Virus record (IMG/VR): IMGVR_UViG_3300026097_000057
Span: 1-34,275 of that record
Direction: 5' to 3' (one strand)
Source of the DNA: a virus
DNA: 34,275 nucleotides
The notes under the pieces were generated by a model that saw only the letters and a list, made by a program, of their open reading frames with translations, was not told where the DNA came from and did no database searches. The translations under genes and the position numbers were made by a program. Shown here piece after piece: positions 1-34,275 of the stretch. How positions within the stretch are numbered: the first letter of the stretch is position 1; each line of letters starts with the position of its first letter.

Positions 1-1
1 T

Positions 2-1051
2 CGCGGTGCGCCTTCATTTACTAAGAATTTCCTTACAGATCATACACATGAATTTGCGAACATGGTTGTTGAGGCGCGTGAGATCAATAAAGCGTATGGG
101 ACGTTCGTCAACACTATCTTAGAACACGTCGGGAAAGACGGCAGAATCCACGGACATATTAACCAGCTCCGTTCGGATTCGGGCGGAACGGTTAGTGGCC
201 GCCTTTCAATGTCAAATCCAAACCTTCAGCAAGTCCCTGCGCGGAATCCTGAAATCGGAAAAATGATTCGGTCTCTTTTCCTACCGGAAGAAGGGCAGCA
301 GTGGGCCGCCGTAGACTTCTCGCAGCAGGAGCCACGGATCTTGGTCCACTACGCACACCAGTACAACAAATACAAAAAAGGTGTGATCGATGGGGTCGAT
401 GAATTTGTACGTCTGTATAATGAAGACCCGAACACAGACTTCCACACGATGGTGGCAGACATTGCCAACATCCCACGGAAGCAAGCCAAGGTGATCAACC
501 TCGGCATGATGTATGGCATGGGGGTAAATAAGCTATCCGAGCAGCTAGGCATCGAAAAGGACGAAGCAAAAGACATTATTCGCCAGTACCACACGAAAGT
601 ACCGTTCGTGAAGGCGCTGATGGACGGTGTGTCACGGCAACTGGACGACCCGAAGAGCAGAGGACAGATCAGAAGCCTCAAGGGAAGAAAGTGCCGCTTT
701 GATCTTTGGGAACCAGACTCGTTCGATATGCATAAGGCAATGCCATACGAAGAAGCTGTCGCGGCTCACGGGCCACATACTCGGTTGAAAAGGGCTTACA
801 CTTATAAAGCTCTCAATCGATTAATCCAAGCCTCCGCGGCAGATATGACAAAGCAAGCCATGGTTAACGTGTGCGAGGCAGGGGTTTCGCCTATGCTTCA
901 GATACACGACGAGCTTGCCTTCAGTGTCGATAACGTAGAGCAGGCCAGGGAATTGGCCGACATGATGGAGCAGGCCGTGCCGCTGGCCGTTCCGAATAAA
1001 TGCGATATTGACATTGGACCATCCTGGGGAGAAGCTAAAGAGGTGGGTTGA
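2..1051 (+). CDS. polA: DNA polymerase family A, C-terminal part (5' end outside window)
   Basis: Replicative DNA polymerase of the Pol I/T7 family; this is the palm and fingers part. The frame is open from base 2, so the ATG at 62 is internal and the gene continues upstream of the window. Motif A (VDFSQQEPR) has its catalytic Asp at 314-316. Motif B (RKQAKVINLGMMYG) lies at 476-517. Motif C (QIHDEL) has the HDE triad at 905-913. The residue equivalent to E. coli Phe762 is Leu (codon 500-502), while the O-helix Arg, Lys and Tyr are kept. Any exonuclease domain would lie upstream and cannot be judged. A strong terminator follows. Confidence 0.97.
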   Translation, partial: RGAPSFTKNFLTDHTHEFANMVVEAREINKAYGTFVNTILEHVGKDGRIHGHINQLRSDSGGTVSGRLSMSNPNLQQVPARNPEIGKMIRSLFLPEEGQQWAAVDFSQQEPRILVHYAHQYNKYKKGVIDGVDEFVRLYNEDPNTDFHTMVADIANIPRKQAKVINLGMMYGMGVNKLSEQLGIEKDEAKDIIRQYHTKVPFVKALMDGVSRQLDDPKSRGQIRSLKGRKCRFDLWEPDSFDMHKAMPYEEAVAAHGPHTRLKRAYTYKALNRLIQASAADMTKQAMVNVCEAGVSPMLQIHDELAFSVDNVEQARELADMMEQAVPLAVPNKCDIDIGPSWGEAKEVG

Positions 1052-1094
1052 GCTACCCACATTCATCTGAGATTCCCTCTTGATGATGACGATT

Positions 1095-1118
1095 GGCGGC
1101 CTTCGGGCCGCCTTTTTT
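1095..1118 (+). terminator. Intrinsic terminator after DNA polymerase
   Basis: A perfect 7-bp GC stem (GGCGGCC/GGCCGCC) closes a UUCG-type tetraloop and is followed by six T. It ends the polymerase transcript 44 bp after the stop codon. Confidence 0.93.
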
Positions 1119-1119
1119 A

Positions 1120-1147
1120 TTGCATTTCTGATAGAATCCCATACAAT
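1120..1147 (+). promoter_or_regulatory. Possible sigma70-like promoter for the RHH gene
   Basis: TTGCAT at 1120-1125 is followed after 16 nt by TACAAT at 1142-1147, 30 bp before the start of the ribbon-helix-helix gene and directly after the polymerase terminator. The -10 is good and the -35 weak, so the position supports it more than the match does. Confidence 0.35.
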
Positions 1148-1176
1148 CGTGGAATGTCATATAAAAGGGGACCTTT

Positions 1177-1368
1177 ATGGACACGACTAAATGGAAAAGT
1201 ATTCTCGTCAGCCGTGATCTTTACCACGAAATTAAAGAGATTGCGCGTTTAGAAGGGCGTACAATATCGGGCCAACTGCGCGTTATATTTGAAGACTGGG
1301 CCCGGGATGTCGAACTGGATAGAGACGAAATTAGAAGACTTAGCCAACAAGATGGACAAGCAACTTGA
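1177..1368 (+). CDS. Small ribbon-helix-helix (Arc/CopG-like) regulator
   Basis: 63 aa. Residues about 7-42 have the pattern of a ribbon-helix-helix fold: a short beta strand (KSILVSRDLYHEI), an amphipathic helix containing ARLEGRTIS, and a second helix (GQLRVIFEDW). Such proteins bind DNA as dimers through the N-terminal strand, usually at short repeated operators, and often repress phage genes. The start is ATG after an AAAAGGGGACC ribosome site. It is the first gene after the polymerase terminator and overlaps the next gene. Family assignment is by pattern only; target sites are unknown, but the intergenic TATGCGA heptamers are an obvious candidate to test. Confidence 0.6.
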   Translation: MDTTKWKSILVSRDLYHEIKEIARLEGRTISGQLRVIFEDWARDVELDRDEIRRLSQQDGQAT

Positions 1369-1516
1369 AGCTCGTGATGTAGTAGACAAAGATCTACTGG
1401 ACGAGTTTGCTATGTATTACAAGCTGTATCAGGAAAAGCAGGCTAATCTTCGCCGGAGTGCATCTTCTGAAGAAGATTCAACCGTTCAATCTGCTCCCTC
1501 ATCGAAAGACCACTAA
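1307..1516 (+). CDS. Hypothetical small helical protein
   Basis: 69 aa, mostly predicted helical and charged (MSNWIETKLEDLANKMDK at the N-terminus), with a Ser-rich tail. I do not recognise a family. The frame is open from a TTG at 1289, but the ATG at 1307 is preferred; its ribosome site is weak, so translation may be coupled to the RHH gene, which it overlaps by 62 bp. Its stop codon overlaps that of the convergent minus-strand gene, with no terminator between them. Confidence 0.6.
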   Translation: MSNWIETKLEDLANKMDKQLEARDVVDKDLLDEFAMYYKLYQEKQANLRRSASSEEDSTVQSAPSSKDH

Positions 1517-1728
1517 GGCTTTCTTTCTGATTCTTTACCTTCACTTTCGGCTTTAATTTTGTTTCGCTCGTGCTCACGGGCTTGCTGCCCGATAAGCTTG
1601 GCAAAGTTTTGAATTGCTTCATAGTCCGCTATAAATCCTCTTCCGCCTATAGATTCCCATTGATCGATCACATCTTCGTTAAAAACGATGCCCGCCTCAC
1701 GGGCCAGTTTTAAGAGTCGATCATTCAT
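1513..1728 (-). CDS. Conserved small phage protein, function unknown
   Basis: 71 aa, last gene of the minus-strand operon. It begins MNDRLLKLAREAGIVF and has a YEAIQNFAKLIGQQARE helix, a layout I associate with small proteins widespread in phages of Gram-negative bacteria that have no known function. The tail is highly charged (KAESEGKESERKP). The ATG overlaps the end of the upstream 58-aa gene by 8 bp, and the stop abuts the convergent plus-strand gene. Confidence 0.8.
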   Translation of the reverse strand: MNDRLLKLAREAGIVFNEDVIDQWESIGGRGFIADYEAIQNFAKLIGQQAREHERNKIKAESEGKESERKP

Positions 1729-1897
1729 TCCTGGGCTTTATAAAATCGTATGGATCAATTTGTTTCCACATCATCTTCTGTAAAGCATCGACATATGCGT
1801 TATACGTCGCCTCTACAAACTCGGCCTGTCGTTCGCTTGGAACAAACAGGTCTTTAAATTCTTCTGTGGTGCAATCAACTTCAATCGTAACCTTCAC
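1721..1897 (-). CDS. 58-aa GTG-started phage protein
   Basis: Begins with GTG at 1897-1895, directly overlapping the TGA of the upstream gene (GTGA), with GGAGGT at 1906-1911 as ribosome site. The product reads VKVTIEVDCTTEEFKDLF and contains DALQKMMWKQIDPYDFIKP near its end. Its length, the junctions on both sides and the ribosome site support it as a real gene although it is short and lacks an ATG. Small proteins with a WKxxDPxxF-like tail are common in phages; function unknown. Confidence 0.75.
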   Translation of the reverse strand: MKVTIEVDCTTEEFKDLFVPSERQAEFVEATYNAYVDALQKMMWKQIDPYDFIKPRNE

Positions 1898-2226
1898 CAA
1901 CTGTTACCTCCAACCTGCTCCATTTCTTTTATACACTGCCCCACAAACTTGTTTGCTTCTTGAGCGGGCTCATACCACGGTCTTTTGTAAACGAGGTCCA
2001 CCAAAGAAAGCATGGCTTCTTGAACCGAAGGATCAAAGTTCCGGTAGATCTTGTTCCGCGTTTCAAACTTACTGTCGCCATCATCACGCAACACGGCCAC
2101 TTGATAAGCGGCATCACCCAGAATTACACAAAGATTTTTTTCCGCCGCCGTGGCGGCATCTGCATTTTTTATTAGCTCAACTGCAAGCAAACCAATAAAA
2201 ACGAGTATATAAGAATTAATTTTCAT
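1894..2226 (-). CDS. Hypothetical exported or membrane-anchored protein
   Basis: 110 aa. The N-terminus (MKINSYILVFIGLLAVELI) is a signal peptide or anchor followed by NADAATAAEK, with a plausible cleavage site after ADA (residues 22-24). The rest is soluble, helical and has two cysteines that could form a disulfide in the periplasm. This suggests an envelope role during infection, such as superinfection exclusion or lysis, but no family is recognised. It overlaps the upstream gene by 11 bp and the downstream one by 4 bp. Confidence 0.75.
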   Translation of the reverse strand: MKINSYILVFIGLLAVELIKNADAATAAEKNLCVILGDAAYQVAVLRDDGDSKFETRNKIYRNFDPSVQEAMLSLVDLVYKRPWYEPAQEANKFVGQCIKEMEQVGGNSW

Positions 2227-2392
2227 TATTTTTCTCCGCCTGATGAATTAATTTCATAAATTCTGACTGCGGCATCCATCTTTTAATTTCTGCTATCAGC
2301 CCCGATGTCGGCCATTCGTACAAACTCCCGACCACCGCCTCATACGCTTCTGGATACTTCAACTGAATGTCCTTGATCTGATCTCTGGTCAT
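2216..2392 (-). CDS. 58-aa hypothetical protein
   Basis: ATG at 2392-2390 overlaps the TGA of the upstream 212-aa gene (ATGA), with GGGAGGAG just before as a strong ribosome site. The product begins MTRDQIKDIQLKYPEAYEAV and contains IAEIKRWMPQSEFMKLI. It is acidic to neutral and helical. No family recognised. It fills what would otherwise be a gap in the operon, and its end overlaps the next gene by 11 bp. Confidence 0.78.
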   Translation of the reverse strand: MTRDQIKDIQLKYPEAYEAVVGSLYEWPTSGLIAEIKRWMPQSEFMKLIHQAEKNNEN

Positions 2393-3027
2393 TTCTTCTC
2401 CTCCCAGAAATATTCGTCTGTATCGCCAAGCCGGTATGAAAAGCCGTTCTCCACTTGGTAGAACTCCGTCGATACCTTGAAGTCCGGCATCTTCGGCTCT
2501 TTCGGTGTCAGACTATTGTCGTACACGCGCATCCGGTTGTTCGGATAGGCAGCAAATTGCCCGTTCTCTAGCTCCAACACGTTAAAGCTCTTATGCTCTT
2601 CCGGAACTTCCGCGGTGCTGTAGTCGATCTCGTCCGCTGCTGGATGGTAGTTGTCCAAGGTAAACAAGTAGGTCGCCTTCAGGATCTGATGGTCCCGAGT
2701 AAACACCTCGAAATCCATTGAGCCAATAAACTGCTTGTAAATGGCCGTCACCCCGTAGTCCATACAATTCCAGAACTGTAGGTTATGTAGCGCCAAGTCA
2801 GGAGTCGGCGTTTTCGGATCGCTGACAAAGGCACTGATCGGCAACTTGTCATATAACGCGCCATACTCCGGCAGGTAAGTCTCAAAATAAAACGCACGCC
2901 CAGGCATCGACTTAGCCGTCACCCAGTGGCCCTCTACAAACTCGCCGTGGCCAGACTGGCCGTCCATCAAAAATTCTTTCCGCACCCACACCTTCACGTT
3001 GGGTAAATTACATACTAAATCTGCCAT
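2389..3027 (-). CDS. Conserved hypothetical protein, 212 aa
   Basis: The largest product of the minus-strand operon. It is soluble and rich in aromatics (EFLMDGQSGHGEFVEGHW, RAFYFETYLPEYGALYDKLP), with acidic segments. It has no signal peptide, membrane segment or catalytic motif I can name. The composition looks like an all-beta or mixed cytoplasmic protein. The start overlaps the upstream stop by one base (TAATG). I cannot assign a function. Confidence 0.85.
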   Translation of the reverse strand: MADLVCNLPNVKVWVRKEFLMDGQSGHGEFVEGHWVTAKSMPGRAFYFETYLPEYGALYDKLPISAFVSDPKTPTPDLALHNLQFWNCMDYGVTAIYKQFIGSMDFEVFTRDHQILKATYLFTLDNYHPAADEIDYSTAEVPEEHKSFNVLELENGQFAAYPNNRMRVYDNSLTPKEPKMPDFKVSTEFYQVENGFSYRLGDTDEYFWEEKK

Positions 3028-3308
3028 TACAGTCGCTCATCTCCATAGTCGAAATCATCGTAGTCATCGTAATCTCGATAATCTATTAACTGCTTGCTTT
3101 CCAACGGCCCGTCGCGCTCGACAGCCGCCCAAATCTTATCCGCGTCTTCTTTCTTGCTAAGGTCGTACTCCGTACTCGTTTCCTCAAGCGTCCAACCACC
3201 CGGGCAAATCGGATCGTCTGGCTCGTAGTGCCATAACGCTTCAACCTCAACCACCGTGTCTTCGTTTAAATACACTTCATGTGTACACTTGTAATCAGCC
3301 CCAACCAT
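3027..3308 (-). CDS. Hypothetical acidic protein with Asp/Tyr-rich tail
   Basis: 93 aa from the ATG at 3308-3306, which follows a GGAGGA ribosome site. An upstream start at 3389 in the same frame is rejected because it would run through the preceding gene. The N-terminal half is beta-like (ADYKCTHEVYLNEDTVVEVE); the C-terminus is a low-complexity run of Asp and Tyr (DYRDYDDYDDFDYGDE). The acidic tail could mimic DNA or bind metal, but this is speculation. It overlaps its upstream neighbour by 14 bp. Confidence 0.75.
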   Translation of the reverse strand: MVGADYKCTHEVYLNEDTVVEVEALWHYEPDDPICPGGWTLEETSTEYDLSKKEDADKIWAAVERDGPLESKQLIDYRDYDDYDDFDYGDERL

Positions 3309-3540
3309 CGTCGATCTCCTCCATCGTACAATTCTGCAGGTAACCTGGGGTGTCCTCCCCGACCCACGAACCAAGGATATTGAACTCAAAGAACTCGACC
3401 GCCTCTAAGTGCTCCATGCCATCTTCTTCCATCAGCACGTCGATCACTTTCTCAGGGTCATAAACGACAAAGGGTTCCTGCCCGCAACGGACAACAACCC
3501 CTAGTACGCAATGATCGTATCGATCATCAATCTTTAACAC
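3295..3540 (-). CDS. Hypothetical acidic protein, 81 aa
   Basis: Begins MLKIDDRYDHCVLGVVVRCG and is strongly acidic, with several short beta-like stretches and no membrane segment. No family recognised. It overlaps genes on both sides by 14 bp, which implies coupled translation in the operon. Confidence 0.75.
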   Translation of the reverse strand: MLKIDDRYDHCVLGVVVRCGQEPFVVYDPEKVIDVLMEEDGMEHLEAVEFFEFNILGSWVGEDTPGYLQNCTMEEIDDGWG

Positions 3541-3778
3541 ACCGCCACCTCGCTATCTGCGACTCCAATTCATAACTGGAATATACAGCAGGGATGGGCG
3601 GAGTCGATAACTCCGCCGCCTTGCGACGGTAATGACGGACCTTGGCTTGCATATCCCTGTCGTTCGTCTCATTCATCATGTCGTACTCGTCCGCAAGGAA
3701 CGCATACCACTCCGCGGCACACGGGCCAGTCAGCCCGTTATATAATTGATCTCGAACGATCTTTGGCTTCTTACCCAT
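3527..3778 (-). CDS. Hypothetical protein, 83 aa
   Basis: Start set at ATG 3778-3776 (MGKKPKIVRDQLYNG), with GGAGGTGGATTG upstream; an in-frame TTG one codon earlier is less likely. The protein is helical (AAEWYAFLADEYDMMNE) with a basic middle (KVRHYRRKAAEL). Its ATG shares one base with the upstream TGA (TGATG). Not recognised. Confidence 0.78.
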   Translation of the reverse strand: MGKKPKIVRDQLYNGLTGPCAAEWYAFLADEYDMMNETNDRDMQAKVRHYRRKAAELSTPPIPAVYSSYELESQIARWRCVKD

Positions 3779-3972
3779 CAATCCACCTCCGCATGGTCGT
3801 ATGTGTCACGCCAACCGACGGCTTCAAAAAGTTCAGGGTCAGTCAACGACGCTATCCGTTCAATAATAGCCAAACGAACTTGAGCCGGAGTGATGTCGTA
3901 CCTGTCTTTTTCATAGGAAATGACGGTAAAGTCAATGTCGAACACATGGTTGTACGCAGTTTCAGCTTTCAC
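3778..3972 (-). CDS. 64-aa GTG-started conserved phage protein
   Basis: Start is GTG at 3972-3970 with a GGAGG site seven bases upstream; the longer frame back to 4032 would extend through the preceding gene and adds an unlikely basic leader. The product (VKAETAYNHVFDIDFTVIS, then DITPAQVRLAIIERIASL and a DTYD tail) has the layout of a small protein I recall as frequent in phages: a short beta hairpin, then DxTPxxLRxALLxRI. Function unknown. Confidence 0.8.
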   Translation of the reverse strand: MKAETAYNHVFDIDFTVISYEKDRYDITPAQVRLAIIERIASLTDPELFEAVGWRDTYDHAEVD

Positions 3973-4246
3973 GATCAACCTCCGCGTAATCGTCGTCTTT
4001 CGCGTAGTCCATGTTAAAACCCAACGTCTCACAGATCTCGATAACTTTCTTCGGTAAGTTATACACGCCGTCGTAGTCCCTCAGGTGTCCGTCCTCGAAC
4101 CACAGACCACCGCCCGACTCGTCGCCGTACACGTGATGCTCAAAGCCTTCCGGCACTCCGTCATCGCCAATAAATACAGAATACGGCTTAGACTCGACCC
4201 ACTTCAGCGTGGCCGACTCCTTATAGATCAAATTACTTTTTTCCAT
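3962..4246 (-). CDS. Hypothetical protein, 94 aa
   Basis: Start set at ATG 4246-4244 (MEKSNLIYKESATLKWVE), preceded by AAGGA; the open frame reaches 4276 but overlaps the previous gene more. Gly- and Asp-rich beta-like core (GDESGGGLWFEDGHLRDYD) and an acidic tail. No family recognised. It overlaps the previous gene by 14 bp and the next by 11 bp. Confidence 0.75.
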   Translation of the reverse strand: MEKSNLIYKESATLKWVESKPYSVFIGDDGVPEGFEHHVYGDESGGGLWFEDGHLRDYDGVYNLPKKVIEICETLGFNMDYAKDDDYAEVDRES

Positions 4247-4706
4247 AATGCTTGTCCTTGCACTTCTTCTTACCACACAGCTTTTTCTGACGTCCTACCA
4301 AATCCTTACCGCACGACACACAAACTTTTTTCTCTTTGACGCACGATAAATTCTTTAGATCCACGTACAGCTCTCCGAAGTTCTTCACGTCTTCCGCCAT
4401 CTCGTGGGCCTGTTGCCATGCCACCACATCGTCATAGAAGTCCGGCAACTCAGTTTCTTTCCAATACATCTGGAAACTAGAGTACGCACTCAACAACCGC
4501 GTAAACGAGCCAATCGACATGTCCTCTGGCGAACCCGCCGCCGATAACGTCTCAGTAAAATCCCAATCAAAGTCCCGCAGAGCCTTCATCAGGTTGTCTA
4601 ACGTCGCCAACTGTTGCGCGGTACACATGTGACGGACCGCGGCTACCGAACAGTTTTTTTGTTTGACGTACTCCACGTGCTTTACCTTCCAATCATCTAT
4701 TTCCAT
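4233..4706 (-). CDS. Hypothetical protein with C-terminal zinc-finger-like motif
   Basis: 157 aa, first gene of the minus-strand operon. Residues 1-115 are helical and of unknown fold. The C-terminus carries four cysteines in a CX2C-X11-CX4C layout (CVSCGKDLV then LCGKKKCK) within a very basic tail, which fits a small zinc ribbon binding nucleic acid. The ribosome site is GGAG seven bases before the ATG. The start faces the divergent HTH gene across a 93-bp control region. Confidence 0.8.
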   Translation of the reverse strand: MEIDDWKVKHVEYVKQKNCSVAAVRHMCTAQQLATLDNLMKALRDFDWDFTETLSAAGSPEDMSIGSFTRLLSAYSSFQMYWKETELPDFYDDVVAWQQAHEMAEDVKNFGELYVDLKNLSCVKEKKVCVSCGKDLVGRQKKLCGKKKCKDKHYGKK

Positions 4707-4725
4707 TTTCGTTCTCCGTTTTTCG

Positions 4726-4750
4726 TTAAAAACACCTTGCTTGTATGCGA
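4726..4750 (+). promoter_or_regulatory. TATGCGA regulatory site in the divergent control region
   Basis: TATGCGA at 4744-4750 is preceded by TTAAAA at 4726-4731 (12-nt gap), resembling the stronger boxes at 7063, 8256 and 8872. It lies between the divergent operons starting at 4706 (-) and 4800 (+), so it could act on both. Confidence 0.4.
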
Positions 4751-4799
4751 GGTATCCGATAACTTAGCACAAGTTTCTAGAAAGTTGTATAGGAATTTT

Positions 4800-5003
4800 A
4801 TGAATCAGAAACCGGTCAGCCCGCAAAAAATTAACGAGATCATGATTCTCAGGTCACAAGGGCTGAAGTACTCAGAGATTGGGGAAAAGGTTGGCAAATC
4901 CCCGAAAACCGTCGAAGGAGTCGTTGTCAGACACCGGCACTACTGGTGTAGAGACTTCAACTTCCCAGAAATCATGCACAAAAAACGCTTTGGAGCTAAA
5001 TGA
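4800..5003 (+). CDS. Small helix-turn-helix DNA-binding protein
   Basis: 67 aa from ATG 4800, which has AGGA nine bases upstream; the frame is open much further back, but that part is antisense to the zinc-finger gene. Residues 7-45 read as a helix-turn-helix of the sigma-region-4 or LuxR kind: INEIMILRSQGLKYSEIGEK, then VGKSPKTVEGVVVRHRHYW as recognition helix. It is short enough to be only the DNA-binding domain, so it is a candidate transcription switch protein. Divergent from the minus-strand operon, whose promoter it may control. Confidence 0.72.
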   Translation: MNQKPVSPQKINEIMILRSQGLKYSEIGEKVGKSPKTVEGVVVRHRHYWCRDFNFPEIMHKKRFGAK

Positions 5004-5278
5004 TGAAAGACAACAAAGATGACAAAACTCTCGACATCGAAGATGCGACGATCGTCGAAGAACAAATCGAAAGCAAAGACATGGACGAACTCGAAGCCGC
5101 TATCGATAGCCGTATGGAATGGTCCAACGCCGTCGAACTAGTTCAAGACGCACTGGTCGAATGGATCGAGTACAACAATGACCTGTACTTCTCCGCGGCA
5201 GACGACGAAGAAGCCGCGTCCATCAAAAGATTGAGCGAAGAAACACTCAATGCTTGGAAAAGAATCCTGCAAGGGTAA
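5000..5278 (+). CDS. Hypothetical acidic protein, 92 aa
   Basis: Starts MMKDNKDDKTLDIEDATI; the first ATG overlaps the TGA of the HTH gene (ATGA), with a second ATG next to it. Very acidic, with an amphipathic helical middle (NAVELVQDALVEWIEYNND) and a helical C-terminus. No known family. Co-transcribed with the HTH gene. Confidence 0.78.
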   Translation: MMKDNKDDKTLDIEDATIVEEQIESKDMDELEAAIDSRMEWSNAVELVQDALVEWIEYNNDLYFSAADDEEAASIKRLSEETLNAWKRILQG

Positions 5279-5306
5279 TATGGATAGTTCACCCACAGGA
5301 GGAACC

Positions 5307-5525
5307 ATGGACCAATATACAAAAATCGTCCTAGATAACGCACGTTGGACCGGCAAAGATCAAAAAACAGATCAACCTATCTACTCGGTCAGCCACGACG
5401 GCATCGATTACGAAGCAAATAATACCTATGACCTCATCATCATGTTGCGCAAAGCAAACAACGTGGATGTCGTCGAACACATGGAAGTCATTCGGGAAAA
5501 GCACGGGAAGCCCGCTTCTGCTTGA
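5307..5525 (+). CDS. Hypothetical protein, 72 aa
   Basis: ATG 5307 follows a strong AGGAGG site (5297-5302); the open frame extends back to 5250, but this start is clearly better. The product begins MDQYTKIVLDNARWTGKDQK and looks like a small beta-rich domain followed by a helix. Not recognised. Its stop codon lies inside the -35 box of the putative RNA promoter. Confidence 0.8.
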   Translation: MDQYTKIVLDNARWTGKDQKTDQPIYSVSHDGIDYEANNTYDLIIMLRKANNVDVVEHMEVIREKHGKPASA

Positions 5526-5550
5526 CAGATCGTCAGGCATCGCATACCTT
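5522..5550 (+). promoter_or_regulatory. Candidate promoter of the structured RNA, with TATGCGA heptamer (reverse)
   Basis: A consensus TTGACA at 5522-5527 is spaced 17 nt from TACCTT at 5545-5550. TCGCATA, the reverse complement of TATGCGA, occupies 5540-5546 and overlaps the -10. Predicted transcription start is near 5557, just before the first hairpin. Confidence 0.5.
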
Positions 5551-5556
5551 AGAGTC

Positions 5557-5790
5557 ATTCCTTCGGGAATGGAAAAAGTCCTCGGGACCGGACGCTAGGT
5601 TGAAACATGACCGATAAGCTGTCCCACTGCCGAGGAAAACTTACTTTTCTCCGTAAGTTGAGTACGTAAAGCCCTTGGCTACTCAGTAGCCAAGGCACAA
5701 AATTCTTAGTCCTCCCAACTGAGATGTGACCCACGGGTCACGACCCAAGGCCCCTGATTCGCTAACCACGGATCACGGGCCTTTTCTTTT
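5557..5790 (+). ncRNA. Putative structured non-coding RNA with anti-Shine-Dalgarno loop
   Basis: No open frame, but a dense series of stems. CATTCC/GGAATG with a TTCG loop lies near 5565-5571. A closing stem TCCTCGG 5579-5585 / CCGAGGA 5630-5636 encloses a second one (GGACGCT...AGCTGTCC). Next come AACTTAC 5638-5644 / GTAAGTT 5653-5659, a 10-bp stem 5673-5682 / 5686-5695, CTTAG 5705-5709 / CTGAG 5719-5723 with loop TCCTCCCAA, and GTGACCC/GGGTCAC before the terminal stem. It has its own promoter-like box and terminator. The stems were found by eye, and I match it to no known RNA family. The TCCTCCCAA loop is complementary to the TTGGGAG ribosome sites of downstream genes. Confidence 0.6.
5747..5790 (+). 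terminator. Intrinsic terminator ending the putative RNA
   Basis: AAGGCCC at 5747-5753 pairs with GGGCCTT at 5777-5783; inside it TGAT 5755-5758 pairs with ATCA 5772-5775 across a single C/C mismatch. The tail is TTCTTTT. It is the only T-run terminator in this non-coding region. Confidence 0.65.
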
Positions 5791-6069
5791 GGCAGTAACA
5801 AAGAGCATATGTACTTATACGAGTAGAAAATGAAAAAAAATATTTTTTATAAAAAAATGGTGTATACGGTGTAGTTTGTGTTACCAACCAGTAATGACGT
5901 GTGTTTCAGAGGTATCACCAAGGTAACAGGTAACAGAAGTTAATCGGGACTACACTCGACTTTGAAATGGTTTTTTTATTTTTTCTGATTTTCTCCCTAT
6001 ATAAGTACATGTGCGCTTTGCATTACTTTGAAGTAGAATCGCAGAAAATCATGTACTAGGAGGCATGCT
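5791..6069 (+). other. AT-rich non-coding region upstream of the small terminase gene
   Basis: 280 bp without a gene. It holds long A and T tracts (5828-5860 and 5971-5985) and a set of repeats: TGTTACC at 5879-5885 and its inverse GGTAACA twice in tandem at 5922-5928 and 5929-5935. Sitting directly before terS, it could be a packaging (pac/cos) site, an origin or an operator; nothing decides between these. The ribosome site for terS (AGGAGG, 6058-6063) is at its end. Confidence 0.45.
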
Positions 6070-6771
6070 GTGTCTGAGACACAAGAACAACCAAAAAGAA
6101 GAGGGCGTCCGCCTCTGGACCCCGAAGAAAGAGAACGCAGAGCATTAGCTCGGAAAAAAGCGTATAAGTATGGAAATGGTAATCCTGCTCCGGCCAAGTC
6201 GGCAGAACGACGCCTGACTTCAAAACAAGAGCGGTTTATCCGAGAGCTTGTCAGCCAAGATGGTCACATTACTTTGACAGAAGCAGCGATTAATGCAGGA
6301 TATTCGCCAAACAGTGCCGCTTCGGAAGCGAGCAAACTTCTGAACCCCAACATCAACCCGCACGTTGTTCGCAAGTATCAAGAGTACAAGGAAGAGATTG
6401 AGGCTAAGTACGCCATCAACTACAAGCGACACATCCGTGATCTTCAAACCATCCGCGATAAAGCGATGGAGTCTGGTGCGTGGTCAGCGGCAGTGCAGGC
6501 GGAGTATCGAAGGGGACAGGCGCATGGGGACATCTACATTAGCAAGTCTGAAGTCCGACATGGATCAATCGATCAGATGAGTAAAGAAGAAGTCTTGAAG
6601 GCATTAGAGGAGTTGCGCGGTGGAAGAGAAGAACGAGACATCACCCCAAAAGAAGAAGAGGTTATCGACGGAGGCAGGCTTTTGGACGTTGTTCAAGAAG
6701 GAGCTGAAGAAGAAATACCCGAAGATTTTGACGACTCGGATCGAGACGTGGGCGACTCCAGGGGTTCCTGA
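6070..6771 (+). CDS. terS: Terminase small subunit
   Basis: 233 aa, GTG start six bases after AGGAGG. Small terminase subunits recognise the phage packaging site and regulate the large subunit. Residues 49-98 have the Terminase_2-type pattern LTSKQERFIRELVSQ ... LTEAAINAGYSP ... LLNPNINP, a helix-turn-helix typical of the family. The N-terminus holds KRRGRPP, an AT-hook-like minor-groove motif that fits the A/T-rich DNA just upstream. The C-terminal 50 residues are acidic and overlap the nuclease gene in another frame. The large subunit is 5.7 kb away, which is unusual, since the two are often adjacent. Confidence 0.87.
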   Translation: MSETQEQPKRRGRPPLDPEERERRALARKKAYKYGNGNPAPAKSAERRLTSKQERFIRELVSQDGHITLTEAAINAGYSPNSAASEASKLLNPNINPHVVRKYQEYKEEIEAKYAINYKRHIRDLQTIRDKAMESGAWSAAVQAEYRRGQAHGDIYISKSEVRHGSIDQMSKEEVLKALEELRGGREERDITPKEEEVIDGGRLLDVVQEGAEEEIPEDFDDSDRDVGDSRGS

Positions 6772-7066
6772 TGTTTGTGCAATGGATGAAGCGGGCACGT
6801 TTCACTTCATTGAGCTGAAGCACTTGGCAGGGAATCGCATGAACTTGCGCCCTGCTCAGGTTTCTTGGATTACAAAACACAAAGCGGGCTCGGTTTGGAT
6901 ATTGGCTCGGCAGGATGTAAAAAGAACATCGACATGGAAGGTGTGTTTGTTTGGTCCTGACAAGGCGGTGGACTTAGCGTTGGAGAAGTTTGATGACGTG
7001 ACACCGGACTATGAGCTGACAGACCCAGAACAATGGCCAGAGCTGTTGGAGAAAATATTCGGTTGA
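6620..7066 (+). CDS. PD-(D/E)XK nuclease (VRR-NUC/resolvase-like)
   Basis: 148 aa. GVPD at residues 48-51 and FIELK at 63-67 form the PD...EXK metal-binding core (Asp51, Glu65, Lys67), followed by RPAQVSWITKHKAGSVWIL, where VRR-NUC and phage Holliday junction resolvase-like nucleases carry a conserved Gln helix. Likely role: cleavage of branched DNA before packaging, or recombination. GTG at 6620 has GAGGAG seven bases upstream, inside terS, so 152 bp are read in two frames; no later start would keep the fold intact. The N-terminus is very basic. Confidence 0.82.
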   Translation: MEEKNETSPQKKKRLSTEAGFWTLFKKELKKKYPKILTTRIETWATPGVPDVCAMDEAGTFHFIELKHLAGNRMNLRPAQVSWITKHKAGSVWILARQDVKRTSTWKVCLFGPDKAVDLALEKFDDVTPDYELTDPEQWPELLEKIFG

Positions 7067-7088
7067 CACAGTAGAAATACGTATGCGA
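7063..7088 (+). promoter_or_regulatory. Early cassette A: TTGACA-N13-TATGCGA
   Basis: TTGACA at 7063-7068, then 13 nt, then TATGCGA at 7082-7088. The first box overlaps the stop codon of the nuclease gene. The same arrangement with the same spacing recurs at 8256 and 8872. A spacing of 13 does not fit a sigma70 -35/-10 pair, so TATGCGA may be an operator or activator site rather than the -10. Confidence 0.6.
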
Positions 7089-7097
7089 TTTTATAAG

Positions 7098-7121
7098 GGC
7101 ACCAATAACGGTGCCTTTTTT
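7098..7121 (+). terminator. Cassette A hairpin
   Basis: GGCACC/GGTGCC with a 6-nt loop and six T. It lies between the promoter-like box and the ribosome site TGGGAGGAC (7125-7133), so it can stop the upstream transcript and also sits in the leader of the next gene. Confidence 0.85.
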
Positions 7122-7136
7122 GTCTGGGAGGACAAC

Positions 7137-7352
7137 ATGAACGATGAAGTAAAACATTTGTTAGGTCGTGCTTTGTATTACACAGAGGCGTCATTGAAGG
7201 ATATGCAGTGGAAATCTTCTAATGAAGATATTCAAGGTTTCAACATGGACACCAATGGCACTCCGTGCTTTGAATCCAAGGAAGAGTTGGCTGAGTACTT
7301 TTCTGAGATGGAATTGTTCATTAACCAACTAAAGGAGTGTCTCGATGACTAA
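7137..7352 (+). CDS. Hypothetical acidic protein, 71 aa
   Basis: Start at ATG 7137 (MNDEVKHLLGRALYYTEASL) because GGGAGGA lies five bases upstream; the longer frame to 7083 would start inside the promoter cassette. Helical and acidic; no known family. First gene of a four-gene unit introduced by cassette A. Its ribosome site has the longest match (9 nt) to the 5' side of the anti-Shine-Dalgarno loop of the RNA at 5557-5790. Confidence 0.78.
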   Translation: MNDEVKHLLGRALYYTEASLKDMQWKSSNEDIQGFNMDTNGTPCFESKEELAEYFSEMELFINQLKECLDD

Positions 7353-7530
7353 GGTAGTAGCAACAGCAACGATGTACACCTTCCTTGAGTGGAGGGGTGA
7401 CATACCGGACGACATTCCGGAAAAAGACTGGCATTCGTGGGTCAAAGAGAATGTTTGTGGTAGTGAGTTCACAGAGATTGGCTCAGGTGATTGGGATTAC
7501 GACGACGTGTTGGAGGCGGATTATGAGTAA
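7345..7530 (+). CDS. Hypothetical protein, 61 aa
   Basis: ATG 7345 overlaps the previous gene by 8 bp, with AGGAG upstream. Begins MTKVVATATMYTFLEWRGD and ends in an acidic DWDYDDVLEADYE tail. Probably a small beta-strand domain; not recognised. Confidence 0.72.
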   Translation: MTKVVATATMYTFLEWRGDIPDDIPEKDWHSWVKENVCGSEFTEIGSGDWDYDDVLEADYE

Positions 7531-8110
7531 GGGTTGGTATGTGAAGGTCGATGTACCTGTTCAATTTATGATGGACTGCAACATTGGTGTGGTTGCGGAG
7601 TCGGAAGGCGGAGCGCAACAGGCCGCAGAAGAGATCGTTGCCGATGAGCTGAGGAAAACAGTGGATGAACTACAGGAGGGCTTTCCGTGGGATTTCACTA
7701 CAGGGTGTCTCAACTGGAGTCGCGGTGGCGGGACTTTGGAGCCTGTTTTTGAACTAATGCGGGCAGGCTCTGCTACTCCTGATTCAGACTTTGATCCAGA
7801 TGAACCTGATGCAGACGACTTGATGGAAGCGGCAATGTGCTTGTTAGAAGCTTTTTGGAATTTGCCGGATGATGACAAAAGGAGGTCAGACTTCCTGCCA
7901 AATCATGGTATCGCCCATGTTCGTAGTCAGGTGGCTGATGCGGCAAGTCTCTGTCACCAGACATGGAGGGTCGTAATTGATGACGATGGATTCGATTGTT
8001 TCGATTGGGATTTTTGTCCGCAGTTCTTAGATCGATGCATGGATGAACAGATGGTTTTAAAATCGAACGATCTTTTTGAGTTAGTAAGAATGTGGAAGGA
8101 AGCTCAATGA
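7523..8110 (+). CDS. Hypothetical acidic protein, 195 aa
   Basis: Start set at ATG 7523 with GGAGG seven bases before it, overlapping the previous gene by 8 bp; the frame is open back to 7385 but that part lies under the upstream gene. The N-terminal 70 residues look like a beta-alpha domain (MSKGWYVKVDVPVQFMMD). The centre is Asp-rich (DSDFDPDEPDADDL). The C-terminal part is helical with Trp, Cys and acidic residues. No family recognised. Confidence 0.75.
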   Translation: MSKGWYVKVDVPVQFMMDCNIGVVAESEGGAQQAAEEIVADELRKTVDELQEGFPWDFTTGCLNWSRGGGTLEPVFELMRAGSATPDSDFDPDEPDADDLMEAAMCLLEAFWNLPDDDKRRSDFLPNHGIAHVRSQVADAASLCHQTWRVVIDDDGFDCFDWDFCPQFLDRCMDEQMVLKSNDLFELVRMWKEAQ

Positions 8111-8259
8111 TTTTTTTAATTGATTGGCTTCAAAAGAAAGCAGAAGGTACAAAGCGAGAGTTGCTTACTGCGCCTAAAGCAGACGATTTGGTGGTAAAGC
8201 CGGAAGTTAAAAAAGAACCCCCGCACCCTAAGCGTCGGGTTCGATACTGGAATGTTTGA
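8107..8259 (+). CDS. 50-aa basic protein
   Basis: ATG 8107 overlaps the TGA of the previous gene (ATGA). The product begins MIFLIDWLQKKAEGTKRELL and ends KEPPHPKRRVRYWNV, so it has a short hydrophobic N-terminus and a Pro/Arg-rich basic tail. Too short for a family call. Its end abuts the next promoter cassette. Confidence 0.6.
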   Translation: MIFLIDWLQKKAEGTKRELLTAPKADDLVVKPEVKKEPPHPKRRVRYWNV

Positions 8260-8281
8260 CAACTTAAAATTAAGTATGCGA
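8256..8281 (+). promoter_or_regulatory. Early cassette B: TTGACA-N13-TATGCGA
   Basis: TTGACA 8256-8261, 13 nt, TATGCGA 8275-8281. Same spacing as cassettes A and C. A TATAAG box follows at 8285-8290. Confidence 0.6.
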
Positions 8282-8287
8282 CTGTAT

Positions 8288-8313
8288 AAGAGCGGGAATG
8301 GCCCGTTCTTTTT
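8288..8313 (+). terminator. Cassette B hairpin
   Basis: AAGAGCGGG/CCCGTTCTT with one G-T pair, a 5-nt loop and a short T tail; followed by the ribosome site TTGGGAG at 8316-8322. Confidence 0.75.
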
Positions 8314-8328
8314 AATTGGGAGATTAAG

Positions 8329-8541
8329 ATGAGTTATATCGTTGCGGTTACAAGCAATATTAACGGTGGTATACCGTACAATTTAAAAGACCAATGGACC
8401 TATCATGAAGACTTTGATTCTGCCAAAGCGCAGTATGAAAGTATGTTAGGGGAGCAAGATACCTATACAGTGTCTCTGACAATGGTCTTGGAATCGTCTG
8501 ATTATCCAACGCATGAGGGCTTAAAAAATGTTGCCTATTGA
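8329..8541 (+). CDS. Hypothetical protein, 70 aa
   Basis: Begins MSYIVAVTSNINGGIPYNLK after the cassette B ribosome site. Mixed alpha/beta with many Tyr and acidic residues; no motif recognised. It overlaps the next gene by 14 bp. Confidence 0.75.
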   Translation: MSYIVAVTSNINGGIPYNLKDQWTYHEDFDSAKAQYESMLGEQDTYTVSLTMVLESSDYPTHEGLKNVAY

Positions 8542-8875
8542 AACGATTGAAGCGGGCCGTCGTGACGGATTTGATCTTAGGTTCGAGTTCTATCCGGAGG
8601 ATATGCACCCTGCCGATTCTTTTGACGACACGGTATGTGATTTAAAAGAGATCATGTACAAGATTGAAACGGGCCAATGGGAGTGGTTTGTGGTGAAGTG
8701 TGTTGCGTCGATCAATGGCGTGGACCTTGGTGACGATTGGCTTGGCGGTTGCCTGTACGATTCGTATGAGCAATTTGTCGATGAGAATGGATACAGTGAA
8801 GACATGATCGATCAGGCTTTGGAAGAAGCGCGTCAAAATACTAGTGCAATAGTTCAAAAAGCTTTAGCCGGTTGA
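8528..8875 (+). CDS. Hypothetical acidic protein, 115 aa
   Basis: Begins MLPIETIEAGRRDGFDLRFE; contains a Trp/Gly-rich centre (GVDLGDDWLGGCLYDSYEQF) and a helical C-terminus. Translation is probably coupled to the upstream gene through the 14-bp overlap. Family and function unknown. Confidence 0.75.
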   Translation: MLPIETIEAGRRDGFDLRFEFYPEDMHPADSFDDTVCDLKEIMYKIETGQWEWFVVKCVASINGVDLGDDWLGGCLYDSYEQFVDENGYSEDMIDQALEEARQNTSAIVQKALAG

Positions 8876-8897
8876 CAACGTATATAAATATATGCGA
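8872..8897 (+). promoter_or_regulatory. Early cassette C: TTGACA-N13-TATGCGA
   Basis: TTGACA 8872-8877 overlaps the stop of the upstream gene; after 13 AT-rich nt comes TATGCGA at 8891-8897. Confidence 0.6.
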
Positions 8898-8905
8898 CAA
8901 AGAAG

Positions 8906-8931
8906 CCCTGCAATTACGCAGGGTTTTTTTT
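8906..8931 (+). terminator. Cassette C hairpin
   Basis: CCCTGC/GCAGGG stem, 6-nt loop and eight T, directly followed by the ribosome site TTGGGAG at 8933-8939. Confidence 0.85.
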
Positions 8932-8945
8932 GTTGGGAGACAACT

Positions 8946-9221
8946 ATGACTACATTAAATGAAGCGCGGGAAGTTTTTGACCGCAATGAAAAAGCACTAA
9001 TGTGCGAATCTGTTATCGATCTGTTAAGAGCCCGTCAGCGTATGGGCGTTCTGGAATCTGAAGCAGATTTCTTGGCCGGTGCGATGGCCGTTATCAATTA
9101 TGTGTTTCCACATCAAGAGGGATCGGACAAATTGTCTGACGATATCCCAGTGGCGTGGATCATGTTTCCTATGGCAGGCCGTTCGATCTTAGATGCATAT
9201 AAAGATTCGGAGACACACTAA
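8946..9221 (+). CDS. Hypothetical protein, 91 aa
   Basis: Start at ATG 8946 (MTTLNEAREVFDRNEKALM), seven bases after GGGAG; the frame open to 8892 would begin in the cassette. Helical, with a moderately hydrophobic centre (EADFLAGAMAVINYVF) that is too polar for a clear membrane span. It shares TAATG with the sliding clamp gene, so the two are probably expressed together. Confidence 0.75.
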   Translation: MTTLNEAREVFDRNEKALMCESVIDLLRARQRMGVLESEADFLAGAMAVINYVFPHQEGSDKLSDDIPVAWIMFPMAGRSILDAYKDSETH

Positions 9222-9943
9222 TGATTCGTATTCAATACTCAATTACCGACTTACTGGCGGTTATGGAATTTTCTGGTAAGAACGACGTTCGTTATTACTT
9301 GAATGGTGTTCACCTTACAGTGGGCGCGGATTTCAATAGTGGACGCATGGCGGGTGTCATCGAAGCGACGAATGGGCACCACATGGTTTCAACCGCTCTG
9401 GATTCGGAAGATATTTTTGTGGGTGAATCGGAAGAGAGCCGGTTGCGTGACGTGATCTTGGACATTGATTGTTTGAAGCGCCACGTTCGCAAACCCCGTG
9501 CTAAAGATCGGGACGATTGTGAGATTATTTTGACCCGTGATACGTCGGGAGTTGACGTGGCTCACTATGTGGATTCAAACGATCCTTCGATCATGTATCC
9601 GATACAGATCGTAGCGGGCAAGTTTCCTAATACCAGTCGCGTATGGCGTGTAGCGTTCAATGAAGAGCTAGATACAAATGTTTCCGTTCAGGGTGACTAC
9701 CTTTCGGTTGTCGCAAAAGCTTGCAAACTGTTTCGAGATCGGACGGATTATCACGCAAACTTAGCGCCGATGATTCAAGGCAAAAAATCAGGACACACAT
9801 TGGTTCAGGTTGAAGGCCGGTCCGACGTGGTAATGATCGTGATGAGTTGCAGGGTGAACTGGGACAATGTTCACAAGACGATGCCCTATTGGTTGGAGCG
9901 CGACTTGATGGACGAAACGGATCATTCTGATACAGGCACTTGA
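9221..9943 (+). CDS. dnaN-like: Sliding clamp of the DnaN (beta) type lacking domain I
   Basis: 240 aa. Residues 22-29 (DVRYYLNG), 49-55 (ATNGHHM) and 130-137 (IVAGKFPN) match in order the domain II signatures DVRYYLNG, ATDGHRL and VDGRFPDYRRV of bacterial DNA polymerase III beta. A hydrophobic strand VMIVMSCRV at 204-212 matches the end of domain III (YVVMPMRL). The protein begins where domain II begins, so domain I is missing rather than degraded. Bacterial beta has three domains and about 366 aa; T4 gp45 and PCNA have two domains and form trimers. Likely role: processivity ring for the family-A polymerase. No clamp loader is seen in the window. Confidence 0.85.
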   Translation: MIRIQYSITDLLAVMEFSGKNDVRYYLNGVHLTVGADFNSGRMAGVIEATNGHHMVSTALDSEDIFVGESEESRLRDVILDIDCLKRHVRKPRAKDRDDCEIILTRDTSGVDVAHYVDSNDPSIMYPIQIVAGKFPNTSRVWRVAFNEELDTNVSVQGDYLSVVAKACKLFRDRTDYHANLAPMIQGKKSGHTLVQVEGRSDVVMIVMSCRVNWDNVHKTMPYWLERDLMDETDHSDTGT

Positions 9944-9965
9944 TCCTATCGCATACCTATGCGAT
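9940..9965 (+). promoter_or_regulatory. Early cassette D: palindromic TCGCATA/TATGCGA site
   Basis: ATCGCATA-CC-TATGCGAT at 9948-9965 is a perfect 8-bp inverted repeat made of both orientations of the heptamer. TTGATC at 9940-9945 precedes TATGCGA (9958-9964) by 12 nt. The palindrome suggests a site for a dimeric protein. Confidence 0.6.
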
Positions 9966-9972
9966 TCTTTGA

Positions 9973-9998
9973 GCCGGTCCTAAGTGACCGGCTTTTTT
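9973..9998 (+). terminator. Cassette D hairpin
   Basis: GCCGGTC/GACCGGC with a 6-nt loop and six T, then the ribosome site CAGTTGGGAG at 10005-10014. Confidence 0.9.
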
Positions 9999-10022
9999 GT
10001 TTAACAGTTGGGAGACTGAACT

Positions 10023-10223
10023 ATGTGTGAAAACACCGTGACTAAATATGTGCCCCGTGGGTACGACTACCGTCCAGTTGAATACCGTTGTGGTTCGACT
10101 GGGATCAATGGTGAACCAGTGTGGTGCGAGAAATGCGAGGGATCGGATCGGGTCCGTCAGATTGAAGCGAACAGTGAAGCCGACAATGCTTGGCTCCGTT
10201 CTGCAAACTGGGGGGAAATGTAA
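10023..10223 (+). CDS. Small putative zinc-binding protein
   Basis: 66 aa. RCGSTGINGEPVWCEKCEG holds a Cys, then CXXC, a half zinc-finger pattern that could coordinate metal together with the Cys at residue 2. Small C...CxxC proteins like this are common in phages, with no known role. Expressed from cassette D ahead of two further genes. Confidence 0.75.
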   Translation: MCENTVTKYVPRGYDYRPVEYRCGSTGINGEPVWCEKCEGSDRVRQIEANSEADNAWLRSANWGEM

Positions 10224-10384
10224 TGGGTAGAAACAAGATTGTTTACCGCAACGATGCGGGTGAGATCCTTGGTTGGGATTATGAGTGCGACGCCAGTGAA
10301 CTGGCTGAGTGGGATTATTTGGATCAGCGTGATTCGATTTTTGAATACGACGATGAACCGTATGACGAAGAGGGGGAATCGTAA
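10223..10384 (+). CDS. Hypothetical acidic protein, 53 aa
   Basis: ATG 10223 overlaps the TAA of the previous gene (TAATG) with GGGGGAAAT upstream; the alternative start at 10190 would lie inside that gene. Begins MGRNKIVYRNDAGEILGWDY and ends in an acidic tail (FEYDDEPYDEEGES). Not recognised. Confidence 0.68.
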   Translation: MGRNKIVYRNDAGEILGWDYECDASELAEWDYLDQRDSIFEYDDEPYDEEGES

Positions 10385-10821
10385 TGGGGGACTTCACTTT
10401 GAACGAGAAAACTTTGCAGTATGTTCACCCTACCGGTTGGACCTACCACGCCGTCGCAATGGACCTTGGGTCCAGTTGGGCGCGGGCGCTTGATCCGATG
10501 ACTGCAATTCGTAATGCGGGCGGATGGTCAAAGCCGGTTGCGGTTGCGTGCGCTTATGGAAAGTTTGGCGATCTTGAATCGACCCAGTGGGGCAACTTCA
10601 CTTGGGACCAATGGGAGCCGATCCCCGTGGGTTTGTTTTTGGTCACCCCGCGATCAATCAAACCAATGCCTGCGAAGACAAAACAGTTTGGCGATCATCA
10701 GGACTGCGATCAGTGGATAGCCGAATTTTTTGATGCGATTAACCGATGGAAAGATGATTTCGATATACCGGACAAAACTTGGCAACGGGTGCCAAGTAAT
10801 CCGAAAGCTTGCAACGAATAA
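10384..10821 (+). CDS. Hypothetical protein, 145 aa
   Basis: Begins MGDFTLNEKTLQYVHPTGW and is rich in Trp, Pro and aromatic residues (QWGNFTWDQWEPIPVGLF). A beta-rich fold followed by a C-terminal helix (DQWIAEFFDAINRWKDDF) is likely. TAATG overlap with the upstream gene. Function unknown. Confidence 0.78.
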   Translation: MGDFTLNEKTLQYVHPTGWTYHAVAMDLGSSWARALDPMTAIRNAGGWSKPVAVACAYGKFGDLESTQWGNFTWDQWEPIPVGLFLVTPRSIKPMPAKTKQFGDHQDCDQWIAEFFDAINRWKDDFDIPDKTWQRVPSNPKACNE

Positions 10822-10838
10822 GCGACTTATCGCATAAT
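10809..10838 (+). promoter_or_regulatory. Early cassette E: TTGCAA-N18-CATAAT with reversed heptamer
   Basis: TTGCAA 10809-10814 and CATAAT 10833-10838, 18 nt apart, form a sigma70-like promoter. TCGCATA (10830-10836) overlaps the -10. The boxes begin inside the end of the upstream gene. Confidence 0.55.
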
Positions 10839-10842
10839 TGAG

Positions 10843-10866
10843 ACCGGCCCCAGTGGCCGGTTTTTT
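10843..10866 (+). terminator. Cassette E hairpin
   Basis: ACCGGCC/GGCCGGT, 5-nt loop, then T5. It begins about at the predicted transcription start, so the transcript of the next gene would carry it at its 5' end. Confidence 0.88.
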
Positions 10867-10892
10867 ATTATCTAAGTTGGGAGACTTAAACC

Positions 10893-11312
10893 ATGAATAC
10901 AGCAGAAGACATGACTAACGCGATCGCAACCGCTCGCGCTTGCTTGGCCCGCATTGTCGAGTTGAGAAAAGACGCGATCGAAGCCGAAGACAACGACAGT
11001 TGGGACGGTTGGGAAAAGGCCCAAGAATACGCGCAAGAAATGGCGTACGACGTAAAGGTCCGGACCGGTTGGTTCAATCCGTGGGACGGGGTAACCCTGC
11101 CGGATGATTTGGCCGAAGGATATATAACCGTTGCCGGCGGCGGTCCCGCCGCTCGCGTTTGGTTTGAACTGGACGGATACGGGGAAGCGGGACAGGTTAA
11201 GTTGCAATGTCAGGACTGGTTCACCCCTTGGACCGATGTTGTGACCAGTGCGGACGAGTGGGACGCCATGGAGTGGTTTGTTAATTGTTTCAACTTTCGG
11301 GAGCTGTACTGA
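10893..11312 (+). CDS. Hypothetical protein, 139 aa
   Basis: Begins MNTAEDMTNAIATARACLAR, preceded by AGTTGGGAG. Residues 1-50 are a long amphipathic helix; the rest is Trp/Gly-rich and probably beta (RTGWFNPWDGVTLPDDLAEG). No family recognised. It shares TGATG with the next gene. Confidence 0.78.
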   Translation: MNTAEDMTNAIATARACLARIVELRKDAIEAEDNDSWDGWEKAQEYAQEMAYDVKVRTGWFNPWDGVTLPDDLAEGYITVAGGGPAARVWFELDGYGEAGQVKLQCQDWFTPWTDVVTSADEWDAMEWFVNCFNFRELY

Positions 11313-11512
11313 TGCGCGACTTCACCCGTAACGAATTAATCCTTTTAGAAGACTACGCACGTTGGGCCGGTCCAACGTGGCGCGGGCGGCTCATTCGTGA
11401 CTGGCAACGTGCCGGCTCCAATTACTGGGGCGAGTGGGCGCCATTCCAGAAAATGAGAAACGAAGTCGGGCCGTCGCGTTTAATGGCTTTCGATTTCCAG
11501 TTGCAAGACTGA
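11312..11512 (+). CDS. Hypothetical basic protein, 66 aa
   Basis: ATG 11312 overlaps the upstream TGA; the start at 11285 would be inside that gene. Begins MRDFTRNELILLEDYARWAG and is rich in Arg and Trp, compatible with nucleic-acid or protein binding. Not recognised. Confidence 0.72.
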   Translation: MRDFTRNELILLEDYARWAGPTWRGRLIRDWQRAGSNYWGEWAPFQKMRNEVGPSRLMAFDFQLQD

Positions 11513-11530
11513 ATCTAGTTGTCGCATACT
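11501..11530 (+). promoter_or_regulatory. Early cassette F: TTGCAA-N18-CATACT with reversed heptamer
   Basis: TTGCAA 11501-11506 and CATACT 11525-11530 at 18-nt spacing, with TCGCATA at 11522-11528 over the -10. Same geometry as cassette E. Confidence 0.55.
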
Positions 11531-11533
11531 TGA

Positions 11534-11557
11534 GCCCGCCCTAGTGCGGGCTTTTTT
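11534..11557 (+). terminator. Cassette F hairpin
   Basis: GCCCGC/GCGGGC with a 6-nt loop and six T, followed by the ribosome site CAGTTGGGAG at 11566-11575. Confidence 0.9.
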
Positions 11558-11584
11558 ATATCTAACAGTTGGGAGACTGAAACA

Positions 11585-11794
11585 ATGAAACCAGTGATTG
11601 ATGATCTAAGAAGCCGCGGCTTCGTCGAAACTCGCGCCATGTCTTTGACTCGTGCACTCGATCAACTACACCACTCCGTGTGTCACATGGACACAGAGCA
11701 ACTTGCTCTGCTCAAACGGGAACTTCCGGAAGCCTTTGCGCTCTGCCAGTATTACGGAAAGAAAATCCCAATGCTTAACGCTTTAGACGATTAA
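11585..11794 (+). CDS. Hypothetical protein, 69 aa
   Basis: Begins MKPVIDDLRSRGFVETRAMS and is almost wholly helical (SLTRALDQLHHSVCHMDTEQ). Single-gene unit driven by cassette F and closed by the terminator at 11817. No family recognised. Confidence 0.75.
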   Translation: MKPVIDDLRSRGFVETRAMSLTRALDQLHHSVCHMDTEQLALLKRELPEAFALCQYYGKKIPMLNALDD

Positions 11795-11816
11795 CCCCGC
11801 CTTTCAGCGTTGATGA

Positions 11817-11840
11817 GCCCGCCATCGTGCGGGCTTTTTT
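11817..11840 (+). terminator. Final terminator of the early-type block
   Basis: GCCCGC/GCGGGC with loop CATCGT and six T. The sequence resembles cassette F, but there is no TATGCGA before it and no ribosome site or gene after it, so here it is a terminator only. Confidence 0.92.
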
Positions 11841-12231
11841 ACGCCCCCAATACATGGCGAGCCGTGGCCCGCGCACCCAGAGCCGAAAGTTACCGGCAAA
11901 ACAACCGAGAGCAGCCGAACGTGCAAAAAGGTCGGGGCGCTGCCGAAAGCGATCCGGCAACAATTAACCAGAAACCGCGAGTCGTGATCCGTGGACCGCC
12001 CGCAGTTACTAAGAAACGCGGCAAAAGTGCCAGGGGACATTACCCAGCGCATCCGGTCCGCTATCCCCTGGCACTTATCCGCGGTCCGTGGTCCGTGGTG
12101 CAGGAAAAACGGCACGGGGCCCGTGGCGATCGGGTCAGCGAAATCGAGGCGCGGCGCGGGGTCCAGAGCGATCGAGCGGCGGCCCGCAGGTCGAGCTAGA
12201 CGGGTGTAAAGTCCATGTTTCTGACAAATAT
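11841..12231. other. GC-rich non-coding region with a 13-bp inverted repeat
   Basis: About 390 bp without a credible gene, clearly more GC-rich than its surroundings. AAGTGCCAGGGGA (12025-12037) and its exact inverse TCCCCTGGCACTT (12064-12076) flank a 26-nt loop. A short tandem GGTCCGT repeat follows at 12083-12095, and the near-palindrome CACGGG-G-CCCGTG lies at 12113-12125. It could be a structured RNA or an origin. It separates the early-type genes from the virion genes. Confidence 0.55.
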
Positions 12232-12258
12232 TTGGCAAATTGAGACTTATCTATGCGA
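12232..12258 (+). promoter_or_regulatory. Last TATGCGA site, ahead of the virion gene block
   Basis: TTGGCA 12232-12237, 14 nt, TATGCGA 12252-12258. No hairpin with a T-run follows, unlike the early cassettes, so transcription could run into the terminase gene. Confidence 0.42.
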
Positions 12259-12302
12259 TAAATCCCATAAAAAACGCAAAAGGGACCCGTGGGACCCCCA
12301 AA

Positions 12303-12440
12303 ACGTGACTAAATTTTTAAAAACAGTCACAAAATAAATAAATTTACGTGACCAATAAACGTTTTTTGGTCATAAAAATAACAAAAAATTAAATATATCC
12401 AGAAATATTGTTTGGTTTGCAGAAATACTGATAAAGTCAC
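12303..12440. repeat. Cluster of GTGAC/GTCAC boxes upstream of terL
   Basis: In 140 AT-rich bp there are five short related boxes: ACGTGAC at 12303-12309 and again at 12346-12352, AGTCAC at 12325-12330 and 12435-12440, and GGTCA at 12368-12372. The pairs GTGACT/AGTCAC and TGACC/GGTCA form inverted repeats. They could be operators for late transcription or a packaging signal. Confidence 0.4.
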
Positions 12441-12471
12441 ATACGAAATTAACCTCTGGGACCCCGAAAGG

Positions 12472-13941
12472 ATGCTGAATACCGAAGAAGCAGAAGCGCA
12501 AAAACTGCGTCTCGAACTGCGTCTCGCTCAAATCGAGAAAAATGAGCAGTGCCAAGAAAGTTTTTTGACCTTTGTTAAGCGAATGTGGCCGAGTTTCATC
12601 GCCGGAGAGCACCATCGGATCATTGCAGACAAGCTTGAACGCATCGCGAGCGGTGAACTAAAGCGCCTAATCGTGAATATGCCCCCTCGACACACTAAAT
12701 CTGAGTTCGCATCCTTCCTGTTCCCGGCGTGGATGATGGGCCGTCGTCCGGACATGCAGATCATTCAGGCGACACACACGACCGAACTCGCTGTGAACTT
12801 TGGTCGGAAGGTAAAAAACCTTCTGGATGGCGATGATTACAAAGAAGTCTTCCCTGAAACGGAGCTTGCTGCGGATGCCAAGGCTTCTGGCCGGTGGTCC
12901 ACGAGCCGTGGAGGGATGTACTACGCTGTGGGTGTTGGCTCGAACCTCGCGGGTCGCGGTGGTGACCTTGTGATTATTGATGATCCGCACTCGGAGCAGA
13001 CGGCGATGAGCGCGAATGGTTTTGATCAGGCGTATGACTGGTATACCGGGGGTCCTCGACAGCGTTTGCAGCCTGGTGGCGCGATTGTTTTGGTACAGAC
13101 TCGGTGGTCTGAGAAGGATTTGACGGGTCAGTTGGTCCGTAAGATGGCCAAGGACCCGCTTGCAGATCAGTGGGAAATCGTTGAATTACCTGCAATTTTT
13201 CATGAAAACACCGAGGAGGAGAAGTCTTGCTGGCCTGAGTTTTGGTCTTTAGATGATTTGAAGGCGGTGAAGGCGTCGGTTCCCCCGAGTAAGTGGAACG
13301 CGCAGTACCAGCAGAATCCGACGGGCGATGAGAACTCTATTTTGAAGCGCGAGTGGTGGCGCAAGTGGGAGAGTGAGAATGTTCCTAAGTTGGAGTATGT
13401 CATTCAGTCTTTGGATACGGCGTTTTCAAAGCGGGAGACGGCTGACTTTAGTGCGATCACGACCTGGGGTGTGTTTTACCCGGACGAGGGGGAGACTCCG
13501 AATTTAATTTTGCTGGATTCCAAGAAGGGGCGCTGGGATTTTCCTGAGTTAAAACAGGTCGCTTTGGAGGAATATAAGTTCTGGGAGCCTGAAACGGTGA
13601 TTATTGAGGCGAAGGCGTCTGGGATGCCCTTGACCCACGAACTACGGAACATGGGTATTCCTGTTGTTAACTTCACACCGAGCAGGGGTAATGATAAGCT
13701 TTCCCGTGTCCATGCCATCTCCCCGTTATTTGAGTCTGGTATGGTCTGGGCTCCTGACGAAATGTTCGCAGATGAGCTGATTGAGGAGTGTGCTGCGTTC
13801 CCGAACGGGGAGCATGACGATTTGGTAGACAGCACGACTCAGGCGCTGATGCGCTATAGGCAGGGTAATTTTGTACAGTTGCCCTCTGACGATTGGGAGG
13901 AGTCGGGTCCTTCCGACAGAATTACACCGTTTTACGGATGA
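12472..13941 (+). CDS. terL: Terminase large subunit
   Basis: 489 aa. ATPase and nuclease motor that packages DNA through the portal. The Walker A-like motif is NMPPRHTKSE (residues 69-78) and Walker B with catalytic acid is LVIIDDP (166-172). The nuclease acidic residues are Asp315 (SLDTAFSK), Glu379 (IIEAKASG) and Asp449/450/453 (EHDDLVD). All key residues are present. The start is uncertain: ATG 12472 has GAAAGG immediately before it, too close to be ideal, and the frame is open back to a TTG at 12412 (20 extra residues) without a better ribosome site. Confidence 0.95.
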   Translation: MLNTEEAEAQKLRLELRLAQIEKNEQCQESFLTFVKRMWPSFIAGEHHRIIADKLERIASGELKRLIVNMPPRHTKSEFASFLFPAWMMGRRPDMQIIQATHTTELAVNFGRKVKNLLDGDDYKEVFPETELAADAKASGRWSTSRGGMYYAVGVGSNLAGRGGDLVIIDDPHSEQTAMSANGFDQAYDWYTGGPRQRLQPGGAIVLVQTRWSEKDLTGQLVRKMAKDPLADQWEIVELPAIFHENTEEEKSCWPEFWSLDDLKAVKASVPPSKWNAQYQQNPTGDENSILKREWWRKWESENVPKLEYVIQSLDTAFSKRETADFSAITTWGVFYPDEGETPNLILLDSKKGRWDFPELKQVALEEYKFWEPETVIIEAKASGMPLTHELRNMGIPVVNFTPSRGNDKLSRVHAISPLFESGMVWAPDEMFADELIEECAAFPNGEHDDLVDSTTQALMRYRQGNFVQLPSDDWEESGPSDRITPFYG

Positions 13942-13952
13942 AGAGATAGCGT

Positions 13953-15905
13953 ATGGCAGAATTTTCAGATCGCGACGTATTAACCCGGATCAATCAGATT
14001 CAAGCGGCAGGCGGCGGCGATAACCCCACCACGCGTGCTCAAATTGCTCAAGAGGCCATTGATGCTGGCGTAGATGCGGCGCAGATTTCACGGGCTTTAA
14101 GTCTCTCGGCGGCAGATCGAGGGGTAGAAAGCGGCTTTACTTCTGGCGGCACCCGAGTAGCAAACATTGCCTCTGGCATTGGATACGATTTAGGCGCCAC
14201 CTCTCCTTTAGTTGATTTAAGCACGATTGGTAGCGCGGAAGCGGCACGCCAGGGCTTGTATGCGGGCGATTTCGGTGCTCCTGGCTTCGATCAAATCATG
14301 CAGGGCTTGTACGCTTCAGACCCGGCAGACACGACTGTTTTAGATACGTTGCAATCCGGATCGCTTGTTAACGAACCTGCGAGCAGCCCGCTGTCAATCG
14401 GTAACCGCGTGACACGGACCACGGACCCTTTATACACGGCACCTACCTCCGGTTTTCAGTACGACACACCGACAGAGTTGGTAAATCCGGAGACGGGTGA
14501 GTTTGTATCAACCGGGGAGCTTATGGCGCAAAACGTGGCCCAGGGGCCCCTGACGCAATCGATGGAGCAGGTGATTACGCCATCGGCGGTCGAGGGCGAG
14601 GCGCCGGCAATTTCGTATGACTATGTTCCGTTTGACCCAACCACGGCGAACCCAATCGTTACCGCGTTACCAGAAGTAAAAGCTTCGGATTTCTTGTTCT
14701 CTGGGTTGATGCGCCAGCCTGAATTAGGTGCGGTCAATAATCAGTTTGCGCAAGACGTGCCGTCTATGATGGCGGGCTCGATTTTAGATCCTTTGGTGTA
14801 TGGCGATTTAAACGGTGACGGCGTAGTGGATGCTCAGGATGCGGCGTTGTATCAATCTCAACAGGGCAGCACGGGGGGTACGGCGATGTTTAATCGAGGC
14901 GGTTATGTGCAGAATTTTTCTGAGGGCGGGCGAGTTAGTCAAGCAGAGTTAACAGAAATTTATAACAATTTACTGCGTCGCGATCCGGATGTTTCCGGCA
15001 TTGAATACTGGACCGGGATGGATGTTGATCCAAACATTACATACGATCAAACTCCCACAAGTGCTCTTACTAAAGAAGCGGTGGAAGCTGCAATTATGGC
15101 AGGCCCCGAATACCAAGCCCTGCAGCGAGGGGACTATCTTACTCGCGATGTGGGCACGGCTTTTGACGCCTTACTAGGTCGAGACCCTACGATAGAGGAA
15201 GCAGAGTATTACACCGGGTTTGATTTCGACGCTAATGTGGGCGCTAGTGCAAATCCATTTAGAAACAGGGACATAGATTCAATTATTGCGAACATAAAAG
15301 GAACAGAGGAATATTTGAATCAGTTCCCCGACACAACTACCGGTGGTAATACCGGTGGTAATACCGGTGGTAATACCGGTGGTAATACCGGTGGTAATAC
15401 CGGTGGTAATACTGGTGGTGGAACCATCGGTGGTGGCGCGGTTGATCGAGGCGACGTAAACCTTGTCGCAAACAGCCCGTTTGGAGCGATGATTTCAAAC
15501 GTGACTAACCAACGGTCTTCGACAGATCCTGTCGTAGAGTCTAATTTAGGAACGGGGCTGACCGGAACTTTAGTAAGTAGCCCAAGTTTCAATGCTCTTC
15601 CCTATGAAAGAGGTCCTTTTGATCCAGTTAGTTCAAATCCGATAGTCACGGAGCTTCCAGAAGTAACTTCTTCTGATTTCTTGTATCAAGCGTTGATGAA
15701 CCAGCCTTATTTGCAAAGCGTCAACAATAATTTTGCTAACTTAGTTCAAAACCTTGATCCAATTATGAGAGCGCAGCAACAAATCGCTTTAGGCGGTATT
15801 GGTTCGTTAAATCTAAACAGTGATTTAAATGGCGACGGCGTTGTGGACGCGCAAGATGAAGCCATTGCTAATGCAATTAGAAATCAATATGCAGGGTTGG
15901 TGTAA
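13953..15905 (+). CDS. Large virion-associated protein with dockerin-like calcium loops and internal duplication
   Basis: 650 aa. Two near-identical loops, DLNGDGVVDAQD at residues 285-296 and 624-635, are canonical calcium loops of the dockerin/EF-hand type. Each follows a duplicated block: PFDPTTANPIVTALPEV from about residue 222 and PFDPVSSNPIVTELPEV from about 550. Between them are two DUF4214-like units (LLRRDPDVSGIEYWTG, LLGRDPTIEEAEYYTG), a FNRGGYVQNFSEGG segment and a (TGGN)6 linker. Placed between terL and the portal, it is probably a structural or ejected protein. A function is not known; DUF4214 is my reading of the pattern. Confidence 0.8.
   Translation: MAEFSDRDVLTRINQIQAAGGGDNPTTRAQIAQEAIDAGVDAAQISRALSLSAADRGVESGFTSGGTRVANIASGIGYDLGATSPLVDLSTIGSAEAARQGLYAGDFGAPGFDQIMQGLYASDPADTTVLDTLQSGSLVNEPASSPLSIGNRVTRTTDPLYTAPTSGFQYDTPTELVNPETGEFVSTGELMAQNVAQGPLTQSMEQVITPSAVEGEAPAISYDYVPFDPTTANPIVTALPEVKASDFLFSGLMRQPELGAVNNQFAQDVPSMMAGSILDPLVYGDLNGDGVVDAQDAALYQSQQGSTGGTAMFNRGGYVQNFSEGGRVSQAELTEIYNNLLRRDPDVSGIEYWTGMDVDPNITYDQTPTSALTKEAVEAAIMAGPEYQALQRGDYLTRDVGTAFDALLGRDPTIEEAEYYTGFDFDANVGASANPFRNRDIDSIIANIKGTEEYLNQFPDTTTGGNTGGNTGGNTGGNTGGNTGGNTGGGTIGGGAVDRGDVNLVANSPFGAMISNVTNQRSSTDPVVESNLGTGLTGTLVSSPSFNALPYERGPFDPVSSNPIVTELPEVTSSDFLYQALMNQPYLQSVNNNFANLVQNLDPIMRAQQQIALGGIGSLNLNSDLNGDGVVDAQDEAIANAIRNQYAGLV
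15339..15422 (+). repeat. 12-bp tandem repeat coding for TGGN units
   Basis: Six perfect copies of ACCGGTGGTAAT (15339-15410) and a seventh changed copy (15411-15422), encoding (TGGN)6-TGGG as a flexible linker. Perfect identity at DNA level, including third positions, points to recent slippage and probably variable copy number. Confidence 0.95.
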
Positions 15906-15907
15906 CC

Positions 15908-16492
15908 ATGGATTATGAATCAGAAGCATATGGCGTAGGTCCTTCTAATACTGGAAGCAGTGGAAACCGAGACGATGGCGGTAGAAGTTATTCTATTACC
16001 GGTGCAGATGGCAATCAGATCGAAGTTGTTGATTATTCAAGAAATTATACCGGACCACGGCTCGCTGACGGTACTCCGGACCCCTATGGTACTGGGCAAG
16101 GACTAAACCTCAGTACGGACCGTATTGATTACGGCGACGATCCGAATCAAGTGCTTCGTGATCTTCGGACCATAGAGCGTCGGAAGATGGAAAGCGTTTT
16201 TAACAGAATGCTGGGTAGCATGGGTTCGGGGCAAAATTTTAGTGATGAAATAGCGCAATTTCAGCGCCAAATGAATCAAAGCCGTCCTAACACCAACCCC
16301 GTATCCAATTTTGCAAATCGTTTACAACAGGCTACGGAAGGCATAGACGTGGGCCGTGGACAGGTACGCGTGGGCAATGTACCGGGCGGTGTGGGCATTG
16401 AGTACACCCAGGATTTGTACCCGGGCGACATTGTTAAAGGCATTGGTTCTTTGTTCCGAAGCTTGATGACGCAAGAAGACCAGAATCAATGA
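15908..16492 (+). CDS. Hypothetical virion-associated protein, 194 aa
   Basis: Begins MDYESEAYGVGPSNTGSSGN, a Gly/Ser/Asn-rich disordered N-terminus, followed by a helical segment (MESVFNRMLGSMGSGQNF) and a mixed C-terminus. Low-complexity composition like that of its neighbours. It overlaps the next gene by 4 bp (ATGA). No family recognised. Confidence 0.72.
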   Translation: MDYESEAYGVGPSNTGSSGNRDDGGRSYSITGADGNQIEVVDYSRNYTGPRLADGTPDPYGTGQGLNLSTDRIDYGDDPNQVLRDLRTIERRKMESVFNRMLGSMGSGQNFSDEIAQFQRQMNQSRPNTNPVSNFANRLQQATEGIDVGRGQVRVGNVPGGVGIEYTQDLYPGDIVKGIGSLFRSLMTQEDQNQ

Positions 16493-17352
16493 ATCGAGCG
16501 ATGATGCCGAAACAGATGTACGCAGAGGGCGGAGTTGCTTCTTTGGCCCGAGACATCTACATGCCGGAAGGCGCTATTGCTAATTTAATGACTACGGACG
16601 ACAGCATTCGCAGCGATATGGAAGCGTTACGGCAAAGTAACCCAGAAGCGTTTCAGGCGATGATGGATCGAAACACCGAAGCTAATATACAGCGGTTGAA
16701 TCGCTTGCAGTTTGAGCAAGACGAAATGGTTAAAGGTTCGCCGCTACCCGCGGTAGATCGGTATTTGGCGGATCGGGCTGTGTACTCCACTCAAATTCCA
16801 CCGGGGTTTGAGGACGTTGAGTATTTAGAAAGAGGCCGTACTACGGCGGGAGTGAATATTTCTTCACGGCCCACGGGACTTACAGAGCGAACTTTTGTGA
16901 CGGGCAACCCTGCAGACCAGGTTTTGCTTCATGAGGCAGCGCATTCAGAGATACCGAACCAAGGGTCCTTTGATGCGTTTATGGCTGGGGCGGAAGGTCG
17001 AGAAGAAGCTGCGGTCACTGGTATGGATTTGTATCGTGCCTTTAAGTCAGACAAACCAGAGGAATTTACCTCTTCTATCAACTATTTAGCTAAACAGGGG
17101 GTGAACATGTTTTATCCTCCTGATTTAATGCGGCTGAAGGACAATATTGTAAAAAACATCGTGTTTTTATCGGAAAAGTCCGGAAATCCCATATCTTCTG
17201 ATAAAGTAGCGGCGTTAGAAAGCGATGTTGAAAGAACAGTTATCGCAGCAGGTAAGAAAGCCTCTCGTTTGCGACGAGAGGCAGTAGGCTACGCAAACGG
17301 GGGCGGTGTTCAATCTTTGGCGCCGCAAGCCCGCATGATGTTTAGGAGATAA
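16489..17352 (+). CDS. Putative HExxH zinc-peptidase-like virion protein
   Basis: 287 aa. QVLLHEAAHSEIPNQG contains HEAAH at residues 148-152, the zinc site of metallopeptidases. Two glutamates (172-173, GREEAAVTG) lie 20 residues downstream, where gluzincins place their third ligand. The N-terminus has YAEGGVASLA and the C-terminus YANGGGVQSLAP, short Gly-Gly motifs also seen in other proteins of this phage. Possible roles are maturation protease or envelope degradation at entry. HExxH alone occurs by chance, so activity is unproven. Confidence 0.6.
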   Translation: MNRAMMPKQMYAEGGVASLARDIYMPEGAIANLMTTDDSIRSDMEALRQSNPEAFQAMMDRNTEANIQRLNRLQFEQDEMVKGSPLPAVDRYLADRAVYSTQIPPGFEDVEYLERGRTTAGVNISSRPTGLTERTFVTGNPADQVLLHEAAHSEIPNQGSFDAFMAGAEGREEAAVTGMDLYRAFKSDKPEEFTSSINYLAKQGVNMFYPPDLMRLKDNIVKNIVFLSEKSGNPISSDKVAALESDVERTVIAAGKKASRLRREAVGYANGGGVQSLAPQARMMFRR

Positions 17353-17354
17353 AA

Positions 17355-19787
17355 ATGTCAGTACCTTCAGACCGTCCGCCGGTCTCTTTGATGGCCCGCA
17401 ACGTTATTGTTGACGAAGAAGGGATGCCCACGGAAGACCTAGAAATCGAAACGCCGGAGAACATGTTCTCTGATCGAATGGCGATGGCTGGACAAGAGAT
17501 CCAAATTACCGAGGAAGGTGACGACATTGTTGTGGACCTTGATCCACAGATGGAGATGGAAGGGGACTTCTTCGACAATCTTGCAGAAGACCTGGACATG
17601 CGGGATCTGGGGTCGATCAGCTCTGATTTGACTGCGGAATACGACGCGAACAAAGCGTCGAGAGCAGATTGGGAGAACGCGTACTCCGATGGTTTAGAAC
17701 TGTTAGGTTTTAACTACGAAGAGCGTACACAGCCCTTCCGTGGCGCGACAGGCGTGACACACCCACTGTTAGCCGAGGCTGCCACACAGTTTCAGGCGCA
17801 GGCATTTAACGAGCTTTTGCCGGCTTCCGGCCCCGTTAAGACCGTCATTCTTGGCACACCAAACCAAGAAAAGGAGCAGCAGGCCAAGCGCGTTCGTAAC
17901 TTCATGAACTACTACATCACAAACGTGATGGAAGAGTACACGCCAGAATTTGATCAGATGCTGTTCTATTTACCGTTGGCTGGCTCAACGTTCAAGAAAG
18001 TGTACTACGACGAAAACTTGGGTCGTGCGGTTAGCAAATTTGTTCCGGCGGAACACTTGATTGTCCCTTACGAAGCGGGCGATTTAGAGACATGCCCTAA
18101 CATTACGCAGGTTGTACGCATGCCGTATAACGACTTGCGTAAGCTGCAAGTGTCTGGTTTTTATAGAGATATTCCCGTTTTACCAAGTTCTGACGAGGGC
18201 GGCAGCTCGGTTGAAGACGAAATGGCGTTTATTGACGGCGTTCATTCTTCCTCCATTGACTACGACGTTACCTTGCTAGAGTGTCACGTAGACCTCGATC
18301 TTCCGGGATACGAGGAAATGGACGAAGAAGGCGAGCCGATTGGGATCAAAGTGCCTTATGTCGTGACTATTGCTTACGACAGCGGGCAAGTTTTGGCTAT
18401 TCGTCGAAACTACCGCGAAGAAGACCCGCTCAAGAAGAAGATCGCTTACTTTGTTCATTATAAGTTTCTTCCTGGGTTTGGGTTTTATGGTCTTGGACTG
18501 ATCCATACCATCGGCGGTCTGTCTAGGACGGCCACAGCAGCCCTCAGACAGCTTATTGATGCAGGAACGTTGTCTAACCTACCCGCTGGCTTTAAAGCCC
18601 GTGGCCTGCGTATACGAGACGATGACGAGCCGTTGCAACCGGGCGAGTTTCGAGATGTAGATGCCCCGGGCGGCGCGATCCGCGATTCGTTAATGCCGCT
18701 GCCTTTCAAGGGCCCGGATCAAACATTGATGTCGCTTCTTGGATTTGTGGTTCAGGCAGGACAACGGTTTGCCACAATTACTGACATGAAGGTCGGGGAC
18801 GGCAATGATCAGGCCGCGGTAGGTACTACTTTAGCCTTAATCGAGCAGGGCTCTCGCGTAATGAGCGCGATTCATAAGCGTATCCATTACGCAATGAAAA
18901 CGGAGTTCAAGCTACTGGCTCGCGTAATGGGCGAGTATTTGCCGCAGGAGTATCCGTATGCCATTGCAAATACGGATGCCAAGGTCATGGCGAAAGACTT
19001 TGACGATCGAGTAGACATTCTCCCTGTTAGTAACCCTGCCGTATTTAGTCAGGCACAACGAATTGCTAAAGCGCAAGCAGAGCTGACGTTGGCTGCGCAA
19101 GCGCCTGAGCTACACAACATGGAAGAAGTGTTCCGTCGGATGTATGACGCGTTAGGCGTAGAAGATGTCGATCAGATCTTGAAGACTAAGCCAAACGAAG
19201 AACCGCGTCCGAAAGACCCTGCTTTGGAAAACTTAGAAGCAATGGACGGACTGCCGCTGAAGGCATTCCCGGGACAGGATCATCAAGCGCACATTATGGC
19301 GCACTTGATCCAAGGTTCGAGTCCTTTGGTTGCTGCTAATCCGAAGGCGGCGCAGGACTTGCAGAAGCACGTTTTGGAACATGTTCGCACACAATCGATG
19401 GAGCAAGCGCAAGCGCAACTCGGACAGCAGGCTATGCAGGCTAATCCGCAGCAATTTGAAGCCGCAGTGGCGCAATTTATTGCTCAGAACATGCAGGCGG
19501 TTAAACAGATGAGTCAGCAGATTGCAGGTGGCGGAGAGAACAAGCCTGATCCTGTAGTGGCGCTGAAGCAGAAAGAGCTTCAGATTAAAGAGATGCAAAC
19601 GCAGGCGGACATTCAGCAAGATCAAGCCGAGCTTGAGTTTGACCGTCAACGAGCGCAACAGAGAGCGGCGGAGTTCCAGCAAAAATTACAGAGCCAAGAA
19701 CAGCAAACTTTTGCTAGAATTGAGGCTGCTGCAGAACGCGAGCGCATGAAGCAGATGGAAAACCTACGAAGAGGACCCGGACAATGA
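17355..19787 (+). CDS. Portal protein
   Basis: 810 aa. Dodecameric portal through which DNA is packaged and ejected; it anchors the tail. Features: an acidic N-terminus, then WENAYSDGLELLGFNYEERT and RGATGVTHPLLAEAATQFQA, which are typical of the portal proteins of marine podoviruses, a central clip/stem region and a long Gln/Ala/Glu-rich coiled-coil C-terminus (residues about 660-810). The coil is comparable to the extended barrel of P22 portal (725 aa). It starts after AGGAG, just behind the HExxH gene. The stop overlaps the next start (ATGA). Confidence 0.92.
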   Translation: MSVPSDRPPVSLMARNVIVDEEGMPTEDLEIETPENMFSDRMAMAGQEIQITEEGDDIVVDLDPQMEMEGDFFDNLAEDLDMRDLGSISSDLTAEYDANKASRADWENAYSDGLELLGFNYEERTQPFRGATGVTHPLLAEAATQFQAQAFNELLPASGPVKTVILGTPNQEKEQQAKRVRNFMNYYITNVMEEYTPEFDQMLFYLPLAGSTFKKVYYDENLGRAVSKFVPAEHLIVPYEAGDLETCPNITQVVRMPYNDLRKLQVSGFYRDIPVLPSSDEGGSSVEDEMAFIDGVHSSSIDYDVTLLECHVDLDLPGYEEMDEEGEPIGIKVPYVVTIAYDSGQVLAIRRNYREEDPLKKKIAYFVHYKFLPGFGFYGLGLIHTIGGLSRTATAALRQLIDAGTLSNLPAGFKARGLRIRDDDEPLQPGEFRDVDAPGGAIRDSLMPLPFKGPDQTLMSLLGFVVQAGQRFATITDMKVGDGNDQAAVGTTLALIEQGSRVMSAIHKRIHYAMKTEFKLLARVMGEYLPQEYPYAIANTDAKVMAKDFDDRVDILPVSNPAVFSQAQRIAKAQAELTLAAQAPELHNMEEVFRRMYDALGVEDVDQILKTKPNEEPRPKDPALENLEAMDGLPLKAFPGQDHQAHIMAHLIQGSSPLVAANPKAAQDLQKHVLEHVRTQSMEQAQAQLGQQAMQANPQQFEAAVAQFIAQNMQAVKQMSQQIAGGGENKPDPVVALKQKELQIKEMQTQADIQQDQAELEFDRQRAQQRAAEFQQKLQSQEQQTFARIEAAAERERMKQMENLRRGPGQ

Positions 19788-19978
19788 GCGCAGTAAAGAT
19801 TATGGGTGGGCCTATTAAGAACCCACCAAAGCCTACCTCCAAAGCGGAGATTAAAGGTCAGGGATCAATTCCATATGACAAGACTGCCGAGGCTCCTATG
19901 AAGGCCCCAGGCGGTGTGGCGCGTGGAATGGGAGCAGCAAAGCGTGGTGGTAACTACAAAGGTTGCGGAGACTACTAA
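19784..19978 (+). CDS. Small Gly/Lys/Pro-rich protein, 64 aa
   Basis: Begins MSAVKIMGGPIKNPPKPTSK and ends KRGGNYKGCGDY. Basic and probably disordered, with the same Gly-Gly and GCG tail elements found in other small proteins of the window. Overlaps the portal stop (ATGA) and the next start (TAATG). Likely a minor virion protein; no function known. Confidence 0.75.
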   Translation: MSAVKIMGGPIKNPPKPTSKAEIKGQGSIPYDKTAEAPMKAPGGVARGMGAAKRGGNYKGCGDY

Positions 19979-20166
19979 TGCCACTAAGCCGTGGTAAGTC
20001 TCAAAAAACGATTAGCAAGAACATATCTAAGCTTCGCGACGAAGGATATCCGCAAAAACAAGCGGTAGCGATCGCAAAAAATGAAGCTAAAAGATATTCT
20101 AGGGGCGGTTTTGTTAAGAAATTCAGTCGTATAGCACGCCCCCAAAAGTTTATGGGCGTCTTCTAA
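19978..20166 (+). CDS. Conserved small basic phage protein (DUF6496-like)
   Basis: 62 aa from ATG 19978; the open frame to 19963 is less likely because the ATG is linked to the upstream stop (TAATG). MPLSRGKSQKTISKNISKL followed by EGYPQKQAVAIAKNEAK matches the pattern of a small family I recall from many phages (SKKTISxNI...PQKQAVAIAL), with no known function. The tail SRGGFVKKFSRIARPQKF has the Gly-Gly motif. Confidence 0.82.
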   Translation: MPLSRGKSQKTISKNISKLRDEGYPQKQAVAIAKNEAKRYSRGGFVKKFSRIARPQKFMGVF

Positions 20167-20179
20167 TGGAGGATTAGCC

Positions 20180-20629
20180 GTGATCTTTGAAGCCATAGCC
20201 GCGATCAAGATAGCGAATGAGGCTATTGGTGCAATCAAAGAGTTTGCTGGCCACTGCGAGTCTGTGGGTCAAATGGGCAAGGATTTAACTAAACTAGCCG
20301 ACGCCAAAGAAGAACTTGAGAAAAACGCCAAAGACGGCGACATGGAAGCGTTTTGGGCTTTGGAGGACATTAAGCGTCACGAAGCCGAAGTCAAGAACAT
20401 GTTCATCTACGCAGGGCGCCCCGGCCTTTGGGACGATTACTGCACATTCATCGCTAACCGTAAAGAAATGAGACGGAAAGCAAAAGAACGTGAACAAGCT
20501 AAGAAACTGGCTCGCAGAAAAGCCATACAGAATGGATTTTTGTATGGTGCTGTTGGCATTGCTGTGCTCGGTGTGGTGGGCGGGGCCGTGGCCTTACTAC
20601 TTTGGCTTATTAGTCTTAAAGGGAAATAA
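20180..20629 (+). CDS. Coiled-coil protein with one C-terminal membrane segment
   Basis: 149 aa, GTG start with GGAGGA six bases before. Residues 1-115 are charged helix; residues about 117-143 (GFLYGAVGIAVLGVVGGAVA and following) are one clear membrane span, with a short KGK end. The soluble part would be in the cytoplasm if the N-terminus is inside. First of three consecutive membrane proteins; lysis or virion-membrane functions are both possible. Confidence 0.78.
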   Translation: MIFEAIAAIKIANEAIGAIKEFAGHCESVGQMGKDLTKLADAKEELEKNAKDGDMEAFWALEDIKRHEAEVKNMFIYAGRPGLWDDYCTFIANRKEMRRKAKEREQAKKLARRKAIQNGFLYGAVGIAVLGVVGGAVALLLWLISLKGK

Positions 20630-20632
20630 CTG

Positions 20633-20950
20633 ATGACTGAAGAAATGCAGAAATACGACCTCAATGGTGACGGTGTTTTGGATACCGAAGAACGCCAGAT
20701 CATGCTTGAAGACAAGCGCCGCAAGATGCTGGACGACGATGCCCATAGGGACCAACAGCGCAAGATGGTGTGGTACGTGTTAGCGGGGATGCTAACTTAC
20801 CCATTGTTTGTAATTGCTGCGGATTTGTTAGATCTCGAAAAGTCGCAGGATATTCTGGGCTCCATGGCAACAATTTACTTTCCCAGCACATCGATTATTT
20901 TAGGCGCCTTTTTTGGTGCTTCAGCATATCAAGCTAAGAAGGGCGAATAG
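20633..20950 (+). CDS. EF-hand protein with two membrane segments
   Basis: 105 aa. DLNGDGVLDTEE at residues 9-20 is a full canonical EF-hand calcium loop (Asp9, Asn11, Asp13, Asp17, Glu20) next to a charged helix. Two hydrophobic spans follow (VWYVLAGMLTYPLFVIAADL and a second around residues 77-98, with FPSTSIILGAFFGASAY). A calcium-binding domain on a small membrane protein beside a holin suggests control of membrane insertion or lysis by ions, which is inference. Gene order and size fit a second holin-like protein. Confidence 0.75.
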   Translation: MTEEMQKYDLNGDGVLDTEERQIMLEDKRRKMLDDDAHRDQQRKMVWYVLAGMLTYPLFVIAADLLDLEKSQDILGSMATIYFPSTSIILGAFFGASAYQAKKGE

Positions 20951-20952
20951 CT

Positions 20953-21330
20953 ATGCTACAGATGTTATTAGGTCCGGCGATGGAACTTGGCAAAGAGTTC
21001 ATCAAAGGCAAGGCGGACGAAAAGAAAGCGATTCAACAGCGTAAGATCAACGCCATTCAGAACGATGCTGATTGGGAAAACAAGATGGCGAATGCCACTT
21101 CCAATAGTTGGAAGGATGAATTTTGGTCAATTATTCTCGCGCTGCCTATTGCGGCAGTCGCGTATAGTGTTGCAGTAGACGACGTTAGTATCATTGAGCG
21201 TGTTAACGAGGGTTTTGCAGCTCTAAATAAGCTGCCTGAATGGTATCAATACCTCCTATTTATTGCGGTTTCAGCAAGTTTTGGCCTGAAATCAGCAGAT
21301 AAAATCATGTCAATGAAGAAAAAGGGTTAA
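20953..21330 (+). CDS. Holin of the 3-TM (GTA-holin-like) family
   Basis: 125 aa. SWKDEFWSIILALPIAAVAY and LPEWYQYLLFIAVSASFGLK match the two hallmark stretches of the 3-TM holin family (GTA_holin_3TM), with a basic tail (SMKKKG). Holins permeabilise the inner membrane to start lysis. The partner endolysin is not recognisable in the window. Confidence 0.83.
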   Translation: MLQMLLGPAMELGKEFIKGKADEKKAIQQRKINAIQNDADWENKMANATSNSWKDEFWSIILALPIAAVAYSVAVDDVSIIERVNEGFAALNKLPEWYQYLLFIAVSASFGLKSADKIMSMKKKG

Positions 21331-21389
21331 AGAATCCAGTTAGATCAGACATAATAAGAATGTCTGGGACAACATAGGAAAATACGCGA

Positions 21390-21590
21390 ATGACTACTGA
21401 TGTAGATATCGCGCAGTTTGTCTTCCAGACGATCACGGGGCGTAAAAGCCAAGTGCTCGACATTTTGGAAGACAACGGCATAAAAAACATGGAGCAGTAC
21501 GCCACCCTAATGGGTGAACTAAATGCTCTTAACTTTGTAAAACAGGAACTCTCGGGCCTGCTAGAAAAACAGGAGCTATCGGATGACTGA
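21390..21590 (+). CDS. Hypothetical helical protein, 66 aa
   Basis: MTTDVDIAQFVFQTITGRKS and a continuous helix to the end, with AGGA upstream. It overlaps the GroES-like gene by 8 bp, so the two may act together, but no function is recognised. Confidence 0.72.
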   Translation: MTTDVDIAQFVFQTITGRKSQVLDILEDNGIKNMEQYATLMGELNALNFVKQELSGLLEKQELSDD

Positions 21591-22059
21591 TAAGCTAAAA
21601 GACATCGAGGATGTCAAAGAAGAAGGCGTTGCAACGTCTTTAGAGGAGATATCTAACGCGGTATCTTCGATGTATAAACCTCGCGAAGAACGGGTTTTTG
21701 ACCCGGAATCTGTAGACACCTCTCTTTTAGAAAGAATGCCTACTCCTACAGGGTGGCGGATGTTAATCCTCCCATATCGTGGTAAGGGCGTCACAGACGG
21801 TGGCATTGTACTTCCCGGAAAGATTTTAGATGACGGGCAGTTACAAACGGTTGTCGGATACGTTCTAAAAGTAGGGCCCTTGGCATACGAAGACAAAGAC
21901 AAGTTCCCGGAAGGACCTTGGTGTAAACAAGGCGACTGGGTAATTTTTGCTCGATATGCCGGATCTCGATTCCGCATCGATGGCGGGGAAGTACGGATTC
22001 TAAACGATGATGAAATCTTGGCCACGATTTCAGATCCTGAAGACATCATTAGCTTGTGA
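21583..22059 (+). CDS. GroES-like co-chaperonin
   Basis: 158 aa. Residues from about 52 follow the GroES fold: PTPTGWRMLILPYRGKGVTD as first strand and mobile loop, GGIVLPG at the loop end, GYVLKVGPLAY as the central strand, WCKQGDWVIFARYAG as the dome part and VRILNDDEILATI as the last strand. GroES is about 97 aa and T4 gp31 about 111; the extra N-terminal 50 residues are acidic and unique. By analogy with gp31 it probably works with host GroEL to fold the capsid protein, whose gene follows 2 kb downstream. Confidence 0.87.
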   Translation: MTDKLKDIEDVKEEGVATSLEEISNAVSSMYKPREERVFDPESVDTSLLERMPTPTGWRMLILPYRGKGVTDGGIVLPGKILDDGQLQTVVGYVLKVGPLAYEDKDKFPEGPWCKQGDWVIFARYAGSRFRIDGGEVRILNDDEILATISDPEDIISL

Positions 22060-22067
22060 GGTGACCA

Positions 22068-22967
22068 ATGAGCGAAGAAAAGAAAGCGCATGAAGCAGAT
22101 ACTGGCGAATACGAAATAGAATTAGGCGAGCAGGAGAACGAGACTGAAGTAGAGGTCCCCGAATCGGCTGCCCCTGCAGAATCTCCTGTACAGGAAGACA
22201 CTTCCAGTGATCACGAAGAGTACAACAACTCTGTTCAGAAGCGGATTGATAAGCTGACGAAAAAAATGCGCGAGGCCGAGCGCCGCGAGCAGGCGGCTTT
22301 AGAGTATGCGCAAAACGTTCAAAGTGAAGTGCATCAGTTAAAAGGTCGCGTCAAAACATTGGATGAGGGGTACCTTAATCAGTATGGCGAGCGACTAAGT
22401 ACGCAGCAGCAGTCGGCTGAAGCGGAGCTAAGAAAAGCGGTCGAGTTAGGGGATTCTGATGCGGTAGTTGCTGCACAGAAAAAGCTTACCGAGTTAGCGA
22501 TCGCAGGCGATCGTTATCGTGGTGCAATGTCTCAGCGTCAAGCTCAAATGCAGCAGGAGCAGGCATACGCACAGCAGGTGCCGCAACAACAGGCCGCCCC
22601 GCAACAGCCTAAGCGACCAGATCCAAAAGCCGAGGACTGGGCTGAAAAGAACAATTGGTTTGGGCAAGATGAGGCAATGACCTTTGCCGCTTTTGGAATC
22701 CACAAAAAACTTGTTGAACAAGAAGGATTTGACCCGCAGTCCGACGATTACTACAATGAACTAGATAACCGGATTCGCGTAGCGTTTCCACATAGGTTTA
22801 ACGACGGGACCAGCAGACGCACCGCTCAGACGGTTGCTGGAGTATCCCGCTCATCAAATTCTGGGCGCTCAAGTAAGGTTCGTCTCTCCAGGAGCCAGGT
22901 TGCTATAGCCAAAAAACTCGGAGTGCCGCTGGAAGAATACGCAAAATATGTGAAGAAGGAGGCGTAG
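22068..22967 (+). CDS. Capsid scaffolding protein
   Basis: 299 aa. Very acidic N-terminus (residues 1-50, with YEIELGEQENETEVEV), long coiled coil (55-175, containing KRIDKLTKKMREAERREQAA), Gln/Ala/Pro-rich linker, then a basic C-terminus that would bind the capsid shell. This profile and the place between portal and major capsid genes define a scaffold protein. No separate head-maturation protease was found except possibly the HExxH protein. Confidence 0.85.
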   Translation: MSEEKKAHEADTGEYEIELGEQENETEVEVPESAAPAESPVQEDTSSDHEEYNNSVQKRIDKLTKKMREAERREQAALEYAQNVQSEVHQLKGRVKTLDEGYLNQYGERLSTQQQSAEAELRKAVELGDSDAVVAAQKKLTELAIAGDRYRGAMSQRQAQMQQEQAYAQQVPQQQAAPQQPKRPDPKAEDWAEKNNWFGQDEAMTFAAFGIHKKLVEQEGFDPQSDDYYNELDNRIRVAFPHRFNDGTSRRTAQTVAGVSRSSNSGRSSKVRLSRSQVAIAKKLGVPLEEYAKYVKKEA

Positions 22968-23450
22968 ATGACTGACTCAACGACTAAGGGCGGTCATAGC
23001 CGTACCCCTCGCACAAGTGAAACCCGGGAAAAAACGGCGTCTCGTCGTCCTTGGGCACCACCATCCATGTTGGATGCACCCCCTGCACCGGAGGGATTTG
23101 TACACCGGTGGATTCGTGCAGAAGCACGCGGATTTGATGACACGAAGAATATCTCAGCACGCTTACGCGAGGGTTGGGAATTAGTTCGACGTGACGAATA
23201 TCCAGACTTTGAGTCCCCGACAATTGATTCGGGGAAGTATGAGGGTGTGTTTGGAGTCGGAGGACTCATGCTTGCACGCATTCCTGTTGAAACAGCAGCC
23301 GAGCGTAATGAATATTATCGCTCACGGTCTCAAGACCAAATGGATGCCGTGGATCAGGACATGATGCGAGAGAACTCACACTCGACTATGAAGATCAGTA
23401 ACCCTGATCGACAATCGCGTGTAACTTTCGGCGGTACTCGTAAAAGTTAA
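22968..23450 (+). CDS. Conserved virion-associated protein, 160 aa
   Basis: Basic, Thr/Ser/Pro-rich N-terminus followed by a compact domain (GFVHRWIRAEARGFDDTKNI, LREGWELVRRDEYPD, GGLMLARIPVETAAERNEYY). I recall similar proteins before the capsid gene in other marine phages, but no function is established. Start ATG follows AAGGAGG. Confidence 0.78.
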   Translation: MTDSTTKGGHSRTPRTSETREKTASRRPWAPPSMLDAPPAPEGFVHRWIRAEARGFDDTKNISARLREGWELVRRDEYPDFESPTIDSGKYEGVFGVGGLMLARIPVETAAERNEYYRSRSQDQMDAVDQDMMRENSHSTMKISNPDRQSRVTFGGTRKS

Positions 23451-23478
23451 CCGCCCTTTTGAAGAAGGAATGTGACAA

Positions 23479-24126
23479 ATGGCAAATGCAGAAACTGCCT
23501 TTGGTTTGCGTCCTGTTGGGCTGAATGGTTCGGCAACTAACTCTACTGGAGTTACCCAATACGAAATTGCGGCGGATAACACCAATGCAATCTATCAATA
23601 CTCACCAGTGATTCCACTTGCTGGCGGCGTAATTGATATCGTAGGTAACGCTAATGGTGGAACAGTGCCTTTCCTGGGTGTCCTAATGGGCGTGGAATAT
23701 GTGGACTCTTCTAGCAAGAAGACTGTCTTTAAAAACTACTGGCCCGGGGCCAACAGCGTAAGCGTAGACACGAATTTCCCTGTCAAAGCTTTCGTTGCGG
23801 ATAACCCAATGCAGATCTTTGTTGTAGCTGCAGACGAATCAGTAACCGATCGCGCCACTGCTTTGGCAGACGTGTTCTCTAACTGTTCTTTAGCAACCGC
23901 TACTTCTGGGTCTACTGCTACAGGTCGTTCAACTGCTCAACTGGATATCAGTACAGCAGCGACAACTGCAACTCTCGCTATGCGTATCGTCGGTATTTCT
24001 GATGATGTCGCTAATAACGATTACGATGCAGCGGGCGTACATTTCCGTGTACGGTTTAACTTCCACTACAATTCGCCAGCGTCGTCTTCGGACTCGCAGA
24101 CAACGGCGGATTCAACGGCGATTTAA
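23479..24126 (+). CDS. Putative capsid decoration or head structural protein
   Basis: 215 aa, directly upstream of the major capsid gene. MANAETAFGLRPVGLNGSAT and a composition rich in Ala, Ser, Thr and Val with many short strands suggest a secreted-like all-beta virion protein. The position between scaffold and capsid fits a decoration protein; the family call is tentative. Confidence 0.7.
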   Translation: MANAETAFGLRPVGLNGSATNSTGVTQYEIAADNTNAIYQYSPVIPLAGGVIDIVGNANGGTVPFLGVLMGVEYVDSSSKKTVFKNYWPGANSVSVDTNFPVKAFVADNPMQIFVVAADESVTDRATALADVFSNCSLATATSGSTATGRSTAQLDISTAATTATLAMRIVGISDDVANNDYDAAGVHFRVRFNFHYNSPASSSDSQTTADSTAI

Positions 24127-24137
24127 GGAGATAGGGA

Positions 24138-25046
24138 ATGGCTATTTCTCGCGCTCAATTAGCGAAAGAGCTAGAACCGGGGCTTAACGCCTTGTTCGGC
24201 CTGGAGTATGACCGTTACGACAACGAGCATGCGGAAATCTTCGACGAAGAATCTTCGGATCGTGCGTTTGAAGAAGAAGTAATGCTGTCTGGATTCGGTA
24301 CGGCTCCGACAAAAGGCGAAGGCGCCGCAATCTCGTTTGATGATGCACAGGAAACTTTCACTGCGCGTTATACACACGAAACAATTGCACTCGCGTTTTC
24401 AATCACGGAAGAAGCTATCGAAGACAATCTGTATGATCGTCTTGCTTCTCGCTACACTCGTGCATTGGCTCGTTCAATGTCACAGACAAAGCAAATCAAG
24501 GCTGCGGCTATCTTGAACAACGCTTTCGACACCAGCTTCCCAGTAGGCGACGGTGCGGCACTTTGTTCCTCAGCGCACCCATCTTTGTCTGGTAACCAGC
24601 GTAACCAATTGTCGGTTGCGGCGGATCTCAACGAAACTTCGCTTGAGCAGATGCTGATCGATATTGCTGGCTTGACTGACGAGCGTGGTCTGAAGATTGC
24701 TGTACGCGGCACAAAGCTGATTATTCCTAAAGAGCTGCAATTCATTGCAGAGCGGGTAATCAACTCTAATCTGCGTTCTTCAACTGCAGACAACGATTTG
24801 AACGCAATGAAGTCTATGGGCATGCTGCCTGACGGAGCGGTTGTAAACCACTTCCTGACTGACCCAGATGCGTTCTTCATCAAGACCGATGCGCCAAACG
24901 GCTTTAAGCTGTTCCAGCGCACTGCAATCAAGACTGCAATGGAAGGTGACTTTGACACTGGAAACATGCGGTTCAAGGCCCGTGAGCGTTATAGCTTCGG
25001 CGTCTCTGATTGGCGAGCTGTCTTCGGTACACCCGGAGCGGCATAA
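24138..25046 (+). CDS. Major capsid protein (HK97 fold, Mu gpT-like)
   Basis: 302 aa, start after AAGGAG. Helical N-terminus, then ETFTARYTHETIALAFSITE and EEAIEDNLYDRLASRYTRAL, typical of the spine helix and E-loop region of the Mu gpT-like capsid group, and RGLKIAVRGTKLIIPKEL (P-domain) and SDWRAVFGTPGAA at the end. Gene order (scaffold, decoration-like, capsid, terminator) supports it. Confidence 0.88.
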   Translation: MAISRAQLAKELEPGLNALFGLEYDRYDNEHAEIFDEESSDRAFEEEVMLSGFGTAPTKGEGAAISFDDAQETFTARYTHETIALAFSITEEAIEDNLYDRLASRYTRALARSMSQTKQIKAAAILNNAFDTSFPVGDGAALCSSAHPSLSGNQRNQLSVAADLNETSLEQMLIDIAGLTDERGLKIAVRGTKLIIPKELQFIAERVINSNLRSSTADNDLNAMKSMGMLPDGAVVNHFLTDPDAFFIKTDAPNGFKLFQRTAIKTAMEGDFDTGNMRFKARERYSFGVSDWRAVFGTPGAA

Positions 25047-25097
25047 TGTAGCTTTTAAGCTACATGAAAAAGAGGGCGCTAGACGCCCTCTTTTTTT
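25046..25097 (+). terminator. Tandem hairpin terminator after the capsid gene
   Basis: ATGTAGCTT/AAGCTACAT (25046-25054/25057-25065) is a 9-bp stem. It is followed by AGAGGGCG/CGCCCTCT (25071-25078/25084-25091) with seven T. The second is a classic terminator and may lower expression of the genes downstream relative to the capsid gene. Confidence 0.92.
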
Positions 25098-25195
25098 GTC
25101 TGTAAGATTGATTTAACTAGGAAATTGGTGCGTCGGACTGACCTAGCAGACGACATGCAGACAGGCGCACTTAACTCGCATGTGAGGACATCGCA

Positions 25196-25678
25196 ATGGC
25201 ATCAACAACTTTTTCAGGTCCAGTCACCTCTACGGCTGGCTTTATTTCAGGCACTGACTCTCTTGTAAGCGTTACTGCGGACGTTACTTTAACTTCTGCT
25301 GCTCACGCGGGTCGTACAATGGTTTTAGACGTAGCTTCTGGGGCAACTGTTACGCTTCCTGCCGCTACAGGCACGGGTAACGTATACAAGTTTTTTGTAA
25401 AAACAACTGTAACGTCTAACAACTACATCATTCAGGTTGCAAGTGCGGATGACACAATGGCTGGCGTTGCAATCGTTGCAAACGATTCAGATGCTTCTGC
25501 TTCTATCTTTGAAACGGCGGCAACTTCAGACACTATTACGTTAGATGGCTCTACTACCGGCGGTATTTTAGGCGGTCAGATCGAACTTCAAGACGTTACG
25601 TCAGGTGTTTTCTCTGTGACTATTCGTCAAGCGGCAACGGGTACAGAAGCGACTCCATTCTCCGCGGCAGTATCGTAA
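25196..25678 (+). CDS. Putative virion beta-protein, 160 aa
   Basis: MASTTFSGPVTSTAGFISGT and repeated strands rich in Thr, Ser, Ala and Val, without Cys or Lys-rich parts. Such a composition and the place right after the capsid terminator suggest a head decoration or head-fibre protein. A 150-bp gap with the terminator precedes it. No named family. Confidence 0.72.
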   Translation: MASTTFSGPVTSTAGFISGTDSLVSVTADVTLTSAAHAGRTMVLDVASGATVTLPAATGTGNVYKFFVKTTVTSNNYIIQVASADDTMAGVAIVANDSDASASIFETAATSDTITLDGSTTGGILGGQIELQDVTSGVFSVTIRQAATGTEATPFSAAVS

Positions 25679-25688
25679 GGATTGACCT

Positions 25689-25790
25689 ATGGGCAACTTG
25701 AACAGCAAGGTGCTTAACAACGGCAAAAAGGCGGCTCCTAAAAAAGCCGCCGCTAAAAAGCCTGCGGCACCCAAAAAGAAAGAGGACTGA
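25689..25790 (+). CDS. 33-aa histone H1-like Lys/Ala/Pro peptide
   Basis: MGNLNSKVLNNGKKAAPKK, then AAAKKPAAPKKKED. AAGGA lies seven bases before the ATG, and the gene is cleanly placed between two others. The C-terminal part imitates the basic tail of linker histones and AlgP-type proteins, so it could bind or neutralise packaged DNA. Low complexity limits certainty. Confidence 0.72.
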   Translation: MGNLNSKVLNNGKKAAPKKAAAKKPAAPKKKED

Positions 25791-25793
25791 TGA

Positions 25794-26066
25794 ATGTCTG
25801 GCTCTGATGTAAAAGCCAAGCGCGTCACCGAAACGGGCTCACTCGGTGTGGGCCCTGCACGGATTCGTCAAATACAGGTTTTATCTACTACAGGAACACC
25901 TCGTCTGACTATTACAGACGGCAATGGTGGATCTACTGTATTGGACCTAGATTTTTTGGCATCGGACTCGCACTCAGTAAACATTCCGGCAGAGGGTATT
26001 CGAGTAGAAGACATTTATGTTTCTACTTTAGATGCTGTTTCGGCCATGACTGTTTTTTACAACTAG
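25794..26066 (+). CDS. Small beta-rich virion-like protein, 90 aa
   Basis: Begins MSGSDVKAKRVTETGSLGVG; regular beta strands (RIRQIQVLSTTGTPRLTITD) with no charged clusters. Likely a small head protein. Start codon a few bases after the peptide gene stop. Not recognised. Confidence 0.7.
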   Translation: MSGSDVKAKRVTETGSLGVGPARIRQIQVLSTTGTPRLTITDGNGGSTVLDLDFLASDSHSVNIPAEGIRVEDIYVSTLDAVSAMTVFYN

Positions 26067-26078
26067 TCGGGGGTTCAA

Positions 26079-26828
26079 ATGGCTAACGTTATTCGATCTA
26101 TTTCTCAAGTCGGAACTACGGAGCCGTTTGAACTTCAAGTTGCGCGAGGCCAAATTCCGGGTCACAGCGTAAGAAACATCTTTGGTTTCAACGCCGCTAT
26201 CGGAACTACCCTTACAACTCCGTGGGAATTAGCTAATACTACCGCGCTACCTATACCGGGGTCTGCTTTAACTTTTAGCCTTGTTAGTTCCAGCGCAAGC
26301 GACACTAGCGTTAGCATTTTGGTTTCCGGCGTTAACGCCGACTATGTTTTAACTCAGGAAGTAGTGGCTTTAGACGGAACCACCCCCGTAAACACGACAA
26401 ACACTTATCGTTTTATCAACGATCTAATCACTACATCGGGCAATGCCGTTGGCAACGTTACTGCAAGTAACGGGGGCACTGTTTACGCTCAAATTACAGC
26501 GGGACGGGGCAAAAACCAATGCGCGGCGTACATGGTCCCCGCCGGATATTCTTACTATTTAACTCGGATTGATTCGTTTTCTGGAACGGCTACGGGCGCA
26601 AGTAAATACGTCAACTTTAGAAACAGGACGACCGGCTCGGACGGGCGCATCTTTAACGTAGCTCAGACAACCTTTGGTTCTCGTATGGATATTGGCCGAC
26701 AGCTACCGTTTAGGGTAGGCGAAAAAACGTTACTAGAGTTACAGGTTAGTACCAACAGCACTACTGCCGATATCGGCGTCTTTTCTGATGGTTATTTAAT
26801 TAAAGAAGAGGGACCCGCTTTTGCCTAA
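26079..26828 (+). CDS. Structural protein, 249 aa
   Basis: Beta-rich, Thr/Ser/Val-rich: MANVIRSISQVGTTEPFELQ, VARGQIPGHSVRNIFGFNAA and TFGSRMDIGRQLPFRVGEKT near the end. The pattern resembles structural proteins I recall from marine podo- and myoviruses. It overlaps the next gene by 8 bp. Probable tail or head fibre component. Confidence 0.72.
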   Translation: MANVIRSISQVGTTEPFELQVARGQIPGHSVRNIFGFNAAIGTTLTTPWELANTTALPIPGSALTFSLVSSSASDTSVSILVSGVNADYVLTQEVVALDGTTPVNTTNTYRFINDLITTSGNAVGNVTASNGGTVYAQITAGRGKNQCAAYMVPAGYSYYLTRIDSFSGTATGASKYVNFRNRTTGSDGRIFNVAQTTFGSRMDIGRQLPFRVGEKTLLELQVSTNSTTADIGVFSDGYLIKEEGPAFA

Positions 26829-27105
26829 AACGACTGCGGTAAAGAGATCCCCGTCGGGTCGCCTCAGTTATCGAGGCGAAACGTTTTCTGGCTATAACAA
26901 GCCAAAAAGAACGAGCGGTGGTAGCAAGAAGTTTGCGGTGCTTGCCAAAAAAGGCAATGAAGTAAAGCTTGTACGTTTTGGCGATCCAAACATGACTATT
27001 AAAAAGTCAAACCCGGAGCGTCGAAAGAGCTTTAGGGCACGGCATAACTGTGATACGGCAAAAGACAAGTTTAGTGCACGGTATTGGAGCTGTAAGAAAT
27101 GGTGA
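26821..27105 (+). CDS. Small basic conserved protein with FRARHNC motif
   Basis: 94 aa from a TTG start (26821). VRFGDPNMTIKKSNPERRKS, SFRARHNCDTAKDKFSARYW and a CKKW end form a very conserved motif set I recall from marine phages and some algal viruses, function unknown. The Cys and His residues could bind zinc. TTG start is imposed by the ribosome site GAGGG and the 8-bp overlap with the upstream gene. Confidence 0.78.
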   Translation: MPKTTAVKRSPSGRLSYRGETFSGYNKPKRTSGGSKKFAVLAKKGNEVKLVRFGDPNMTIKKSNPERRKSFRARHNCDTAKDKFSARYWSCKKW

Positions 27106-27332
27106 CAGAAGTAACTGTTAACATGGAAGACGAAGAGTTAAAGACTAAGGATGTTCTCTTTCTTTTGCAGAAGCATGAAAGTGAGTGCAATCTTCGATAC
27201 AAAGCAATTAACGAAAAGCTTGAGTCGCAAGCCGCCACTTTAGAAAAACTCGATCAAAGAATGTGGTTTATCGGGATTTTAGTGGTTGCGGCACCTTTCG
27301 GAATGCTTCTAGTAGAAAGGATGATGCAATGA
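27099..27332 (+). CDS. Coiled-coil protein with C-terminal membrane anchor (XhlA-like)
   Basis: 77 aa. A helix with coiled-coil character (LLQKHESECNLRYKAINEKL) precedes one membrane span (MWFIGILVVAAPFGMLLVE). This layout matches hemolysin XhlA-type lysis proteins of phages, which act with holins. It overlaps the upstream gene by 7 bp and shares ATGA with the next. Confidence 0.72.
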   Translation: MVTEVTVNMEDEELKTKDVLFLLQKHESECNLRYKAINEKLESQAATLEKLDQRMWFIGILVVAAPFGMLLVERMMQ

Positions 27333-27562
27333 GCCGAGTCAATCTTGGTGCTGGGACTCCCGGTAAAAAACTGTGCGGCCCTGTTCGTAAGATGAAGAAG
27401 GGCGGCGAGGCCAAGAAAAAAGGCAACAAGATTTGTGATGCCGGAATTGCTTGGGCAAAACGCACTTTTGATACGTATCCAAGTGCATACGCTAACATGG
27501 CCGCATCTAAGTATTGCAAAGACCCTAATTACGCCAAAAAGGCTAAAGGGAAGAAAAAATAG
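27329..27562 (+). CDS. Small basic protein with DTYPSAYAN motif
   Basis: 77 aa from ATG 27329, overlapping the TGA of the previous gene; the longer open frame is out of context. MKKGGEAKKKGNKICDAGIA, then WAKRTFDTYPSAYANMAASK and a Lys-rich end. The AKRxFxxYPSAYAN segment is a marker of a small protein type I know from marine phages; no function is established. Four Cys could bind metal. Confidence 0.78.
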   Translation: MSRVNLGAGTPGKKLCGPVRKMKKGGEAKKKGNKICDAGIAWAKRTFDTYPSAYANMAASKYCKDPNYAKKAKGKKK

Positions 27563-27912
27563 TGGGTGAGCTTAAAAAGTGGCGAGATCAAGATTGGGTT
27601 CGTATCGACAGCTCGGGAAACATTGTCGGTAAGTGCGGCACGTCTAAGGATAAGAAAAATCCTGATCGTTGCCTGCCTCGATCAAAAGCCGAGAGTTTAA
27701 CCAAAGCCGAGCGAGCGGCTACTGCAAAGAAAAAGAAACGTGAGGGTGCCAAAGGTAAGACAGTGGTATCTAACACAGAAAAAGCTAAAGTTCGCAAAGC
27801 GGCAATGGGCGGAGAGATTAAAAAGTATTCCTCTGGCGGAGAGGCCCGGAAAAACCATCGTGGTTGTGGGGCAGTAATGTCAGGCAGGCGTAAAAAAACG
27901 CGGTACGCGTAG
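27562..27912 (+). CDS. DUF5872-like basic protein
   Basis: 116 aa, GTG start sharing TAGTG with the previous stop. LKKWRDQDWVRIDSSGNIVG, KCGTSKDKKNPDRCLPRSKA and SLTKAERAATAKKKKREGAK match DUF5872 as I recall it from marine viruses. The C-terminus (GGEIKKYSSGGEARKNHRGC) repeats the Gly-Gly/RGCG tail elements. Strongly basic; function unknown. Confidence 0.8.
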   Translation: MGELKKWRDQDWVRIDSSGNIVGKCGTSKDKKNPDRCLPRSKAESLTKAERAATAKKKKREGAKGKTVVSNTEKAKVRKAAMGGEIKKYSSGGEARKNHRGCGAVMSGRRKKTRYA

Positions 27913-27922
27913 GAGCTTATAG

Positions 27923-28591
27923 ATGGCTGTTTCAGGCTCTAAAAACTTTGAACTGGATGTAAGTGATTACATTGAAGAGGCGTTTGAGCGTTGTGGCCTG
28001 GAGGTTCGGACCGGTTATGACTTAAAAACTGCAAAGCGTTCTTTAAATCTAATGCTCGCGGAATGGGCTAACCGGGGCTTGAATCAGTGGACTATTGAAG
28101 AAAGTAGTCAAGCTTTGACCCAAGGAACGGCTTCTTACTCACTTGGAACAGAAACCATTGATATTTTGTCGGCTGTTCTCAGAAGAGGGAACACAGACAT
28201 TAATATGGAGCGCGTAAGTCGGGATGAGTTTTTAAACATTCCGAACAAAACTACACAGGCTCGACCCACACAGTTTTTCTTAGATCGACAGATTACTCCG
28301 ACGTTAAAGATCTGGCCTACCCCTGAAAACAGCACGGATGTCGTGGTATTTAATCGGCTGGTTCGTATTGATGATGCAGATACGCAGCAGAATACAATGG
28401 ACGTACCCTTTAGGTTTTATCCGTGTTTGGCAGCCGGCTTGGCTTATTACATTGCTATCAAGCGAGCGCCTGAGCGCATTCAGATATTAAAAGCGGTGTA
28501 TGAAGAAGAGATGGACCGTGCCATGACAGAAGACCGAGATCGATCTTCTTTCAACATTGCACCGAGCTTGGATTATTATAGGACTTATTGA
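27923..28591 (+). CDS. Head-tail adaptor protein (P22 gp4-like)
   Basis: 222 aa. IEEAFERCGLEVRTGYDLKT, AKRSLNLMLAEWANRGLNQW and PTQFFLDRQITPTLKIWPTP form the pattern of the P22 tail accessory factor gp4 group, which docks under the portal and closes the head. The C-terminus has a helical tail (RIQILKAVYEEEMDRAM). It is a normal size for the marine members and longer than gp4 itself (166 aa). Head-completion role by homology and position. Confidence 0.8.
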   Translation: MAVSGSKNFELDVSDYIEEAFERCGLEVRTGYDLKTAKRSLNLMLAEWANRGLNQWTIEESSQALTQGTASYSLGTETIDILSAVLRRGNTDINMERVSRDEFLNIPNKTTQARPTQFFLDRQITPTLKIWPTPENSTDVVVFNRLVRIDDADTQQNTMDVPFRFYPCLAAGLAYYIAIKRAPERIQILKAVYEEEMDRAMTEDRDRSSFNIAPSLDYYRTY

Positions 28592-28896
28592 TGGGTAAGT
28601 TTGCGGTTGGTAAGCATGCTTTTGGTATCTCGGACAGATCCGGGTTCCGTTATCCTTTGCATAAAATGCGCAAAGAGTGGAACGGGTTCTTGGTTGGATA
28701 CGACGAGTGGGAAGCCAAGCAGCCTCAGTTAGAGCCGCGTCGGAACATTACTGATGCTCAAGCTTTGCGAGATCCTCGACCCGATCGTAAAGAGCCTTTA
28801 AATGTTTTTGTCGGGGTTCCTTTAATTGAAGACCCCACTCTTCGGTCTCCTGTTGGTTACGCTAACGTGGGAACAGTAACGGTAGAAACGTCATGA
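28591..28896 (+). CDS. Hypothetical virion-associated protein, 101 aa
   Basis: ATG 28591 overlaps the TGA of the adaptor (TGATG). MGKFAVGKHAFGISDRSGFR, then MRKEWNGFLVGYDEWEAKQP and a Pro/Arg-rich stretch. Conserved in my recollection next to head-tail adaptors of marine phages; function unknown. ATGA overlap with the next gene. Confidence 0.76.
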   Translation: MGKFAVGKHAFGISDRSGFRYPLHKMRKEWNGFLVGYDEWEAKQPQLEPRRNITDAQALRDPRPDRKEPLNVFVGVPLIEDPTLRSPVGYANVGTVTVETS

Positions 28897-29543
28897 GCTT
28901 TACATATGCGCAACTAAAACAGGCTATTCAGGACTACACGGAGAACGATGAAACTAGTTTCGTCAACAATCTTCCTGTTTTTATTCGAGCTGCCGAAGAG
29001 CGTATATTTAAAAACGTGCAACTTTCCTTGTTCCGGAAAAACGTGTCGGCTTCTATGACAAGTTCCAATCAATACTTGGGTTGCCCTAGCGACTTCTTAG
29101 CGCCTTTTTCTTTGTCTTACACCAACTCCGATGGCGAAAAAGACTTTTTGTTGTACAAAGACGTTAACTTTTTGCAGGAATACAGCCCTGACGCTTCTAC
29201 TACGGGGTCTCCAAAATACTACGCGCAGTTTGACGTAGACAATTTTTTAATCGCTCCGACTCCTGACGACAGCTACGCGGTAGAGCTTCATTATTTTTAT
29301 CGTCCGGCCAGTCTTACTTCTGTGGCAGATGACGCCACAACATGGTTAAGTAGCAATGCGCCGATGGCGATGCTGTACGGGTCCTTAATTGATGCGTATA
29401 CATATATGAAGGGTGAGCAAGACTTAATCGCTAACTACAGTCAGCGATTTACAGAATCTGTGGCCAGCTTAAAACAGCTCGGTGAGGCTAAAGAAACCAC
29501 TGATCAATATCGAGTAGGGATGATATTAAGGGCAAAACAATAA
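28893..29543 (+). CDS. Phage adaptor protein (DUF6682-like)
   Basis: 216 aa. FTYAQLKQAIQDYTENDETS, FVNNLPVFIRAAEERIFKNV and PKYYAQFDVDNFLIAPTPDD are hallmarks of the phage adaptor family (DUF6682), which connects head completion protein and tail. C-terminal helix (SQRFTESVASLKQLGEAKE). It overlaps its neighbours by 4 bp and 1 bp. Confidence 0.8.
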   Translation: MSFTYAQLKQAIQDYTENDETSFVNNLPVFIRAAEERIFKNVQLSLFRKNVSASMTSSNQYLGCPSDFLAPFSLSYTNSDGEKDFLLYKDVNFLQEYSPDASTTGSPKYYAQFDVDNFLIAPTPDDSYAVELHYFYRPASLTSVADDATTWLSSNAPMAMLYGSLIDAYTYMKGEQDLIANYSQRFTESVASLKQLGEAKETTDQYRVGMILRAKQ

Positions 29544-29824
29544 TGATAGGCGGAGCAGAAATTGGTTTTATTGGTGTAAGAACCACCAATAACAGAGGCT
29601 TTACTTCAGAAGAGTTAGCCGAACAGTGTGCGGATAAGATTATTTCGATCTCCGATACTGCAGATCCTGTTATACAACAACAGGCTAGAGCATTTAGAGG
29701 CCGTGTTGCAAAGCTGGTTCAGGTCTATTTAGACCAAGCCGTGCAAAGTGACAGAACCACGGTTTATAATGCACTACAAGAGGCGGGGCAGCCCCAGCTC
29801 GCAGAACTCATAAGGAGACTCTAA
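29543..29824 (+). CDS. Hypothetical small protein, 93 aa
   Basis: MIGGAEIGFIGVRTTNNRGF, then ELAEQCADKIISISDTADPV and a helical C-terminus that resembles the C-termini of phage tail-associated small proteins. TAATG overlaps at both ends. No family recognised. Confidence 0.76.
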   Translation: MIGGAEIGFIGVRTTNNRGFTSEELAEQCADKIISISDTADPVIQQQARAFRGRVAKLVQVYLDQAVQSDRTTVYNALQEAGQPQLAELIRRL

Positions 29825-30273
29825 TGGCTTTTACAGGCAACTTCATGTGCACATCGTTCAAGGTTGGACTCTTGAAAGGTGATCACGATTTCACAAACGG
29901 AACAGGGCACACTTTTAACATCGCCTTGTATGACAACAACGCATCGTTTACTGCAGCCACGACTGACTACACTGCAACAAACGAAGTGGGTGATTCTGGC
30001 TCGTACTCTGCCGGAGGCGGCACGTTGACCAATGTCACGCCAACATCTTCTAGCACGACAGCGTTCGCGGACTTTGCTGACATTACGTTCACGTCTGCAA
30101 CTATCACTGCACGCGGCGCGTTGATCTACAACACCACCACGGGTGGCGGATCAAGCACCACGGACTCTGTTGCTGTGTTGGACTTCGGTGCCGATAAGAC
30201 ATCGACAGCAGGTGATTTCCAGATCGTATTCCCAACTGCTGACGCTTCTAACGCTATTATTCGTATAGCGTAA
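29824..30273 (+). CDS. Virion protein, 149 aa (tail-associated)
   Basis: MAFTGNFMCTSFKVGLLKGD, HDFTNGTGHTFNIALYDNNA and then Gly/Thr/Ser-rich beta strands. I recall this small beta-protein from many marine phages between adaptor and fibre genes; it is likely a tail or fibre-base component. Function not established. Confidence 0.76.
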   Translation: MAFTGNFMCTSFKVGLLKGDHDFTNGTGHTFNIALYDNNASFTAATTDYTATNEVGDSGSYSAGGGTLTNVTPTSSSTTAFADFADITFTSATITARGALIYNTTTGGGSSTTDSVAVLDFGADKTSTAGDFQIVFPTADASNAIIRIA

Positions 30274-30286
30274 GGCGGCATGTTCC

Positions 30287-31285
30287 GTGGCTGATAACTT
30301 AAACGGCTGGGGTCGCGGAACTTGGTCTGAGGGTGTCTGGGACGGTGCTGTCCCAGTCATCATCGACTTTACCAAGAACGGCTGGAACGAAGGCGCTTGG
30401 GGCGATGCTACTTGGGGCGGGATTGAGAGAACCGTTCCACAAGCATCTGGCGCTGTGGGATCGGTTACGGTCGAAGCTGAACAAAACGCCGTTATTAATC
30501 TCACCGGTCTCGCGGCTACTGCTCAACTTGGTGAAGTCTTCAACGATACAGGTAGCGTCTCCGCAATTGGCGAAGTCGGTTTACCCAACGTCAGAACCAA
30601 TGTTGTTCTTACTATTACAGGCGTTGAAGCCGCCGGTGAGGTAGGTACTGCGGCTGGCCGCGGCTTTGCACAAGTCTCTGTTACAGGCGTTGAAGCCGCC
30701 GGCGAAGTTGGTGACGTATTTACGGCGCTAACCGGCGTTGAAGCCGTTGGTGCAATTGGTGATGTAAATGTCATCGCCGATGCAAACATTACTGCAACAG
30801 GCGTCGAGGGAACCGGCGAAGTTGGTGCCGTCACTGTCTCTGCAGATGCTGTCACTGGCGTCACTGGCGTTGAAGCCGCCGGCGAAGTTGACGGTGTTAC
30901 GGTTACCGCCGCCGCCACTGTCGATGTTACGGGCGTTGCCGCCGAAGGCTTTATAGGTCAGGTGGGTGTTCAAGAAAACCAGCTATTTATCCCTACAGGC
31001 GTCGAAGCGACCGGGGGGGCAGGCTCTCTCGAAGTAATTACTTCTGTCAGTGCAACAGTTACCGGGCTATCCGCGACAGGTCGGGTCGGTTCTGTTACAG
31101 TAGAAGCCGGAGCAATTCCTGAAATAACCGGCCTTCAAGCTTCAGCAGAGGTTGGAATTGTCACAGTTTGGGGTAGAATTATCCCAGCACAAACACCGGG
31201 ATGGACAGATGTGTCGCCTGCAGATGCTGATAGTTGGACAGAAATAACGCCCGCTCCTGACACTGATTGGACTGACGCGGCGTAG
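30287..31285 (+). CDS. Repeat protein with about ten TGVEAxGEVG units
   Basis: 332 aa, GTG start with AAGGCGG upstream. The N-terminus has GWGRGTWSEGVWDGA and GWNEGAWGDATWGG, a repeated Trp/Gly motif. The centre has about ten units of the form TG(V/L)xAxGxVG, 13-25 residues apart, as expected of a beta-solenoid or stacked-strand fibre. The C-terminus carries three Trp-Thr motifs (DSWTEITPAPDTDW). Probably a tail fibre shaft; no exact family known. Confidence 0.78.
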   Translation: MADNLNGWGRGTWSEGVWDGAVPVIIDFTKNGWNEGAWGDATWGGIERTVPQASGAVGSVTVEAEQNAVINLTGLAATAQLGEVFNDTGSVSAIGEVGLPNVRTNVVLTITGVEAAGEVGTAAGRGFAQVSVTGVEAAGEVGDVFTALTGVEAVGAIGDVNVIADANITATGVEGTGEVGAVTVSADAVTGVTGVEAAGEVDGVTVTAAATVDVTGVAAEGFIGQVGVQENQLFIPTGVEATGGAGSLEVITSVSATVTGLSATGRVGSVTVEAGAIPEITGLQASAEVGIVTVWGRIIPAQTPGWTDVSPADADSWTEITPAPDTDWTDAA

Positions 31286-31296
31286 AGGATATATAG

Positions 31297-32739
31297 ATGG
31301 CAAGTACCTATTCTGATCTTAAAATCGAGCTTATTGCGACAGGCGAGCAATCCGGTACCTGGGGCTCGACGACAAACACAAACCTTGGGACCGCTCTTGA
31401 AGAAGCGATCACAGGGCGAGCAAACGCTGATTTTTCTTCAGACGCTGATTTAACGTTAGGATACACAGACGCGAATACCACTCAGGTGTTTCGTAATCTG
31501 ATCCTAAATGTCACAAGCTCTGTGTCTTTGACAGCCACACGAAACTTGGTCGTACCTACGATTAATAAAGTGTACATCGTGGAAAACAACACCACGGGCA
31601 GCCAAGACATTGTTGTCAAGACATCTGCTGGGACAGGAATCACAGTTCCAAATGGCTCAACAACGATTGTGTATGCCGACGGCACGAACGTGGTCAGCGG
31701 GACCGATCACATTGACTCATTGACTCTTGGTAATGCGTTACCCGTTTCTTCTGGCGGAACCGGGGCAAACACACTCACCGCAAACAACGTGATTGTCGGT
31801 AACGGGACATCTGCCGTTCAGTTTGTGGCTCCTGGCACTTCTGGAAACATTTTAACCTCTGACGGGACTACTTGGGCTTCTTCTGCCCCTGCTCCGGGCG
31901 GAATTGATTATGTTACCAAGACAGGTAACTACACAACGCAGAACAACGAAGGTGTCTTAGCGGACACTTCCGGCGGAGCATTTACAGTTACTTTGCCCGC
32001 GTCGCCAGCTACAGGGGATCAGGTTGTTGTAGCAGATCCAACAGGGGACTGGGGTACAAACAACCTCACCGTTGGCAGAAACGGCGAAACAATCTCCGAT
32101 GTCGCTGAAGATCTTGTGTGTGACATTGCTAGTGTCAGCGTTCAACTTGTGTATGACGGCACGACTTGGGCGGTTTACGCACAGGTTGGCGGAAACGGCG
32201 GCACTGCAGTTACTTTAGATGGCACACAGACGTTAACTAACAAAACTATAAACCTTTCCAGCAATACTTTAGTTTCAACGTCTGCACAGCTCGCTTCTGC
32301 TGTAACAGATGAGACGGGCTCGGGATCTCTTGTTTTTGCCGATAGCCCAACGCTTGTTACCCCAGCTCTTGGGACCCCAGCTTCTGGAAACTTGTCTAGT
32401 TGCACCGCAGACGGCACCAACGATGTTGGCTATAGAAACATTCCGGCGGTTGGGACAAAAACATCTTCTTACACACTAGCCACTGGTGACGTGGGCAAGT
32501 ATGTACAAGTCAGCACCGGCGGATCGATCACAATCCCAGACGCTACTTTTGCAGAAGGCGATGTGATTTCTTTGTTCAACAACACGACAGGTGACATTAC
32601 AGTGACGTGCTCGATCACGACAGCGTATGTTTCAGGTACCGACTCTGACGTGTCTTCTGTGACGCTAGCAACACGCGGTGTTGCCACCATTTTGTTTATT
32701 AGTGGAACTGTAGCAGTTATTTCTGGGAACGTGAGCTAA
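31297..32739 (+). CDS. Tail fibre protein
   Basis: 480 aa. N-terminus MASTYSDLKIELIATGEQSG and GTWGSTTNTNLGTALEEAIT is a typical fibre attachment domain of marine phages. The shaft is beta-rich, with TLTNKTINLSSNTLVST and DETGSGSLVFADSPTLVTPA, which recur in many fibre proteins, and a Thr/Ser/Val-rich C-terminus. Shares TAATG with the glycine-rich protein that follows. Confidence 0.85.
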   Translation: MASTYSDLKIELIATGEQSGTWGSTTNTNLGTALEEAITGRANADFSSDADLTLGYTDANTTQVFRNLILNVTSSVSLTATRNLVVPTINKVYIVENNTTGSQDIVVKTSAGTGITVPNGSTTIVYADGTNVVSGTDHIDSLTLGNALPVSSGGTGANTLTANNVIVGNGTSAVQFVAPGTSGNILTSDGTTWASSAPAPGGIDYVTKTGNYTTQNNEGVLADTSGGAFTVTLPASPATGDQVVVADPTGDWGTNNLTVGRNGETISDVAEDLVCDIASVSVQLVYDGTTWAVYAQVGGNGGTAVTLDGTQTLTNKTINLSSNTLVSTSAQLASAVTDETGSGSLVFADSPTLVTPALGTPASGNLSSCTADGTNDVGYRNIPAVGTKTSSYTLATGDVGKYVQVSTGGSITIPDATFAEGDVISLFNNTTGDITVTCSITTAYVSGTDSDVSSVTLATRGVATILFISGTVAVISGNVS

Positions 32740-33629
32740 TGTCAGGGATTCATCTTGCCCTTTTAGGTTCGTCTTTTGGTGTTCCTGTAGAGGTTCAATA
32801 CCTTGTCATCGCTGGTGGCGGCGGTGCAGGTTCTATGAATGGCGGGGGATGTTCTGGTGGCGGCGGTGCAGGCGGTTATCGCAGTTCTGTGCAGGGCGAG
32901 TCGTCTGGTGGCGGTTCATCTGCGGAATCAATATTTGAACCTACTTTGGGTACAACATACACCGTAACCGTAGGTGCCGGAGGAGCGGGGGGTGCATTAG
33001 TACCAGATCCCGGCGAAAACGGCGATCAAGGAAGCGATTCAAGTTTTGCCACTATAACATCTACAGGGGGCGGCTACGGAAGCAGTTTTTTTGCAATCAC
33101 AGGTAGCGGTGGCGATGGAGGATCTGGTGGTGGAACTGGAGGCCGTAACGATGGAGCGGGCGGTTCAGGTACTGCTGGACAGGGCTTTGCAGGGGGACGA
33201 TCTTCCCCCTCAGGAGTTTCAACAGAAGACGGTGCCGGAGGCGGAGGCGGTGCGGGTGCGGCCGGAGTAGATGGCACATCGTCTAGCGGTGGCGATGGTG
33301 GTGATGGGGTTCAATCCTCAATTGACGGTACACCAACGTATAGAGCAGGTGGTGGCGGTGGTGCAGGTGAAACCCCCGATGATGGCCACGGAAGCGGCGG
33401 GCTAGGTGGTGGCGGAGATGCTCCAAATGGGGACAACGCAACTGCAAATACCGGCGGTGGCGGTGGCGGTGTTGATAATACTGACGGAGCTGGAGGAAAT
33501 GGCGGCTCAGGTGTAGTTATTCTCCGCACACGATTAACAGCCTCCGCAACCACAGGATCACCAACAACTACCACTGACGGCTCATATAACATTTACACAT
33601 TCACAGGCTCTGGAAGCATTACTTTTTAA
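32739..33629 (+). CDS. Glycine-rich receptor-binding tail adhesin
   Basis: 296 aa. VQYLVIAGGGGAGSMNGGGC starts a long glycine-rich region (residues 27-265) with GGGGAGG tracts. It ends VVILRTRLTASATT and YNIYTFTGSGSITF, the usual closing beta strands of such adhesins. Glycine-rich domains of this kind (as in T2/Salmonella phage S16 adhesins) bind host receptors and evolve fast. It follows the fibre gene. Confidence 0.83.
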   Translation: MSGIHLALLGSSFGVPVEVQYLVIAGGGGAGSMNGGGCSGGGGAGGYRSSVQGESSGGGSSAESIFEPTLGTTYTVTVGAGGAGGALVPDPGENGDQGSDSSFATITSTGGGYGSSFFAITGSGGDGGSGGGTGGRNDGAGGSGTAGQGFAGGRSSPSGVSTEDGAGGGGGAGAAGVDGTSSSGGDGGDGVQSSIDGTPTYRAGGGGGAGETPDDGHGSGGLGGGGDAPNGDNATANTGGGGGGVDNTDGAGGNGGSGVVILRTRLTASATTGSPTTTTDGSYNIYTFTGSGSITF

Positions 33630-33638
33630 GGGGTGACA

Positions 33639-33998
33639 ATGGCACACTTTGCTGAAATAGATGCAAATAACGTAGTCCAGAGAGTAGTGGTCGTGCATAA
33701 CAACGAGTTGCTTGACGAAAATAGTAACGAAGTTGAGCAAAAAGGAATCGACTTTTGCGTGTCCTTGTTCGGCGGCACTTGGGTGCAGACTAGTTATAAC
33801 GGCAACATTCGTAAAAATTTTGCAGGCAAAGGATTTACGTATGACTCCGGTCGCGATGCGTTTATTTCACCAAAGCCTTATGACTCTTGGGTATTAAACG
33901 AAGAGACCTGTCGCTGGGAAGCACCAGTCGCCTATCCTGATGACGGCAACATGTATACTTGGAACGAAGAAACCACTTCCTGGGAGGAGGTTGAATAA
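33639..33998 (+). CDS. Conserved marine phage protein, 119 aa
   Basis: Start at ATG 33639, with AAGGGG six bases upstream; a GTG two codons earlier is less likely. MAHFAEIDANNVVQRVVVVH, FCVSLFGGTWVQTSYNGNIR, GFTYDSGRDAFISPKPYDSW and CRWEAPVAYPDDG are a well conserved set that I recall from cyanophages and other marine phages near tail genes. Function not known. Confidence 0.84.
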   Translation: MAHFAEIDANNVVQRVVVVHNNELLDENSNEVEQKGIDFCVSLFGGTWVQTSYNGNIRKNFAGKGFTYDSGRDAFISPKPYDSWVLNEETCRWEAPVAYPDDGNMYTWNEETTSWEEVE

Positions 33999-34275
33999 TG
34001 ACCACATTATCAGCGATTATCACACCGACAAACGTTGTTACAACGGATGGTACAGCGACGTTGACAAACAAAACCCTGACAGCGCCGGTGATCACCAGCG
34101 TTGACATCAACTCGGGGGCGATTGACGGTACAGCGATTGGCGCGAACTCTACGTCAACGGCGGTGTTTTCTTCACTAGAAACTGAAGGCGCATTCACTGA
34201 AGACGCGGACTCTGTTACATCTTCCGGTGGGGCGGCGACACTTGATCTGAGTGCGGCAACGAACTTTACTCACAC
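33998..34275 (+). CDS. Tail fibre-like protein, N-terminal part (3' end outside window)
   Basis: ATG 33998 overlaps the TAA of the previous gene (TAATG); no stop codon before the window ends. MTTLSAIITPTNVVTTDGTA, then TLTNKTLTAPVITSVDINSG and GTAIGANSTSTAVFSSLETE are typical phage fibre shaft sequences, with TLTNKT as in the fibre gene at 31297. At least 92 residues are present. Confidence 0.8.
   Translation, partial: MTTLSAIITPTNVVTTDGTATLTNKTLTAPVITSVDINSGAIDGTAIGANSTSTAVFSSLETEGAFTEDADSVTSSGGAATLDLSAATNFTH

Follow-up and report, generated by a model that had tools for sequence, protein, structure and literature searches.

A putative phage small RNA with an anti-Shine-Dalgarno loop that changes in step with the leaders of its candidate target genes

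The viral DNA analyzed here, 34,275 nucleotides long and referred to throughout as the window, probably encodes at 5556-5795 a phage small RNA that would act in trans as an anti-Shine-Dalgarno (anti-SD) element and repress the genes of the terS-terL cassettes as a group. One hairpin loop of this RNA is complementary to the cassette leaders, the complementarity is in statistical excess and restricted to the cassettes, and loop and leader changed in coordination across three phage clades. From the pairing geometry, the predicted leader structures and the genomic context, we infer repression rather than activation, initiation by loop-loop contact and the timing discussed below.

Promoter and terminator sequences in the window suggest that the locus would give rise to a discrete transcript (Table 1); an automatic promoter and terminator scan of the window listed neither the RNA promoter nor the terminator hairpin. 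The upstream gene's stop and the RNA promoter overlap, and the TCGCATA of the promoter is the same element as at the cassette promoters; it is also present in L002, L003 and L004, members of a comparative set of 80 loci collected by a terS search. The predicted fold of the RNA (minimum free energy about -88 kcal/mol for 5556-5795) opens with a 5' hairpin, continues through a branched domain to the anti-SD hairpin and closes with another hairpin and the terminator. Compared with the copy in L002 (75-79% identity), eight base pairs are changed on both sides with pairing kept, which points to selection on RNA structure, and AGTCCTCCCAACTGAGA of the anti-SD hairpin is identical. Comparison with the Rfam 15 covariance models yielded no family match at the gathering score and noise only, and a nucleotide-similarity search of the phage collection did not find the RNA. 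The 5' domain (5556-5700), with the conserved GACGCTnGGTTGAAACATGACCG, is common to L002 only and could hold a 20-codon open reading frame or another function. Before terS, an AT-rich noncoding region (5800-6060) is highly conserved relative to L002 and is a possible origin or packaging site.

Table 1. RNA locus and cassette leaders in the window (duplex energies with the loop region in kcal/mol)
Feature	Positions	Strand	Remarks
Putative structured RNA, approximately 235 nt	5556..5795	+	ends inferred
Sigma70-like promoter of the RNA, TTGACA-17 nt-TACCTT	5522..5550	+	read by eye
TCGCATA element inside the RNA promoter	5540-5546	+	
Anti-SD hairpin TCTTAGT-CCTCCCA-ACTGAGA	5704..5724	+	seed 5709-5721; from folding
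Intrinsic terminator hairpin, tail CCTTTTCTTTT ending at 5790	5747..5790	+	from fold and by eye; aligned and paired in L002
Cassette 1 promoter element TATGCGA (7082-7088) and terminator-like hairpin (7095-7118)	7082..7118	+	between upstream gene and leader
Leader 1 hairpin TTGTC-TGGGAG-GACAA, ATG 7137	7120..7135	+	duplex -20.2; also in L002
Leader 2 hairpin TTAAT-TGGGAG-ATTAA, ATG 8329	8312..8327	+	duplex -20.2
Leader 3 hairpin TTGT-TGGGAG-ACAA, ATG 8946	8930..8943	+	duplex -19.0
Leader 4 hairpin CAGT-TGGGAG-ACTG, ATG 10023	10005..10018	+	duplex -23.2
Leader 5 hairpin TAAGT-TGGGAG-ACTTA, ATG 10893	10873..10888	+	duplex -21.6
Leader 6 hairpin CAGT-TGGGAG-ACTG, ATG 11585	11566..11579	+	duplex -24.6

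All coordinates and complementarities that a first-pass annotation had quoted for the hairpin were recovered in the sequence. CTCCCAACTG (5712-5721) is the exact complement of 10005-10014 and 11566-11575, and its first nine bases pair with 10875-10883; GTCCTCCCA (5709-5717) pairs with 7125-7133, and two segments, 8316-8322 and 8933-8939, are complementary to CTCCCAA. If one base is allowed to bulge, AGTC[C]TCCCAACTG, 13 pairs form with the leaders at 10005 and 11566. Moreover, the complement of a commonest leader 9-mer, CTCCCAACT, has a single occurrence in the 34 kb, which lies in the RNA loop. Duplexes of the loop region with the six cassette leaders average -21.5 kcal/mol, versus -10.9 kcal/mol for 54 other starts, while the generic 16S anti-SD gives -7.3 to -10.2 kcal/mol for the cassettes versus a mean of -8.0 kcal/mol for other starts. 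As the generic anti-SD thus separates nothing, the loop match is not explained by general anti-SD/SD pairing. The RNA reads TTGGGAG, including non-SD bases, which answers the earlier caution that any anti-SD sequence matches somewhat. When the cost of opening both RNAs was included, cassettes remained separated from other starts (-8.5 vs -1.7 kcal/mol; Mann-Whitney p 1.4e-5), with leader 4 (10005) as the best and leader 6 (11566) as the second-best target, and with the leader at ATG 8946 (-4.9) weaker than some non-targets.

In the shuffled control, none of 301 dinucleotide shuffles of the RNA reached the observed pairing sum (z -4.4). The seed is thus complementary to the translation-initiation regions of several mRNAs beyond chance, and this excess strongly supports the suggestion of the first-pass annotation that a single RNA may be able to block all six cassette-led genes. 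That the match merely reflects the tendency of any C-rich loop to fit SD sequences somewhat is scarcely credible. Three non-cassette starts (2392 on the minus strand, 20180 and 33998) do pair with the loop at -18.5 to -21.3 kcal/mol before accessibility is considered, but the failure of the generic anti-SD to separate cassettes from other starts, the shuffles, the uniqueness of the antisense sequence in the window and the covariation in two further clades all speak against chance, which the cross-clade matrix described below already contradicts. The same three starts limit the earlier statement that virion genes use other ribosome sites, which otherwise held broadly, loop pairing there being weak. 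Control of terS in cis by the hairpin was set aside, as pairing reaches only -10.4 and the terminator lies in between.

The window, L002 and L003/L004 form clade A, with TTGGGAG as leader word and CTCCCAA as loop word. In L003/L004 (terS identity 58%), whose hairpin reads TTGGT-TCTCCCA-ACTAA, a minimal version of the locus consists of a TCGCATA promoter, TTCTTGGT-TCTCCCA-ACTAAGAA and then a second hairpin, which in L003 is without a U-tract; the leaders read GTTGGGAGACT or TTGGGAGAAAC. A separate search with GTYCTCCCAACTRAGA gave 27 matches in viral contigs; beyond the window population, L002 and L003/L004, these look unrelated and are mostly coding.

Two further clades emerged from an unbiased search for repeated leader words (common 9-mers) and their complements. 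Clade B has the leader and loop words ACTACGGGA/TCCCGTAGT (L005, L010, L012, L013, L021, L037, L038, L066 and L070), and its leaders read AACTACGGGAG. The strand of the leaders holds a single antisense match to the leader motif, in a hairpin with a 6-bp stem, CAACTA-TTCCCG-TAGTTG, followed by a terminator. Nine sequences show no variation in this 20-nt hairpin, next to a diverging terminator. The hairpin begins about a dozen bases past the last stop codon of the DNA polymerase operon, so that the RNA would be derived from a 3' untranslated region (3'UTR). Some clade B leaders (L142 18074 and the 18689 region, corresponding to G005 38074 and 38689) read GGGAATAG instead of ACTACGGGA, and GGGAATAG fits the opposite side of this palindromic hairpin (CTATTCCC).

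Clade C has the words ACTTTGGGA/TCCCAAAGT (L017, L040, L058, L067, L074 and others), with leaders that read ACTTTGGGAG and an antisense site that presents TCCCAAAGTG as a loop inside a GGGTT...AACCC helix, again followed by a terminator. The stem arms vary around a loop that is retained; RNAalifold returned no pairs for the clade C stems, because the arms misalign across lineages, and pairing is seen within single sequences. A second antisense hairpin with terminator, ACACT-YCCCAA-AGTGT, lies in a 3'UTR within the cassette region; sites are at L067 9850, L058 13745, L017 about 11876 and in relatives. In L027, L028, L030 and L033, which are near-identical and were fetched by terS alone, the clade C loop is short by one C with the leaders unchanged, and 8 pairs remain. 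The pattern scans for clades B and C required the loop sequence, and their counts (25 contigs for clade B; 61 stretches for clade C, about 57 of them accounted for by rows with a terminator next, two of these without obvious kinship) therefore show spread, not loop conservation.

The three clades share the gene order polA operon - hairpin - terS - cassettes - terL. For a cross-clade comparison, leaders were picked solely by the promoter element TATGCGA/TCGCATA. Own-clade pairing ranges from -16.5 to -19.4 kcal/mol, versus -9.1 to -12.4 kcal/mol between clades, giving a block-diagonal pattern in which seed and targets change together. None of 20,000 label permutations, in which related leaders are treated as independent, reached the observed own-clade mean; as the permutation ignores kinship, the independent units are the three clades with different words and the smaller change inside clade A. 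Loop changes unaccompanied by leader changes had been named beforehand as evidence against a regulon; instead, loop and leaders differ together between the three clades.

A rival possibility is that leader motif and hairpin are opposite-orientation copies of one protein-binding site, either a DNA operator or a translational-repressor RNA hairpin, in which case the complementarity would be a mere by-product of a nearly palindromic hairpin. The reverse complement of the hairpin does contain the leader word (for example CAACTACGGGA in clade B), so that a protein could bind both, and the hairpins predicted for the window leaders are regular, with one loop sequence and changing stems, a pattern common among protein sites. 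We nevertheless consider this explanation improbable, since in all three clades the antisense copy shares the strand of the leaders and lies within a hairpin, for the most part with a terminator after it, the spacing of the leader motifs from the start codon is that of a ribosome-binding site, and the leader hairpin is not kept in all L003/L004 leaders.

The leader hairpins had escaped the first-pass annotation. In all six window leaders TGGGAG is predicted to form a hexaloop on a stem of 4-7 bp that differs between leaders, and none of the eight other plus-strand occurrences of TGGGAG in the window has such a stem; by chance, a stem of at least 4 bp would flank a random hexamer at 2.4% of positions. 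Of the L003/L004/L108 leaders only about half retain the hexaloop hairpin, which is thus a secondary feature. CsrA sites have a hairpin over the SD with A(N)GGA in its loop, and CsrA sponges carry repeated GGA loops. The window loops (U-G-GGA-G at the SD, on stems of 4-7 bp) are near this form, with a GGA hexaloop in all leaders and U at the first position, and the leader hairpins might then be sites for a host CsrA/RsmA-type protein, the structured RNA being unrelated or a decoy. This is very unlikely, as the RNA shows an anti-GGA loop rather than repeated GGA loops, the clade B leaders (AACTACGGGAG) do not form the same hairpin, and covariation with the antisense loop would be left unexplained.

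Leaders 2-6 are preceded by the same plan as cassette 1, with promoter element and terminator-like hairpin. Each such unit (window 7082-7118, 8275-8310, 8891-8925, 9949-9994, 10830-10864 and 11522-11553) consists of TATGCGA or TCGCATA, a GC-rich hairpin with a U-run near the likely transcription start and then the SD leader; the hairpin would be the terminator of the upstream unit and may also serve the new mRNA as its 5' hairpin. Both orientations of the promoter element are found, and some copies form an inverted repeat (TATGCGATAAGCGCATA; ATCGCATACCTATGCGAT) reminiscent of the operator of a dimeric regulator (L142 12518-12535; G006 near 12160; window 9949-9964). The cassette products tested had no Pfam family above the cut-off; the product of the cassette gene at 9221 matches a RusA-like resolvase family. 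Between terL and the portal gene, an open reading frame (window 13953-15905) combines a TGGN repeat linker with dockerin-like repeats (DLNGDGVVDAQD).

We suggest that the hairpin at 5704-5724 would offer its C-rich loop to the SD segment of the cassette leaders, forming 7-13 bp. At 6-10 nt upstream of the start codon, the duplex would cover GGGAG together with the adjacent 5' bases and thereby prevent ribosome loading on the first gene of each cassette. The window leaders show TGGGAG in a hairpin loop, and a loop-to-loop (kissing) contact is therefore a probable start, from which pairing would spread to 13 pairs with one bulge for the CAGT leaders. Repression is the expected outcome, given the position of the paired stretch over the SD. 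The pairing could instead be real but activate or stabilize cassette mRNAs, for example by shielding them from RNase, and the TCGCATA/TATGCGA element common to the RNA and its targets in clade A would be expected of co-expressed helpers as well. Pairing over an SD blocks 30S binding, and because every leader has its SD, at normal spacing, inside the paired stretch, we regard activation as unlikely.

As to timing, a repressing RNA might be co-expressed with its targets as built-in feedback, as the shared TCGCATA element of clade A would allow, or might shut the cassettes off after the replication operon has been transcribed, as the 3'UTR position in clade B would allow. The shared TCGCATA element would argue for co-expression as much as for the early-to-late switch envisaged in the first-pass annotation. 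An evenly balanced proposition, in our judgment, is that a marine phage group runs a self-directed riboregulon, in which the leader word of a lineage and its antisense hairpin drift together and the cassettes are turned off once the replication genes are expressed. One antisense hairpin RNA per lineage, encoded at the end of the replication operon, would then read the word of that lineage, and each lineage would represent a private code, inactive on the genes of another lineage.

HTVC023P, HTVC027P, DSL-LC04 and half of 023Pt_psg01 have repeated leader words and no convincing antisense counterpart, which suggests that the system is limited to some lineages of the portal/terS group. L132 (HTVC023P) and L133 (DSL-LC04) have repeated leader words of their own (ACTAACAAAG; ACATACAGGAG), for which an antisense hairpin was not found. 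A first scan of the genome collection gave no matches, and a second gave five that are unlike the phage element. A transcriptome study of HTVC027P, a distant relative, describes early genes that are all of unknown function and a peak of gp33 and gp34 at the early-middle stage (PMC12753301). These two genes sit between terS and terL, so that their timing fits early cassettes; it is silent on the RNA.

If correct, a set of a phage's own genes would be controlled by an RNA whose anti-SD seed coevolves, and the control of infection in these phages would gain a post-transcriptional level. Seed-target pairs from the clades would be naturally orthogonal and could be exchanged between reporters, which makes the idea directly testable without the native host. 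Similar regulons might be found elsewhere by seeking hairpins antisense to the commonest leader word.

The alpha-r14 ('cuckoo') small RNAs, such as NfeR1 of Sinorhizobium meliloti, carry three CCUCCUCCC copies and address SDs in general (PMC10746234). Like them, the phage RNA leaves its anti-SD motif unpaired in a hairpin whose stem varies freely, and many mRNAs would be hit at the ribosome-binding site; unlike these bacterial RNAs, it is phage-borne and has one seed, which matches a phage-specific leader word including non-SD bases and changes with it. With one hairpin bearing UCCUCCCAA rather than several CCUCCUCCC hairpins, and without an Rfam match, it falls outside the alpha-r14 family. 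A comparable 10-nt anti-SD core, UUUCCUCCCU, represses many mRNAs in the case of the alpha-r8 RNAs SisA-D of Caulobacter, but there the core follows a weak hairpin as single-stranded RNA, is linked to Hfq and addresses host genes (PMC12559287). The c4 RNA of phages P1/P7 is likewise encoded by a phage, and its loops base-pair in the region of a phage gene's ribosome-binding site, which prevents translation; it differs in having one target, ant, and a role in temperate-phage immunity, as compared with at least six leaders here (PMC12197685). The staphylococcal C-rich-loop RNAs RNAIII and RsaA also pair C-rich sequences with SDs and make additional loop-loop contacts with mRNA hairpins, but they are bacterial global regulators for which the abstracts describe no lineage-specific coevolution with a repeated leader word (PMC2837412, PMC3961350). 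The phage small RNAs in the literature searched affect either a single phage target or the host, and the open-access literature yielded no phage RNA controlling a set of its own genes via a coevolving repeated leader word, an absence that is not proof. A self-directed regulon with a lineage-specific, coevolving seed therefore appears to be new, while its proposed mechanism resembles that of the alphaproteobacterial anti-SD RNAs.
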